From positions 186,001 to 250,000 of the forward strand of contig NZ_FXAP01000005.1 in assembly GCF_900177615.1 (NCBI RefSeq): a stretch of DNA of 64,000 nucleotides, written 5' to 3'. The notes beneath the pieces are model-generated. The model saw nothing but the letters and a program-made list of their open reading frames with translations, was not told the origin of the DNA and did no database searches. The stretch's first letter is position 1. Each line of letters starts with the position of its first letter. This document shows positions 1-64,000 of the stretch, one piece after another. The stretch is from Plantibacter flavus. GTDB taxonomy: Bacteria; Actinomycetota; Actinomycetes; Actinomycetales; Microbacteriaceae. The position numbers and the translations under genes were made by a program.

Positions 1-612
1 CCGGTCATCCTGGCGAGCAACCACCTCTCCTTCATCGACAGCATCGCGATCCCGATCAGCGCCCCACGCCGGGTGCAGTTCCTCGCGAAGTCCGACTACT
101 TCACCGGACGCGGCCTGAAGGGCTGGGTCTCGCGCACCTTCTTCACCTCGATCGGCGCGGTCGGGGTCGAACGTGGCGTCGGGCAGGCGGCGCAGGAGGC
201 GCTCGACCAGGGACGCCGGATCCTCGAGAGCGGTGAGGCCTTCGCCATCTACCCCGAGGGCACCCGGTCGCTCGACGGACGGTTGTACCGCGGCAGGACC
301 GGCGTCGCCTGGCTGGCACTCACCACGGGCGCGACGGTCGTCCCGGTGGGCCTCATCGGCACCGACGACCTCATGCCGGTCGGCACGACGATCCCCAAGT
401 TCAAACCGGTCACGGTGATCTTCGGTGAACCCATCGACGTGAGCCACCACGGCCCGGCGACCTCAGGGCGCGCCAGACGCAAGGCGACGGACGAGATCAT
501 GGCGGCGATCCACGCCCTCACCGGCCAGGAGCTCGCGAACGCCTACAACGAATCGCCGCCCGCCGACGCCGTCGAGCGCATCAAGCGCGCCTTCCGCCCG
601 GAACGGCTCTGA
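1..612 (+). CDS. plsC: 1-acyl-glycerol-3-phosphate acyltransferase (PlsC family), 5' end missing
   Basis: The frame is open from the first base of the window, so the gene starts to the left; 203 residues are visible. It begins inside the acyltransferase block: NHLSFID (residues 7-13) is the catalytic NHx4D motif and YPEGTRS (EGTR at 86-89) is the acyl-acceptor phosphate-binding motif. The family moves an acyl chain from acyl-CoA or acyl-ACP to lysophosphatidic acid at the inner face of the membrane, giving phosphatidic acid. The C-terminal tail is charged and ends at a TGA at 610-612. The exact acceptor (lysophosphatidate or another lysolipid) cannot be told from the sequence. Confidence 0.88.
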   Translation, partial: PVILASNHLSFIDSIAIPISAPRRVQFLAKSDYFTGRGLKGWVSRTFFTSIGAVGVERGVGQAAQEALDQGRRILESGEAFAIYPEGTRSLDGRLYRGRTGVAWLALTTGATVVPVGLIGTDDLMPVGTTIPKFKPVTVIFGEPIDVSHHGPATSGRARRKATDEIMAAIHALTGQELANAYNESPPADAVERIKRAFRPERL

Positions 613-633
613 GCCGCGGCGTCGGTCCACTCC

Positions 634-1116
634 TCAGGTGGTCGTCGCGACCACGATCGTCGGCTCATGGCGGACCGGGAAGTTCACCGAGTTGGCGATG
701 AAGCACAGCTCGTTCGCGCGGGCGTGCCCTACGCGCGCCGCCTCGACCATCGATGCATCGGCGACCGTGACCTGCGGACGCAGGACCACCTCCGTGAACG
801 CACCGCTCCCCGCGCCGTCCTCGACCATGGTCCCGACGGCGTCGTCCGTGTAGGCCGTCACCACGACACCGAGGGTCACGGCGACGTGCAGGTACGACAG
901 GAGATGGCATTGCGCGAGGGCCGCCAGGAGCAGCTCCTCAGGGTTCCATCGACCCGGGTCGCCGCGGAACGGTTTGTCGGCCGAGCCCTCGAGGTCGTGC
1001 TTCCCGGCGGCCGTCACGGTGAGCTCCCGGGAGTAGTCCCGGTACCCGCTCGTGCCCGTCCCGAGGTCTCCGTCCCAGCGGACGCCGATGGTGTAGTCGT
1101 GGTGGCCCGTGATCAT
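634..1116 (-). CDS. OsmC family peroxidase-like protein
   Basis: A 160-residue protein of typical OsmC/Ohr size. Both redox cysteines are present: C70 in LAALAQCHLL at the start of the central helix and C138 in ANELCFIANSV. In this family the two cysteines reduce organic hydroperoxides with lipoyl or thiol reductants in the cytosol. The chosen start (MITGHH, codon at 1114-1116) gives the usual N-terminus; the frame stays open further upstream, but only with low-complexity shadow sequence. It converges with plsC (21 bp between the stops) and is divergent from the aminotransferase gene, with 82 bp between the start codons. The general OsmC type fits better than the Ohr subclass, but I cannot settle that by eye. 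Confidence 0.85.
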   Translation of the reverse strand: MITGHHDYTIGVRWDGDLGTGTSGYRDYSRELTVTAAGKHDLEGSADKPFRGDPGRWNPEELLLAALAQCHLLSYLHVAVTLGVVVTAYTDDAVGTMVEDGAGSGAFTEVVLRPQVTVADASMVEAARVGHARANELCFIANSVNFPVRHEPTIVVATTT

Positions 1117-1198
1117 GCCACCAGTATCCCACTGGCCTCTCCACCGCGGCCCGCGTTCGCGGCCCCGCTGTCGGGAGGTCGCGCTACGCTGGAGGACT

Positions 1199-2572
1199 AT
1201 GACTGACACGCTCGACACCACGGACCAGACGACCGCCTCCGCCCCCAGCGTGACGCAGGAGCGTCGCATCGTGACGGCCGTCCCGGGCCCGCGCTCGCAG
1301 GCGCTGCACGCCCGCCGGACCGCCGTCGTGTCCGACGGCGTGTCGAGTGTCCTCCCGGTGTACATCGAGCGCGCGCACGGCGCGATCGTCGTCGACGTCG
1401 ACGGCAACCAGTTCATCGACCTCGGTGCCGGTATCGGCGTCACCACCATCGGCCACACGGAGTCCTCCGTGGTCGGCGCCGTCCAGGATCAGGCGGCCGA
1501 CGTCCTGCACACCCTGTTCACGATCACCCCCTACGAGGAGTACGTGCGCGTCGCGGAACTCCTCGCCGAGCACACCCCTGGCGACTTCGCGAAGAAGTCG
1601 GTGCTCGTGAACTCGGGCGCCGAGGCGGTCGAGAACGGTGTGAAGATCGCTCGCAAGTACACCGGTCGACGGGCGGTCGCAGTGCTCGACCACGGGTACC
1701 ACGGTCGCACCAACCTGACCATGGCGATGAACTACAAGGCCGCCCCGTACGCGACCGGCTACGGTCCGTTCGCCGGCGACGTCTACCACGCCCCCAATTC
1801 CTACCCGTACCACGACGGCCTGTCCGGAGCCGAGGCCGCGGCCCGCACCATCGCCTACCTTGAGAAGCGCATCGGTGCCACTGACCTCGCGTGCCTCGTG
1901 GTCGAGCCGATCCAGGGCGAGGGCGGCTTCGTCGTCCCCGCGGAGGGCTACCTCCCCGCGCTCCAGGAGTGGTGCACGGCCAACGGCGTCGTGTTCATCG
2001 CCGACGAGATCCAGAGCGGCATGGCGCGCACCGGCGAGTACTTCGCGAGCTCGCACTTCGGCCTCGTACCCGACCTCGTGCTCAGCGCGAAGGGTATCGC
2101 CGGCGGTTTGCCGCTCGCTGCGGTCACGGGGCGCGCCGAGATCATGGACGCGAGCCAGCCCGGCGGGCTCGGCGGCACCTTCGGCGGCAACCCGGTCGCG
2201 TGTGCCGCGTCGGTCGCGGTCTTCGAGTCGATCGAGTCCCGTGGTCTGCTGGCCGAGGCCGATCGCATCGGTGCCACGCTGACCGCGGCCCTTCTCGAGT
2301 TGCAGCGGAAGTACGACATCATCGGCGACGTCCGCGGGATCGGCGCGATGATCGCGATGGAGCTCGTCCAGCCGGGTACCGCCTCGACGACGAAGGAGCC
2401 CAACGCCGCCGCCGTCAGCGCCATCGCCGCAACCGCCGCGCAGCAGGGTGTGCTCGTCCTCACGGCCGGCACCTACGGCAACGTCCTCCGTTTCCTCCCG
2501 AGCCTCGCGGTCTCCGACGAGCTCATCGCGGACGCGATGACGGTCATCGATCAGGCGCTCGCGGCACTGTGA
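1199..2572 (+). CDS. gabT: 4-aminobutyrate (GABA) aminotransferase, class III PLP enzyme
   Basis: 457 residues. The class III fold is clear: SGAEA (139-143) binds cofactor phosphate, the ADEIQ aspartate (D269) binds the pyridine nitrogen, and K298 in SAKGIAGG is the Schiff-base lysine. The loop EPIQGEGGF carries the Glu that switches between GABA and glutamate in E. coli GabT (Glu211). It would convert GABA plus 2-oxoglutarate to succinate semialdehyde plus glutamate in the cytosol. ATG 1199 follows GGAGGA at 1191-1196. The stop overlaps the start of the asparaginase gene (GTGA), so the two are probably cotranscribed and translationally coupled. A paralogue lies at 58775-60109. Other omega-amino acids could also be substrates. 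Confidence 0.9.
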   Translation: MTDTLDTTDQTTASAPSVTQERRIVTAVPGPRSQALHARRTAVVSDGVSSVLPVYIERAHGAIVVDVDGNQFIDLGAGIGVTTIGHTESSVVGAVQDQAADVLHTLFTITPYEEYVRVAELLAEHTPGDFAKKSVLVNSGAEAVENGVKIARKYTGRRAVAVLDHGYHGRTNLTMAMNYKAAPYATGYGPFAGDVYHAPNSYPYHDGLSGAEAAARTIAYLEKRIGATDLACLVVEPIQGEGGFVVPAEGYLPALQEWCTANGVVFIADEIQSGMARTGEYFASSHFGLVPDLVLSAKGIAGGLPLAAVTGRAEIMDASQPGGLGGTFGGNPVACAASVAVFESIESRGLLAEADRIGATLTAALLELQRKYDIIGDVRGIGAMIAMELVQPGTASTTKEPNAAAVSAIAATAAQQGVLVLTAGTYGNVLRFLPSLAVSDELIADAMTVIDQALAAL

Positions 2573-3573
2573 GCACGTCGGCCCCCCAGACGTTCGGCGT
2601 CGCGGAAGCCGTGGAGTTGGCCGTCGTCGAGCGCAGCGGCTTCATCGAGTCACGACACGCAGGATCGGCGATCGTCCTCGGGCCGGAGGGCGAGGTCCTC
2701 GCGAGCCTCGGAGCACCGGACGCACCGGTCTTCCCCCGCTCGTGCCTCAAGCCCTTCCAGGCGATCACGATCATGAACGCCGGGGTGTCCCTCGAGGGCG
2801 CTCAGGCCGTGCTCGCGACCGCGAGCCATGCGGGCACCCGCAAGCACGTCCAGGTCGTGCGGAGCATGCTCGGCCGCGCTCGGATCGAGGACTCGGCGTT
2901 GCAGTGCCCGGCCGATTGGCCCGGTGATCGCGCGTCCCGCGACGAGCTGGTCCGGGACGGCCTCGGCACGAGCCCCCTGTACATGAACTGCTCCGGGAAG
3001 CACGCGGCCATGCTGCTCGCCTGCGCACAGAACGGGTGGGACCAGGCGACGTACCTCGAGCCCGACCATCCGTTGCAGCTCGCCGTCCGCGACACCGTCG
3101 AGCGCTTCACCGGCGAGAAGCCCGCCGCCAGCGGGGTCGACGGCTGCGGGGCGCCGGTGTACGCGATCTCCCTGACCGGACTCGCACGTGGCATCGGGCG
3201 CGTCGTCAACTCCTCCCCCACCTCGCCGTTCGCCCTGTACCGGAACGCCGGGCTGCTCACGGCGGCGGTGCTCGCCAACGGCTGGGCACTCGACGGACCA
3301 GGTCGGGCGAACACGCTCGTCATCGAACGCCTCGGCCTGTTCGCGAAGCTCGGTGCGGAAGGCGTGATGGTCATGTCGGCACCCGGTGGCGCGACCGTCG
3401 CGCTCAAGGTCCTCGACGGCTCGCTCCGGGCCTCGACGATCGTCGCCCTCCGGCTGCTCGTCTCGGTCGGAGCGCTCGATGCGGCCGCCGTCGACGCCCT
3501 CGAACCGGAACTCGACCTGGCCATCCACGGTGGAGCCGCCGTCGTCGGACGGATCGCCGTCACCGCGGTCTGA
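2569..3573 (+). CDS. L-asparaginase II family amidohydrolase
   Basis: 334 residues, matching the asparaginase II family (as in Rhizobium and actinobacteria), which is unrelated to the E. coli AnsA/AnsB fold. Recognisable features are the N-terminal SGFIESRH block, the SCLKPFQA segment, ASHAG, the MNCSGKHAAML motif and the SGVDGCGAPVYA segment with its conserved Cys. The family hydrolyses asparagine to aspartate and ammonia in the cytosol. GTG 2569 overlaps the gabT stop by four bases. Next to gabT it suggests a small amino-nitrogen catabolic operon, though GABA and asparagine catabolism are not obviously one pathway. Confidence 0.85.
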   Translation: MSTSAPQTFGVAEAVELAVVERSGFIESRHAGSAIVLGPEGEVLASLGAPDAPVFPRSCLKPFQAITIMNAGVSLEGAQAVLATASHAGTRKHVQVVRSMLGRARIEDSALQCPADWPGDRASRDELVRDGLGTSPLYMNCSGKHAAMLLACAQNGWDQATYLEPDHPLQLAVRDTVERFTGEKPAASGVDGCGAPVYAISLTGLARGIGRVVNSSPTSPFALYRNAGLLTAAVLANGWALDGPGRANTLVIERLGLFAKLGAEGVMVMSAPGGATVALKVLDGSLRASTIVALRLLVSVGALDAAAVDALEPELDLAIHGGAAVVGRIAVTAV

Positions 3574-3604
3574 CCGCCCGGCGGACAGCTTCGGCGGCTT
3601 CGGG

Positions 3605-6600
3605 TCAGGAGCCGAGCAGGTCCACACGCATCGCCTCCTGTCCGGCCCGCCACCGCCAGGCACGGCCGCTCGCATAGCCGAGGAGCGGTGGGAGTTCACG
3701 GCTCCTCGTCACCTGCCGGAAGTCGGCGGCGGAGCAGCCGTGGACCACCAGGTCGGCACGGGCGATGCTCGGCGGAAGGTCTCGCCCGATGACCAACCGG
3801 CCCGACAGCCACGTCTCGGGGTCGACGAGGACGACGATCGCGGCGTCGTCCTCCGGGATGTCGCTCTCGATGCCGGCGACACCCGCGAGCGGTGCGGACG
3901 GGAACAGGTGCGCGGCCGGTTCGATGAGCCTCACCCGTTGCTCCGTCCCGTTCGGGCGCTGCAGCATCGCCCGGACCGCTCCGGTGGCGCGCGTGACGAT
4001 GACGGTCGCGTGTGCCGGGCTCGGCCGCCAGCGGTGGACCGCGGGCGCAGAGGACGGTGGCGCCGGCGACGGTGGAGCGAGTGCGATCTGCACCTCCGAG
4101 TCCTGCCAGTGGGCGCGGCCGGCGGGTCGGCGCTGATCGAAGCAGGAAGCGGGTGCGCCGGCGACGAGATGATCCTGCCGATCAGCGAGGCGGAGGACGA
4201 GCGTGCTGCCCAGCTGAGCCGAGAACCGGTGGACCGCACCGCCGAGCCGGGAGGCGACGAGGATGACGCTGATCCCGCGGCGGCCGCCGTCTCGAAGCAG
4301 GCCGAGCAGTGCGTCGCGGAGGGCGGCGCCGTGCTCGTCCCCGGCGGTGGCGAGGAGCGACTCCACGTCGTCGACGAGGAGGAGGGTGCGCTCGGTCGGG
4401 CGGAGCGGATCCGACAGTGCCATGACCGTGTCCCAGGCCTGCTCGGCATCCTGGCCGACGCGCTCCACGCGGAAGCGATCGCGCGCGCCGACCTCGAGCG
4501 TGTCCAGCAGGGTCGTTCGACCGGAACGTCCGGTGCCGAGCACCAGCAGCGAGCCGTCGTGCTCCGGACACCACACCGCGGGGCGTTGTGCCTGCTCCTC
4601 GGGGAGGTCTGCGAGGCCGAACACGATGCCCTCCCCGGGAGGACAGTCGACACCGGTGCGCTCCGAGCCTCCGGTACGTCCCGCCTCGCTCGCCGAGACG
4701 GCGCTCAGGGCCAGACGTGCCGGCAGGGGGTCGAGCCATGGTCGCCGAGGTGCTGGCGCGTCGCGCCAGCGCTCACGGACCGCGAGGATGTCGTCGGACG
4801 TCGTGACCGCGGACTGGAACACGAGTCGTCGGTCGCCGTTCCAGACGATGCAGCGGCCCGGCGTTCCGGCCGGGATAGCGGCCGCATCGGGCACACCGAG
4901 GATCGCGGCGCTGTCGGGGCGCGAGGTCACCCGGAGCGAGAGGCGAAGCGTGCAGTTCGCGAGGATGGCGTCGGCGGCGACCGCCGCCGGACGCTGACTG
5001 CAGAGGATCAGGTGCAGGCCGAGTGATCGCCCGCGGGCAGCGAGGTCGGCGAACACCTGATGGAGGTGCGGGCTCGCGTCGAGCAGCGCCTGGAACTCGT
5101 CGACGACGACGACGAGCCGAGCCGGGCGGTGTTCCGGCAGGAGCACGGGGTCGAGCAGGTGCCGCGCCCCGTGTCCGGCGAGCACGCGCTCGCGGTGGCG
5201 GAGCTCGGCTCGCAGGCTCGACACGACGCGGTCCGCCGCTCCCGGTTCGAGGTCGGTCACCATCCCGACCACGTGCGGCAGGGTCTCCACCGCTTGGAAG
5301 GAGGCGCCGCCCTTGCAGTCGACGAGGAGCAGGGACAGCTCTTGCGGCGAGCACTGCGCGGCGAGAGCCGTGATCCAGGTGATGAGCAGCTCGCTCTTGC
5401 CGCTCCCGGTCGTGCCTCCGACCAGTGCATGGGGTCCGTCCGCCCCGAGGTCCAGCAGCTGCACGCCCTCGACGCCGGTGCCGACGGCGACCCGGAGCGC
5501 ATCGGGCCGCCAGTCGGATCCCGCCGGCGGGCGACGGCCCCGCACCGGATGCACCTGCGCGAAGGCGACGTCGGTCGGCAGACTCGAGAGGGTCGGGGAC
5601 TCCCCCGTCGTGAGCGCGGCGGCGGTGAGCGCCCCGACGACGTGTTCCGCCTCGGCTTCCGCGAGCAGGGTTGGCGACACCGGCACGGACGAGGAGGCGC
5701 CGGTACCGTCGGCGAGGACGGTCTGCCCGTCGGCACCGAGGACGAGCAGGTGTCGGCAGCGGGTGGGGATGAGTTCGACGGTGTCGGACAGGGCGACGAG
5801 CACACCGCCGGTCGGCGGGCGTCCTCCCGAGCGCCCTGAGGCGGACCCGACCGCTTCCCAGCGTTCGACGACCGAGACGAGGGTCGGCTCCGCCGTTCGC
5901 CCACCGGGCATCGCGTCGGCGGGGTCCGAGACCGCACGGTGCGGGAGGTCCTCGAGGAACGCCCAGCCGCGGTCGTCGGGAGCCGCGGGCTCACCGGAGA
6001 ACTGCGCTGCCTGCGGCGGGAGCTGTCGGGCGAGCTGCAGGAGGATGCTGCGGGCCACCGCGCGCGCGAACACCTTCCCACCGACGATGCCGATCCCCTC
6101 GACCGCGTCGACCACGACCGGCGCCTCGGACAGCCGTGCGACCCACTGCCACCGGTCGTCGTCGGCACCCGCGTCCACCCGCACGGCACTCCTCGTCTCC
6201 CCTCGCCCGATGCAGACGAGCGTGCGGCGGGCCTCCGGTACCCGCCACCTGGCACGGTCGGGTCCATCGATGACCTCGAGGAGCCGACCGGCAGGGTGGA
6301 GCGCTCGCAGTTCCTCGCGTTCCTCGGCGTGTGCTCGCGCGATGTCCTGCTCCAGCTCCTGCGCCGCAGCGTCATACGCCACGCGCGCCCGCCGTCCGCG
6401 CCGCCGTCTGGTCCAGCGCGCGTCGATGAAGCCGGCGACGGCGATGAGGGGGCCGAGCGCGGCGAAGACGAGCGTCACGGGTGAGCCCGTGATCGCGAAC
6501 AAGGCGACCGACCCGATGACCGGGGCGAGGCTTGCGAGGATCGGGAGCGACCCGGTGGGCGGCTCTGCCGGCGGGCTGGGCGCACGGAGGCGGGCCGGCC

Positions 6601-6655
6601 TCGTCGCGGGCCGGTGCGAGGTGGTCGCGGAGGGCGTCACGTCCGAAGGGCTCAT
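3605..6655 (-). CDS. FtsK/SpoIIIE-type ATPase, EccC-like, two P-loop domains
   Basis: 1016 residues. Two N-terminal membrane segments lie at about 36-56 and 58-78, followed by a coiled, acidic-basic stretch. ATPase domain 1 has a canonical Walker A (GGTTGSGKS, 413-421), a substrate loop LVDCKGGASF (444-453) and Walker B (LVVVVDEF, 514-521). Domain 2 has a P-loop relic GTGRSGRTT (707-715), with Arg in place of the Walker A Lys, and a Walker B-like LLLVDDVE (758-765). The LVDCKGGA motif and the active-plus-degenerate module layout resemble EccC of type VII secretion more than DNA-translocating FtsK, which has a gamma domain not seen here. No WXG100, EccB, EccD or mycosin gene is in the window. 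It lies 91 bp downstream of a PP2C gene on the same strand. Start ATG 6655 gives a short tail before the first membrane helix; the frame is open further upstream. Confidence 0.8.
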   Translation of the reverse strand: MSPSDVTPSATTSHRPATRPARLRAPSPPAEPPTGSLPILASLAPVIGSVALFAITGSPVTLVFAALGPLIAVAGFIDARWTRRRRGRRARVAYDAAAQELEQDIARAHAEEREELRALHPAGRLLEVIDGPDRARWRVPEARRTLVCIGRGETRSAVRVDAGADDDRWQWVARLSEAPVVVDAVEGIGIVGGKVFARAVARSILLQLARQLPPQAAQFSGEPAAPDDRGWAFLEDLPHRAVSDPADAMPGGRTAEPTLVSVVERWEAVGSASGRSGGRPPTGGVLVALSDTVELIPTRCRHLLVLGADGQTVLADGTGASSSVPVSPTLLAEAEAEHVVGALTAAALTTGESPTLSSLPTDVAFAQVHPVRGRRPPAGSDWRPDALRVAVGTGVEGVQLLDLGADGPHALVGGTTGSGKSELLITWITALAAQCSPQELSLLLVDCKGGASFQAVETLPHVVGMVTDLEPGAADRVVSSLRAELRHRERVLAGHGARHLLDPVLLPEHRPARLVVVVDEFQALLDASPHLHQVFADLAARGRSLGLHLILCSQRPAAVAADAILANCTLRLSLRVTSRPDSAAILGVPDAAAIPAGTPGRCIVWNGDRRLVFQSAVTTSDDILAVRERWRDAPAPRRPWLDPLPARLALSAVSASEAGRTGGSERTGVDCPPGEGIVFGLADLPEEQAQRPAVWCPEHDGSLLVLGTGRSGRTTLLDTLEVGARDRFRVERVGQDAEQAWDTVMALSDPLRPTERTLLLVDDVESLLATAGDEHGAALRDALLGLLRDGGRRGISVILVASRLGGAVHRFSAQLGSTLVLRLADRQDHLVAGAPASCFDQRRPAGRAHWQDSEVQIALAPPSPAPPSSAPAVHRWRPSPAHATVIVTRATGAVRAMLQRPNGTEQRVRLIEPAAHLFPSAPLAGVAGIESDIPEDDAAIVVLVDPETWLSGRLVIGRDLPPSIARADLVVHGCSAADFRQVTRSRELPPLLGYASGRAWRWRAGQEAMRVDLLGS

Positions 6656-6746
6656 GGCTCCAGTGGAGCACCCTGCGGCCCTCACCGGCTGGCGGGACGG
6701 TCCGACCGGGAAGGAAGCCCGCGCGAGCAGCGGCTGTGGAGCGGGC

Positions 6747-7553
6747 TCAGGAGGCGGGCTGCTCGACGCCCTCGTCCACGGCCTCGCCGACCGCCGCGAT
6801 GTCGAGCACGATGACCGAGACGTTGTCGCGTCCGCCGTTGTCGAGGGCGGCACGCAGGAGGAGTTCGGCCGCGTCGACCGGCGTGGCCCCCTCCGTCAGG
6901 AAGTACCAGATCCCGTGGTCGGTGAGTTCCTTCGTGAGCCCGTCCGAGCAGACGAGCCATCGGGCACCGGTCTCGATCGGGAAGAGCTCGACGTCAGGTA
7001 CGGGGTCGTCCGACGGTCCGACGGCCCGGGTGATCATGTTGCTGTTCGGGTGGAACTCCGCTTCCTCCGGGCTGATCGCTCCCGCGCGGATCAGCTCCTG
7101 GACGATCGAGTGGTCTTCGGTGACCTGGACCAGCTCGCCCTCCTGCAACCGGTACACCCGGGAGTCGCCGATGTTGAAGACCGCGACGCGACCCTCGCCC
7201 TCGTCGGCCGTGAGTACGACACCGGTGACGGTGGTGCCCATGCCGAGTTCGCCCTCCTCCGCGGTGTCGATCATGTCCGCGACGGCCATGCGCAGCGCGT
7301 CGACGAGGCCGTCGACGGTGAGGATCTCGGCTCCCTCGGTGGCCTTGGTCAGGCGGTGCGCGACCGCGGCACTCGCGACCTCGCCGGCGGAGTGCCCACC
7401 CATGCCGTCGGCCACGGCGAACACGGGAGGGAGCGCCACGAAGGCGTCCTCGTTCAACTCGCGCCGCTTGCCGACATCGGTCATGCCGGCCCACGCGAGT
7501 GAGACTCGACGCCCGCCGGGCAGCGTGACGATCCGTTGCCCGTGCTCGGTCAC
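6747..7553 (-). CDS. PP2C-family Ser/Thr protein phosphatase
   Basis: 268 residues, a full single-domain bacterial PP2C (Stp/PstP type) without the transmembrane tail of mycobacterial PstP. Metal-binding motifs are present: NEDAF (34-38), VADGMGGH (D49, G50), the internal GDSRVYR, SDGLT and GGRDNVSV near the C-terminus. It would remove phosphate from Ser/Thr residues set by Hanks-type kinases, none of which is in the window. On the same strand and upstream of the EccC-like gene, so the phosphatase may act on that membrane ATPase or its partners. That link is inferred from position only. Confidence 0.9.
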   Translation of the reverse strand: MTEHGQRIVTLPGGRRVSLAWAGMTDVGKRRELNEDAFVALPPVFAVADGMGGHSAGEVASAAVAHRLTKATEGAEILTVDGLVDALRMAVADMIDTAEEGELGMGTTVTGVVLTADEGEGRVAVFNIGDSRVYRLQEGELVQVTEDHSIVQELIRAGAISPEEAEFHPNSNMITRAVGPSDDPVPDVELFPIETGARWLVCSDGLTKELTDHGIWYFLTEGATPVDAAELLLRAALDNGGRDNVSVIVLDIAAVGEAVDEGVEQPAS

Positions 7554-7746
7554 GTCTGCTCCTCTAATACGGCTGGCGGTGGCTGATGCACCCTCGACGA
7601 TAGTACGGTACCGGCCGACCGCAGGACCGCCCCACCCGGCTCGGCGGATGACGTCCGTGGATCGGCGACGACGGATCCGGACGCCGCGGCCGGTCGGTCC
7701 TGCGGATCCGCTTGCCGCGACCCGTCCGCACTGTCATGATCGACGT

Positions 7747-8229
7747 ATGACTCGAGCGAGCTCCGATCCACCGGCGAAGGCGGCGCCGCCCGACGACACC
7801 TCGAAAGCGATCATCGAGCAGCTCCAGACCGACGGACGCCGGTCCTACGCCGAGATCGGGAAGGCCGTCGGGCTCAGCGAGGCCGCCGTGCGGCAACGGG
7901 TGCAGAAGCTCACGGAGTCCGGCGTCATCCAGATCGTCGCGGTGACCGACCCGATGCAGCTGGGCTTCACCCGGCAGGCGATGATCGGTGTCCGGGTGAC
8001 CGGTGACACCCGCGTGGTCGCTGATCGCCTGTCCGCGTTGTCGGCCGTCGACTACGTCGTCCTGACCGCCGGCTCCTTCGACCTGCTGGTCGAAGTGGTC
8101 TGCGAGGACGACGAGGAACTGATCGCGCTGCTGAACGACGAGATCCGCACCGTCGACGGTGTCTCCGGAACCGAGACCTTCGTCTACCTGCGCCTGCACA
8201 AGCAGCTCTACGACTGGGGCACCCGCTAG
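7747..8229 (+). CDS. Lrp/AsnC family transcriptional regulator
   Basis: 160 residues. An N-terminal helix-turn-helix at about 20-65 (AIIEQLQTDGRRSYAEIGK then VGLSEAAVRQRVQKL) is followed by a RAM ligand-binding domain (about 75-155). ATG 7747 is preceded by a Pro/Ala-rich 15-residue tail that is unusual for the family. It is divergent from the PP2C gene across 193 bp, which holds no clear second gene. Members of this family sense amino acids and regulate their metabolism. Aminotransferase genes such as gabT are reasonable targets, but no operator can be identified by eye. Confidence 0.88.
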   Translation: MTRASSDPPAKAAPPDDTSKAIIEQLQTDGRRSYAEIGKAVGLSEAAVRQRVQKLTESGVIQIVAVTDPMQLGFTRQAMIGVRVTGDTRVVADRLSALSAVDYVVLTAGSFDLLVEVVCEDDEELIALLNDEIRTVDGVSGTETFVYLRLHKQLYDWGTR

Positions 8230-8303
8230 AGGGGATTCCCTCGCCGGCGCAAGCCGTCCCTCGTATCACGCTCCGCCACCCCCGACAGAGGTACGCTCAA
8301 CCC

Positions 8304-10040
8304 ATGCCCGCGAAGCCGATCGGAGAACGGACTCCCCCGTCCGGCCCGTCGGCGTCGGGTGACACCGCCTCGGCGCCCGGTCTCGCTGACACCGGGCCCA
8401 CGAGAACGGGCCCGCACGCGGTCGAGGTCCCACGACGCGTCGGCCGGATGACCGGCTACAGCGCCTTCCCACAGCTGCTCTTCGGCCTGGCGGTCGTCGC
8501 GATCCTCTTCGCCACGCTCCTGTTCCAGGGCGTCGACGACAACTCCGTCCTGTTCTACATCGGGGTGATCCTGGCGTTCATCGCGACGGCGCTCGCGCCG
8601 ATCGTGCCCTGGCACCAGGTTCCGCGACTCCTCATCGCCCTCCCGATCCTCGACATCATCGCCATCGCGCTCATCCGGCAAGGCGAGCCCCTGATCGGCG
8701 CGGGACTCCTCTGGGTCTTCCCGACCATCTGGATGGCGACGGCCTTCGGCCTCGCAGGTGCCGTGACCGCCATCGTGCTCGTCTGCACGTCCAGCTGGTC
8801 ATCCCTGGCGATGACCCCGGGGGACATCACCATCGCCAATCTGCCGGCGCTCGTCATCCTGCCGACGGTCCTCGCGTTCGTGGCCGTCTCCACCGCGATG
8901 ACGGCGAAGCGGACGGAGGCGCAGCGCGTGCTGCTGAACAAGCAGGCCGGCCAGCTCGAGACCGCCCTGGGGCGCGCCCAGGACCAGGAGAGCCGCCTCG
9001 CGGAGATCCTGAACGCCGTGAACTTCGGCGTCGTCCGCTTCGACCGCATCGGAGCCCGGGCGATGGTCAACCGGTTCCAGACGCGGCTGCAGGACGAGGT
9101 CGGCGAGCTGTCCGACGTCAATCCCGCCCTCCCGGTGTGGGCCGAGGACGGACTGACCCTCCTCCAGCCGCAGGACAAGCCGTACATCCGCGCACGTCGT
9201 GGTGAGGAGTTCGAGAACCTCACGGTGTGGCTCGGCGCCCCCGGCACCGAGCGGATCGCCCTCGCCCTCACCTCCCGCCGCCTCTACGACCACGAGGGCG
9301 GCTACGACGGCACGGTGCTCGTCTCGCGCAACGTCACGAGCGAGATCAACGCGATCCGCGCCAGGGACGACCTCGTGGCCTCCGTCTCGCACGAGCTCCG
9401 GACGCCGCTGACGTCGATCCTCGGGTACCTCGACCTCGCGCTCGACGACCCGGGGCTCCCACCGCGGGTCGCGAAGCAGCTCACGATCGCCCAGACGAAC
9501 GGCGATCGGCTCCTCGAACTCATCGCGGACATCCTCGCCGCCTCCCGCGACGTGAACCGGACCATGGTGCTCGAACGCTCCGAGTGCGAGCTCCGGGAGA
9601 TCGTCGACCGCTCGGTCGAGTCGTTGGCGCACGTGGCCGCCGAACGGAGCATCACCATCGTGCGCCACGACGAGGAGGCCGTGCCGCTGTTCGCCGACCC
9701 GTTCCGCCTCCGCCAGGTCGTCGACAATCTGCTCTCGAACGGCATCAAGTACAACCGGGACGGCGGCGAGCTGAGCGTCGGTGTCACCTCGGAGGGCGAC
9801 ACCGCCTGGGTCATCGTGCGGGACACCGGCATCGGCATCTCCGAGGAGGACCAACCGAAGCTCTTCGAACGGTTCTTCCGCTCCGACCTCGTCCGCAACT
9901 CCACGGTGCACGGCAGCGGCCTCGGCCTCGCGATCAGTCGGGACATCGTCCGCCTGCACGGCGGCGACCTCACCGTCCACAGTGTGCTCGGTGAGGGCAC
10001 GACCGCGGTCGTCCGTATTCCGAGAGGCGGGACCGAATGA
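8304..10040 (+). CDS. Membrane histidine kinase with PAS-like domain
   Basis: 578 residues. A Pro/Ser/Thr-rich N-terminal tail of about 50 residues is followed by about six membrane helices (about 53-75, 81-103, 106-124, 128-142, 143-162, 180-200), a short coiled coil (203-235), a PAS-like segment (235-345) and a HisKA domain with the phospho-accepting His at 363 in SVSHELRTPL. The HATPase domain has an N box (NLLSNGIKYN), a G1 box (DTGIGI) and a G2 box (GSGLGLAIS). It is expected to signal at the inner membrane. It overlaps the next gene by four bases (ATGA), which places it in one operon with the degenerate-GGDEF protein. The OmpR-type regulator at 14002-14955 is a possible partner. Confidence 0.9.
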   Translation: MPAKPIGERTPPSGPSASGDTASAPGLADTGPTRTGPHAVEVPRRVGRMTGYSAFPQLLFGLAVVAILFATLLFQGVDDNSVLFYIGVILAFIATALAPIVPWHQVPRLLIALPILDIIAIALIRQGEPLIGAGLLWVFPTIWMATAFGLAGAVTAIVLVCTSSWSSLAMTPGDITIANLPALVILPTVLAFVAVSTAMTAKRTEAQRVLLNKQAGQLETALGRAQDQESRLAEILNAVNFGVVRFDRIGARAMVNRFQTRLQDEVGELSDVNPALPVWAEDGLTLLQPQDKPYIRARRGEEFENLTVWLGAPGTERIALALTSRRLYDHEGGYDGTVLVSRNVTSEINAIRARDDLVASVSHELRTPLTSILGYLDLALDDPGLPPRVAKQLTIAQTNGDRLLELIADILAASRDVNRTMVLERSECELREIVDRSVESLAHVAAERSITIVRHDEEAVPLFADPFRLRQVVDNLLSNGIKYNRDGGELSVGVTSEGDTAWVIVRDTGIGISEEDQPKLFERFFRSDLVRNSTVHGSGLGLAISRDIVRLHGGDLTVHSVLGEGTTAVVRIPRGGTE

Positions 10041-11209
10041 TCTTCGACAGCCAGACCGTCGCGGTGATCAACGCGCTCGTGATCTTCGTCTGCGGCGCGA
10101 CGTTCATCGTCAACACCTTCATGCGGAAGGACGACGCGAGCGGGCGGGTGTGGTCCGTGTCCTACATGGCCGGGATGTTCACCAGCTTCTCCTACGTCGT
10201 CAGCGCCCTCAGCCAGGGGGCCTGGTGGGCGATAGCCGCCGGGAACGGTGGATACGTGCTGAGCATCGCCGCCCTGTGGTCCGGCGCACGGCTCTTCAAC
10301 GGCAAATCGAGTCTGCTCTGGGTCTCGCTCATCGGGACGGCGGTCACGATCGTCGCCGCGCTCGCCGCCGGGCCCTCGGGAGGGCCCTGGGCGGGCGCGC
10401 CCGCGACGTTCCTGTGCATCGCCCTCTTCGCGGGCCTCGGCACCGGTGAGACGCTCGTCGGTGCGATGCGGGACAACCCGACCACCCGTGGCTTCACCAT
10501 CGTGCTCGGCATCGCGTCCCTGTTCTTCGCCGCTCGGCTGATCGCACTCCTCGTGGAGGGGCCGGACGGTTCGTTGTTCACGACGCTCTTCGGGACCGTG
10601 GCCGCCTCACTGCTGCTCATCGCGCTCCTCATCGTCGCGACCGTGGTGCTCTCCGTCCTGCGGGCCGAGCGCGCCGCACCCGCCAGCCGGCGGCACGGGA
10701 GCATCGTCGCGTACACGGGTGACGACGTCCTCCTCCAGGAATCCTTCGTCCGGATCGTCGACGACTGGCTGGAACGGGCCAACTTCCATGACGAGCAGCT
10801 CGCGATCCTCCACGTCCGGCTCGACGACCTCGATGAGATGAAGACGGCGTTCGGAGCGGCGTTCAGCAGCGAGGTCGCCGCGGGGTTCATCTCCTCGGTC
10901 CGTCGGTACGGTCCGACGCTCTCCGACATCGGCGAGGACGGCGCCGGGTGTCTCCTGATCGCGACACCCGCGGTGGACGCCGACGTCGCGCTCCAGGCGG
11001 CCAAGGGCATCCAGGACGGCCTGCTCGACCACCCTGTCGAGACCACACCGCGCCTGCGCCCGACGGCCAGCATCGGGATCGCTCTGACCGACTACCTCGG
11101 GTACGACGTCGCCGTCCTCACGCGTGCCGCCAGCGACGCCAGCCTGCGTGCCGCAGCGGCCGGCGGGAACCGCACGGTCCTCGCCTCGTCGGCGCCGACG
11201 GGCCGCTGA
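10037..11209 (+). CDS. Membrane protein with degenerate GGDEF domain
   Basis: 390 residues. About six membrane helices fill residues 6-207, followed by a cytosolic domain (about 225-385) with the outline of a diguanylate cyclase. The sequence VRLDDLDEMK resembles the DxDxFK metal/substrate strand, and TASIGIALTD plus LTRAASDASLRAAAAGGNR match the C-terminal half of the fold. The signature, however, reads GEDGA (299-303) where GGDEF is needed, so the active-site acid pair is missing and synthesis of c-di-GMP is not expected. It may act as a nucleotide- or partner-binding domain. The ATG overlaps the kinase stop, which suggests a joint signalling role. The domain call is by hand and needs a profile search. 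Confidence 0.72.
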   Translation: MIFDSQTVAVINALVIFVCGATFIVNTFMRKDDASGRVWSVSYMAGMFTSFSYVVSALSQGAWWAIAAGNGGYVLSIAALWSGARLFNGKSSLLWVSLIGTAVTIVAALAAGPSGGPWAGAPATFLCIALFAGLGTGETLVGAMRDNPTTRGFTIVLGIASLFFAARLIALLVEGPDGSLFTTLFGTVAASLLLIALLIVATVVLSVLRAERAAPASRRHGSIVAYTGDDVLLQESFVRIVDDWLERANFHDEQLAILHVRLDDLDEMKTAFGAAFSSEVAAGFISSVRRYGPTLSDIGEDGAGCLLIATPAVDADVALQAAKGIQDGLLDHPVETTPRLRPTASIGIALTDYLGYDVAVLTRAASDASLRAAAAGGNRTVLASSAPTGR

Positions 11210-11228
11210 CGGATCGGATCGAGCTCGG

Positions 11229-11867
11229 TCAGGCCTGCGGGGCGATCGCGATCGTGAGGGTGTCCACCGCAGTCTGCTTCGCATACTCGGCGGACGTCGG
11301 CGTCGCCTGCACCAGCAGCTCGTAGGTGATCGTCAAGGTGACGCCGGTCGCGGCGCTGTCCACCTCGGGGAGGACGAACGTCTGGCTGTAGCTGTACGGC
11401 GCCTTGATGAGGTACCCCGGTGCCACCGTCGACTGGTCGGTGAACGGCGCAGGCGACTCCAGCTGCCCCTTCGGCCCGTGGACCGTCGTGGTGAGCGTCA
11501 CCCGCGACAGGTAGAGCGCCTGGAGGTCGTCGGGGTTGAGCACACCGCTGAGCGAGAAGCTCACCGGCTTGTTGACGTCCGCGGTCCACGCGTCCATCGA
11601 CAGGGTGGACCAGTAGTCGACCGTGAGGGTGGCGGAGCCCGCCGTGAGCGTGTGCTTGGCACTCCCGCTCGCGAGTTCGTTGGTGATCGCACTCACCGTC
11701 GGCCTCGGCGTCTTCGACACGCGCGGCGAGCTGGTCGGCTGCGCGCCCGGCTCCTCCCACGGAGGCGTCCCGCAGGCGCTCAGCCCGAGGACGATCGCCG
11801 CGGCGGTCACAGCCTGGAGGGCGTGCCTGACGTGCCGGTTCCGGACCGGGCTTGGGTGGTTCGACAT
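11229..11867 (-). CDS. Putative lipoprotein of unknown function
   Basis: 212 residues. The N-terminus has a basic stretch, a hydrophobic run (AVTAAAIVLGL) and a lipobox LSAC with the lipidated Cys at about residue 31, so the protein should be anchored to the outer face of the membrane. A Pro/Ser/Thr-rich spacer follows, then a beta-rich domain of about 150 residues that I do not recognise. ATG 11867 is preceded by AGGAG. The gene lies convergent with the GGDEF-like gene (19 bp between stops) and divergent from the glycosyltransferase gene. Its place inside the polysaccharide locus suggests a role at the cell surface, without proof. Confidence 0.7.
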   Translation of the reverse strand: MSNHPSPVRNRHVRHALQAVTAAAIVLGLSACGTPPWEEPGAQPTSSPRVSKTPRPTVSAITNELASGSAKHTLTAGSATLTVDYWSTLSMDAWTADVNKPVSFSLSGVLNPDDLQALYLSRVTLTTTVHGPKGQLESPAPFTDQSTVAPGYLIKAPYSYSQTFVLPEVDSAATGVTLTITYELLVQATPTSAEYAKQTAVDTLTIAIAPQA

Positions 11868-12066
11868 GAGGCTCCTGGCGGGTGTCGGAGGGATGATCGA
11901 GTGACCCTCGAGGGTCCGCATGACCCACGAACTGGGGCCAGCGCGAATCTTGAGGAAATCCTGAGCCGACGCTATCGCATTCACGCGCGAAAGCCGCGCC
12001 CAACGCGGCAGAGTTGCAACTGCAGCGCGACCCGCTGCACTCGACCCACTCGGAACAGGACCCCTG

Positions 12067-13563
12067 ATGTCAGAACTCGAAGCGCGACCGGACAGCTCTC
12101 GGCCCAACGCCCAGCAGCCTGACCCTCGGTACATTCAGACGCAGCCGCTTCTCGCGCCCGAACTTGAAGCGTACGCCAACGAATTCATCGACTCGGTCAA
12201 CTCGCTCCCCGAGTACCGCGCGACCATCGGGTGCATCATCCCCGCCTACAACGAGGAGGAGTCGCTGCCGGCAGTGCTCGCGTCCCTCCTCGAGCAGACG
12301 CGGATGCCCGACGTGATCCACGTGGTCATCAACAACACCACGGACCGGTCGGTCGACGTCGCCGCGCCCTACGCCGGCCCGCACTCCCGGGTCGACGAGG
12401 ACGGCTACGAGCAGTTCACCGAGGTGTTCATCCACGACATCGGGAAGAACCCCGACAAGAAGGTGGGCGCGCTCAACTACGGCTTCACGCTCGTCGAGGG
12501 CTACGACTACCTGCTCGGAGTCGACGGTGACACGGTCGCCGACCCGACCGCGATCGAGTCGCTCGAAGCCGAGATCGTCTCGGACAGTCGCATCGGCGGC
12601 ATCTCCGCGATCTTCTCGATCGACGACGAGCCGTTCAAGAAGCAGCTCGTCCCGGCGTTCCTCATCGCCGGCCAGCGCACGCAGTTCGCCGCGTTCAACA
12701 TGCAGAACATGCTCCGAGGCCGCAACATGGCCGTGCTCGGCGGACAGTACTCGATCTTCTCGGTCCAAGCCCTGCGCGACGCCATGGAGCAGAACCACCA
12801 GTCCACCCCGTGGGTCAAGGACTCCGAGGTGGAGGACTCGCTCCTGTCGCTGCAGATCAAGAGCGCCGGCTACCTCACGAAGATCAGCGCCCGCGCCCGC
12901 GCCGACGTCGGTGGGATGACCACCGTCCGGTCGCTCGACGCCCAGCAGGTCAAGTGGAACTACGGCGCGATCGAGCTCATGTGGCCCGGCCAGCGCGGCG
13001 ACACCAAGGGGCAGCCGCTCCACCCGAACCTCCGACTGCGGTGGCTCGAGAACGCGGAGATGCTCCTCAACATGGTCACGCGCATCCTCTTCGTCGTGCT
13101 GCTCGCCGGCTCGCTGTCGATCCACGCGTTCGTGTTCAGCCCGGTGTGGCTCATCCCACCGCTGATCGCCATCTTCCTCAACCTGCGCATCGCGCTGTCG
13201 ATGAAGAAGCGGAACGTGCGCGACATCCTCTTCGCGGTCCTCATCTTCCCGGCCGAGTTCTACATGTGGATCCGCATGGGCCACTTCATCCGTGCGTGGT
13301 CGAAGTTCGCCTCGAACAAGAAGGTCGACAACTGGGCCGAGCAGGCGAAGGCCGAACGAGGCTCGGGCAACGCGCACCTCGCACCACTCCTGTTCGTCCT
13401 CGCCGCCATCATCGCGATCGTCGCCGCTTGGACCCAGCTCTCCCCCGTCGTCCAGTCCACGATCCTCTGGGCGGGCTGGCCGGTCCTCGGGGTCATCACC
13501 GTGCTGCAGACACTCAGCATGTTCGGCAAGCTCATCCGTCGTCAGCGCGGCTACCGGGTGTGA
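12067..13563 (+). CDS. Processive family 2 glycosyltransferase, membrane polysaccharide synthase
   Basis: 498 residues. A GT2 catalytic domain (about 50-310) carries the nucleotide-sugar strand IIPAYNEE (58-64), the metal-binding DGD (153-155), the catalytic-base motif EVED (254-257) and QQVKW (293-297), close to the Q/RxxRW motif of processive synthases. About four membrane helices follow (336-356, 358-378, 388-405, 431-450), with more hydrophobic sequence to 488. This layout fits cellulose, chitin, hyaluronan or PgaC-like synthases, which polymerise and export a beta-linked polysaccharide through the membrane. The N-terminal 45 residues are extra and polar. The GTGA overlap with the next gene couples it to the HPt-like protein, and a GH6 glucanase is nearby, which favours a beta-1,4-glucan product. 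The polymer itself is inference. Confidence 0.85.
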   Translation: MSELEARPDSSRPNAQQPDPRYIQTQPLLAPELEAYANEFIDSVNSLPEYRATIGCIIPAYNEEESLPAVLASLLEQTRMPDVIHVVINNTTDRSVDVAAPYAGPHSRVDEDGYEQFTEVFIHDIGKNPDKKVGALNYGFTLVEGYDYLLGVDGDTVADPTAIESLEAEIVSDSRIGGISAIFSIDDEPFKKQLVPAFLIAGQRTQFAAFNMQNMLRGRNMAVLGGQYSIFSVQALRDAMEQNHQSTPWVKDSEVEDSLLSLQIKSAGYLTKISARARADVGGMTTVRSLDAQQVKWNYGAIELMWPGQRGDTKGQPLHPNLRLRWLENAEMLLNMVTRILFVVLLAGSLSIHAFVFSPVWLIPPLIAIFLNLRIALSMKKRNVRDILFAVLIFPAEFYMWIRMGHFIRAWSKFASNKKVDNWAEQAKAERGSGNAHLAPLLFVLAAIIAIVAAWTQLSPVVQSTILWAGWPVLGVITVLQTLSMFGKLIRRQRGYRV

Positions 13564-13937
13564 CCTCCCCCGACCCGGGCACGGTCGACGCCGACGAACT
13601 GCGCAGGTTGCTCCGAGAACTCTCGGGCGACCTGCGCAGTCGTCGTCGGTTCGTCCAGACCTATGTCGAGATGTGGCCGACTCGTCTGGCGCGTCTGGGA
13701 GCGGCACTCGACGCCGACGACACCGACGAGTCCAAGGTCGTCCTCCTCAGCATCCGCTCCTCCAGCGTGATGCTGGGCGTCGTCGGGGTGGCCGGACTGG
13801 CGAGTGCCGGTCTCCAGGCGATCGAGCTGGGGCGTCTCGAACGCGCGCGCGAGATCCACACCGCCCTTCAGGAGGTCGGCCGTCGCAGCTGCGAGCGGCT
13901 GCTCGAACTCGACGCGGCGGACGCTGCGGAATCCTGA
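13560..13937 (+). CDS. HPt-like four-helix protein lacking the phospho-accepting histidine
   Basis: 125 residues, predicted all-helical. The GTG start overlaps the synthase stop by four bases. Residues 63-73 (LSIRSSSVMLG) match the HPt helix motif HSxKGSSAxLG, but Leu63 stands where the phosphorylated His should be, and Arg66 replaces the usual Lys. The following helix pair (GLASAGLQAIELGRLERA) also fits an HPt fold. If the fold is right, it cannot carry phosphate in the usual way and may instead bind a receiver or the synthase. Recognition rests on a short motif, so a general helical protein remains possible. Confidence 0.6.
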   Translation: MTSPDPGTVDADELRRLLRELSGDLRSRRRFVQTYVEMWPTRLARLGAALDADDTDESKVVLLSIRSSSVMLGVVGVAGLASAGLQAIELGRLERAREIHTALQEVGRRSCERLLELDAADAAES

Positions 13938-14001
13938 GTTCCGACCGCCAGGCGTCGTTCATCGCCGACGAGGCTCCGTCGCGGTCGCGACCGCGGCGGT
14001 C

Positions 14002-14955
<954 letters not shown>

Positions 14956-15010
14956 GATGCCCCTACCCGTTCCACCCGTCAGCGACGTGCCGGATGTGGC
15001 CGTTCCCGAC

Positions 15011-16072
15011 TCACCACGCGCTGAATCCCTTGGCCAGTTGCACGGCCTGCTCCGGCCACCATACCCCAGCAAGGGGGCCACCGTTGCACGCTCCGTCGCT
15101 CTCGCCGGGGGCTTTCACCCAGAGGTTCGCGTCGAGGTGTTCGGCCCGCGCGGTGAGGGGCTGCTGCCCCACCGTCCGGCCGGACGGGTTGCACCATTCG
15201 CCGTTCGAGCCGCTGCCGTTCCGAGAGGTGTCGATCACGTAGTGGGCGCCGTCGAGGAGGCCGCTCAGTTCCTCCGCATAGGCGATCTCGTCCTCGGTCG
15301 TGTTGTAGTTGGAGACGTTGGTGGCGAAGCCCGTGGCGTCGGCGACACCGGCCTCCCGGAGGAGCTCGGCCATCTCGGCGGGCGGTCGCCAGTCGGAGTG
15401 TCCGCCGTCGAGGTACACGGGGACGGATGCGTCCGCGAACTGCTCGGTCGCGGCTGCCAGTTGCCGCATCCGCGCGGTGCGGTCACCGCAGTCCGGCGCG
15501 AGCGCGACGGCATCCGGTTCGAGGATGACGGCGACGCGGTGATCCGCGAGGGCGGCGACGATCTCGGCGACCCAGTCCTGGTACTCGTCGCTCGACAACC
15601 CACCGGCGGACTGGTTGCCGCAGTCCCGCTCCGGGATGCCGTAGACCGTGAAGACCGGCATGGAACCGGAGCGCTCGGCGGACCGGACGACCTCGGAGAC
15701 GGTGTTCCGGACGGTTGCGATCGGGTAGCGCTCCGGCACGAGCCAGATCGCGGTCGGCTCCGCTGCGAGCCGCTCCGCCGCTGCGAGCTGTTGGGCGACG
15801 TCGCTCGGGTCGCCGTTCGAACCGCCGCTCGTCCCGGCCGTGGCGGAACTCGTCGGTTCCTCGGCCGCGGCCGCCGGATCGGCCGCGGCGGCGCGGGCGG
15901 CCAGCGAGGACGGATCGACGTACAACTGCGCTCCGTCGAACGGACCGGCGGCGGCGTTCGGGACGCGGCTCACGAGCGACACCGCGAGCGCACCGCCGGC
16001 GAGGAGGACGGCGACGACGCCGAGGGCGACGGCCGTCCGGGTACGTCGTCGGTCGCGGGGCGTTCTCGGCAC
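15011..16072 (-). CDS. Glycoside hydrolase family 6 (endoglucanase-type), membrane anchored
   Basis: 353 residues. One membrane helix (14-35) after a basic N-terminus makes it a signal anchor or uncleaved signal. A Ser/Gly/Ala-rich spacer (65-90) interrupts the start of the catalytic domain. GH6 landmarks are all visible: the N-terminal YVDPSS, GIPERDC with the likely catalytic acid D150, ILEPDAVA (184-190), YLDGGHSDW (220-228), NVSNYN, DTSRNG, and WVKAPGESDG with the likely base D326. The family cleaves beta-1,4-glucan with inversion. The GTG start is fixed by AGGAGG at 16077-16082 (complement). Beside a GT2 synthase it resembles the Streptomyces cslA/cslZ pairing, where a GH6 enzyme processes the glucan made by the synthase. 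Confidence 0.88.
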   Translation of the reverse strand: MPRTPRDRRRTRTAVALGVVAVLLAGGALAVSLVSRVPNAAAGPFDGAQLYVDPSSLAARAAAADPAAAAEEPTSSATAGTSGGSNGDPSDVAQQLAAAERLAAEPTAIWLVPERYPIATVRNTVSEVVRSAERSGSMPVFTVYGIPERDCGNQSAGGLSSDEYQDWVAEIVAALADHRVAVILEPDAVALAPDCGDRTARMRQLAAATEQFADASVPVYLDGGHSDWRPPAEMAELLREAGVADATGFATNVSNYNTTEDEIAYAEELSGLLDGAHYVIDTSRNGSGSNGEWCNPSGRTVGQQPLTARAEHLDANLWVKAPGESDGACNGGPLAGVWWPEQAVQLAKGFSAW

Positions 16073-16294
16073 GGATCCTCCTGCTTGGTCATCCGCAATT
16101 GTGCCCGACAAAGCCTCGCCACGGTGCCGATTCCCGTGAATCCGTGCCCCGAGTGGGGGACGGATTCGCTCAGTGGCCGCACGGACGGCCCGGGGACTCG
16201 CCGAGCTCCGCCAGCGACACGCCACTGGGACTGCACACCAAGGCCCCCACCGCAACGTTGTCCGGATCGCCGTGGCTCCCTACCCTTGATGATC

Positions 16295-16315
16295 GGGGCG
16301 ACGCAGGGTCGCCCC
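16295..16315. promoter_or_regulatory. Inverted repeat upstream of the BCCT transporter gene
   Basis: Perfect 8-bp arms (GGGGCGAC and GTCGCCCC) flank GCAGG, ending 20 bp before the GTG of the transporter gene. It lies in the 263-bp region shared with the divergent GH6 gene. It could be an operator for an osmotic regulator or a hairpin in the leader RNA; the sequence alone does not decide. Confidence 0.4.
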
Positions 16316-16335
16316 ACGGCCCGAGGAGCGCACAC

Positions 16336-18102
16336 GTGAGCACGAAGACCATTCCCACCTCCGACGCGGCGGCAGGTGACGCCCCCGCGAAGGTCATCCC
16401 CTGGGTGCTCGGGCCGGCCCTCGTGGTCATCCTCGGCGTCGCGCTGTTCTCGATCCTGCTCCCGAAGCAGGCCGAATCCGTCTTCAACGCCATCCAGTCC
16501 GGCATCATCGGTGGCCTCGGATGGTACTACGTCCTCCTCGTCGCCGGGTTCGTCATCGTGGCGATCGTCTTCGCCGTCTCGAAGTTCGGCGACATCAAGC
16601 TCGGCAAGGACGACGACGAACCGGAGTTCTCGCTCCTGTCCTGGTTCTCCATGCTGTTCGCCGCCGGGATGGGGATCGGTCTGGTCTTCTACGGTGTCGG
16701 TGAGCCACTCACACACTTCCTCGAGCCGCGCCCCGGGGTCACGGGCTCCCAGCAGTCGCTGGCCCAGCAGGCCATGAGTCAGACCTATCTCCACTGGGGA
16801 CTCCACGCCTGGTCGATCTACGCGGTCGTGGGTGTGGCGCTGGCGTACGCCGTCCATCGCAAGGGACGCCCGATGTCGATCCGGTGGTCGATCGAGCCGT
16901 TGCTCGGCAAGCGCGTGCAGGGCGGCTGGGGCAATGCGATCGACGCGATCGCCGTCATCGGGACCGTGTTCGGCGTCGCGACCTCGCTCGGACTCGGCGT
17001 CCTCCAGATCTCCGCAGGACTCGGGTACACGGGCATCGCCGAACCGAACATCGTCACGCAGGTCATCCTCATCCTCGTGATCACCGGTGTCACGATCTTC
17101 TCCCTCGTCTCCGGGGTGCACAAGGGTATGAAGTGGATCTCGAACACCAACCTCGTCCTCGCGGCGCTGCTGCTGTTCTTCGTCCTGTTCGCCGGCCCGA
17201 CGCTGTTCCTGTTGCGCGAGTGGGTGCAGTCGATGGGCGCGTACCTCCAGAACGTTGTCGGACTCACCTTCAACGTCTCCGCGTACCAGGGTGCTGCCGG
17301 CGAGGCCTGGCAGTCCTCGTGGACGACCTTCTACTGGGGCTGGTGGATGTCGTGGGCACCCTTCGTCGGCGTCTTCATCGCCCGTATCTCGAAGGGGCGC
17401 ACGGTGCGGCAGTTCGTGCTCGGTGTCCTGCTCGTCCCGACCCTCGTGACCTTCCTCTGGTTCGCCGTACTCGGGGGCACCGCCATCATGCAGTCGCTGG
17501 AGGGCCGTGACTTCAGCGGTGCGGACGGTCCCGTGGACCTCAACACCGCCCTGTTCAACATGCTCGCCGGCCTCCCCGGTGGATCGATCGCGACCGTCGG
17601 TGCCCTGCTGCTCATCCTCTTGTTCTTCGTGACCTCGGCCGACTCGGGATCACTCGTGATGGGCATGCTCACGACCGGCGGCACGGAGCCGCGGAACCGG
17701 GTTCGGATCGCTTGGGCGCTCGTGACGAGCCTCCTGGCCATCTCGCTGCTCATCGCGGGTGGTCTCGCGTCGATGCAGACGGCGGCCATCATCACGGCGC
17801 TCCCGTTCAGCGTCGTGATCATCCTCATGTGCATCTCGTCCTTCAAGGCGTTCGGTATCGAGGTGCGACGGGAGCAGCGGGCGAAGCGCCGCCTGTTCGC
17901 CGCCGAGCTCACCGAGAGCGTCTCAGCCGACGTGAGCGAACAGCTGTCCGATCAGGTCTCGGAGCAGGTCACGGAGCACTTCGGCACGATGACCGCCCAG
18001 CTCGACCTCCGGCAGCTCGCGTCCCCGGACACCCCGGGATCATCGGCCGCGTCCACGGACCCGCAGCAGCAGGACCCGGAGCAGCGCCGCTCGAAGGACT
18101 GA
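16336..18102 (+). CDS. BCCT family betaine/choline/carnitine transporter
   Basis: 588 residues with about twelve membrane helices. Family signatures are clear: GMGIGLVFYGVGEPL early in the protein and WTTFYWGWWMSWAPFVGVF with the tryptophan cluster in the middle, followed by ISKGRTVRQF. BCCT proteins import trimethylammonium or similar osmolytes with Na+ or H+. The cytosolic C-terminal tail (about 60 residues after the last helix, with VSEQLSDQVSEQ) could act in osmosensing, as it does in BetP. GTG 16336 follows GAGGAG at 16322-16327. The gene converges with the aldo/keto reductase gene, 9 bp between stops. Confidence 0.92.
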   Translation: MSTKTIPTSDAAAGDAPAKVIPWVLGPALVVILGVALFSILLPKQAESVFNAIQSGIIGGLGWYYVLLVAGFVIVAIVFAVSKFGDIKLGKDDDEPEFSLLSWFSMLFAAGMGIGLVFYGVGEPLTHFLEPRPGVTGSQQSLAQQAMSQTYLHWGLHAWSIYAVVGVALAYAVHRKGRPMSIRWSIEPLLGKRVQGGWGNAIDAIAVIGTVFGVATSLGLGVLQISAGLGYTGIAEPNIVTQVILILVITGVTIFSLVSGVHKGMKWISNTNLVLAALLLFFVLFAGPTLFLLREWVQSMGAYLQNVVGLTFNVSAYQGAAGEAWQSSWTTFYWGWWMSWAPFVGVFIARISKGRTVRQFVLGVLLVPTLVTFLWFAVLGGTAIMQSLEGRDFSGADGPVDLNTALFNMLAGLPGGSIATVGALLLILLFFVTSADSGSLVMGMLTTGGTEPRNRVRIAWALVTSLLAISLLIAGGLASMQTAAIITALPFSVVIILMCISSFKAFGIEVRREQRAKRRLFAAELTESVSADVSEQLSDQVSEQVTEHFGTMTAQLDLRQLASPDTPGSSAASTDPQQQDPEQRRSKD

Positions 18103-18111
18103 CCGCGCGGC

Positions 18112-19080
18112 TCAACCGACGGGGAAGCGGTCCGAGATCCAAGCCGCTTCCTCGGCGGTCGGCGACCACGCCGAACCGGCCGCGGCGTTCGCGCGGATCT
18201 GTTCCGGAGTGGTCGCACCGGCGATGACACTCGAGAGCCCGTCCTGGACGAGCAACCACCCGAACGTCGCCTCGAGCATGGAGATGCCGCGCTCGTCGCA
18301 GAAGGCCTGGTAGGCCTCGATCGCGTCCCAGGGTGCCGTGTCGAGCAGGTGCTTGCGCTGGCGCATGATGCGGCTGTCCGCCGGCCCGCCGTCGCGGGAG
18401 AACTTCCCCGTGAACAGGCCGTTGTAGAGCGGGAAGTACGGGAGGAAGCCGACGCCGGCGGCGCGCATGGCCGGGAACAGCTCGCGCTCCGCACCCCGGA
18501 CGAGCAGGCTGTACTCGTTCTGGGCCGATATGAAGGCGGGGTGGCCGGCGGTGCGAGCCGCCCAGTCCGCCTCGGTCAGCTGCCAACCGGCGAAGTTCGA
18601 GTGGCCGGCGTAGCGGATCTTCCCCTCGTGGACGAGTTCGTCGAGGGCAGCGATCGTCTCCTCGATGGGCGTGAACGGGTCTGGGGTGTGCAGCTGGTAC
18701 AGGTCGATCCAGTCGGTGCCCAGGCGGCGGAGCGAACCCTCGACCGCGAGCCGGATGTAGCGACGGGAGCCCTTGGCACCCCAGTTCGGGATCGGGCTCT
18801 CGTAGTCCACATGGCCGAACTTGGTCGCGAGCACGATCTCATCCCGCCGCCCGGCGATCGCCTGCCCGAGGAGTCGTTCGCTCAGCCCGTACTCCCGGCC
18901 GTAGATGTCGGCGGTGTCGAAGAGGGTGACCCCGGCGTCGATGGCCGCGTCGACGACGGCTCGGGTGCCGTCCAGGCTCTCGGTGACCGTGCCCTCGCGT
19001 CCGAAGTTGTTGCAGCCGATGCCGACCGCTGAGACGAGGAGGCCGCTGCGACCGAGTGGGCGATAGCTGAGATCAGACAT
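18112..19080 (-). CDS. Aldo/keto reductase
   Basis: 322 residues, a complete (beta/alpha)8 NADPH-dependent reductase. The catalytic tetrad can be placed: Asp and Tyr in FDTADIYG, Lys in LATKFG and His in LYQLHTPD. The NADP-binding C-terminal motif appears as SSVIAGATTPEQIRANA. It resembles the YhdN/general-stress branch that reduces small aldehydes and ketones in the cytosol. The substrate cannot be named. Start ATG 19080 leaves 108 bp to the divergent ogt gene. Confidence 0.9.
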   Translation of the reverse strand: MSDLSYRPLGRSGLLVSAVGIGCNNFGREGTVTESLDGTRAVVDAAIDAGVTLFDTADIYGREYGLSERLLGQAIAGRRDEIVLATKFGHVDYESPIPNWGAKGSRRYIRLAVEGSLRRLGTDWIDLYQLHTPDPFTPIEETIAALDELVHEGKIRYAGHSNFAGWQLTEADWAARTAGHPAFISAQNEYSLLVRGAERELFPAMRAAGVGFLPYFPLYNGLFTGKFSRDGGPADSRIMRQRKHLLDTAPWDAIEAYQAFCDERGISMLEATFGWLLVQDGLSSVIAGATTPEQIRANAAAGSAWSPTAEEAAWISDRFPVG

Positions 19081-19188
19081 GCATCCAGGCTAGCCCGACC
19101 GTCCTCCACAGGCACCCGTCGGCCCCCGACGCCGCGGCCAGGCCCACGTGACGCATCGCGCCGATAACGTGCTTCCTACGCTCGGTGC

Positions 19189-19737
19189 ATGACCACACAC
19201 CTCACCATCACCGATCCCGTACTCCCCTGCTCCGCCATCGCCGACCCGGCCGCCGAGGGCTTCCTCCGGATGCCGACGCCGGTGGGGCGGATCGAGCTCC
19301 GATCCGTCGACGACGCGGTCTCAGCCGTACGCTTCGAGCACCACGGGCGACTCCCTCTCGACGGAGTCGACGAACGCCCCTCCGCGGTCCTCCTCGACGC
19401 CGCGGAGCAGATCGACGAGTACTTCCGCGGACGACGCACCGTGTTCGACCTCCCGCTCGTCACGACCGGCACGCCGTTCCAGCAGGCGGTCTGGTCGGCG
19501 CTCGGCGAGGTTCCGTTCGGCGACTCCATCGGGTACGGCGCCCTTGCGGCCGCGGCCGGTGCCCCGCAGGGCGGCCGGGCGGCCGGCCAGGCGGTTCGGG
19601 CGAACACCATCGCGCTCCTCATCCCCTGTCATCGCGTCCTCGGAACCGGGCGGATCGTGACGGGCTATTCTGGCGGAGACGGACCGGCCACCAAACGCTG
19701 GCTCCTCGACCACGAAGGGATCCCGTACCGCCGATGA
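19189..19737 (+). CDS. ogt: Methylated-DNA-protein cysteine methyltransferase
   Basis: 182 residues. The active-site motif is LIPCHRVLG, whose Cys takes the alkyl group from O6-alkylguanine in a suicide reaction. The preceding TPFQQAVWSALGEVPFGDSI block is the DNA-binding helix-turn-helix with the family's Arg/Phe wedge region, and TGYSGG closes the active site. The stop overlaps the tag start (ATGA), so two alkylation-repair enzymes are made from one message. No Ada-type regulatory domain is present. Confidence 0.93.
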   Translation: MTTHLTITDPVLPCSAIADPAAEGFLRMPTPVGRIELRSVDDAVSAVRFEHHGRLPLDGVDERPSAVLLDAAEQIDEYFRGRRTVFDLPLVTTGTPFQQAVWSALGEVPFGDSIGYGALAAAAGAPQGGRAAGQAVRANTIALLIPCHRVLGTGRIVTGYSGGDGPATKRWLLDHEGIPYRR

Positions 19738-20321
19738 GTCCAGCCACCCCGACCATCGTCGGCACCGACGGCCTGACCCGCTGCGCCTGGGCCGGGACGG
19801 ACGAGGAGTACCAGCGTTATCACGACGAAGAGTGGGGCGTACCGCTCCACGGGCAGCGGAAGGTCTTCGAGAAGATCAGTCTCGAAGGGTTCCAGGCCGG
19901 GCTGTCCTGGATCACGATCCTCCGGAAGCGACCGGCCTTCCGCGAACGGTTCCACGGCTTCGACCTCGACGCCGTCGCGGCGATGACGGAGGCTGATGTC
20001 GAGAGCCTCCTCGACGACGCCCGGATCATCCGGCACCGCGGGAAGATCAACGCGGTCATCGGCAATGCCCGCACCGCCCTCGAGCTGGGCGACGACTTGG
20101 ACGAGCTCCTCTGGAGCTTCGCTCCCCCGCCGCGGCCCGTGCGGTTCGCCCAGTGGACCGAGGTCCCCGCGGTGACACCCGAGTCCACCGCGCTCAGCGC
20201 CCACCTGCGGAAGCGCGGCTACCGGTTCGTCGGCCCGACGACGATGTACGCCCTCATGCAGTCCGGAGGCCTCGTCGATGACCACCTCGTCGGCTGCTGG
20301 CGCTCCGAGAGCGCTCCCTGA
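19734..20321 (+). CDS. tag: DNA-3-methyladenine glycosylase I
   Basis: 195 residues, full length for Tag. Zinc-binding and base-recognition residues are visible: RCAWAG with the N-terminal Cys, YHDEEWGVP, the core FEKISLEGFQAGLSWITIL with the 3-methyladenine pocket Glu/Trp, and the C-terminal RFVGPTTMYALMQS. It removes 3-methyladenine from DNA to start base excision repair. It is translationally coupled to ogt. The stop is 10 bp from the convergent yaaA stop. Confidence 0.94.
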   Translation: MSPATPTIVGTDGLTRCAWAGTDEEYQRYHDEEWGVPLHGQRKVFEKISLEGFQAGLSWITILRKRPAFRERFHGFDLDAVAAMTEADVESLLDDARIIRHRGKINAVIGNARTALELGDDLDELLWSFAPPPRPVRFAQWTEVPAVTPESTALSAHLRKRGYRFVGPTTMYALMQSGGLVDDHLVGCWRSESAP

Positions 20322-20331
20322 CCCCGAGCGG

Positions 20332-21093
20332 TCAGACGACGAGGGCGAGCTCGGTCACCCGACCGTCGTCGGCACGGGCGTGGACGTCGAGCATCCATCC
20401 GGTCGATCGTGCCCAGTCGAGCAACGAGTCGACATCAGGGTGGTCGACACCGGCCTCCAGCAGCGCGCGGGTGAACCGGCCCTTGCCCTGCTTGTTGAAG
20501 TGGTTGAGCGCGCGACGGCGGCCATCGTCGCCGACCGTGAGCACACGCAGGTAGACGGCACCCACGCGATCCGGCAACGGCCCGAGCGCCGCGTAGCCTT
20601 CCGAGCGCAGGTCCAACACGACACCCTGGACGGCGTCCAGTTCGCGCGCGACCGGCACCGCCCAGTGACGTTTCAGGACGAACCCGGGGAGCCTGGAGTC
20701 GTGGGAGAGCCGATACGCCGGAATGGGATCGAGCGCGCCGACCGGGCCGAGCAACGCCGAGTGCACGACCAGGTGCTCAGCGGCGAACCGTCGCGCGTCC
20801 GGTGGGAGCGTGGTCGCATCGAGCGCGTCGTACAGCACCCCCGTGTACCGGTCGATCGCCGGCATCGTCGCGGACGTCGCCGCCACGCGGTTGCGCTGGA
20901 CCTCACCGAGCTGCTTGGGGCCGAGCTTCAGGGCCTTCACCGTCGCGGCCTCGTCGGCAGCGAGCGACACCAGGGCGCCTAGGCAATCGTTCCGGGACGA
21001 GGAGAGCCCTGGAAACCGCAGCAGGGCGGTGTCCAGGGCTCGTCCGTCGCCGCCGTCCCGCTTCGTCTCCGAAGGGGGAAGGAGGATCAGCAC
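20332..21093 (-). CDS. yaaA: YaaA family peroxide-stress protein
   Basis: 253 residues, whole family length. The N-terminal LLPPSETK motif (PPSETK, 5-10) and a C-terminal region with LNHFNKQGKGRFTRAL are typical of YaaA (DUF328), which in E. coli limits free iron and DNA damage under hydrogen peroxide stress. Its start is only 4 bp after the atpC stop, so it is probably read through from the ATP synthase operon. The helix-hairpin-helix DNA-binding idea for this family comes from the literature, not from what I can see here. Confidence 0.88.
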   Translation of the reverse strand: MLILLPPSETKRDGGDGRALDTALLRFPGLSSSRNDCLGALVSLAADEAATVKALKLGPKQLGEVQRNRVAATSATMPAIDRYTGVLYDALDATTLPPDARRFAAEHLVVHSALLGPVGALDPIPAYRLSHDSRLPGFVLKRHWAVPVARELDAVQGVVLDLRSEGYAALGPLPDRVGAVYLRVLTVGDDGRRRALNHFNKQGKGRFTRALLEAGVDHPDVDSLLDWARSTGWMLDVHARADDGRVTELALVV

Positions 21094-21097
21094 TGAA

Positions 21098-21373
21098 TCA
21101 GGAGCTGGTCACGAGCGTGGCGTTGCCGGCCACGACGGTGACGGTGTTGTTCTCGACCGACAGGAAGCCGTCTTCAGCGTTCGCGACGATCTTCGAGCCG
21201 TCTTCGAGCGTGACACGGACCTCACCGGCGGCGAGGATGGCCAGCATCGGCTCGTGGCCGGGCAGGATACCGATCTCGCCGTCGACGGTCTTCGCGATCA
21301 GCTGGCGTGCCGGGCCGGACCACACTTCGTGGTCGGCCGCGACGACGCTCACGGTCAGAGGAGCGGAAGCCAT
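21098..21373 (-). CDS. atpC: ATP synthase F1 epsilon subunit
   Basis: 91 residues. Only the beta-sandwich domain is present (LTVSVVAADHEVW, then TVDGEIGILPGHEPMLA, then GFLSVENNTVTVVA); the C-terminal inhibitory helix pair found in E. coli epsilon is missing, as is common in some actinobacteria. It connects the gamma stalk to the c-ring. The ATG is 2 bp after the atpD stop. The short form suggests that ATPase inhibition by the epsilon C-terminus does not operate here. Confidence 0.95.
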   Translation of the reverse strand: MASAPLTVSVVAADHEVWSGPARQLIAKTVDGEIGILPGHEPMLAILAAGEVRVTLEDGSKIVANAEDGFLSVENNTVTVVAGNATLVTSS

Positions 21374-21375
21374 GC

Positions 21376-23783
<2,408 letters not shown>

Positions 23784-23786
23784 GGA

Positions 23787-25415
<1,629 letters not shown>

Positions 25416-25524
25416 CATGTTCCTTTTGGTTGTGGAACCCGGGGGTTCCGAGAGGTGCGATCCGTCAGGATCAACGTCTTGAGTTGTGGAGACCGTCGGG
25501 CCGGTCCCCGCGCTGCACGGGCCG

Positions 25525-26322
25525 CTATCCGGCCAGTTGCAGACGGAGGTCGTTCAGTCGGGCAGCGAGGCTGCCGTCGATGACGTCGTCCCCGAGCTGC
25601 ACGCGCAGTCCACCGACGACGGCGGGGTCGATCACCTGGTTGATCTTCACCTGACGGCCGTAGGCCGTGGCGAGGTGGCGCTCGAGGCGCTGGAGCTGCG
25701 ACGCCTCGATCGGTGCGGCTGCCGTGACCGTGGCGACCGCGAGGCCCTGCTGGTCGGCGACGATGCCTGATGCGTACCGGAGCAGTTCTCCGATCCGACG
25801 GTCTCGCGGCTGCTGCACGAGCTGACCGACGATGCTGACGGTCTGCGGGCTCGCCTTGCCCGCGAGGAGGGATGCCGCGAGGGCGCCCTTCGCAGCGGAC
25901 GAGCCGAGCTTGCTGCTGAGGGCGAGCTCGAGCTCGTGGTTGCTCGACACGAGCTTCCCGAACTCGAACAGCTCGGCCTCGATGTCGCCCTGAGCGCCGG
26001 CGGAGATCGAGGCGGCCCGGAGGCCGAGCTCCTCGATGCCCGCGAGCAGGTCGGCTTCGCTGGACCAGCGGCCGGAGACGACGGTCTGCAGCAGGCCGAG
26101 CGCCTGGGCGCTCAGCTGGGAGCCGAAGATCCGCTCGACGACGGTGCGCTTGGCACCGGCGTCGGCTGCGGGGTCGCTGAGCGCTGCGCTCAGGTGACTC
26201 GAGCCGCCGATGGCCCGGCCCGCTGCGAACAGTCCGTCCGCGGTGGCCAGATCGGCCCCGGCGCCGAGGGCGGCGAGGGCCTCCTTCGACGAGGCGAGTG
26301 CTTCTCTGGTCGCGCTTCCCAT
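25525..26322 (-). CDS. atpH: ATP synthase F1 delta subunit
   Basis: 265 residues, longer than E. coli delta (177). The C-terminal half ends with the family motif [21 protein letters not shown]. The N-terminal helical domain, which caps the alpha-subunit N-termini, begins near residue 10. Start and atpF stop overlap by one base (TAATG), giving coupled translation. Some actinobacteria have a fused b-delta protein; here they are separate genes. Confidence 0.95.
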
Positions 26323-26873
26323 TACTTGGCTGCCTTCTCCGACGCTTCGAGGTCCGCGAGGAACCGGTCGACGACCGCCGTGGCCTTCGCGTCGTCGTTC
26401 AGCGTCTCGCCGATGACGCCACTGGCGAGGTCGAGTGCGAGCGTGCCGACCTCGGCACGCAGCGACACGACGGCCGCCTGACGCTCGGCTTCGATCTGTG
26501 CCTGAGCGCTCGCGGTGACGCGAGCGGCTTCGACCGTGGCCTGCTCCTTGAGCTCGGCGAGGATCGTCTGACCCTCGACACGAGCCTGCTCGCGGATGCG
26601 GCCGGCTTCCTGACGGGCTTCGGCGAGCTGAGCGTTGTACTGCTCGAGCGCCGCTTCGGCCTGCTTCTGCGCTTCATCGGCCTTGGCGATGTTGCCCTCG
26701 ATGGCCGCTGCGCGGTCGTCGAGGAGCTTCTGCACCTTGGGCAGGACCAGCTTCCAGAAGAAGCCGAGGATGATGATGAAGACGACGGCAGACCAGACGA
26801 TGTCGTAGACCGCTGGGATGAGAGGGTTCGTCGGAGCGCCCTCTTCAGCAGCGATGATCACTGCATCAAACAT
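26322..26873 (-). CDS. atpF: ATP synthase Fo b subunit
   Basis: 183 residues. One membrane helix at about 25-45 (VWSAVVFIIILGFFWKLVL) is followed by a long Ala/Glu/Gln/Arg-rich helix (50-150), which dimerises as the peripheral stalk. It joins the a subunit in the membrane to delta on top of F1. It starts 30 bp after the atpE stop. Confidence 0.96.
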   Translation of the reverse strand: MFDAVIIAAEEGAPTNPLIPAVYDIVWSAVVFIIILGFFWKLVLPKVQKLLDDRAAAIEGNIAKADEAQKQAEAALEQYNAQLAEARQEAGRIREQARVEGQTILAELKEQATVEAARVTASAQAQIEAERQAAVVSLRAEVGTLALDLASGVIGETLNDDAKATAVVDRFLADLEASEKAAK

Positions 26874-26903
26874 CTTGCCTCCTTCGGAGATGTGAAAGGG
26901 GGC

Positions 26904-27999
<1,096 letters not shown>

Positions 28000-28238
28000 G
28001 TATCTCCAGTTTCGGGGGCGTGGAGCAGAGCTCTCGCGGCGACGAACAGGGGGGATGTCTCCTCGCCGCACGCCGAAGCGGTGCTAGTGGGAGGATTCGT
28101 TGACGAGTCTAGCAAGGAAACCGGGCCCCGACGAACCCAGGGGTGGTATTCCACGGCTATATTCCGAGCCGCGACCTCGGCTGCGCCCTGGATACCGGTT
28201 CCGGCATGCTCCCGCGCGACCACGTCGCGTCCGCAGCG

Positions 28239-28724
28239 TCAGCCCTGGTCGGAGTCCTGCGGCGACGCCTTCGGGAGGATGTCGTCCGAGACGTAGGGCA
28301 CCCGCACCTTCGCCGCCACGACGGCGTCGATCACGAGCGAGCCGACGACGCCGACGATGACGCTCCCGAACAGGATCGGTGCGTTGACCCAGGGCTGGTC
28401 CTTCAGGATGAAGCCCAGGACGAGGAAGATGACGAACTTCACGAGCCAGCTGCCCATCACCACCCCGAACAGGATGCCGACGAAGAACTCCTGGCCGGAC
28501 CAGCGGTTGGCGAAGAGGATGCTCACCGAGGTGATGCCGAGGAACACGAGCGCCATGGCGGTGCCGATGAGCGCACTCGTGAGGCCGCGGGAGCCGTCGA
28601 CGCTCCAGCCGACCACTCCCCCGACGACGGCGATCACGAGCGCGAGGAGCGCGCTGTACCGGAGTGCCGTGCGGAAGACCCGGTTGGCGCTCGCGTGCGA
28701 GCCGGCCTGGGCGGGAGGAGTCAT
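28239..28724 (-). CDS. AtpI-like small membrane protein
   Basis: 161 residues with four membrane helices (about 20-40, 48-68, 84-108, 118-138) and a charged C-terminal tail. It sits where atpI lies in actinobacterial ATP synthase operons, just upstream of atpB. AtpI helps c-ring assembly and magnesium supply in other bacteria. Similarity is in position and topology, not in a clear motif, so the name is tentative. Its ATG overlaps the stop of the wecA-like gene (ATGA). Confidence 0.75.
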   Translation of the reverse strand: MTPPAQAGSHASANRVFRTALRYSALLALVIAVVGGVVGWSVDGSRGLTSALIGTAMALVFLGITSVSILFANRWSGQEFFVGILFGVVMGSWLVKFVIFLVLGFILKDQPWVNAPILFGSVIVGVVGSLVIDAVVAAKVRVPYVSDDILPKASPQDSDQG

Positions 28725-29986
28725 GGGTGCTGGTCCTTCTTGGCGAGAGAGTCGAGGGTGTCGAGGGTGTCGCCGCTCACGGGCGTCTCGGGGTCGCGCT
28801 GCCCGGAGGCCTCGTCGAGCCGATCGTACAGCGCCGACCCGGGAGCCCCCTCCGTGCCGGCGGCCACGCGCTGCGCGAGCCGGTCGGCCCGCCTGCGGCG
28901 ACCGATCGGCAGGAGGGTGAACGCCGTGCAGGTGACGACCCCCACGGAGACGAAGAGTACGGCGAGCCACGTCGGGGCCGCGAAGAACGCCAGGCATCCC
29001 ACGGAGATGACGACCGTCCAGCCGTAGAAGATGAGGACGGCGTGCACCTGGCTGTGACCGAGGTCGAGCAGCCGGTGGTGCAGGTGCATCCGGTCGGCGC
29101 TGAACGGTGACTTGCCGGCGCGGAGACGACGGAGGACGGCGAGGACGAAGTCGGCGAGCGGCACGACCAGGATGGCGAACGGCAGCAGGATCGGGATGAA
29201 CGCGGGTAACAGTTGCGTGCGGCCGAGGGCGGCCGGGTCGACCTGGCCGGTCACGGCGGCAGCGGAGGTCGCCATGAGCAGCCCGACGAGCAGGGCACCG
29301 GCGTCGCCCATGAACAATCGGGCGGGGTGCCAGTTGAGCGGGAGGAAGCCGATGCAGGCACCGACGAGGATCGCGGCGATCAGCGAGGCGAGGTTGAAGT
29401 AGTCGCTCGCCCCGGTGGAGGTCACGAGCAGCTGGGTGTAGACGAAGAACACGGTGTTCGCGATGACGGCGACACCGGCGACGAGCCCGTCGAGCCCGTC
29501 GACGAAGTTGATCGCATTCATCACGAGCACGATGGCGAAGACCGTCATCGAGAAGGACACCCAGGACGAGCCGACCGTCAGGCCACCGATGGGCAAGGAG
29601 TAGATCTGCACACCGAGCCAGGCGACGAGCCCTGCCGCCATGAACTGCGCGGCGAGCTTGATCATCCAGTCGAGGTCCCACAGGTCGTCGGCGACGCCGA
29701 TCCCGACGATGAACAGGGCGGCACCGAGGATCGCCAGCACCGGCTCCGGATCGGCGAACACGAGGTCGAAGAACGGCAGCTGCCAGGCCACGCCGAACGC
29801 GACCAGGATGCCGATGAACATCGCGACCCCACCGAGCCGCGGCGTCGGCGTCTGGTGGACGTCGCGTTCGCGGATCGGCGGGTGGAGACCGTACTTCACG
29901 CCGACCCGCCGCGCGAGGTGGGCGAAGCCGAAGGTGATGCCCGCGCTCACGACGAGCACGATGAGGTACCCGGAGAACTGGTTCAT
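28721..29986 (-). CDS. Undecaprenyl-phosphate N-acetylhexosamine-1-phosphate transferase (WecA/TagO-like)
   Basis: 421 residues with about eleven membrane helices. Motifs of the PNPT family are present: RLGGVAMF, GVADDLWDLDW (the Asp pair), NAINFVDGLDGLVAG, FMGDAGAL and the HLHHRLLDLGHS loop, which is the His motif seen in WecA-type rather than MraY enzymes. It attaches GlcNAc-1-phosphate (or a relative) to undecaprenyl phosphate on the cytosolic face, the first step of a teichoic acid, arabinogalactan-like or other wall glycan. The C-terminal 50 residues are a polar cytosolic tail. Linkage to atp genes is usual in actinobacteria. Overlaps tsaC by four bases. Confidence 0.9.
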   Translation of the reverse strand: MNQFSGYLIVLVVSAGITFGFAHLARRVGVKYGLHPPIRERDVHQTPTPRLGGVAMFIGILVAFGVAWQLPFFDLVFADPEPVLAILGAALFIVGIGVADDLWDLDWMIKLAAQFMAAGLVAWLGVQIYSLPIGGLTVGSSWVSFSMTVFAIVLVMNAINFVDGLDGLVAGVAVIANTVFFVYTQLLVTSTGASDYFNLASLIAAILVGACIGFLPLNWHPARLFMGDAGALLVGLLMATSAAAVTGQVDPAALGRTQLLPAFIPILLPFAILVVPLADFVLAVLRRLRAGKSPFSADRMHLHHRLLDLGHSQVHAVLIFYGWTVVISVGCLAFFAAPTWLAVLFVSVGVVTCTAFTLLPIGRRRRADRLAQRVAAGTEGAPGSALYDRLDEASGQRDPETPVSGDTLDTLDSLAKKDQHP

Positions 29987-30651
29987 GGTTCGCGCGGTTC
30001 GGGGAGCAGATCGCCCACCACGTCGCGGATCGCCTCCCGGGAGACGGCTCCGTCGCGCAGGACGACGATCCGTTCGTCGGCCGTGCCGAGTCGGGTCGCG
30101 TCGATGATCGTCGACGACTGCTCGCCGCTCTCGCCGCCGTCGAGGTAGACCGAGACCGAATCGCCGAGCATCTCGAGCGCGGCAGCGGCGGACGTGGCGG
30201 CCGGTCGGCCGGTGAGGTTCGCCGAGGAGACCGCGAGCGGCCCGGTGTCCTGCAGGAGCTCGAGGGTCACCGGGTTCGACGGCATCCGGAGCGCGACCGT
30301 GCCCGCGGTCTCGCCGAGGTCCCAGGCGAGCGACGGCTGGGCCTCGAGCACGATGGTCAGGCCGCCGGGCCAGAACGCCTCGACGAGCCGGTGCACGGCA
30401 TCGGGGACGGACGCCGCCAGGGCCTCGAGCGTGTTCACACCGGAGACGAGGACGGGCGGCGGTGACTGCCGGGTCCGTCCCTTCGCGTCGAGCAGGCGCT
30501 GCACCGCGGCCGGCGAGAACGCGTCGGCGGCCACCCCGTAGACCGTGTCGGTCGGGAGCACGACCAGCTCACCCCTCGCCAGGGCCGTCCGTGCCAGGCG
30601 CATCCCGGCGAGCAGCTGCGCGTGATCCTGGCAATCGAAGGTCTGCGGCAT
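29983..30651 (-). CDS. tsaC: L-threonylcarbamoyladenylate synthase
   Basis: 222 residues of the YrdC/Sua5 fold without the Sua5 C-terminal domain. Motifs include LPTDTVYGVAADA, the basic substrate pocket KGRTRQSPPPVLV, FWPGGLTIVL and VSSANLTGRPA. It makes threonylcarbamoyl-AMP from threonine, bicarbonate and ATP for the t6A37 modification of ANN-decoding tRNAs. It usually follows prmC in this lineage; here the two are separated by the glycan module and the HAD gene (30725-36070). Confidence 0.93.
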   Translation of the reverse strand: MPQTFDCQDHAQLLAGMRLARTALARGELVVLPTDTVYGVAADAFSPAAVQRLLDAKGRTRQSPPPVLVSGVNTLEALAASVPDAVHRLVEAFWPGGLTIVLEAQPSLAWDLGETAGTVALRMPSNPVTLELLQDTGPLAVSSANLTGRPAATSAAAALEMLGDSVSVYLDGGESGEQSSTIIDATRLGTADERIVVLRDGAVSREAIRDVVGDLLPEPREP

Positions 30652-30724
30652 GTGGTGGGTCCTGGCTGAACGGGGCCGCCGATCGGTGATCAGTCGGCCG
30701 GATGATCGGGGTGACGACGCTCAA

Positions 30725-31711
30725 TCATAGCCTCGGGCGTCTTCCGAGCAGTCTGGGCAGGCACAGGTAGACGGCGAGGACGAGCAGGATGCCGAGGACG
30801 GCGAGGATCTGGACGGGCCAGGCGCCCGTCGCGACGCCCACCCCGAGGAGCCCGGTGGCGAGGGTCGCGACGCTGACGACGGCGGTGGACCCGAGGTGAC
30901 CGAGTCCGCCGGCGGCGAGACGCTGGTACACGTGGCTGCGATGCGCCTCGTGCAGCGGCTCCCCCCGCCGCCAGCGCGCGATGATCGTCGTGCCGGTGTC
31001 GGCGACGTACACGAGGACCGGGCCGATCAGCGCGACGAAGGAGATGCCGCTGAAGGCCGCGTAGATGGCGACCGCGACGAGGGAGCCGCCGAGCAGGTAG
31101 CTGCCGACGTCGCCCAGGAACATCCGGCGCCGAGCGAGGTTCCACGGCAGGAACCCGAGGAACGCGGACGCCACGACGAGGCCGGCTGCCGTGACGCCCG
31201 GGAGACCGGCCACGGCGCCGAGACCGGCGTAGAACCCGCCGACGACCGTGCCGTGCATCGAGGAGATGCCGTTGACGCCGTCCATGAAGTTCGCGATGTT
31301 CGTGTAGGCGACGAGCGCCACGATCCCGAGCGGGATCCACCAGAAACTCGCGGCCATCGAGACGACGAGCACCCAGGTCGCCACGAGTCCGAGCACGACC
31401 TGCAAGCCGAAGCGCACCCGGACGGGGAGTCCGCGGACGTCCTCCACGGCTCCGATGGCCGCGTTCACGATCGACACGGCGGCGACGATCCAGAGCGGCA
31501 GGCTGTGGAGCAGGACCGCGGCCGTACCGAGACCGACGGCGACCGCGAGCGCGACGCCGATCCCTCCACCGCGGATCGTCGGGGTGACGTGCATGGATCG
31601 GTGGTTCGGGGTGTCGACGACCGCCCGACGGATGAGGATCGGGCGGATGGCGAGCTGGGACAGCAGGCTCACGACGAGCGCGAGCACCCCCGCCAGGATG
31701 GCAACCGTCAT
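30725..31711 (-). CDS. MraY/WbpL-like polyprenyl-phosphate sugar-1-phosphate transferase
   Basis: 328 residues with about ten membrane helices. Motifs: VVDTPNHRSMHVTPTIRGGG near the N-terminus, AVEDVRGLPVRVR, NFMDGVNGISSMHG, FLGDVGSY and HRSHVYQRL near the C-terminus. This is the branch seen in WbpL and WecA relatives used for O-antigen or capsule initiation. Its start overlaps the CapD-like gene stop by four bases. In Pseudomonas, WbpL works with WbpM and a 4-ketoreductase to load QuiNAc or FucNAc on the lipid; the same trio is encoded here, so a 6-deoxy-HexNAc substrate is a fair inference. Confidence 0.85.
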   Translation of the reverse strand: MTVAILAGVLALVVSLLSQLAIRPILIRRAVVDTPNHRSMHVTPTIRGGGIGVALAVAVGLGTAAVLLHSLPLWIVAAVSIVNAAIGAVEDVRGLPVRVRFGLQVVLGLVATWVLVVSMAASFWWIPLGIVALVAYTNIANFMDGVNGISSMHGTVVGGFYAGLGAVAGLPGVTAAGLVVASAFLGFLPWNLARRRMFLGDVGSYLLGGSLVAVAIYAAFSGISFVALIGPVLVYVADTGTTIIARWRRGEPLHEAHRSHVYQRLAAGGLGHLGSTAVVSVATLATGLLGVGVATGAWPVQILAVLGILLVLAVYLCLPRLLGRRPRL

Positions 31712-33528
31712 TGCACCAGGTGGTGGGTGCCGGCGCCCTCGTCGGCGATGGTCTCCCGCCAGACGGCGATGTCGAGGAGTGCCGGGTCGAGCGGCTGGAT
31801 CCGCGTGTGCGAGACCTTCGGGTGCTTCGAGCGGTCGGCGATCTCGTCCGTGTCGATGAGGACCTCGTGCAGCTTCTCGCCGTGCCGGAGACCGGTGTAC
31901 ACGATCTCGACGTCCTTGCCGGACGCGGCGATCATGCGCTTGGCGACGTCGAGGATGCGGACCGGACGGCCCATGTCGAGGATGAGGACCTCGCCCGGGT
32001 CGCCGATCGCGCCGGCCTGGATGACGAGCTTCGACGCTTCGGGGATCGTCATGAAGAAGCGGGTGACGTCGGGGTGCGTGACCGTGACCGGGCCACCGGC
32101 CTCGATCTGGGCGGTGAACGCCGGGATGGCGGAGCCGCGGCTGCCGATGACGTTGCCGAACCGGACCGAGAGGTATCGTGCGTCGGTCTCCTGGGCGCTC
32201 ATCCACGCGGTGAGCTTCTCGGCGATGCGCTTGCTGTACCCGAGGACGGTCGTCGGGTTCGCGGCCTTGTCGGTCGAGATGTTGACGAAGGTGCCGACGC
32301 CCACGGCCCGCGCCGCGTTCAGGACGTTCAGGGTGCCGAGGACGTTGTTCTTCCAGGCCTCGTCGGGGTACTGCTCCAGCATCGGAGCGTGCTTCAGTGC
32401 CGCCGCATGGAACACGACGTCGGGACGGCGGTCCTCGAAGATCTCCATGAGTGACGGGAGGTCGCGGATGTCGGCGAGCACGACCTCCTTGGTGTCGAGC
32501 AGGCCGTGTCCCGAGATCGAGAGCTGTGTGGTGTGGAGCCCCGTCTCGTCGCGGTCGAGCAGGACGAGCTCCGCCGGGCCGAACTGGTTGACCTGCCGGG
32601 CGATCTCGGAGCCGATGGATCCGCCTGCACCGGTGACGAGCACGCGCTTGCCGGTGAGGTACCCCGCGATGCTCTCGACCTGCAGGTCGACGGTGTTGCG
32701 GCCGATGAAGTCTTCGACGTTGAGGTCGCGCAGGCTCGGTGCGCTCTCGCCCGTCCCGGGAGCCAGCATCGTGTCGATGGGCGGCACGACGAGCACTCGG
32801 AGCTTCGCCTCGTCGGCTCGCTCACTGACCTGGCGGATGAAGTCGTTGTCGACGTCCGCGATGCTGATGATGAGCGCCTGCGCCCCGGTGCGCTTGACGG
32901 CCGCCACCAGGTCGGCTCCCGTGCCGACCACCGCGACGGAGGCGATGCGGAAGTTGCGCTTCGAGGGGTCGTCGTCGATGACGCCCACGGGGAGGTAGGG
33001 CGACTGCGGGTCGCGCATGAGTCGAGGGATGATCGACATCCCCAGCGCACCGGCTCCGTAGACGAGGACACGCTGCGCCTCGATGGGCCGGCTGCGGCTG
33101 TCGACGAAGAGTCGCTTGACGTAGCGCGTGATGCCCATGAAGACGATCGCGAACGGGAACGCGATCACCGTGGTGGACCGTGGAACCCCCCACGCGACGC
33201 CGAACACCGCGTTGACCGCGATGAGGATCGCGGTGACGATGAGCGCGACGACGATGAGCTGTTTCGCCTCGTAGAAGCTGCCGAAGCTGTGCAGGCCGTG
33301 GTAGTAGCTCCACAGGTAGGCCACGACGAGCTGGGCGACCACGGCGATGACGCACAGGAGGACCGTCCCGACGAGAGCCACGCGCTCGTACTCGAGCTCG
33401 AAGCGGACGAGCTGGGCGACCACGATCGCGAGCACCCAGCACAGTGCGTCGAGGGCGGTCTTCGCGGCGAAACGAGGACCGGGCGCCTGCGTCCATCTAC
33501 GGGGGGCGTCGGGGAGCGTGGAGGTCAT
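31708..33528 (-). CDS. Membrane UDP-HexNAc 4,6-dehydratase (CapD/WbpM/PglF type)
   Basis: 606 residues. Four membrane helices (about 24-130) precede a first Rossmann-like domain (about 145-290, GAGALGM) and a catalytic SDR domain (about 295-570) with NAD motif GAGGSIGS, NISTDKAANPT and the active-site segment VLGYSKR. As in WbpM-like enzymes the usual SDR tyrosine position before GxSK is not Tyr (Leu here, Met in WbpM). It would make UDP-4-keto-6-deoxy-GlcNAc at the membrane. It is followed by the WbpL-like gene with overlap and preceded by the SDR gene at a 12-bp gap. Confidence 0.9.
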   Translation of the reverse strand: MTSTLPDAPRRWTQAPGPRFAAKTALDALCWVLAIVVAQLVRFELEYERVALVGTVLLCVIAVVAQLVVAYLWSYYHGLHSFGSFYEAKQLIVVALIVTAILIAVNAVFGVAWGVPRSTTVIAFPFAIVFMGITRYVKRLFVDSRSRPIEAQRVLVYGAGALGMSIIPRLMRDPQSPYLPVGVIDDDPSKRNFRIASVAVVGTGADLVAAVKRTGAQALIISIADVDNDFIRQVSERADEAKLRVLVVPPIDTMLAPGTGESAPSLRDLNVEDFIGRNTVDLQVESIAGYLTGKRVLVTGAGGSIGSEIARQVNQFGPAELVLLDRDETGLHTTQLSISGHGLLDTKEVVLADIRDLPSLMEIFEDRRPDVVFHAAALKHAPMLEQYPDEAWKNNVLGTLNVLNAARAVGVGTFVNISTDKAANPTTVLGYSKRIAEKLTAWMSAQETDARYLSVRFGNVIGSRGSAIPAFTAQIEAGGPVTVTHPDVTRFFMTIPEASKLVIQAGAIGDPGEVLILDMGRPVRILDVAKRMIAASGKDVEIVYTGLRHGEKLHEVLIDTDEIADRSKHPKVSHTRIQPLDPALLDIAVWRETIADEGAGTHHLVQ

Positions 33529-33540
33529 AACGTGTCGATC

Positions 33541-34512
33541 CTACCGATCGCCGGCTTCGCGTTGGCTGCGCACGGACTGCGCGTCGGGGCCGGACGCACC
33601 CCGCTCCGCGGCGAGGGCTGCGATCGAGGACCGGAGACCGTCGTCCGTCGCCGTCGGCATACGCTCGTGCCCGAGCGCGCCGAGCAGTCGGGCACCGGAG
33701 ACGCGGTAGTCCTCGGTGAGCTTCGCGAGACGCCCGGAGTTGAGCGGCACGGCGGGGACGCGATCGCCGAGGGCTGCCGCCAGCCGGACGAGTGCCGGCG
33801 GCAGGGCCAGGCGACGGACCCGGCGACCGGTGACCTCGGCGATGAGGCTGACGAGGTGCCCCGTCGACACGGGCTCGTCGTCGGCGACGAGGTAGACACC
33901 CGTCGTGACGGCGGGCGTGTCGATGATGCTCGTGATCGCCCACGTGAGGTTCTGGATCGACACGAAGCTGCGCTCGTTGCGGAAGGCGTCGAGCGGGTAC
34001 GGGATGCCGCGGGACAGCAGACCGAACAGGAGACGCAGGTTGCCCTTGTCCCCCGGCCCGTGCACCATCGTCGGGCGAAGGACGATCGTCCGTCGACCGG
34101 CAGGGGGTTCGACGGCGAGCAGGAGCCGCTCGGCCGCGAGCTTCGACTTCCCGTACGGGGTCACCGGGCGGGGCTCGGCGGACTCGTCGAGCACTCCGTC
34201 GACCGTCGCCTCGTTCACCGCGGCGACGCTGCTCAGCTGGATGAAGGTGGTGGCGTCCGACGCCAGGAAGGCGACGTACGCGCGTTCGGCGAGGTCGGTG
34301 TTGATCCGGCGGTACACCTCGGGAGAGGCGGTACCGTCGAGGTCGTGCGCCTTCCCGGCGAGGTTCACCACGACGTCGACGTCCGCCGGGAAGGCCTCCC
34401 CCGTCCACCCGCGCAACGAGAACGGCACGACCTCGTGGCCGGCCGCCTCGAGGACGGGGACGAGGTTCGTCCCGATGAAGCCGGTCGCACCGGTCACGAG
34501 CACCCGGCTCAT
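33541..34512 (-). CDS. NAD-dependent epimerase/dehydratase (SDR), probable 4-keto sugar reductase
   Basis: 323 residues. Extended SDR with the NAD motif GATGFIGTN, NLAGKAHD, LSSVAAVNE and the catalytic YGKSK. The AGKAHD segment is characteristic of reductases of the WbpV/WbpK group, which reduce UDP-4-keto-6-deoxy-HexNAc to QuiNAc or FucNAc. ATG 34512 overlaps the stop of the upstream glycosyltransferase (ATGA); earlier ATGs in frame would lengthen the overlap. Lies between the GT2 and the 4,6-dehydratase, which supports the pathway assignment. Confidence 0.82.
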   Translation of the reverse strand: MSRVLVTGATGFIGTNLVPVLEAAGHEVVPFSLRGWTGEAFPADVDVVVNLAGKAHDLDGTASPEVYRRINTDLAERAYVAFLASDATTFIQLSSVAAVNEATVDGVLDESAEPRPVTPYGKSKLAAERLLLAVEPPAGRRTIVLRPTMVHGPGDKGNLRLLFGLLSRGIPYPLDAFRNERSFVSIQNLTWAITSIIDTPAVTTGVYLVADDEPVSTGHLVSLIAEVTGRRVRRLALPPALVRLAAALGDRVPAVPLNSGRLAKLTEDYRVSGARLLGALGHERMPTATDDGLRSSIAALAAERGASGPDAQSVRSQREAGDR

Positions 34513-35306
34513 CGTCCGAACCATCCCCATGTACGGAAGTACACGAAGGCCCCCTGGATCGAGTACCACATCAGCTTCCGGTTGTGATGCGAGCCCTTCG
34601 CGAAGTGGTGGTGGATCGTCGCCCCCGGGTAGTACGCGGTCCGGGACACCTGGAGGAAGCGTCGGGTGAGGTCGGCGTCCTCGATGTACATGAAGATCCG
34701 CTCGTCGAAGAAGCCGACACGGTGCAGGGTCGAGGTCCGCAGGAACATGAAGCAGCCCGAGAGGTAGGGCACGTCGAACATCGTCTTGCTGTAGTCGTGC
34801 GCCGGGTTCTCGTCGATGTCGCGGTACTCGTAGCGGGCCATGCGCTTCGCGACGAGCGGCTTCAGCGGACCGGGCAGGAATCGGCGGGCGAAGAGGTCGA
34901 AGACGGAGGGGTTCCGCTTCACCAGGTACTGGAGGGAGCCGTCGGGGTACAGCACCTTCGGCATGACGTGCCCGACCTCGGGGTGCTCGAGCATGAACTC
35001 GTGGAGCTCCTCGACCGCCTCCGGCTCGAAGTACACGTCCGGGTTGACCACCATGTGGAACTTCGAGCGACCGAGGATCTTCGCGATCGCGAGGTTGTGG
35101 GCGGCGCCGAAGCCGGGGTTCGAGGGGTTGTGCAGGTATTCGACCCGCGGGTCGTCCGCGAGGTCGCGGAGCTCGTCCGTCGGCGAGTTGTCGACGAGGT
35201 AGAGCGTCTCGACGAGCGGGCTGCCGAGGGTCGAGTCGATGGCCGCACGCAGCTTGTCGCGATCGTTCCGGTACATGACGATGCAGGCGGTCACAGGACG
35301 GTCCAC
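34509..35306 (-). CDS. Family 2 glycosyltransferase (rhamnosyltransferase-like)
   Basis: 265 residues, soluble GT2 without clear membrane helices. The motifs are VDNSPTDEL, NPGFGAAHN, VVNPDVYFEP (NPD metal site), LSGCFMFLR and YIEDADLTRRF, the arrangement seen in dTDP-rhamnosyl and related transferases of capsule and wall glycan clusters. It would add a sugar to the lipid-linked glycan begun by the WbpL-like enzyme. First gene of the four-gene module on this strand; a 125-bp region separates it from the divergent HAD gene. Confidence 0.85.
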   Translation of the reverse strand: MDRPVTACIVMYRNDRDKLRAAIDSTLGSPLVETLYLVDNSPTDELRDLADDPRVEYLHNPSNPGFGAAHNLAIAKILGRSKFHMVVNPDVYFEPEAVEELHEFMLEHPEVGHVMPKVLYPDGSLQYLVKRNPSVFDLFARRFLPGPLKPLVAKRMARYEYRDIDENPAHDYSKTMFDVPYLSGCFMFLRTSTLHRVGFFDERIFMYIEDADLTRRFLQVSRTAYYPGATIHHHFAKGSHHNRKLMWYSIQGAFVYFRTWGWFGR

Positions 35307-35419
35307 GGTTCACCCTCTCCGGCGGCGGGGACGGCACCGCCGAGGCACGACGGACGTGGGCCCGACGCGCCTGGTCAGTCTACGTGCTGCCCGCGTCCGG
35401 TCCTGGGAGTCCGGGGCCG

Positions 35420-35425
35420 CATACT
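35420..35425 (+). promoter_or_regulatory. Possible -10 element of a leaderless HAD transcript
   Basis: CATACT lies six bases before the GTG at 35432, the distance from a -10 box to the transcript start. No spaced Shine-Dalgarno sequence is present, so translation probably begins at the first base of the mRNA. Confidence 0.4.
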
Positions 35426-35431
35426 GGAGTG

Positions 35432-36070
35432 GTGCCAGAGCGTGTGTTCTTCTTCGACTGCGACAAGACCCTGTACGACTACGACTTCCGGAAACGCCTC
35501 CCGGCGCTCTCGCGGTTGACGGGCGTGAGCCAGTACCGGCTCGCGAAGCAATGGTGGGTCGGCGGCCACGAGGCCGCGGCCAACATCGGCGAGTACCCGA
35601 CGAGCGATGACTATCTGGCGGTGTTCGCCGAGGTCACCGGGTACCCGCTGTCCCTCGAGGAGTGGCGCGAAGCCCGTGCGGCGGCGATGACCCCGGTTCC
35701 CGGCGTCCTGGCCACCCTCGCCCGTGCCTCGACCCTCGGCACGGTCTCCCTGCTGTCGAACAATCCGATCCCGTTCCGGGACTCCTTCACGCAGCTGGCT
35801 CCCGAGGCCGCAGCCCTCCTCGGCGAGAACGACCTCGTGTCCGCCGTCCTCGGAGCGGAGAAGCCCGAGCCCCGTGTCTACACCCGCGCGCTCAGCCGGT
35901 ACGGTGTCGCACCCGGCCGCACCATGCTCATCGACGACTCCGCGGCGAACTGCGCGGGCGCCGAGGCCGTGGGGATGCACGCGTTCCAGCTGACCAAGGA
36001 CGCCTCAGGCGCCTTCGACGTCGCCGGACTCGACGCCGCGGTCGACGCCTTCGTGGCGGCCACGCCCTGA
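35432..36070 (+). CDS. HAD-superfamily hydrolase (phosphatase-like)
   Basis: 212 residues. HAD motif I is FFFDCDKTL (nucleophile Asp in DCDKT), motif II SLLSNNP, motif III the Lys in GAEKPEPRVY, and motif IV MLIDDSAANC. The cap is a small helical insert at about 20-75, as in subfamily IA (phosphoglycolate phosphatase and haloacid dehalogenase type). The start is one of two adjacent GTG codons (35429 and 35432); the second suits a leaderless message. Substrate unknown. It is alone on its strand, between the glycan module and prmC. Confidence 0.82.
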   Translation: MPERVFFFDCDKTLYDYDFRKRLPALSRLTGVSQYRLAKQWWVGGHEAAANIGEYPTSDDYLAVFAEVTGYPLSLEEWREARAAAMTPVPGVLATLARASTLGTVSLLSNNPIPFRDSFTQLAPEAAALLGENDLVSAVLGAEKPEPRVYTRALSRYGVAPGRTMLIDDSAANCAGAEAVGMHAFQLTKDASGAFDVAGLDAAVDAFVAATP

Positions 36071-36120
36071 CTCGGCCCACCGGCCGATGCGTCCCACCGG
36101 CCACCGAACCGGACCACCGG

Positions 36121-36180
36121 TCCCTGAGCCGACCCATCGGTCCCTGAGCCGACCCATCGGTCCCTGAGCCGACCCATCGG
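36121..36180. repeat. Three perfect 20-bp tandem repeats
   Basis: The unit TCCCTGAGCCGACCCATCGG occurs three times without change (36121, 36141, 36161), and a degenerate lead-in copy precedes it at about 36100. The next nine bases (TCCCTGAGC) begin a fourth copy that merges into the left arm of the hairpin at 36178. Probably grown by slippage or unequal crossing from the hairpin element. Confidence 0.9.
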
Positions 36181-36246
36181 TCCCTGAGCTTGTCGAAGGG
36201 CGGCGGATCCACGGGCAGGGCCGCCCTTCGACAGGCTCAGGGACCG
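36178..36246. terminator. Long hairpin between HAD and prmC genes, likely bidirectional terminator/repeat element
   Basis: Two 27-base arms (36178-36204 and 36220-36246) pair with one mismatch around a 15-base loop. The arm core, CCCTGAGCxTGTCGAAGGGC, recurs between convergent genes in many actinobacterial genomes, from memory. It lies between two genes whose stops face each other, which fits termination from both sides. There is no T-tract. Confidence 0.75.
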
Positions 36247-36297
36247 GAAGAGGGGCCTACGGACCGGAGGAGCGCGGGCTCGCGACGGCGCGACGGG

Positions 36298-37206
36298 TCA
36301 GCGGATCGCGATGGTGGTGCGGTCGCGGGTGGTGAGGTCGCGGTGCGTCGCGGCCGCGTGCCAGCCGTCGGCCGTGAGCAGCTCTCGGATGGCCTGCCCC
36401 TGGAGTTCACCGTGCTCGATGATGAGCGTGCCGCCCCGGTGGAGCAGTCGTTGCGCGGTCACGGACACGTGACGCACCACGTCGAGACCGTCCGGTCCGC
36501 CGTACAGTGCGGCCGAGGGGTCGTGGAGACGCACCTCGGGATCGCGCGGGATCGCGTCGTCCGGGACGTACGGAGGGTTCGAGATCACGACGTCCACCGA
36601 GCCGTCGAGCTCGTGGAAGGCGTCGGCGAGGTGCTCGAAGACGACGGTGGCGTTGTCGGCACCGGACTCGGCGAAGTTCCGTCTCGCCCAGATGAACGCC
36701 TCGACCGAGTTCTCGGTCGCGTAGATCGCCGCGTTCGGCACCTCGGTCGCCATCGCCAGCGCGATCGCTCCACTGCCGGTGCCGAGGTCGACGCCGATGG
36801 GCCGAGGGATCGGAACGGCTCGGAGCGCGTCGATCGCGAACTGCACGACCGACTCGGTCTCGGGGCGCGGGACGAAGACGCCTGGTCCGACCGCGAGTTC
36901 CATCGAACGGAACGCGGCACGACCCGTGATGTGCTGGAGCGGTTCGCGCGCGGCCCGACGCTCGACCAGCTCGGCGAACACGGTGCGCTCTTCGGCGTCG
37001 AGCACACGACCGGTGATCGCCGCGGCCTGCACGGCACCACGACCGAGGCCGAGCACGTGTCCGAGGAGGAGCTCCGCGTCGACGTCGGGTGACGGCACGG
37101 CTGCGCGGGTGAGGACCTCGACGGCGTGTTGGCGCGCGAGTTCGACGGTCGCAGGGTGGCCGGCGGACGGGGTGTCTGCGGCGGCGGCGGAAGGGGTGCT
37201 GGGCAT
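36298..37206 (-). CDS. prmC: Peptide chain release factor N5-glutamine methyltransferase
   Basis: 302 residues. N-terminal helical substrate-binding domain (to about 105), a hinge, then a Rossmann methyltransferase domain with PRPETE, VDLGTGSGAIALA and the catalytic NPPYVP motif that holds the target Gln. It methylates the GGQ glutamine of RF1 and RF2. ATG 37206 gives a family-like length; upstream ATGs in frame cannot be excluded. It normally follows prfA directly; here three genes on the other strand (37370-40538) come between. Confidence 0.92.
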   Translation of the reverse strand: MPSTPSAAAADTPSAGHPATVELARQHAVEVLTRAAVPSPDVDAELLLGHVLGLGRGAVQAAAITGRVLDAEERTVFAELVERRAAREPLQHITGRAAFRSMELAVGPGVFVPRPETESVVQFAIDALRAVPIPRPIGVDLGTGSGAIALAMATEVPNAAIYATENSVEAFIWARRNFAESGADNATVVFEHLADAFHELDGSVDVVISNPPYVPDDAIPRDPEVRLHDPSAALYGGPDGLDVVRHVSVTAQRLLHRGGTLIIEHGELQGQAIRELLTADGWHAAATHRDLTTRDRTTIAIR

Positions 37207-37369
37207 GAGCGAGATCATCATCTGGGGCGGCCTGGTCGGATGGGCCGCACCGAGCCTACCCCACCGCCTCGGTGCGGCCGCGGGCCGGCAACCCTCGTCG
37301 TCACACGGGACACCGCCGATCGACCAGGTCGTAGGCTGAACCGAGCCCCGTTCGAGGAAGAGGAACACC

Positions 37370-38308
37370 GTGACCGGCACCGTCTACACCGACATCACCC
37401 AGGCCTACGGCCGCACCCCGCTCGTCCGCCTGAACCGCATCGCGGAGGGCGTCGGCGCGACCGTCTTGGCGAAACTGGAGTTCTACAACCCCGGATCGAG
37501 CGTCAAGGACCGCCTGGGCATCGCGCTCGTCGATGCGGCGGAGGCCTCGGGCCAGCTGCAGCCCGGAGGGACCATCGTCGAGTCGACGAGCGGGAACACC
37601 GGCATCGCGCTTGCCCTCGTGGGAGCCGCGCGGGGCTACCGGGTCATCCTCACGATGCCGGCCTCCATGAGCAAGGAACGCCGGACCCTCCTCCGCGCCT
37701 ACGGTGCCGAGCTCGTCCTCACCGATCCGACCAAGGGGATGGCGAACGCCGTCCAGGAGGCGCAGCGCATCGTCGCTGAGAACCCCGGCGCCGTCTGGGT
37801 CAGGCAGTTCGAGAACGAGGCGAACCCCGCCATCCACCGGCGGACGACCGCACCCGAGATCTGGGAGGACACCGCCGGCACGGTCGACGCGTTCGTCGCG
37901 GGCATCGGGACGGGCGGGACGATCACCGGCGTCGGCGGCTGGCTCCGCGAGCACAACCCGGATGTGCAGATCATCGCCGTGGAGCCCGCGGACTCCCCGC
38001 TGCTCAGCGAGGGTCGCGCCGGTGGACACAAGATCCAGGGCATCGGACCGAACTTCGTGCCCGACATCCTCGACACCTCCTTGTTCAGCGAGATCATCCC
38101 GGTCGAGACCGACACGGCCTACGCGACCGCACGACGCCTCGCGACCGACGACGGCATCATCGGCGGCATGTCCTCCGGCGCCGCGGTGTGGGCGGCCCTC
38201 GAGGTCGGACGCCGGCCGGAAATGGCCGGCAAGACCATCGTCGTCATCATCCCCGACGCGGGCGAGCGCTACCTGTCGACGACGATGTACGACGATCTGC
38301 GCGACTAG
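37370..38308 (+). CDS. cysK: Cysteine synthase (O-acetylserine sulfhydrylase)
   Basis: 312 residues. Fold type II PLP enzyme. The lysine is in NPGSSVKDR, the phosphate loop is GTGGTITG, the substrate loop TSGNTGIA, and GIGPNFVPDIL leads to the C-terminal PLP-nitrogen Ser (GMSSGAA). It makes cysteine from O-acetylserine and sulfide. GTG 37370 follows AGAGGAA. It is 9 bp upstream of cysE, so substrate and product enzymes are coexpressed and could form the cysteine synthase complex; the CysE C-terminus ends in Ile, which fits. Confidence 0.95.
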   Translation: MTGTVYTDITQAYGRTPLVRLNRIAEGVGATVLAKLEFYNPGSSVKDRLGIALVDAAEASGQLQPGGTIVESTSGNTGIALALVGAARGYRVILTMPASMSKERRTLLRAYGAELVLTDPTKGMANAVQEAQRIVAENPGAVWVRQFENEANPAIHRRTTAPEIWEDTAGTVDAFVAGIGTGGTITGVGGWLREHNPDVQIIAVEPADSPLLSEGRAGGHKIQGIGPNFVPDILDTSLFSEIIPVETDTAYATARRLATDDGIIGGMSSGAAVWAALEVGRRPEMAGKTIVVIIPDAGERYLSTTMYDDLRD

Positions 38309-38317
38309 GCTCGACGC

Positions 38318-38884
38318 ATGGGAATGCTGTCGCGGGTCCGCGAGGACGTCGGTGCCGCACGCGCACACGATCCGGCGGCCCGCGGCACCATCGAGATCGC
38401 GCTCAGCTACTCCGGTCTGCACGCCGTCTGGGCGTACCGGCTGCACCATCGCCTGTGGCGGCGCGGCTTCCGCACCCTCGCCCGGTTCGGCTCCCAGTTC
38501 ACCCGGTTCCTCACCGGGATCGAGATCCACCCCGGGGCCCGGATCGGCAGGCGGTTCTTCATCGACCACGGCATGGGCGTCGTCATCGGCGAGACGGCCG
38601 AGGTGGGCGACGACGTCATGATCTTCCACGGCGTGACCCTCGGCGGGAAGAGCCGCGGCGTCGGCAAGCGCCACCCGACCATCGGTGACGGCGTCGCCGT
38701 CGGTGCCGGGGCGAAGATCCTCGGGCCCATCCTGATCGGTGCGGGGACCATCGTCGGCGCGAACGCCGTCGTCACCAAGGCGTGCCCACCCCGCAGCCTG
38801 CTGCTCGGCGTCCCCGCGGTCGAGCGCCCGCGCGGGAGCGGCGCGCACGGTCTCGCGTTGCTCGATCCCGAGTACCACATCTGA
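38318..38884 (+). CDS. cysE: Serine O-acetyltransferase
   Basis: 188 residues, the short EpsC/CysE form. An N-terminal helical segment is followed by left-handed beta-helix repeats ([36 protein letters not shown] in part, [15 protein letters not shown]). The catalytic His/Asp are in IDHGMGVV. The C-terminal residue is Ile (EYHI), the residue that inserts into the CysK active site in the known complex. It acetylates serine with acetyl-CoA. Confidence 0.94.
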
Positions 38885-38981
38885 TCCGCGCGAGGCGAGG
38901 TGAGGCGACCCGTCGTCCACGCCTCCCCCGGACGACCATCTCCCGCATCCCACCCGCATCCCCGCTCCTCGAGAGGTCCCC

Positions 38982-40538
38982 ATGAGTCTCATCCGCCTGC
39001 ACGACGTCACCGTCCGGTTCGAGGAGCGCCCGGTGCTCCGCGACGTCTTCTTCCGGCTCGAGCCGGGCGACCGGGTCGGGCTCATCGGCCGGAACGGCTC
39101 CGGCAAGTCCACCCTCCTGAAGCTCGCGCTCGACCAGCTCCAGCCGGACTCGGGCGCCGTGACCATCGAGGACGGGACGCGGATCGGGTACTTCTCGCAG
39201 TTCTCGGAGCTCGACGGCAGCGCCACCATCACCGAGGTCCTCGAAGGACTCTTCGGTCACATCCACGCCATCGAGGCGGAACTCGCATCCATCGACGCCG
39301 CGATCGCCGCCGACCCGAACGACCTCGACGGGATGACGAAGCTCATCGAACGGCAGGCCGAGCTCTTCGAGGAGATGGAGCGCCAGGACGGCTGGGACTA
39401 CCAGCGCCACATCGACACCGCCCTCACCACGCTCGGCTTCGATGCCGCGCGCCGCGTGCTCCCCATCGACTCGCTCTCCGGTGGTTGGCGCAACCGCGCG
39501 GCGCTCGCGAAGATCCTCCTCGAGCGCCCGGACGTCCTGCTCCTCGACGAGCCGACGAACTTCCTCGACGTCGCGGGGGTCGAGTGGCTCGAATCCTGGT
39601 TCGGTTCGTTCCGCGGCGCGGCGATCGTCGTCTCGCACGACCGGACCTTCCTCGACGCCGTGGTCACGCGCATCGTCGAGGTCGAGAACTTCCACCTCCA
39701 CGAGTACCCCGGCAGCTTCGACGAGTACGTCGTCCAGAAGCAGTTCCGGCTCAAAAGCCTCGAGGCGCAGTTCGTCCACGAGTCCGAGCTGCTCGCTTTC
39801 GAGGCCGAGGGTATCTCGGACCGTCGCGAGGCGGCCAAGGCCGCCGGGAAGAAGGACCTCTCCTCGCAGCTGGCGAAGATCAAGAAGGCAAGACCGCCGC
39901 GTCCGGTCGACGACATCATCACCGACATCTATGGCGGCCTGCACATCAAGGACACGCTCTGCCGGATCCAGGGGCTCACGAAGGCCTACGGCGAGCACAC
40001 GCTGTTCGACGGACTCGACCTCGAGATCGGCCGCCGCGAGCGCATCGTCGTCCACGGACCGAACGGCGCGGGCAAGTCCACGTTCCTCCGGATCCTCGAG
40101 GGCGACGAACGCCCCGACGCCGGTCACGTCACCTGGACCGGCGGGGTCCGTTACGCGTCCTACAACCAGATGGTCGACGAGCTGGACCTCACCGACACGG
40201 TCGCGCACGCCGTCGGCGCCATGCCCGACAGCCTCGCCTTCGCGGCGACGAAGAAGTCGGTGAACCGCTTCCTCGGCATGTTCCAGTTCTCCGACGCCGA
40301 CCTCAAGCAGAAGATCGGCATGCTCTCGGGTGGGCAGCGCGCCCGCGTCGCCATGGCCCAGTGCCTGCTCTCCGGAGCGTCGGTGCTCCTCCTCGACGAG
40401 CCGACGAACCACCTGGACCTCGCGAGCACGCAGGTGATGGAGCGCGCACTCGTGCACTTCCCCGGCGCCATCGTCGTGGTCAGCCACGACCGGTTCTTCG
40501 CCGACAAGGTCGCGACGAAGCGACTGCGCATCGGCTGA
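38982..40538 (+). CDS. ABC-F family ATPase (translation factor type)
   Basis: 518 residues, two nucleotide-binding domains in one chain without membrane helices. Domain 1: GRNGSGKST, LSGGWRNRAALA, LLLDEPTNFLD and SHDRTFLD. Domain 2: GPNGAGKST, LSGGQRARVAMA, LLLDEPTNHLD and SHDRFFAD. The interdomain linker (about 255-315) is short to medium. ABC-F proteins bind the ribosomal E site; some relieve antibiotic stalling and others act like EttA or Uup. With neighbours cysK and cysE no resistance role is suggested. A strong terminator follows 8 bp after the stop. Confidence 0.9.
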   Translation: MSLIRLHDVTVRFEERPVLRDVFFRLEPGDRVGLIGRNGSGKSTLLKLALDQLQPDSGAVTIEDGTRIGYFSQFSELDGSATITEVLEGLFGHIHAIEAELASIDAAIAADPNDLDGMTKLIERQAELFEEMERQDGWDYQRHIDTALTTLGFDAARRVLPIDSLSGGWRNRAALAKILLERPDVLLLDEPTNFLDVAGVEWLESWFGSFRGAAIVVSHDRTFLDAVVTRIVEVENFHLHEYPGSFDEYVVQKQFRLKSLEAQFVHESELLAFEAEGISDRREAAKAAGKKDLSSQLAKIKKARPPRPVDDIITDIYGGLHIKDTLCRIQGLTKAYGEHTLFDGLDLEIGRRERIVVHGPNGAGKSTFLRILEGDERPDAGHVTWTGGVRYASYNQMVDELDLTDTVAHAVGAMPDSLAFAATKKSVNRFLGMFQFSDADLKQKIGMLSGGQRARVAMAQCLLSGASVLLLDEPTNHLDLASTQVMERALVHFPGAIVVVSHDRFFADKVATKRLRIG

Positions 40539-40546
40539 ACGACGAA

Positions 40547-40595
40547 AGCGCAGTCGTGGTCGTCATCCGAGAGGAATGACGACCACGACTGCGCT
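40547..40595. terminator. Perfect 20-bp stem, bidirectional terminator between ABC-F and prfA
   Basis: Arms 40547-40566 and 40576-40595 are perfectly complementary around a 9-base loop. It lies 8 bases after the ABC-F stop and 8 bases before the prfA stop on the other strand, so one hairpin serves both convergent messages. Confidence 0.88.
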
Positions 40596-40603
40596 CTCGA
40601 GTC

Positions 40604-41683
40604 CTAGTCCTGGTCGCCGATGTCGGCCAGGCGCGCCTCCTCATCGGCGGTGATCGCCGACTCGATGATCGGGCCGAGCGCGCCGTTCATGACGCCGTCG
40701 AGGTTGTAGGCCTTGTACCCGGTCCGGTGGTCGGCGATGCGGTTCTCGGGGAAGTTGTAGGTGCGGATGCGCTCGGAACGGTCCATCGTACGGATCTGCG
40801 TCTTGCGGGCAGCGCTGTCGAGAGCGGCCTGCTCCTCCTGCTGACGCGCGAGGATGCGGGCGCGGAGCACGCGCATACCGGCCTCGCGGTTCTGCAGCTG
40901 GCTCTTCTCGTTCTGCATCGACACCACGATGCCGGTCGGCATGTGGGTGATGCGCACCGCGGAGTCCGTGGTGTTGACCGACTGACCGCCGGGGCCGCTC
41001 GACCGGTAGACGTCGATCTTCAGGTCGTTCTGGCTGATCTCGACCTCCTCCGGCTCATCGACCTCGGGGAAGACGAGGACACCCGTGGTGGAGGTGTGGA
41101 TGCGGCCCTGGGACTCGGTGGCCGGGACGCGCTGCACGCGGTGCACGCCGCCCTCGTACTTGAGGTGCGCCCAGACACCCTGCGACGGGTCGGTCGCGTT
41201 CGACTTGATCGCCACCTGGACGTCCTTGTAGCCGCCGAGGTCGCTCTCGGTGCGTTCGAGGAGCTCGGTCTTCCACCCCTTGGACTCCGCGTAGTGCAAG
41301 TACATCCGGAGCAGGTCGGCGGCGAAGAGCGCGCTCTCGGCGCCACCCTCGCCACCCTTGATCTCCATGATGACGTCGCGGCCGTCGTCGGGGTCGCGCG
41401 GGATGAGCAGCCGGCGGAGCTTCTCCTGGTTGGTCACCAGCAGCTCTTCGAGCACCGGCACCTCCTCCGCGAACGCCTCGTCCTCCTTGGCGAGCTCGCG
41501 AGCGGCGTCGAGGTCCTCCTGCGTCGCCTGCCAGGTGTGGTAGGCCGCGATGATCTTCGACAGCTCGGCGTAGCGGCGGTTGATCTTCTTCGACCGCGCG
41601 GGGTCGGCGTGGACAGCCGGGTCGGCGAGCTGATCCTGGAGATCCTTGTGCTCGGCGACGAGCGTCTCAACTGATTCGAACAT
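40604..41683 (-). CDS. prfA: Peptide chain release factor 1
   Basis: 359 residues, full length. The stop-codon-reading PAT motif is in [10 protein letters not shown], and the peptidyl-transferase motif is [13 protein letters not shown]. It ends translation at UAA and UAG. Preceded by AGGAAGAG. Its modifying enzyme gene prmC is downstream on the same strand, but three opposite-strand genes lie between. Confidence 0.97.
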
Positions 41684-41729
41684 CGTTCTCTTCCTTCATC
41701 ACCATCATGCGGCACCGGGGGCGAAACAG

Positions 41730-41785
41730 GACCGACCCCACCCGTTCCCGATGCCGGTGCGGCGCGGGTACGGATGGGGTCGGTC
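41730..41785 (-). terminator. Hairpin between rho and prfA
   Basis: Arms 41730-41745 and 41770-41785 pair over 15 of 16 positions around a 24-base loop, starting seven bases after the rho stop. It may end or weaken the rho transcript before prfA. Confidence 0.55.
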
Positions 41786-41792
41786 GGGACCG

Positions 41793-44012
41793 CTAGCGGT
41801 GGTTGTTCTCGTGTCCGTGGCTGTGCGAGGTCGGTGCGGGCATCGACTTCTGCATCTGGACGAGGAACTCCACGTTGGACGTGGTCTCCTTCAGCTTGCC
41901 GAGGACGACCTCGAGGGCCTGCTGCTGGTCGAGGCCGGCGAGGGCACGACGCAGCTTCCAGGTGACCTTGACCTCGTCGGGGGCGAGCAGCATCTCCTCG
42001 CGGCGGGTCGAGGACGCGTTGACGTCCACGGCCGGGAAGATCCGCTTGTCGGCGAGCTGGCGCGAGAGCCGGAGCTCCGAGTTGCCGGTGCCCTTGAACT
42101 CCTCGAAGATGACCTCGTCCATCTTGGAACCGGTCTCGACGAGCGCGGTCGCGAGGATCGTGAGGGATCCGCCGTTCTCGATGTTGCGAGCGGCACCGAA
42201 GAAGCGCTTCGGCGGGTACAGCGCCGCGGCGTCGACACCACCGGAGAGGATCCGACCCGATGCGGGTGCGGCCAGGTTGTAGGCACGACCGAGACGCGTG
42301 ATCGAGTCGAGCAGCACGACGACGTCGTGGCCGAGTTCGACGAGACGCTTGGCGCGCTCGATCGCGAGTTCGGCGACCGTCGTGTGGTCCTCGGCCGGAC
42401 GGTCGAAGGTAGAGGCGATGACCTCACCCTTCACCGTGCGCTGCATGTCGGTGACCTCTTCGGGACGCTCGTCTACCAGCACGACCATGAGGTGGACCTC
42501 AGGGTTGTTGATCGAGATCGCGTTGGCGATCTGCTGCAGGACGATGGTCTTCCCGGCCTTCGGCGGGGCGACGATCAGGCCGCGCTGGCCCTTGCCGATC
42601 GGTGCGACGAGGTCGATGATGCGCTGCGTGAGCTTCGTCTGCTCCGTCTCGAGACGGAGGCGCTCCTGCGGGTACAGCGGGGTCAGCTTGCCGAACTCGA
42701 CGCGGGCGCCGGCCTCGTCGACGGACAGGCCGTTGACGGAGTCGACCTTGACGATCGCGTTGTACTTCTGGCGGCTGCTGCTGTCGTTGTCGCGCGGCTG
42801 ACGGATGGCCCCGACGACGGCGTCGCCCTTGCGCAGGTGGTACTTCTTCACCTGGCCGAGGGAGACGTAGACGTCGTTGGTGCCCGGGAGGTAGCCGGAG
42901 GTGCGCACGAAGGCGTAGTTGTCGAGGACGTCGAGGATGCCGGCGACCGGGATGAGGACGTCGTCCTCGGCGATCTCGGGCTCGACGTCGTCGTTCTGCA
43001 CGGATCCGCGACGCTTGCGGTCGCGGTAGCGGCTGCGGCCGCCACGACCCTCGGACTCGTCACCCTGGGGACCCTGGTTGCCCTGACCGCCCTGGTTGCC
43101 GCGGTTCTGCCCCTGCTGCTCCTGCTTGGCGTCGGCCTTCTGGCCGGCGTCGGCGTTCTGTCCACCGTTGTTCTGGTTGCCGTTGTTCTGGCCACCGTTG
43201 TTCTGGTTACGGCCACGGCCGCGACCGCGACGTCCGCCGGACGACTGGCCGTCCTGCTGCTCGCCGTCCTGGGTGTCGTCGGCGTCCGTGTTCGCGGCGT
43301 CGTCGTTCGAGTCCTGCTCGGAGGCGTTCTGGGCGGCGCGGTTCTGCTCGCCGCCGGCCTGCTCGCCGGCGCCCTGCTCAGCCGTGTTCTGCTCGGCGTC
43401 GTCGGCGTTGCGGTCGCGATCGCGTCCGCGACCACGACGGTTGCCGCGCGAACGCCTCGGCGTCTGCTCGGGGGTCGTCTCCTCGGCGCTCTGCGACTCA
43501 GCGGTCGTGGCGGCGTCATCGGGCTGCTCGGTGGGAGCCGCGTCGGCGGCAGCGGACGGCGCCTCGGCCTCGACCGGGGCGGGAGCGGCACCCGGCGCAG
43601 CCGGTGCCTCGACGACGGGGGCGCCGACGATCGGGGTCGCGTTCGGGGCGACGGTGGCCGTCGTGGCCCGGCGGGACTTGCGTCGCGCCGGCGGGGCCGC
43701 CTTCTCGGCACCGAAGGCCTGGTCGAGCGCGAGGTCGAGCTCGGGCAGCTTGGATTGCACCGGTGCCTCCGGCGCGACTTCGAGCGCGGAGACCGACTCG
43801 ATGACGTCGGCGGTCTCGGTGGCCGCGGCGTCGGTGTCGGTGTCGGTGCTGTTCTGGATGGTCTGGATGGCTTCGACCAGCTCGCCCTTGCGGAGCTTCG
43901 AGGCTCCGGCCACTCCGAGAGCGGCGGCGAGACGCTGCAGGTCGGCGACCTTGAGCGTCTTCGGGTCGGCATCCAGCGAGACGCCTGAGGCGCCTTCGTT
44001 GACGTCTGTCAC
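41793..44012 (-). CDS. rho: Transcription termination factor Rho with large N-terminal insertion
   Basis: 739 residues, about 320 more than E. coli Rho. The N-terminal helical Rho_N motif (about 20-50, [14 protein letters not shown]) is separated from the RNA-binding cold-shock-like domain (starts near [15 protein letters not shown]) by about 260 residues of low-complexity sequence: first Ala/Pro/Glu-rich, then Arg-Gly-rich ([10 protein letters not shown]), then Asn/Gln/Gly repeats ([10 protein letters not shown]), then another Arg/Gly/Asp patch. The ATPase part is intact: APPKAGKT Walker [15 protein letters not shown], and [13 protein letters not shown]. Such inserts are known in actinobacterial Rho and bind RNA. 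The Asn/Gln part here also looks prion-like. Confidence 0.97.
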
Positions 44013-44244
44013 GTGTGTCTTCCTTCCCTTGCGTCGAGACAGAGCTGTCTCGCGCAGGCGGCGATCGCACCGGAATCCTGTGCGGCGGGTGGGTGATGTT
44101 CACACGACGCAGAGCCTGTGCGGATAGCCCGGTGCGACGACCCGGCGGAGCGCTGCTCAGCAGGATGGAAACACGGTGGGACCCGAACAGACGCGATCAA
44201 TTGGTGCGAAAGCGATGATTGTGCGGAATTGCCCCGGAAGCCGG

Positions 44245-45201
44245 TTACGCCGAAGAGGCGGGATGGGCCGGGTGCCCTCCCACTGTAGCACCCTTGAAGT
44301 CGACCGCGAGCATGAGCGACTGCCACGGGGTGGTGGCGTGCTCGGCGACCAGTGCAGTGGCTTCGAGGCGTCGTCCGGGATCGTCTGCGAGCACGAGGAT
44401 CGACGGACCGGCGCCGGACACGACGGCGGCGAAGCCGTGCTCGCGCAGCAGCGTGATGAGGGTGTTCGTCTCGGGCATCGCTGCGGCGCGGTAGCTCTGG
44501 TGGAGGCGGTCCTCGGTGGCCGCGAGCAGGAGCTCTGGGCTCTGCGTGAGCGCGGCGACGAGGAGCGCCGATCGCGAGACGTTGAACGCCGCGTCGGCGT
44601 GCGGCACGTTGGCGGGCTGCAGGCTGCGGGCGAGTTCCGTGGACATCGTGTGCTCGGGGACGAGCACGAGCGGCGAGACCCCGCGGTGCACGATGAGCTT
44701 CTTGTGCTGCGGACCGTCTTCCGTCGTCCACGCGATCGTCAGACCGCCGAACAGCGCCGGAGCGACGTTGTCGGGGTGACCCTCCATCTCCGTCGCGAGC
44801 CTGAGGAGGTCGTCCGGACCGAGCTCGACCCGACCCTCGAGGAGCCCCTTCGCCGCCATGATGCCGGAGACGATCGCGGCGCCCGAGGAACCGAGGCCGC
44901 GGCCGTGCGGGATGACGTTCCGAGCGACGACGTCGAGGCCGGGGAGGTCGTGGCCGTAGGCACGCAGAGCATGCGCGATCGCGGTGATCACGAGGTTCGA
45001 CGCGTCGGTCGGCACCTCGCCGGCGCCGACGCCGATGACCTCCACGAACACGCCCGGCTCCTCGCGGACCGTGACGGTCAGCTCGTCGTACAGCGCGAGC
45101 GCCAGACCGAGCGTGTCGAAGCCGGGGCCGAGGTTGGCGGTGGTCGCCGGCACCTTCACGGTGACGGTGCGTCCGATCGCAAGCGGTTCGGTGTGACTCA
45201 T
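44245..45201 (-). CDS. thrB: Homoserine kinase
   Basis: 318 residues, GHMP kinase family. Motif 1 VPATTANLGPGFDTLG, the phosphate loop PHGRGLGSSGAAIVSG, and motif 3 AVVSGAGPSILVL. It phosphorylates homoserine for threonine synthesis. It lies 65 bp downstream of hom on the same strand. The 232 bp after its stop, before rho, hold no gene; only the rho leader and start region are there. Confidence 0.95.
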   Translation of the reverse strand: MSHTEPLAIGRTVTVKVPATTANLGPGFDTLGLALALYDELTVTVREEPGVFVEVIGVGAGEVPTDASNLVITAIAHALRAYGHDLPGLDVVARNVIPHGRGLGSSGAAIVSGIMAAKGLLEGRVELGPDDLLRLATEMEGHPDNVAPALFGGLTIAWTTEDGPQHKKLIVHRGVSPLVLVPEHTMSTELARSLQPANVPHADAAFNVSRSALLVAALTQSPELLLAATEDRLHQSYRAAAMPETNTLITLLREHGFAAVVSGAGPSILVLADDPGRRLEATALVAEHATTPWQSLMLAVDFKGATVGGHPAHPASSA

Positions 45202-45266
45202 AGGGATGCCTGCAATCTGGTGAGAGGTCGGCGAGCGACGCGGTCGGTGGTCGTGCGGTTCGGCAC

Positions 45267-46586
45267 CTACTCGGCTCCTTCGACCCGGAGCACGGACACG
45301 ACCCGCTCGACGTGGGCGTTCGAGGCGAGCTGCTCGACCGTGGCCGCGAGGGCCGATTCGAGCGCCCGGTGGGTGCCGATGACCAGGGTAGCGGTCGACA
45401 GCGTCCCGTCCGAGGAGGCCACGGACTGCTGGAAGGTCTCGACCGAGACGCCGCCGTCGCTGAGGATCCCCGCGACCGCGGCGAGCACGCCGGGTTCGTC
45501 GGCCACCTCGAGGGTGACCTGGTATCGCGTCGTGACGCGGCCGATCTCGAGGACCGGCAGGTCGGCGTGCGTGGACTCGCCGACACCGGGGCCGCCGGCG
45601 ACGTGACGGCGGGCCGCCGAGACGAGGTCGCCGAGCACCGCGGATGCGGTCTCCTTGCCACCGGCGCCGGCGCCGTAGAACATCAGGCTCCCGGCGTTCT
45701 CGGCCTCCACGAACACGGCGTTGTTGCCGCCGTGCACTGCGGCGAGTGGGTGCTCCCGACCGATGAGCGCCGGGTAGACGCGGGCGGACAGGCCCTCCTC
45801 GCCGGTGGTCTCGTCGACGATGCGCTCGGCGATCGCGAGCAACTTGATGACGTAGCCCTCGCTGCGGGCGAGGTCGACCTGCGCCTTCGTGATCCCGGTG
45901 ATGCCCTCACGGTGGACGGCCTCGACGGGGACGGTGGTGTGGAAGGCGAGACTCGCCAGGATGGTCGCCTTCTGCGCCGCGTCGTAGCCCTCGACGTCGA
46001 GCGTCGGGTCGGCCTCGAGGTAGCCGAGCTCGCTCGCGACGGCTGCCGCGTCCTCCATCGTGTCGCCGAAGCGGTCCATCCGGTCGAGCATGTAGTTCGT
46101 GCTGCCGTTGACGATGCCGAGCACCCGGTTGATGCGGTCGCCCGCGAGGCTCTCCCGCAGGGGTCGGATGATCGGGATCGCCGCGGCGACGGCCGCCTCG
46201 TAGTACAGCTGGGCGCCGACCTGCTCGGCGGCGTCGAACAGTTCTGGGCCGTGCGTCGCGAGCAGCGCCTTGTTGGCGGTGACGATGTCGGCACCGGCGT
46301 TGATGGCCTGCAGGATGTGGCTGCGCGCCGGCTCGATGCCGCCGATGAGCTCGATCACGATGTCGGCGCTCAGGATGAGCTGCTCGGCATCGGTCGTGTA
46401 CAGCTCCTTCGGCAGGTCGACGTCGCGAGGTGCGTCGACGTCGCGCACGGCGATGCCGATGAGCTCGAGGCTCGCTCCGGCTCGGGACGCCAGTTCGTCG
46501 GCATGCTCGAGCAGCAGACGCGCCACCTGCGAGCCCACCGATCCAGCGCCCAGGAGGGCGACCTTCAGTCCGCGGTATTCGATCAT
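45267..46586 (-). CDS. hom: Homoserine dehydrogenase
   Basis: 439 residues. NAD(P) motif GAGSVGSQ near the N-terminus (GLKVALLGAGSVG), catalytic domain with NGSTNYMLDRM and GYDAAQKATILASLAFH, and a C-terminal ACT domain (from about 355, TRYQVTLEVADEPGVLAAVAGILSDGGVS) for feedback by threonine. It reduces aspartate semialdehyde to homoserine. ATG overlaps the lysA stop by four bases (ATGA). Confidence 0.96.
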   Translation of the reverse strand: MIEYRGLKVALLGAGSVGSQVARLLLEHADELASRAGASLELIGIAVRDVDAPRDVDLPKELYTTDAEQLILSADIVIELIGGIEPARSHILQAINAGADIVTANKALLATHGPELFDAAEQVGAQLYYEAAVAAAIPIIRPLRESLAGDRINRVLGIVNGSTNYMLDRMDRFGDTMEDAAAVASELGYLEADPTLDVEGYDAAQKATILASLAFHTTVPVEAVHREGITGITKAQVDLARSEGYVIKLLAIAERIVDETTGEEGLSARVYPALIGREHPLAAVHGGNNAVFVEAENAGSLMFYGAGAGGKETASAVLGDLVSAARRHVAGGPGVGESTHADLPVLEIGRVTTRYQVTLEVADEPGVLAAVAGILSDGGVSVETFQQSVASSDGTLSTATLVIGTHRALESALAATVEQLASNAHVERVVSVLRVEGAE

Positions 46587-47989
46587 TCCGTGTCCAATCC
46601 CGCATCGCGGCTGAGGAGGTCGTGCTCGGTCTCGCCCCGCACGATGACGCGGGCCGCGCCACCCGACACGGCGACGACGGCCGGGCGACCGAGGTAGTTG
46701 TAGTTGCTCGCGAGGGACCAGCAGTAGGCACCGGTCGCGGGGACGGCCAGGAGGTCGCCGTCGCGGACGTCGGCTGGCAGGTAGTCGGCGTTCACGACGA
46801 TGTCGCCCGACTCGCAGTGTTTGCCGGCGATCCGGACGAGCGCGGGGGACGCGTCGCTCACCCGATCGGCGATCCGGACCGTGTAGTCCGCGCCGTACAG
46901 CGACGGCCGGGCGTTGTCGCTCATCCCGCCGTCGACGCTGACGTAGCGTCGGACGGCCGTCTCGCCCTCGTCGTTCCAGGCGACGACGACGTCCTTGATC
47001 GTGCCGACCTCGTAGAGCGTGATGCCGGCGCCGCCGATGATCGCGCGTCCCGGTTCGAAGGCGAGCTTCGGGATCCGGACGCCGTGGAGGTCTGCCGCCG
47101 CCTGGACACCGGCGAGGATGTCCGCCGCGAGCTGCTCGATCGGCGTCGGGTCGTCGGCGCTGGTGTAGGCGATGCCGAAGCCGCCACCGAGGTTGAGCTC
47201 GGGCACGGGGCCGCCCTCGAGCAGGCGGGCGTGGACGGCGAGCAGCCGGGCGGCGGATTCGGCGAACCCGTCGGACCCGAAGATCTGGGAGCCGATGTGG
47301 CAGTGGAGTCCGAGGAAGTCGAGCGAGGCGTGGGACCGGATGCGCGCGACGGCGGCGGCGGCGTCCTCGAGCGGCAGGCCGAACTTCTGGTCCTCGTGGG
47401 CGGTCGCGAGGTACTCGTGCGTGTGGGCGTGGACGCCGCTGTTCACGCGCAGGCGCACCGACTGGACCCGGCCGGCGCGCTCGGCCGCCGCGGCCACACG
47501 GTCGATCTCGGTGAGGCTGTCGAGCACGATCGCGCCGATCCCGACGCCCACGGCTCGCTCGATCTCCGCGACCGACTTGTTGTTGCCGTGGAAGCCCAGC
47601 TGGGCCGGATCGGTCCCGGCGGCGAGTGCGACGGCGAGTTCTCCGCCGCTGCAGATGTCGATGCGGAGGCCCTCCGCCGTCATCCAGCGCGCGACCTCGG
47701 CCGAGAGGAACGCCTTCCCCGCGTAGTAGACGGCGACACTCGTGCCGCGGGCGGCCGCCTCACGCTCGAACGCCTCTCGCAGCGTGCGGGCGCGGGCCCG
47801 GGCGTCGTCCTCGTCGACGACGTAGAGCGGCGTGCCGAAGCGTTCCTGGAGCGTGCGGACGTCGACGCCGCCGAGCTGCAGGAGGCCGTCGGTGTCGCGG
47901 GCGGCCGACGCCGGCCACACGGCTGGATCGAGCGCGTTCGGATCGACGGGCTCGGCGAGCCAGTCGGGGGCGAGGGGGTTTCTGGCCAC
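46583..47989 (-). CDS. lysA: Diaminopimelate decarboxylase
   Basis: 468 residues, fold type III PLP decarboxylase. The PLP Lys is in VYYAGKAFLS, GLHCHIGSQ holds the His that stacks on the cofactor, the phosphate loop is ELNLGGGFGI, and FEPGRAI, CESGDI and GAYCWSLASNYN are the substrate-binding segments. The product is lysine, and meso-diaminopimelate is consumed. GTG 47989 follows AGGACAC. It lies in the order argS-lysA-hom-thrB typical of actinobacteria, with two extra genes (48313-49699) after argS. Confidence 0.95.
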   Translation of the reverse strand: MARNPLAPDWLAEPVDPNALDPAVWPASAARDTDGLLQLGGVDVRTLQERFGTPLYVVDEDDARARARTLREAFEREAAARGTSVAVYYAGKAFLSAEVARWMTAEGLRIDICSGGELAVALAAGTDPAQLGFHGNNKSVAEIERAVGVGIGAIVLDSLTEIDRVAAAAERAGRVQSVRLRVNSGVHAHTHEYLATAHEDQKFGLPLEDAAAAVARIRSHASLDFLGLHCHIGSQIFGSDGFAESAARLLAVHARLLEGGPVPELNLGGGFGIAYTSADDPTPIEQLAADILAGVQAAADLHGVRIPKLAFEPGRAIIGGAGITLYEVGTIKDVVVAWNDEGETAVRRYVSVDGGMSDNARPSLYGADYTVRIADRVSDASPALVRIAGKHCESGDIVVNADYLPADVRDGDLLAVPATGAYCWSLASNYNYLGRPAVVAVSGGAARVIVRGETEHDLLSRDAGLDTE

Positions 47990-48312
47990 GGGGGTGTCCT
48001 GAGTCCTGTTGAGCGGAAAAGGAGGTTCTCGTTGGGCGAGCGGACCCGGTTTGGCCCCTGAAGCACCGATTTGCAGAGCACCGAAGAAGGTGGATGCGTA
48101 CGGCCCGGTGGTTGGTGATCCCGGTCGTCCGCATCCATCGTCGCTCGGTTGGAACGACTGAGGTGGAACACGGGCCGCAAGGCCCGACGGCACACCTCAC
48201 CGCCCGGTCGGAGCAGTGGGTGTGTGGAAAGTCTAGCGAGACGTGCGTGCCCGTGCAGCATCGTGACGTCGGGTGGCCCGCTCCCCTCCGCCGCCGGGTG
48301 GAGGGGCGAGGT
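47990..48312 (-). other. 323-bp leader region upstream of lysA
   Basis: No gene is supported here. On the minus strand it holds, in order, a terminator hairpin for the LmeA-like gene (48283-48306), a possible -10 element TAGACT (48230-48235), and a 6-bp stem GGGCC-type hairpin (48171-48186). If that -10 is used, the lysA message has a leader of about 235 bases. I see no lysine-codon-rich leader peptide and no recognisable lysine riboswitch. Confidence 0.5.
48283..48306 (-). terminator. Hairpin after the LmeA-like gene
   Basis: CCCCTCC and GGAGGGG arms (7 bp) flank a 10-base loop, 6 bases after the stop of the LmeA-like gene. There is no T-run, so strength is uncertain. Confidence 0.5.
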
Positions 48313-49080
48313 TCAGTCGCAGCTGCCGAGCGTCTGCAGCGACGCCTCGTCGAGCCGGAGCGTCGTCGAGGTCAGGGTGGCGGTCGCCGCCTCCGGCGTC
48401 ACCGCGAGTCCGTCGAGGTCGACCCCCTCCGGCAGGTACTGGGCGACGCAGATGCTCGGCGGCTCGCCCTGCAGGAAGCCGGTCACGAGCGCCCGTAGGT
48501 CGATGACGCCGAGGAGGCCGGTGTCGACGTTCACGGACGTCGGCATGAGGTTCACGCGGTCGGCCGTGGTGGTCGGCGCCACGGAGAAGTCGTACGGGAT
48601 CGTGAACCCGAGGACGGTCGCCTCACCCGCGTACCCGATCTCGTCGTCGCCGAGGGTGAGCGTACCCGGGAGCCCGGCCGTCTTGGCGAGGTCCGCCGCT
48701 CCGGCAGCGTCGATCCTGATGGTCGCCACCACCCGACCGATGGTCTGCTCCGGGTCGAGGGGGACCCGGTCGGCACTGACGCGGAGGTCCAGCGGGACGC
48801 CGTCGACGCTCGCGTCCGGTGCACGCAGGTCGACGTGCTCGAACGTTCCGGCGAGGTACTGGGCGATGACCGAGGCACCGCCGATCGACACGGCCACGTC
48901 GGCGTCGACGTTGTCGGGCAGACTCTGCTCGATCTGCGTCGCGACGCGCTCCTCGGCGACGCCGCGCACGATCGTGTCGGCGATCAGGAACGCGCCGACC
49001 AGGATGACGAGCACCCCGACGACGATGACGATCGGAAGCCAGGGACGCCTGCGCTTACCCGACGGTTGCTGCTCACTCAT
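48313..49080 (-). CDS. LmeA-like (DUF2993) phospholipid-binding protein
   Basis: 255 residues. Basic N-terminus, one membrane helix (about 15-36), then an envelope domain of about 210 residues. The DUF2993 pattern is visible: ADTIVRGVAEERVATQI, GASVIAQYLAGTFEHVDL and LPDNVDADVAVSIGG. In mycobacteria LmeA binds phospholipid and supports lipomannan elongation. This protein should face the outside of the membrane. The conserved Cys pair near the C-terminus (SICVAQYL and LGSCD) could form a disulfide. Lies 37 bp downstream of the lipoprotein gene. Confidence 0.82.
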   Translation of the reverse strand: MSEQQPSGKRRRPWLPIVIVVGVLVILVGAFLIADTIVRGVAEERVATQIEQSLPDNVDADVAVSIGGASVIAQYLAGTFEHVDLRAPDASVDGVPLDLRVSADRVPLDPEQTIGRVVATIRIDAAGAADLAKTAGLPGTLTLGDDEIGYAGEATVLGFTIPYDFSVAPTTTADRVNLMPTSVNVDTGLLGVIDLRALVTGFLQGEPPSICVAQYLPEGVDLDGLAVTPEAATATLTSTTLRLDEASLQTLGSCD

Positions 49081-49117
49081 GTTCCGAGGGTAGCGAACCG
49101 TCGTCTCCGTGGACGCG

Positions 49118-49699
49118 TCAGCAGGCCTGGTCGAGCTCGACCTCCGGCATGTCGAGCACCCTGCCGCTGAATCGCTCCCAGTCGGCAGCCGAAGTGGGGT
49201 ACAAGGCAGCCAGCGTGAACCCTTCCAGCTCGGTGAGGTTCGAGTCTTCCAAGGAACTCTTCGTCAGGACCTCCGGGGAGGTGAACGCCGCACGAACCGG
49301 GTCACCGGGGATGACGAAGGCCGGCGCGACCGTCTTCCCGCCCTCGCCCCGGACGACGACGGAGAGTGCCCCGTCGATCTGCAGCATGCTTGCGCCCACC
49401 TCCTCGAGCTCGATCTCGAACGGCGCGCACTGCACCGGAGGCGAGACGATGTTCTGGAGGTAGTCCATGGTGCCGACGCTGCCGGCGTGCAGGCCGTCGG
49501 GGAACTGCAGGCGGATCGAGACGCCGGACCCTTCCGTCCCGAACGGTGCGAACGCTCGGAGGTCCGCGGCCGACGCGGAGGTCGCGCTCGGCGTCGCAGT
49601 GCCGGGAACGCCCGAGCCCTGGCCGACACAGCCGGCGAGCGACAGGGCCGCCGCGATCACGACGACGACGAGGGATGGGCGGGAGGTGAGGCTGCGCAT
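49118..49699 (-). CDS. Putative lipoprotein
   Basis: 193 residues. Signal peptide with lipobox LAGC (Cys at about 24), Ser/Thr/Ala spacer, then a domain of about 140 residues with two Cys (PVQCAPF and the last residue) that may form a disulfide. It does not match a family I can name. It could work with the LmeA-like envelope protein just downstream, since both are exported and on one strand. Confidence 0.7.
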   Translation of the reverse strand: MRSLTSRPSLVVVVIAAALSLAGCVGQGSGVPGTATPSATSASAADLRAFAPFGTEGSGVSIRLQFPDGLHAGSVGTMDYLQNIVSPPVQCAPFEIELEEVGASMLQIDGALSVVVRGEGGKTVAPAFVIPGDPVRAAFTSPEVLTKSSLEDSNLTELEGFTLAALYPTSAADWERFSGRVLDMPEVELDQAC

Positions 49700-49751
49700 C
49701 CTGTCACGCTACCGAAGGACTCGCCGCACGGACAGCGCACACCGGAGGACG

Positions 49752-49796
49752 GCGCGAGCGCAGGACCGTTCCCGAGGAACCGTCCTGCGCTCGCGC
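49752..49796 (-). terminator. Terminator after argS
   Basis: 21-base arms (49752-49772 and 49776-49796) pair with a single mismatch around a CGA loop, beginning 21 bases after the argS stop. It separates argS from the lipoprotein gene downstream on the same strand. Confidence 0.85.
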
Positions 49797-49817
49797 GGAT
49801 CTCCTGCTGCGGGGAAG

Positions 49818-51488
49818 CTACATACGCTCCGGCGCGGAGACGCCGAGGAGCGCCAGCCCGTTGCGGATGACAGTGCCGGTCGCGTCGTTCAGCCAGAGGC
49901 GCGTGCGGTGCAGGTCGGTGACCGGCTCCTCACCCATCGGGACGACCCGGCAGCTGTCGTACCACTTGTGGTACAGGCTCGCGGTCTCCTCCAGGTGCCG
50001 GGCGACGCGGTGCGGCTCGCGCAGCTGTGCGGCCTGCGCGACGATCCGCGGGAACTCCTGGAGGACGCCGAGGAGCGCCGACTCCGTCTCGTGGACGAGC
50101 AGCTCCGGTGCGAAGGCGCTGCGGTCGACCCCGGCGGATGCGGCGTTGCGCGCCACCGAGTTCGTGCGGGCGTGCGCGTACTGGACGTAGAAGACGGGGT
50201 TGTCGTTCGTCCGACTGCGGAGCTGCTCCGGGTCGAGGGCCAACGGCGAATCGGCCGGGTAGCGACCGAGCGAGTACCGCAGGGCGTCCGTCCCGATCCA
50301 GGCCTGCAGGTCGTCCAGCTCGATGATGTTGCCGGCCCGCTTGGAGAGTCGGGCGCCGTTCACGCTCACGAGCTGCCCGATGAGCACCTCGATGTCGCGG
50401 TCCGGATCGTCTCCGGCCGCACCCGCGAGGGCCTTCAGCCGGTGGACGTAGCCGTGGTGGTCGGCGCCGAGCAGGTAGATCTTGTGCTGGAAGCCGCGGT
50501 CGCCCTTGTTCAGGTAGTACGCGGCGTCGGCGGCGAAGTAGGTGTATACGCCGTTGGAGCGACGGATGACGCGGTTCTTGTCGTCGCCGAAGTCGGTCGT
50601 GCGCACCCAGACGGCGCCCTCCTCGTCGAACACGTGCCCCTGCTCGCGCAACCGGTCCACGGCCTGGTCGATGAGGCTCGTGCCGTCCTCGCCCGTCGCG
50701 TGGAGCGTGCGCTCGCTGAACCAGACGTCGAAGTGGACGTTGAAGCGCTCGAGGGACGCGCGGATCTCACCGAGCTGCAGGGCGTAGGCGCGTTCCCGCG
50801 CGACCTCGCGGGCGTCCGGACGCTCGAGGAGGTCGGGGATCTCGGCCAGCACTGTCTTCGCGAGGTCGCCGATGTACGCCCCGGGGTAGCCGCCCTCAGG
50901 CGTCGGCTCCCCCTTGGCCGCGGCGAGGATCGAGTCCGCGAAGGTGTCCATCTGGTTGCCGGCGTCGTTGATGTAGTACTCGCTGACGAGCGTCGCGCCG
51001 GACGCGCTCAGGACGCGCGCCAGGGAGTCGCCGAGCGCGGCCCAGCGTGTGTGGCCGATGTGGAGCGGGCCGGTCGGGTTGGCTGAGACGAACTCGATGT
51101 TGATGGTCTGGCCGGCGAGGCTGTCGTTGCGGCCGAACGCGTCGCCGGCGTCGACGATCACCTTCGCGAGCGCACCCGCGGCAGCGGCGTCGAGGCGCAC
51201 GTTGATGAACCCGGGTCCGGCGACCTCGACCGAGGCGACGCCGTCGACCTGCACGAGCGCGTCGGCGAACTCCTGCGCGAGCTCGCGCGGGTTCGCACCC
51301 ACCCGCTTCGCGAGCTTCATCGCGATGTTGCAGGCCCAGTCGCCGTGATCGCGGTTCTTCGGACGCTCCAGCACCACGTCGTCGACCGACACCGCGACCT
51401 CGTCGGTGATGCCCGCCGCCTCGCGTCGTCGTTCGACGATCGGAACGACGATGGCGTGCAGGGCGGAGGCGAGGTCTTCAGGAGTCAC
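49818..51488 (-). CDS. argS: Arginyl-tRNA synthetase
   Basis: 556 residues, class I synthetase. HIGH motif as PLHIGHTRW, the ArgRS N-terminal additional domain (about 1-110, with NIAMKLAKR), KMSKS-like loop as SKRAGNI, and the DALRB-type anticodon-binding C-terminal domain with [16 protein letters not shown] 51488 is used since [10 protein letters not shown] matches family N-termini and a TAGAAT box lies just upstream. A GTG 13 codons earlier with GAGGA before it is an alternative. Confidence 0.95.
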
Positions 51489-51496
51489 GAGGAGCG

Positions 51497-51502
51497 ATTC
51501 TA
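51497..51502 (-). promoter_or_regulatory. Possible -10 element of a leaderless argS transcript
   Basis: TAGAAT (reading the minus strand) lies 8 bases before the GTG at 51488, with no Shine-Dalgarno sequence between. Confidence 0.45.
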
Positions 51503-51548
51503 CCCGGGCGCGTCGCACCGGCGACACGGTGGTCCTCGGGGGCGACCG

Positions 51549-52382
51549 TCAGGCGAGCACGACCGCCTGCACCGGGTCGTCGGCGGGCAGGACGTCGATC
51601 AGGGCGTCGATCCGCATGTCCTCGACGGTCACGTTGCCGTGATGGTTGCTCAACCAGGCCACGTCCGCGGCGTCGCGTCCGGTGGCGATGCGGACGAGCG
51701 ACTGGCGCGGTGCCAGGCCCGTCGCGTCGACCACGTGCCAGGCGCCGTCGACGAAGCCCTCGGCGACCGCGTGGAAGTCCATGGGGACGAGACCCGGGGC
51801 GTAGACCGCGGCGTACCGGGCCGGGATGTCGAGCGCCCGCAGCATCGCGATGGTCAAGTGCGCGAAGTCCCGGCACACGCCACGCCCCGCGGCCAGAGTC
51901 GACACCGCACTGTCCGACACGGTCGTGGAGCCGGAGACGTAGGAGAGGTGTCGCCCGACCCACGCTGCCACCCATGGCAGCACCTGCAGACCGCCGGACA
52001 CCGTGCCGTCCTCGTGCAGGCGACGGTGCTCGAGGAGGTAGCCGAGCTCGGAGCGCGCGAGCGAGAACAGCGCGTCCGACTCGCAGTACCGGCTGGGACG
52101 GAGGTAGGTCACGGTCTCCAAGGTGTCCACGGGACGCGGCACGGCCTGCCCGACGACCACCGCCTCGTAGTCGACCTGCAACCGGCCGGGCTCGGCGATG
52201 ACCCGGTGGAGTCGTGTGTCGTCCGGACCCACGATCTCGGTGACGGCGCACGGGCCGTCCGAGGAGTGCACCTGCAGTCGCTCGCTCGCCAGCGGGGTGC
52301 CGCCGGCTGCAGCGATGGAGAAGATGAGGTCGGCTCGATCGTGCACCCGCAGATCGAGCGACGCGGTCAGGGTGCGCTGCAT
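51549..52382 (-). CDS. Transglutaminase-like cysteine protease-fold protein
   Basis: 277 residues. An N-terminal beta domain (about 1-110, the bacterial transglutaminase-like N region) precedes the catalytic core with Cys in GRGVCRDFAHL, His in MDFHAVAEGF and Asp in HVVDATGLAPR, the full triad. Related proteins act as peptidases or amidases; most have no proven substrate. No signal peptide, so probably cytosolic. It stands between argS and the tRNA gene on the argS strand, 60 bp from the argS start. Confidence 0.85.
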   Translation of the reverse strand: MQRTLTASLDLRVHDRADLIFSIAAAGGTPLASERLQVHSSDGPCAVTEIVGPDDTRLHRVIAEPGRLQVDYEAVVVGQAVPRPVDTLETVTYLRPSRYCESDALFSLARSELGYLLEHRRLHEDGTVSGGLQVLPWVAAWVGRHLSYVSGSTTVSDSAVSTLAAGRGVCRDFAHLTIAMLRALDIPARYAAVYAPGLVPMDFHAVAEGFVDGAWHVVDATGLAPRQSLVRIATGRDAADVAWLSNHHGNVTVEDMRIDALIDVLPADDPVQAVVLA

Positions 52383-52472
52383 GACCTCATTGTTCCACGC
52401 GACGGGCGACGCGAAACCCGCACGCCTCCGGTACCGGCGTGGGTCCCGACTCTGGTAGCTTGGACACGTTCC

Positions 52473-52547
52473 GCCTTCGTAGCTCAGCGGAAGAGCGCTT
52501 CCCTCCGGAGGAAGAAGTCGCTGGTTCGAATCCAGTCGAGGGCACCA
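52473..52547 (+). tRNA. tRNA-Arg, anticodon CCG
   Basis: A 75-base cloverleaf: 7-bp acceptor stem (GCCTTCG with CGAGGGC, one G-T pair), D stem GCTC/GAGC, anticodon stem CTTCC/GGAAG with loop CTCCGGA (anticodon CCG at 52505-52507), T stem GCTGG/CCAGT with loop TTCGAAT, and an encoded ACCA end. It reads CGG codons, which are used in this high-GC genome. The Pls-like region begins just after it. Confidence 0.96.
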
Positions 52548-52602
52548 TCACCATCTCGCGAGGTCCTGCTTCGCATCGCTCCGACTCCGGGACGCGGGGG
52601 CC

Positions 52603-53271
52603 ATGCACCGAGCCGATCCCCTCCCGCGGCCGACGGTCCGCTTCCTGCGCTGGGCCGGCGCCGCTGAGCTCGACCTCGCCGGCACGGCCGCCCGGCTGGA
52701 CCCGTCCGCCCGTGACCGCCTCGACACCTCGTCCGCGACCGCGGCCCGTCGGTTCCTGTTCGGTCGCGCACTGCTCGTGCGCACCGTCGCGGAGACGATC
52801 GGCACCGACCCCGAGCGGATCGAGGTCACGGCGTTCTGCCCGGACTGCGCTCGCGCGCACGGACGACCACGGGTGCGCTTCGGAGACCGGACCGTCCAGG
52901 TGAGCGTCTCCCACACCGCCGACGCCTCCGCCGTGGCGGTGTCGATCGAGCACCCTGTCGGTGTCGACGTCGAACGGCTCGACGCGGCCCGGTTCGCCGG
53001 GGTCGAGGACGTCGCCCTCACCCCCGCGGAACGGGAGCAGTGGCAGCGGCTCCCGGACCGACGACGCCTCCGGGCGCTCGCCGAGCGTTGGACGGCGAAG
53101 GAGGCCGTGACGAAGGCTCTCGGTACGGGCCTCACGACCGATCCCGCGACGATCGACCTCGGGCCGGGTGCCACACCACACGTCTCCGAGACCGCGGGTC
53201 ACCGCTTCGTCATCGACCACCCGGAGCCCGCGCCGGGATTCGTCGTCGCGACGGCCCTCCTGCTCCGCTGA
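52603..53271 (+). CDS. 4'-phosphopantetheinyl transferase (Sfp type)
   Basis: 222 residues, pseudo-dimer length of Sfp-type enzymes. Magnesium/CoA motif VGVDVE (D122, E124) and WTAKEA (W163, K166, E167) are present, as is a substrate block FCPDCARAHGRP with two Cys. It moves phosphopantetheine from CoA to the Ser of a carrier domain. The carrier domain of the Pls-like synthetase 2.6 kb away is the obvious local partner. ATG 52603 is 55 bp after the tRNA. It converges with the peptidase gene, 5 bp between stops. Confidence 0.93.
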   Translation: MHRADPLPRPTVRFLRWAGAAELDLAGTAARLDPSARDRLDTSSATAARRFLFGRALLVRTVAETIGTDPERIEVTAFCPDCARAHGRPRVRFGDRTVQVSVSHTADASAVAVSIEHPVGVDVERLDAARFAGVEDVALTPAEREQWQRLPDRRRLRALAERWTAKEAVTKALGTGLTTDPATIDLGPGATPHVSETAGHRFVIDHPEPAPGFVVATALLLR

Positions 53272-53276
53272 CCGGT

Positions 53277-54611
53277 TCAGCCGACGGGGAAGGGCGGGAG
53301 CGTCTCCTGGAAGAGCCACGCGTCGAGGAGCGGCTCGACCGGTGCCGGTGCATGTCGATCGGCCGTCCGGATGAAGTCGTCCGTCGACACGCTCGAGTGC
53401 CGGAAGGACGCCACCCAGTCACGCAGGAGGTCGAAGAACGCCTCGTCGCCGAGCAGTCGGCGCACGGCGTGCAGGGCGATCGCGCCCCGCTTGTAGACCC
53501 GGTCGTCGAACATGTCCGCTGGGCCCGGATCGCCGACGACGAGGTCCTGCGGTGCCCGTCGGAGCGCTGCGTAGTGCGCCCGGGCACAGGCGTCGGCGCT
53601 CTCGGCCCCCGACTCCTCCGACCACAGCCACTCGGCGTAGCAGGCGAAGCCCTCGTGCAACCAGATGTCCCGCCAGGCGGCGATCGTCAGGCTGTTCCCG
53701 AACCACTGGTGGGCGAGCTCGTGCGCGATCAACCGCTCCGAACCGCTGACGCCGTCGACGTGGTTGCGGCCGAACACGCTCATCCCCTGCGCCTCGAGTG
53801 GGATCTCCAGCACGTCGTCGGTGACGACGACGCCGTAGCTGCCGAAGGGGTAGGGGCCGAAGGCGCGCTCGAAGCACGCCAGCATGTCGACCTGGTCGGC
53901 GAAGTCGTGTCGGAACCGCGCGGTGAGGTCGCGCGGCAGGTGCGCGACGACCGGCACCGTGCTCGTCGCGACCCGAGCGCTGACGGCGAGCCGCTGGTAC
54001 CGGCCGATCTGCACCGTCGCGAGGTAGGCGGCCATCGGTTCGGGCTGCTCGTAGACCCACGTGGTCCGGCTCGCGCGGGCGACCCGCGACACCAGCTCTC
54101 CGGGGGCGACGACCGTGTACGCCGACGATGCCGTGACACTGATCCGGTAGGACGACTTGTCCGAGGGGTGGTCGTTGCAGGGGAACCAACTCGATGCGCC
54201 GCACGGCTGAGACGCCACGATCACCCCGTCCTCGAGTTCCTCCCAGCCGATCTCGCCCCAGGGGCTCCGCACAGGACGGGGCGCACCCGAGTACCGGACG
54301 AGCACGGAGAACTCGGCGCCGTCCGCGATGGTGTTCCGGGGCGTCAGCGTGAGCTTGCCCGAGCCGTGCGTCCGCTTCGCCTCGACCCCGTCGACCTGGA
54401 CACGCGTGACGCGCAGCGCGGCGAGGTCGAGCGAGAAGCGCGTGAGCTCCTCCGTCGCGACGGCGGTGAGTCGAGCCGTCCCGGACAGGGCGTTGCGGTC
54501 GACGTCGTAGTCGAGTTCCAGCTCGTACCGTACGACACGGTAGCCACGGTTCCCGCTGGAGGGCGTGTAGGGGTCGCCTGCGCTCCGCAGACGGGCGAGA
54601 GCCTCCCCCAT
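53277..54611 (-). CDS. M1-family zinc metallopeptidase
   Basis: 444 residues, short for M1 because the C-terminal HEAT-like domain is absent. N-terminal beta domain (20-215), then thermolysin-like domain: zinc motif HELAH (297-301) with the third ligand E320 in WLHEGFACY. The exopeptidase GAMEN motif is replaced by EAQGM (273-277), a form seen in some actinobacterial M1 enzymes. No signal peptide. The ATG shares one base with the pls-like stop (TGATG), so translation is coupled. Epsilon-poly-lysine producers carry an M1-type degrading enzyme (Pld), sometimes next to pls, so trimming or self-protection against the polymer is a reasonable inference. Confidence 0.88.
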   Translation of the reverse strand: MGEALARLRSAGDPYTPSSGNRGYRVVRYELELDYDVDRNALSGTARLTAVATEELTRFSLDLAALRVTRVQVDGVEAKRTHGSGKLTLTPRNTIADGAEFSVLVRYSGAPRPVRSPWGEIGWEELEDGVIVASQPCGASSWFPCNDHPSDKSSYRISVTASSAYTVVAPGELVSRVARASRTTWVYEQPEPMAAYLATVQIGRYQRLAVSARVATSTVPVVAHLPRDLTARFRHDFADQVDMLACFERAFGPYPFGSYGVVVTDDVLEIPLEAQGMSVFGRNHVDGVSGSERLIAHELAHQWFGNSLTIAAWRDIWLHEGFACYAEWLWSEESGAESADACARAHYAALRRAPQDLVVGDPGPADMFDDRVYKRGAIALHAVRRLLGDEAFFDLLRDWVASFRHSSVSTDDFIRTADRHAPAPVEPLLDAWLFQETLPPFPVG

Positions 54612-57600
54612 CAGGACGCGACCTGGGGCTCCCGGTACTCCGCCGTCGTCACCTCGCGCCACGGGCCGATCGGGTTGCCGCTCCACCGGGTGCCCGCCGG
54701 GACGCGTTCTCCGCGCATGACGAGCGAGGCCGGTCCGACCGTCGCGTCGTCGTCGATCCGCGCTCCGGGGAGGATGACGCTGTGCGGCCCGAGCGTGGCG
54801 CCCGATGCGAGTTCGACCTGATCCATACTCATGATTCGATCATGGAACAGGTGCGTTTGCACAACGCAGCCCCGGTTGACCGTCGCGCCGTCGCCGAGCC
54901 GGACGAGGTCGGCCTCCGGAAGCCAGTAGCTCTCGCACCAGACCCCACGACCGATGCGGGCTCCGAGCGAGCGCAACCACCAGGTGAGGGCGGGGGTGCC
55001 GGTGGCTGGTGCCGCGAACCACGGCGCCGCGACCATCTCGACGAAGGTGTCGGACACCTCGTTGCGCCAGATGAACGAGGACCAGAGCGGGTGCTCCCCT
55101 GTCCGGATCGGGCCGACGATCACCCACTTGGCGACGGTCGTGATCCCCGCCGCGACCGCGCCGGCGGCCAGGAGCACGGCTCCGCTGACGGCGATCGCGA
55201 CGCCGAGACCCCAGGTGTCGGCGAACCAAGCGAGGGCGAGGAGCACCAGGAGCGCGATGCCCGTCGTCACCATGACGGGGACGATGCGGCACAGCTCCCA
55301 CAGTGCACGGGCGATCCGGAGCCGGAGCGGCGGGTCGTAGGTGCGGTCGAGATCGGCGTCGGACACCTGCCGCCGGAGCCGCATCGGTGGGCTCCCGAGC
55401 CAGGACGAGCCGGACTTGGCCTTCCGCGGTGCGGCCGACAGGACAGCGACGAGCCCGTTCTTGGGAACGTGCATGCCGGGGCCCGCCATGCCGGAGTTGC
55501 CGAGGAAGGCGCGCTTGCCGACGGACGCACCGGCGATCCGCATCCACCCGCCGCCGAGCTCGTAGGAGGCCACCATCGTGTCGTCCGCGAGGAACGCACC
55601 GTCGCCGACGGTCGTCATCCGCGGGAGGAGGAGCACCGTCGACGCCTCCACGTTGCGCCCGACCTTCGCCCCGAGCAGGCGGAGCCAGACGGGCGTGAAG
55701 AGGCTCGCGTACAGGGGGAAGAGGAGGGTGCGCGCGGCGTCCAGGAGCCGCTCCGTTGCCCACACCTGCCAACCGACCCGACTGCGCACCGGGAAGTAGC
55801 CCTCGCTGAGACCGAGTCCGAGCAGCCGGACCAGGCCGATCGTGCTGATCGCCAGGACGATGAACCACACGAGGGTGGCGACGGGCACCCAGAGCAGCGC
55901 GCGCCAGGAGAACTCGAGCAGGCTGGTCGCTCCCGACGCGCCGGCCGCCACGACCGCCGCCGCCAGCACGAAGGCGAGGAACGGCAGCACCGACAGCAGC
56001 GCCGATCCCGCGCCGTACGCGAACAGCCAGTGTCGGCGGCGCGGGGGTCGTTCGGTCGGCCACACCGGTTTCGCCTTACCGACGCGGACGGCGGGCGACC
56101 CTGACCACAGGTGTCCGGAGGGGACGCGGCCGAAGACCGACGATCCTGGAGCGATCTCCGCACGCTTGCCGATCCGGGTGCCGGCGAGCAGGGTACTGCG
56201 AGCGCCGACCGTGCTCTCGGCGCCGATGTGGACGTGGCCCAGTCGGAGCGTGTCGCCGTCGACCCAGTAGCCGCGGAGGTCGACCTCGGGCTCGATCGAT
56301 GCGCGCGCCCCGACGGTGAGGAACCCGGTGACCGGCGGCACGCTGTGGAGGTCCGCGTCGGCACCGATCTTCGCGCCGAGCGCCCTGGCGTAGCTCGAGA
56401 TCCAGGGGGCTCCGGCGAGACTCACCGCGCCGACCGTGTCGGCGACGCGTTCGGCGAGCCAGAGTCGCACATGGACCGAGCCGCCGCGCGGGTAGTCGCC
56501 CGGGCGGACGCCGACGAGGAGGAGCTTCGCCGCGATCACGGAGATCGCCATGCGTCCGATCGGAGTGATGACCACGAGGAAGCCGAGGGCGATCCACCAC
56601 CACGAGACCATGGGGAGGTACGGGACATCCGCTACGAGGCCGAGGACCCGACTGCCGGCGAGCAGGTACACGAGCCACCGGAGTCCGACGAGGATGAGGA
56701 GCGGGACACCCAGGAGGGTCTGTGCCCACTGAGTCGCGAGCGGCGTCGGGAGCACGGGGTCCGCGACGGCCGCCCGACTGCGACGCTCGGGGCGTCGGCC
56801 GTCGAGTTCGGCGGCCATCGCGCCGAGTCGGGGGTGGCCGTAGATGTCGGCGACCGTGAACTCGGCGTCCCGGGTGCGGATGAGCGAGACGAGCTGCGCG
56901 GCTGCCAGGCTCCCGCCGCCCAGGCTGAAGAAGTTGTCGCTCTCGGCTGTGACCCGGACACCGAGGACGGCCGTCCACTGCTCGGCGAGCCACGCGGCGG
57001 TGCCCGACAGGGTCGAGGCGTCCTCCCCGTCGGCGGCGTCCAGCGGCCACGGCAGCGCGGCCCGGTCGACCTTGCCGGAGGTGCGGGTGGGCAGCTCGCC
57101 GACGACCGCGAGGAGCGGGACGAGCGGTGCCGGGAGCTGCTCACGGAGGGTGTCGAGCGCCCGCTCGACGGAGAACCCGTCGCGGTCGGGCACCGCGAGG
57201 TACCCCACGAGGACGGCGTTCCCGGCGGCGGTGCGCTGGACGGCTGCTGCCGCACCCGAGACGCCCGGCAGCGCCTGCAGGGCGGCCTCGATCTCCCCGA
57301 GTTCCACGCGTCGGCCGCCGATCTTCACCTGGTCGTCCGCGCGCCCCTGGAACACGAGTCCTGCGGCCTCGTAGCGGACGAGGTCGCCGCTCCGGTACGC
57401 CCGCGACCACCCGATGCTCGGCATGGGCGCATACCGTTCGGCGTCCTTCGCGGGGTCGAGGTACCGGGCGAGTCCGACGCCGCCGATGATGAGCTCGCCG
57501 ACGCCGCCCTCCTCGACCGGGATGCCCTCGGCGTCGACCACGGCGAGGTCCCACCCGTCGAGCGGCAGTCCGATCCGCACGGGCTGCTCGCCGGTCAGCA

Positions 57601-58615
57601 GCGCGGCGCAGGCGACGACGGTGGCTTCGGTTGGTCCGTAGGTGTTCCAGACCTCGCGGCCGTCCACGGCCAGCCGGGCGGCGAGCTCCGGCGGGCAGGC
57701 CTCGCCGCCGAAGATGAGCATGCGGATGTTCTCGAGGGATTCGGCGGGCCACATCGCCGCCAGCGTGGGCACCGTCGACACCACGGTGATGCCCTTCGCG
57801 GTGAGCCAGGGTCCGAGGTCCATGCCGCTGCGGACGAGCGAGCGCGGCGCCGGGACCAGGCACGCGCCGTGTCCCCAGGCGAGCCACATCTCCTCGCAGG
57901 ATGCATCGAAGGCGACGGACAGGCCGGCCAACACACGATCACCGGGGCCGAGGGGTTCCGTCTGGAGGAAGATCCGCGCCTCGGCATCGACGAACGCGGC
58001 AGCAGAGCGGTGCGAGACGGCGACGCCCTTCGGCGTGCCCGTCGATCCGGAGGTGAAGATGATCCAGGAGTCGTCGTCGAGTCGCGGTGGTTCGAGGACC
58101 GGGATCGCCCGGGTGCCCGGGTGGGGTGCCGCGCCCGTCGCGAGTTGCACCCGGTCGGGATCGGCGCCGTCATCGGCCGGGTCCTCCGTGCTTCGGCGCG
58201 AACGCTCGAAGACACCGCCGTCGACCAGGACGCCGACGACGGCCGCCTCACCGAACACGAGTCGTGCCCGCTCCTCCGGGTCGTCGGCGTCGACGGGCAC
58301 GTAGGCCGCTCCGGTGAACAGGATCCCGAGGATCCCGAGGTAGAGGTCGCGGGTGCCCGAGGCGATCCGGACACCGACCCGGTCACCGCGCCGGACCCCG
58401 GCGGCGAACAGCCCGGCCGCGACCCGCTCGGCGCTGAGGACGAGCTCGCGGTAGCTGAGCGCCCCCTCCGCGTCCTCGATCGCCGAGGCCTCGGGGTGCG
58501 ACGCGGCGACGTCACGGAGGACGTCGAGCAGGGTGCGTTCGGCCGGTGCGCGCACGCCACCGAGCAGCGCGGGCTGCCGCTCGATGAGGAGGGCGGTGCT
58601 GGTGTCGGCGTCCAT
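54611..58615 (-). CDS. Pls-like single-module NRPS: A-T domains, six membrane helices, three LbH domains
   Basis: 1334 residues, close to Streptomyces epsilon-poly-lysine synthetase Pls (about 1319). Adenylation domain (about 25-520): A3 TSGSTGTPKG (188-197), A4 FDASCEEMW (236-244), A5 NTYGPTE (324-330), A7 YRSGDL, A8 GRADDQVKIGGRRVE, A10 Lys at 515. Carrier domain (540-605) has LGGGSL with the pantetheine Ser 569. Six membrane helices follow in three pairs (about 635-655, 672-700; 865-892, 905-930; 1108-1133, 1136-1165), with hexapeptide-type domains after each pair (about 745-830, 980-1060, 1218-1305). No condensation or thioesterase domain exists. In Pls these tandem domains catalyse isopeptide polymer growth at the membrane. 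ATG 58615 has AGGGGA upstream. The monomer is unknown; Asp237 fits an alpha-amino acid. Confidence 0.88.
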   Translation of the reverse strand: MDADTSTALLIERQPALLGGVRAPAERTLLDVLRDVAASHPEASAIEDAEGALSYRELVLSAERVAAGLFAAGVRRGDRVGVRIASGTRDLYLGILGILFTGAAYVPVDADDPEERARLVFGEAAVVGVLVDGGVFERSRRSTEDPADDGADPDRVQLATGAAPHPGTRAIPVLEPPRLDDDSWIIFTSGSTGTPKGVAVSHRSAAAFVDAEARIFLQTEPLGPGDRVLAGLSVAFDASCEEMWLAWGHGACLVPAPRSLVRSGMDLGPWLTAKGITVVSTVPTLAAMWPAESLENIRMLIFGGEACPPELAARLAVDGREVWNTYGPTEATVVACAALLTGEQPVRIGLPLDGWDLAVVDAEGIPVEEGGVGELIIGGVGLARYLDPAKDAERYAPMPSIGWSRAYRSGDLVRYEAAGLVFQGRADDQVKIGGRRVELGEIEAALQALPGVSGAAAAVQRTAAGNAVLVGYLAVPDRDGFSVERALDTLREQLPAPLVPLLAVVGELPTRTSGKVDRAALPWPLDAADGEDASTLSGTAAWLAEQWTAVLGVRVTAESDNFFSLGGGSLAAAQLVSLIRTRDAEFTVADIYGHPRLGAMAAELDGRRPERRSRAAVADPVLPTPLATQWAQTLLGVPLLILVGLRWLVYLLAGSRVLGLVADVPYLPMVSWWWIALGFLVVITPIGRMAISVIAAKLLLVGVRPGDYPRGGSVHVRLWLAERVADTVGAVSLAGAPWISSYARALGAKIGADADLHSVPPVTGFLTVGARASIEPEVDLRGYWVDGDTLRLGHVHIGAESTVGARSTLLAGTRIGKRAEIAPGSSVFGRVPSGHLWSGSPAVRVGKAKPVWPTERPPRRRHWLFAYGAGSALLSVLPFLAFVLAAAVVAAGASGATSLLEFSWRALLWVPVATLVWFIVLAISTIGLVRLLGLGLSEGYFPVRSRVGWQVWATERLLDAARTLLFPLYASLFTPVWLRLLGAKVGRNVEASTVLLLPRMTTVGDGAFLADDTMVASYELGGGWMRIAGASVGKRAFLGNSGMAGPGMHVPKNGLVAVLSAAPRKAKSGSSWLGSPPMRLRRQVSDADLDRTYDPPLRLRIARALWELCRIVPVMVTTGIALLVLLALAWFADTWGLGVAIAVSGAVLLAAGAVAAGITTVAKWVIVGPIRTGEHPLWSSFIWRNEVSDTFVEMVAAPWFAAPATGTPALTWWLRSLGARIGRGVWCESYWLPEADLVRLGDGATVNRGCVVQTHLFHDRIMSMDQVELASGATLGPHSVILPGARIDDDATVGPASLVMRGERVPAGTRWSGNPIGPWREVTTAEYREPQVAS

Positions 58616-58761
58616 ACGCGATCCCCTGTCGTCCGGCTGTTCAGCGCCGCCAACGGTAGGCAGCGCGCATGGACGGTTGGTGAACACCAGTCAACCGCCA
58701 GATGTCGTGGAATCGTCGGCGACGCTCCGTCAGCCCCCGGCGTCCTCGGAGGGCGCGCGCC

Positions 58762-58767
58762 TACCAT
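58762..58767 (+). promoter_or_regulatory. Possible -10 element of the second aminotransferase gene
   Basis: TACCAT lies seven bases before ATG 58775 and no spaced ribosome site is present, suggesting a leaderless message. It lies in the 159-bp divergent region shared with the Pls-like gene, where the opposite promoter must also be. Confidence 0.4.
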
Positions 58768-58774
58768 GGCCTGC

Positions 58775-60109
58775 ATGACCATCGACTACTCCGTGCCCCA
58801 GGAACGCCAGCTCGTGACCGCCATCCCCGGCCCCCGATCGCTCGCCCTCACGGAACGGCGCCGCCGGGCGGTGTCACGCGGTGCCGGCAACCTCGCGCCG
58901 GTGTGGATGGACCACGGTTCCGGCGGCATCCTCGTGGACGTCGACGGCAACCACATCATCGACCTCGGAACGGGCATCGGTGTGACGACCATCGGACACG
59001 CCAACCCCGATGTCGCCGCGGCAGCAGCCGAGCAGGCGACGAAGCTCACGCACACGCTCTTCACCGTGACGCCGTACGAGAACTACCTGCGCGTCGCGGA
59101 GAAGCTGTCCGAGATCACGCCGGGCGACTTCGAGAAGCGCTCGATCCTCCTGAACTCCGGTGCCGAGGCCGTCGAGAACGCGGTGAAGATCGCGAAGAAG
59201 TACACCGGACGTCGCGCGATCGTCGCCCTCGACCACGCCTTCCACGGACGCACGAACCTGACGATGGCGATGACCTACCGGTCGGCGCCCGAGCGCCTCG
59301 GGTTCGGTCCGTTCCCCGGCGAGATCTACAGTGTCCCGCTCTCCTACCCCTTCCGCGACGGACTCGACGGACCGGCGGCTGCCGAGGTGACGATCGACTA
59401 CATCGAGCGGCACATCGGTGCGAGTGAGGTCGCCGCGTTCTTCGCCGAACCGGTCCTCGGCGACGGCGGCATCGTCATCCCCGCGCCCGGCTACTTTGCG
59501 CGCATCAGCGAGTGGTGCACCGAGAACGGGATCGTGTTCGTCGCCGACGAGATCCAGGCCGGCATCGGACGCACGGGTGCCTGGTACTCGATCGAGCACC
59601 ACGGCGTCGTGCCCGATCTCATCACGAGTGCCAAGGGCATCGCCGGCGGCTTCCCGCTGTCGGCCGTGACCGGGCGTGCCGAGATCATGGACGCCGTCCA
59701 GCCCGGTGGCATCGGCGGCACCTTCGGCGGCAACCCGGTGTCCACGGCGGCCGCGCTCGCGACGTTCGAGGTCATCGAGCGCGAGGACCTGTTGGGCGAG
59801 GCCCGTCGGGTGGAGGCGACCCTGCGATCGCTCATCGGTGACTGGGCCGAGCGCTTCGACATCGTCGGCGAGGTCCGGATCATCGGTGCCATGGCCGGCG
59901 TCGAGTTGGTCGTCCCCGGCACGAAGCAGCCGCACCCCACGGCACTGCAGACCGTCATCGACGCGGCGATCGCCCAGGGTGTGCTCGTGCTCGACGCCGG
60001 TTCCTGGGACTCGGTGCTGCGACTCCTCCCGAGCGCGGTCATGTCCGACGAGCTCCTCCGCGACGCGGTGTCCGTCCTCGAGGACGCCCTGCGTCAGGTC
60101 GCCTCCTAG
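58775..60109 (+). CDS. Class III aminotransferase, GabT paralogue
   Basis: 444 residues, closely similar to the gabT product at 1199-2572 over its length. PLP features are NSGAEA (128-133), ADEIQ (D258) and Lys287 in SAKGIAGG. The gating loop reads EPVLGDGG, so the Glu that switches substrates in GABA aminotransferase is Asp here, which may alter specificity. ATG 58775 (MTIDYSV) is favoured; ATG 58766 in frame is an alternative. It is divergent from the Pls-like gene, so it could supply or recycle an omega-amino acid or diamine linked to the polymer. That is inference; a plain second GABA aminotransferase is equally possible. Confidence 0.85.
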   Translation: MTIDYSVPQERQLVTAIPGPRSLALTERRRRAVSRGAGNLAPVWMDHGSGGILVDVDGNHIIDLGTGIGVTTIGHANPDVAAAAAEQATKLTHTLFTVTPYENYLRVAEKLSEITPGDFEKRSILLNSGAEAVENAVKIAKKYTGRRAIVALDHAFHGRTNLTMAMTYRSAPERLGFGPFPGEIYSVPLSYPFRDGLDGPAAAEVTIDYIERHIGASEVAAFFAEPVLGDGGIVIPAPGYFARISEWCTENGIVFVADEIQAGIGRTGAWYSIEHHGVVPDLITSAKGIAGGFPLSAVTGRAEIMDAVQPGGIGGTFGGNPVSTAAALATFEVIEREDLLGEARRVEATLRSLIGDWAERFDIVGEVRIIGAMAGVELVVPGTKQPHPTALQTVIDAAIAQGVLVLDAGSWDSVLRLLPSAVMSDELLRDAVSVLEDALRQVAS

Positions 60110-60137
60110 CGGCAGCGGTCGCCGTCGATGGTGAGGT

Positions 60138-60317
60138 CGTCAGCGCGGTGCGCTGACGCGAGCGCGAGTCTCTGCCCGCCGAACCCTTCCGTCAGCGCGG
60201 TGCGCTGACGCGAACCCTCCCGAATCGGCGCGGGCGCGGCCTGGGCACGCGAGCGCGGGCCTCCGGAGGGGCGCGCTCGCGGCTGCGCCTCGCGGTGACG
60301 TCAGCGCACCGCGCTGG
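60138..60317. repeat. Three copies of a GTCAGCGC palindrome
   Basis: Copies 60138-60158 and 60190-60210 are identical (9-bp stem CGTCAGCGC, loop GGT) and share four more bases downstream. A third copy at 60300-60317 is in reverse orientation and lacks the last two bases. They fill the 225 bp between the aminotransferase and DUF3097 genes, whose stops face each other. Likely terminator or REP-like units. Confidence 0.85.
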
Positions 60318-60334
60318 TGCAACCGACGAACGGG

Positions 60335-61165
60335 TCAGTCGACGGTGACGAAGTCGATGAGCTGCTCGACGCGACCGAGGAGCTCCGGCTCGAGGTCGTT
60401 GAAGGTCCGGACCTGACCGAGGATGCGCTTCCAGGCACGGGCGATGTCGGCCTGCGAGTCGTGCGGCCAGCCGAACGCCTGGCAGATGCCCTTCTTCCAC
60501 TCGATGGAGCGAGGGATGGTCGGCCACTCGCGCAGGCCGACCCTGGCGGGCTTCACGGCCTGCCAGACGTCGACGTACGGGTGCCCGACGATGAGGACGT
60601 TCCGGCCGTTCGGTCCGGCCATGACGGCGTCGGCGATCCGCTGCTCCTTGGAGCCGGGGACCAGATGGTCCACGAGGACGCCGACACGGCGGTCTGGGCC
60701 CGGCCGGAACTCGGCGAGCGCGGCGTCGAGGTGGTCGACGCCCGCGAGGTATTCGACGACGACGCCCTCCACGCGCAGGTCGTCGCCCCAGACCCGCTCG
60801 ACGAGTTCCGCATCGTGGCGGCCCTCGACGAAGATCCGGCTCGCGCGAGCCACCCGAGCGGTCGTCTCCACGGCGAAGGACCCGGAGGCGGTGCGCGCCC
60901 GCCCGGTCGGTGCACGCTTCGGCACGACGAGGACGACGGGCTCACCCTCGAGGAGGAACCCTGCCCCCATGGGGAACACGCGCCGTTTGCCGCGGTAGTC
61001 CTCGAGCTCGACCGTCTTCGCCTCGACGCGCGTGATCGCGCCGCAGAAGCCGCCGAGTTCCTCGACCACGAGGTCGGTCACCGCCTCGACCTCACGGGCC
61101 ACCACGCGGTTCTTCTTCCGCCAGTCCCCCGCGAGGACGTCCTGACCGTACCTGTCTTCGAACAC
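60335..61165 (-). CDS. DUF3097 family protein
   Basis: 276 residues, a conserved actinobacterial family without known function. A basic N-terminal beta region is followed by FVEGRHDAELVERVWG and VGVLVDHLVPGSKE, which resemble the conserved Glu and Asp strands of a TOPRIM-like fold, and then WKRILGQVRTFNDLEPEL at the end. If TOPRIM-like it may act on nucleic acid. That reading is by eye. No signal or membrane segment. Monocistronic. Confidence 0.8.
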   Translation of the reverse strand: MFEDRYGQDVLAGDWRKKNRVVAREVEAVTDLVVEELGGFCGAITRVEAKTVELEDYRGKRRVFPMGAGFLLEGEPVVLVVPKRAPTGRARTASGSFAVETTARVARASRIFVEGRHDAELVERVWGDDLRVEGVVVEYLAGVDHLDAALAEFRPGPDRRVGVLVDHLVPGSKEQRIADAVMAGPNGRNVLIVGHPYVDVWQAVKPARVGLREWPTIPRSIEWKKGICQAFGWPHDSQADIARAWKRILGQVRTFNDLEPELLGRVEQLIDFVTVD

Positions 61166-61349
61166 CCGTCAACGCTAACCAACCCTCCGACCTTTCTCAG
61201 GACGGCCTCGGCGTGGCGCGGCCGACACGCCGCGATCCAGGCTCGACACGCCGACGCCGTCCTGAGTTGGGGACAGGTCGAGCGGTGGGTCGTCTGCAGT
61301 GGAGGGCCTCCTGGCAGGGGAAGCCGCCCGGTGCGGAGACACACCCCGA

Positions 61350-62096
61350 CTAGGCTGCGGCGCGCTCGGCCTCGCGGGCGAGACCGCCGAGCAGGAGCCC
61401 GAGCTGGTCGTCCACGGTGCCGGGGTCCTCCGGGTGCCACTGCACGCCGGTGATCGGCAGGGTGCGGTGCTCGATCGCCTCGACGGTGCCGTCGGAGGCC
61501 CAGGCGACGGCACGCAGACCCTCGCCGAGCTCGCCGACCGACTGGTGGTGGGCGCTCTGCACCTGGAGGTGACGGGCACCGAGTCGGAACGCGAGGGCAC
61601 TCGAGGCGTCGAGCTCGACCTCGTGCGGGGTCATGCTCTCATCGACCGGGACACCCTCGTTGCGGTGGGCGCTGTGCTCACCGAGGTCCTGCACGAGCGT
61701 CCCGCCGAGGGCGACGTTGATGATCTGGTGACCGCGGCAGATCCCGAGCAGCGGTGTGCCCCGCTCGGCGGCGCGACGGGCGACCGCCAGCTGGGCGCGG
61801 TCGGCCTCGGGGAAGTGCTGCCCCTCGGCGCGGTAGCCGGTGGTTCCGCCGTACTGGGCGGGATCGATGTCGGCTCCGCCCATGATGACGACGGCGGAGG
61901 CCCCGTCGGTCGAGGCGAGGAGCGCATCTGTCCCGAGGTCGTGCGCGGCCAACCGGGTCACGCGCCAGCCGGCCCGTTCGGCGGCGGCGATGGTCCGTCC
62001 GACGAGGATCTGCACGTACTCGTGGTATGCCTGGTCGTCCTCACGGAACCTGGTGACCTCGACGAGCGCCAGCATGGGTGAGACGTGTCCTTGCAT
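61350..62096 (-). CDS. Gamma-glutamyl-GABA hydrolase-like class I amidotransferase (peptidase C26)
   Basis: 248 residues. Catalytic Cys in LLGICRGHQIINV, His and Glu in VQWHPEDPG, and the PuuD-like QSAHHQSVGEL. The family cleaves gamma-glutamyl-GABA or similar isopeptides in putrescine breakdown. ATG 62096 follows AAGGAG. Bases 61166-61349 between it and DUF3097 hold nothing I recognise. Isopeptide cleavage near a Pls-like polymerase and a GabT paralogue is suggestive but not evidence of one pathway. Confidence 0.85.
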   Translation of the reverse strand: MQGHVSPMLALVEVTRFREDDQAYHEYVQILVGRTIAAAERAGWRVTRLAAHDLGTDALLASTDGASAVVIMGGADIDPAQYGGTTGYRAEGQHFPEADRAQLAVARRAAERGTPLLGICRGHQIINVALGGTLVQDLGEHSAHRNEGVPVDESMTPHEVELDASSALAFRLGARHLQVQSAHHQSVGELGEGLRAVAWASDGTVEAIEHRTLPITGVQWHPEDPGTVDDQLGLLLGGLAREAERAAA

Positions 62097-62169
62097 GATG
62101 CTCCTTCCAGGGGTTCCGTGATGTGACTCGACCAGTCTCGCCGGGCGGATGCCCTCGCGCGAGTGGCCG

Positions 62170-62227
62170 CGTCACGGTCGGTAACAGAGTCCGTCACGGT
62201 CGGTGACAGCGTCGCGGTCGGTGTCGG
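62170..62227. repeat. Three imperfect direct repeats upstream of the TPM gene
   Basis: CGTCACGGTCGGTAACAG (62170), CGTCACGGTCGGTGACAG (62192) and a weaker CGTCGCGGTCGGTGTCGG (62210). Spacing is 22 and 18 bp, so the first two repeats lie on about one helix face. They lie in the 277-bp divergent region between the C26 and TPM genes, a fitting place for a regulator binding array. Confidence 0.6.
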
Positions 62228-62373
62228 CCACGTCCCGTCACCGCCGTATAGCACAGCTCTGGTTCGGTGCGCTCACTGGGAGCCCGCTGTAGAGATGTCG
62301 AGGGCCCGGACCTAGACTCGGAACCGAGCCGCGGGGTGGGGCTCCAGGGTCCGAACGAGTGACGAGGTGGCCG

Positions 62374-64000
62374 ATGCGGGTTCGCTGGGCGGTATCGATC
62401 TGGGCGTTCTGCGTGGCCGTGCTCCTCGGAGCGGGGACCACCGCCGCCTGGGCGGAGAGCCCGGTGCAGCTCGGGGCCGGGCGCGTGAGCGACAGCGCGG
62501 GCGTCCTCAGCAGCGGCGAGGTCACCGAGGTCACGACGGCCGTCGACGACTTGGCCGCGGATCACGGCGTCGACCTCTGGGTGGTCTATGTGCCGACCTT
62601 CACCGACCCGAGCGATGCCGAGTCCTGGGCGAACCAGACCGCCAAGGACAACAACCTCGGACCGAACCAGTACCTGCTGGCCGTGGCGACCGAGGACCGC
62701 GCCTACTACCTCTCCGGCGACTCCAGCGGACCGGTGAGCGGCGATCAGCTGACCGAGATCGAGCAGCAGCGCATCCTGCCGCAGCTGCGTGACGAGAACT
62801 GGGCCGGGGCCGGCGTCGCTGCCGCCGAAGGCCTGGGTGCCGCCGTCGGCGGCGGGTCGATCGGAGGCACCGGTGGCGGCTCAGGGGGCTCGGCCGGGTG
62901 GCTGACCATCCTGCTGATCGTGGTCGTCGCCGTCGTGGCCGTCGTCCTCCTGGTCGTCTTCCTCCGCCGGCGCCGCGGTGCGAACGGCGGCAGCGCCGTG
63001 ACCGCGGGCCAGCAGGGGGCACCGGCCGACCCGCTGACCATCGCCCCGATCCCCGAGCTCGAACGACTCGCCGGCAGTGCGCTCGTCCAGACCGACGACG
63101 CCGTCCGGACGAGCGAGGAGGAGCTCGGCTTCGCGACCGCCTCCTACGGCGAACAGGCCACGGCGGCGTTCACCGCCGCCCTCGCCGGAGCGAAGGACGA
63201 CCTCTCGCAGGCCTTCGCACTCAAGCAGCGGCTCGACGACGCCGAGCCGGACACGGAGCAGCAACAGCGCGACTGGAACCTCCAGATCATCCGGCTCTGC
63301 GAGCACGCGAACCACGTGCTCGACGAACAAGCCGCCTCATTCGACGAGCTCCGCGCGCTCGAGAAGAACGCACCCGCCGCGGTCGAGGAGCTGCGAGCCA
63401 GGGCGGCTGCGGCCGGACCGACGGTGACGGCCGCGCAAGACGCGGTGCACGCCCTGCAGCAGCGTTACAGCCCCGATGCGCTCATCACCGTGATCGACAA
63501 CCCGGCGCAGGCGACCGAGCGACTCGCCTTCGCCACCGCGGCGATCTCCGACGCAGCTGCACGACTCGCCGCCGGAGACTCGGGCGAGGCCGCCGTCGGC
63601 ATCCGAGCCGCCGAGGAAGCGCTCGACCAGGCCACCCAGCTCACCGGGGCCGTGAAGCGGCTGCAGGCCGACCTGACGACCGCCGAGCAGCACCTCGCCG
63701 CCCGACTGGCCGAGTTGGACGGGGACGTCGCCGCGGCTGGCGGCCAACCGGATCCGACCGGCACCCTCGCCGCGGCGGTCGCGAGCACCACCGCGACGGT
63801 CTCCCAGGTTCGCGGCGCGCTCGGCGCACCGAACAACCCGATCGCCCTCCTCGCCCGCCTGGATGCGGCGAACACGCAGATCGACGGCGCGCTAAAGGGG
63901 GTGCGCACCGCGGCGGAGCAGCGACAACGCGCCGCAGCCGCCCTCGGACAGACCCTGCAGACGGCGGGCGCGCAGGTGTCGGCTGCGGAGGACTTCATCG
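62374..64000 (+). CDS. TPM-domain membrane protein, 3' end beyond window
   Basis: 542 codons are visible and the frame is open at the right edge. Signal peptide (residues 1-27, cut after AWA), an extracytoplasmic TPM domain (about 35-155: VSDSAGVLSSGEV, DLWVVYVPTF, NQYLLAVATEDR), a Gly/Ser linker, one membrane helix (about 170-192), then RRRR and a long Ala/Glu/Gln-rich helical part (210 onward) that looks like a coiled coil. Members of the TPM family act in photosystem repair or as phosphatases in other organisms; in actinobacteria the role is unknown. ATG 62374 follows GAGGTGG. Confidence 0.85.
   Translation, partial: MRVRWAVSIWAFCVAVLLGAGTTAAWAESPVQLGAGRVSDSAGVLSSGEVTEVTTAVDDLAADHGVDLWVVYVPTFTDPSDAESWANQTAKDNNLGPNQYLLAVATEDRAYYLSGDSSGPVSGDQLTEIEQQRILPQLRDENWAGAGVAAAEGLGAAVGGGSIGGTGGGSGGSAGWLTILLIVVVAVVAVVLLVVFLRRRRGANGGSAVTAGQQGAPADPLTIAPIPELERLAGSALVQTDDAVRTSEEELGFATASYGEQATAAFTAALAGAKDDLSQAFALKQRLDDAEPDTEQQQRDWNLQIIRLCEHANHVLDEQAASFDELRALEKNAPAAVEELRARAAAAGPTVTAAQDAVHALQQRYSPDALITVIDNPAQATERLAFATAAISDAAARLAAGDSGEAAVGIRAAEEALDQATQLTGAVKRLQADLTTAEQHLAARLAELDGDVAAAGGQPDPTGTLAAAVASTTATVSQVRGALGAPNNPIALLARLDAANTQIDGALKGVRTAAEQRQRAAAALGQTLQTAGAQVSAAEDFI

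What the first reader, a model, noticed from the sequence alone, without database searches (positions are those of the whole stretch)
54611..58615. Pls-like isopeptide polymer synthetase: candidate new cationic homopolymer system
The sequence directly shows A and T domains, no condensation or thioesterase domain, six membrane helices in three pairs and three hexapeptide-type domains in a 1334-residue chain. This matches the epsilon-poly-L-lysine synthetase Pls (established architecture), which polymerises one amino acid through side-chain amines. Pls is best known in Streptomyces; a Microbacteriaceae member with a coupled peptidase and nearby PPTase would be a fresh source of an antimicrobial poly-amino acid. 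Product identity is inference.
Basis: partly seen in the sequence, partly recalled or inferred. Interest (0 to 1): 0.9.

Follow-up and report, generated by a model that had tools for sequence, protein, structure and literature searches.

The report
Known polylysine synthetase and coupled peptidase
This gene most likely makes epsilon-poly-L-lysine, a well-known antimicrobial polymer used as a food preservative, and it sits beside a peptidase of the kind that trims that polymer; the same arrangement is already known from related bacteria, so the find is real but ordinary.

Summary
Window 54611-58615 (-) encodes 1334 aa: A domain, T domain and a terminal domain with six membrane segments in three pairs, 742 bits to TIGR02353 (Pls/PosA family, cut-off 423).

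A new polymer system is not supported. The ten-residue substrate pocket, DAESIGTVVK, matches the solved epsilon-poly-L-lysine synthase A domain (7wew). A PldII-type M1 peptidase follows through a TGATG overlap; such a gene starts within 1.5 kb downstream in 79 of the 80 nearest relatives. The gene is over cut-off in 7 of 7 genomes of the genus and 164 of 398 of the family. A Corynebacterium homologue makes epsilon-poly-L-lysine (PMC8117764), and a Plantibacter strain has a predicted cluster for it (PMC13188922); the window is probably Plantibacter.

Two modest additions. A PPTase lies convergent downstream in 33 of 41 Micrococcales relatives and 0 of 39 others. Of the terminal domain's three pseudo-repeats only the third has an invariant Q-x-H-x-x-[H/E]-D motif (63 of 63 rows), a testable catalytic site. 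No product was measured here.

The parts
54611..58615 (-). pls homologue, 1334 aa, Pls/PosA family NRPS-like synthetase (A-T-terminal membrane domain)
   Evidence: TIGR02353 742 bits (cut-off 423); best PDB match 7wew_A epsilon-poly-L-lysine synthase, 621 bits
57044..58537 (-). adenylation domain (about residues 27-524; the pocket lysine K515 is inside); pocket D237 A238 E241 S280 I301 G303 T325 V333 V334 K515
   Evidence: pocket identical to 7wew in the printed alignment and present in 114 of 116 aligned rows (the rows include the window and its own genome copy L001)
56798..57013 (-). thiolation (carrier) domain with Ser569
   Evidence: PF00550 37.7 bits; Ser569 in 63 of 63 rows
54668..56725 (-). 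terminal polymerisation domain (residues 631-1316), six membrane segments in three pairs, three pseudo-repeats C1-C3
54836..54859 (-). C3 motif QTHLFHDR (residues 1253-1260), candidate catalytic site
   Evidence: Q1253, H1255, D1259 in 63 of 63 rows; exact octapeptide in 80 of 80 named loci
54609..54613 (-). TGATG: pls stop codon overlaps the peptidase start codon (fits translational coupling)
53277..54611 (-). M1 metallopeptidase, 444 aa, PldII-like; HExxH-18-E zinc site at residues 297-320
   Evidence: same-strand M1 gene starting within 1.5 kb downstream of pls in 79 of 80 named loci
52603..53271 (+). 4'-phosphopantetheinyl transferase, 222 aa (start codon not settled), convergent with the peptidase
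   Evidence: PF01648 about 61 bits; linkage in Micrococcales
58616..58774 (.). 159-base intergenic region between pls and the divergent gabT-like gene; presumed pls promoter region
   Evidence: sequence; gabT start at 58775; promoter activity not tested

Best explanation
This is an epsilon-poly-L-lysine synthetase (Pls) in an operon with a PldII-type peptidase. Shown by sequence: the domain set, the lysine-type pocket, the overlapping peptidase gene and the neighbouring PPTase. Inferred from the family: a PPTase puts a phosphopantetheine arm on Ser569; the A domain activates L-lysine with ATP and loads it on the T domain; the membrane-embedded terminal domain lets the epsilon-amine of a free lysine or growing chain attack the thioester again and again, and a chain of roughly 25-35 residues is released outside the cell; the M1 peptidase cuts the polymer back, which limits chain length or protects the producer. 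My own inference beyond the papers seen: of the three pseudo-repeats of the terminal domain only the third (Q1253, H1255, H1258, D1259) carries the catalytic centre.
For: TIGR02353 at 742 bits against a cut-off of 423. A domain 621 bits to 7wew_A, with all ten pocket residues identical. A Streptomyces homologue (L136) whose A domain is very close to 7wew (987 bits over 481 residues) is 54% identical to the window protein, and in the T-plus-terminal-domain tree it falls in the same 58-member clade as the window, with five divergent family members outside (support 0.82). TGATG overlap with the M1 peptidase gene; PMC9223678 (passages) states that pldII is translationally coupled to pls. M1 neighbour in 79 of 80 named loci. 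PMC8117764 (abstract, results and discussion read): C. [quoted passage not shown] No lysine 2,3-aminomutase (TIGR00238) match in the genome, so a beta-lysine polymer is unlikely (the family rang in 9 of 14 control genomes).
Against: No product was measured here. C. variabile made no detectable polymer in culture although its enzyme works in another host (PMC8117764), and Plantibacter sp. RU18 with such a cluster showed no evident antagonism (PMC13188922, passages), so the gene may be silent. The pocket alone does not tell L- from D-lysine. Some relatives lack the neighbouring peptidase: 2 of 5 plasmid loci (L138, L142) and 3 of the 23 unnamed phylum loci printed (L111, L117, L128), all three with only about 1.5 kb of flank and two of them divergent family members.
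Confidence: 0.9

Rival explanations
1. Same enzyme chemistry, but the true monomer is another diamino acid (ornithine, 2,4-diaminobutyrate, 2,3-diaminopropionate, beta-lysine or D-lysine), giving a different cationic homopolymer.
For: The family makes several such polymers, and the ornithine enzyme PosA also binds L-lysine, so pockets are not fully exclusive (PMC10522769, passages). A GabT-like aminotransferase lies divergently next door; it scores just under the GABA-transaminase cut-offs (503.7 of 506.65; 614.8 of 639).
Against: The second pocket residue is Ala, the lysine state; PosA has Met and the diaminopropionate/diaminobutyrate enzymes Phe there (PMC10522769, passages). All ten residues equal 7wew. 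No lysine 2,3-aminomutase match in the genome. The pls-peptidase operon differs from the gene contexts of the diaminopropionate and diaminobutyrate synthetases (PMC8117764 results). A Peptidase_C26 gene at 61353-62096, whose best NCBIfam match is gamma-glutamyl-GABA hydrolase though far under its cut-off (65 of 266 bits), fits GABA catabolism for the aminotransferase.
Confidence: 0.05
2. The gene makes epsilon-poly-L-lysine, but its main role is not antibiosis: the polymer serves the producer's own surface, adhesion, DNA or metal binding, or stress tolerance. (This can be true together with the best explanation.)
For: The gene is in all 7 genomes of the genus, the window's own included, and no antagonism was evident for a Plantibacter strain with such a cluster (PMC13188922, passages). 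The coupled peptidase would allow turnover.
Against: No direct evidence here; epsilon-poly-L-lysine is a proven antimicrobial in other producers. Genus-wide presence is also compatible with defence.
Confidence: 0.3
3. The locus is inactive: intact sequence, but the enzyme is not expressed or the polymer is fully degraded by the peptidase.
For: C. variabile gave no polymer and no detectable Pls protein in culture (PMC8117764 results).
Against: Reading frame, pocket, carrier serine, terminal-domain motif and peptidase zinc site are intact, and the gene is kept in 7 of 7 genomes of the genus, which argues for selection.
Confidence: 0.15

Closest known systems
Epsilon-poly-L-lysine synthetase Pls of Streptomyces albulus (A-domain structure 7wew)
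   Same: A-T-terminal domain order, six membrane segments in three pairs, identical ten-residue pocket, pldII peptidase gene translationally coupled to pls (PMC9223678, passages)
   Different: 54% identical to a close Streptomyces proxy, L136; other genus; PPTase next door, which is not among the genes annotated within 4 kb of the Streptomyces and Kitasatospora plasmid copies L135 and L137 (that gene table is incomplete)
Pls of Corynebacterium variabile and its coryneform homologues (PMC8117764)
   Same: pls-peptidase operon in non-filamentous actinobacteria; Microbacterium listed among carriers; product shown to be epsilon-poly-L-lysine by heterologous expression
   Different: Other family; no direct sequence comparison with the C. 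variabile protein was run here
NAPAA / epsilon-poly-L-lysine cluster of Plantibacter sp. RU18 (PMC13188922)
   Same: Same probable genus, same predicted product by antiSMASH (100% similarity)
   Different: Other strain; the passages seen give a cluster prediction, no gene-level study
PosA, delta-poly-L-ornithine synthetase (PMC10522769)
   Same: Same family and architecture
   Different: Pocket DMEHNGTVSK with Met at the size-setting position; single-gene operon

Membership tests
Pls/PosA family (TIGR02353 terminal domain) | Terminal domain over the curated cut-off of 423 bits | tested here: met
   742.1 bits, profile positions 2-695 of 695
Pls/PosA family (TIGR02353 terminal domain) | A domain plus T domain, no condensation or thioesterase domain | tested here: met
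   PF00501 and PF00550 found; no condensation or thioesterase family in the Pfam scan
Pls/PosA family (TIGR02353 terminal domain) | Six transmembrane segments in three pairs | tested here: met
   hydropathy peaks; long helices at matching places in the model
Epsilon-poly-L-lysine synthetase (Pls proper) | Lysine-type pocket as in S. albulus Pls | tested here: met
   DAESIGTVVK, identical to 7wew in the printed alignment
Epsilon-poly-L-lysine synthetase (Pls proper) | Groups with Pls rather than with other family members | tested here: met
   58-member clade with the S. albulus proxy L136, support 0.82, five divergent members outside; no characterised diaminopropionate, diaminobutyrate or ornithine synthetase was in the tree, so this is a weak test
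Epsilon-poly-L-lysine synthetase (Pls proper) | Operon with a PldII-type M1 peptidase | tested here: met
   TGATG overlap, PF01433, HExxH-18-E site; co-transcription not tested
Epsilon-poly-L-lysine synthetase (Pls proper) | L-lysine activation and polymer of 25-35 lysines linked through the epsilon-amine | not testable with these tools
   needs enzyme assay and mass spectrometry
PldII epsilon-poly-lysine-degrading peptidase | Cuts epsilon-poly-L-lysine | not testable with these tools
   only homology: 44-48% identical to the M1 proteins next to Streptomyces pls in L136 and L135
Epsilon-poly-beta-lysine synthetase | Adjacent lysine 2,3-aminomutase | tested here: not met
   no TIGR00238 match in the whole genome

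The most novel reading that the evidence does not exclude
The terminal domain is an internally triplicated, single-chain version of a trimeric hexapeptide acyltransferase in which two of the three active sites have been lost. One catalytic centre remains in the third repeat (Q1253-x-H1255-x-x-[H/E]1258-D1259), and it makes isopeptide bonds from a carrier-bound aminoacyl thioester instead of acyl-CoA. In Micrococcales this enzyme usually travels with its own PPTase and peptidase as a three-gene module.
Probability: 0.4. Interest if true: 0.45.

Novelty: already known. Interest (0 to 1): 0.2.

Why it matters
It shows that epsilon-poly-L-lysine-type genes are common in this family (Microbacteriaceae by inference; 164 of 398 sampled genomes), not a Streptomyces speciality, and points to a plant-associated genus in which to ask what the polymer does in nature. 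How the terminal domain joins the monomers is still without an experimental structure that I could find by sequence or fold, and PMC10522769 says so for 2023. The invariant His/Asp motif in the third repeat turns that question into a few point mutants.

Tried and rejected
Rejected: a new polymer (pocket identical to the lysine enzyme); epsilon-poly-beta-lysine (no aminomutase match); a diaminobutyrate route through the neighbouring aminotransferase (it looks like GABA catabolism, and the pocket is of lysine type); the longer GTG start.

Led nowhere: looking for a solved structure of the terminal domain (one search gives hexapeptide proteins only, best E 3.3e-6; one search gives a TM-score by query length of at most 0.15 in the 50 rows shown). 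The VIA-align library was not installed. Searches failed because I gave coordinates with stop codons; searches repeated them with corrected coordinates. The first pocket script was off by one after an indel and printed DAESIGNTVK; one search corrects it to DAESIGTVVK. The script crashed after printing the genus and named loci and 23 phylum loci; the plasmid loci were read. Paper searches. 'Plantibacter' with 'polylysine' gave 0 papers, but the search with 'NAPAA' and 'Plantibacter' listed PMC13188922. Passages of PMC12689991 gave an epsilon-poly-L-lysine cluster in one sequenced strain, nothing on Microbacterium polymers. I did not find the PPTase linkage or the single-site idea in print, judged only from the listings and the passages and sections read; figures and supplements could not be seen.

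Full report
What is there. The minus-strand frame 54611-58615 starts with ATG and encodes 1334 residues. An in-frame GTG at 58687 would lengthen it to 1358, but one genome of the same genus has only 1336 open codons there (G005), so the ATG is preferred. Pfam and NCBIfam give AMP-binding 34-384, PP-binding 542-603 and the TIGR02353 terminal domain 631-1316 at 742 bits (cut-off 423), with no condensation or thioesterase family. Hydropathy shows six peaks in three pairs. It is the only one of three TIGR02353 matches in the genome that is over the cut-off. Weak TIGR02353 matches ring in 13 of 14 control genomes (over cut-off in 1), presumably other hexapeptide proteins, so only matches over the cut-off are counted here.

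Substrate. The best solved relative is the A domain of epsilon-poly-L-lysine synthase, 7wew, at 621 bits; the next best is 383. All ten pocket residues, D237 A238 E241 S280 I301 G303 T325 V333 V334 K515, are the same in the printed 7wew alignment and in 114 of 116 aligned rows. Those rows include the window and L001, its own genome's copy, and named and unnamed sets may share species. The two exceptions, L111 and L128, have no A domain in the matched frame. According to PMC10522769 (passages seen), position two sets the chain length: Ala in lysine enzymes, Met in PosA (ornithine), Phe in the diaminopropionate and diaminobutyrate enzymes. The window has Ala. The genome has no lysine 2,3-aminomutase match.

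Relatives. The closest named relative is from Plantibacter sp. VKM Ac-2880 (92% in the best segment), with the GabT-like and DUF3097 neighbours also kept. The gene is over cut-off in 7 of 7 genomes of the genus, the window's own included, 164 of 398 of the family and 24 of 396 drawn from the phylum. In a FastTree tree of the T and terminal domains (63 rows), the window and a Streptomyces homologue whose A domain is very close to 7wew (L136) fall in one clade of 58 (support 0.82), and five divergent members fall outside. Several inner nodes are poorly supported (down to 0.03). No characterised ornithine, diaminobutyrate or diaminopropionate synthetase was in the tree.

Neighbours. The pls stop and the start of the next gene overlap as TGATG. 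That gene is a 444-aa M1 metallopeptidase with an intact HExxH-18-E site. A same-strand M1 frame begins within 1.5 kb downstream in 79 of the 80 named loci (the 80th, L076, has it a little over 2 kb downstream). Counter-examples: L138 and L142 of 5 plasmid loci, and L111, L117 and L128 of the 23 phylum loci printed, which have only about 1.5 kb of flank. PMC9223678 (passages) says pldII is translationally coupled to pls and is the major epsilon-poly-lysine-degrading enzyme of S. albulus. PMC8117764 (outline, abstract, results, discussion) describes the pls-peptidase operon of C. variabile, its product made in S. coelicolor, and homologues in Microbacterium and other coryneforms.

PPTase. A PF01648 protein (52603-53271, +) ends five bases short of the end of the peptidase gene on the opposite strand. 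A PPTase profile built from the loci found one in 35 of 80 named loci; 33 lie convergently downstream (32 within 2.1 kb, L092 at 3.9 kb) and 2 (L054, L104) lie upstream. All 35 are in Micrococcales by my own assignment from record titles (41 of the 80; the unclassified MAG L105 was counted with the other 39): 33 of 41 convergent there and 0 of 39 elsewhere. Five of the 80 loci have under 5 kb after pls; among those without a PPTase, L055 has about 2.0 kb and L050 about 1.4 kb, so absence there is uncertain. The own genome has three PF01648 and three PF00550 matches. By my reading of the frames the other two carriers are a fatty-acid-type ACP and an acyltransferase-carrier-aminotransferase-like fusion; the latter lies about 5 kb from the second PPTase. 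This fits, but does not prove, a PPTase dedicated to Pls. The grouping is by lineage, so it may be inherited synteny.

Terminal domain. AlphaFold2 on the T plus terminal domain (residues 535-1334, alignment A2 of 52 rows) gave mean pLDDT 85.9 and pTM 0.86. Foldseek against the PDB gives 67 matches at E 0.001 or better; the 50 shown are mostly hexapeptide acyltransferases (serine, maltose and galactoside acetyltransferases, LpxD) and carbonic-anhydrase-like subunits of complex I, none covering the whole (query TM-score at most 0.15). PMC10522769 had already modelled PosA as a pseudo-threefold beta-helix domain (passages), so the fold is not a new result. In A1 (63 rows, five of them only 22-30% identical to the window), Q1253, H1255 and D1259 of the third repeat are invariant (63 of 63) and position 1258 is H (58) or E (5). 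H757, D786 and D788 of the first repeat are kept in 58 of 63. In the second repeat D1011 and N1040 are invariant, so it is conserved too, but it has no such histidine. E1186 and E1234, before the third-repeat motif, are also 63 of 63. The exact QTHLFHDR is in 80 of 80 named loci. I infer one catalytic centre, in the third repeat. That these residues are catalytic is not shown.

Already in print. PMC13188922 (passages) reports a NAPAA region with 100% similarity to the epsilon-poly-L-lysine cluster in Plantibacter sp. RU18 and says that antimicrobial activity was not evident in pairwise assays. The system, the gene order and even the probable genus are therefore known; only this genome's copy is undescribed in what I searched.

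Verdict. Observation confirmed; interpretation partly supported. It is an ordinary member of a well-described system; interest is low, with a modest open question in the terminal domain.

Noticed in passing
window 52603-53271 (+) and loci L026-L105: A PPTase gene lies convergently downstream of pls-pldII in 33 of 41 Micrococcales loci and in none of 39 others (order assigned by me from record titles).
   Followed up: partly
They look like split two-protein versions of the synthetase; substrate unknown.
   Followed up: partly
window 58775-60109 (+) and 61353-62096 (-): Divergent GabT-like aminotransferase just under the GABA-transaminase cut-offs, and a Peptidase_C26 gene nearby: probably GABA/putrescine catabolism. 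The GabT-like gene is also beside pls in Plantibacter sp. VKM Ac-2880.
   Followed up: partly
L138 (Rhodococcus opacus B4 plasmid pROB01) and L142 (Streptantibioticus cattleyicolor pSCAT): Pls homologues on large plasmids with no M1 peptidase match within the 4 kb of flank fetched.
   Followed up: no
G000 C2:273512-278749 (L140, L151): A second PPTase about 5 kb from an acyltransferase-carrier-aminotransferase-like fusion protein, a possible further biosynthetic locus of this genome.
   Followed up: no
window 51549-52382 (-): Transglutaminase-like protein (PF01841) just beyond the PPTase; no link to polylysine tested.
   Followed up: no
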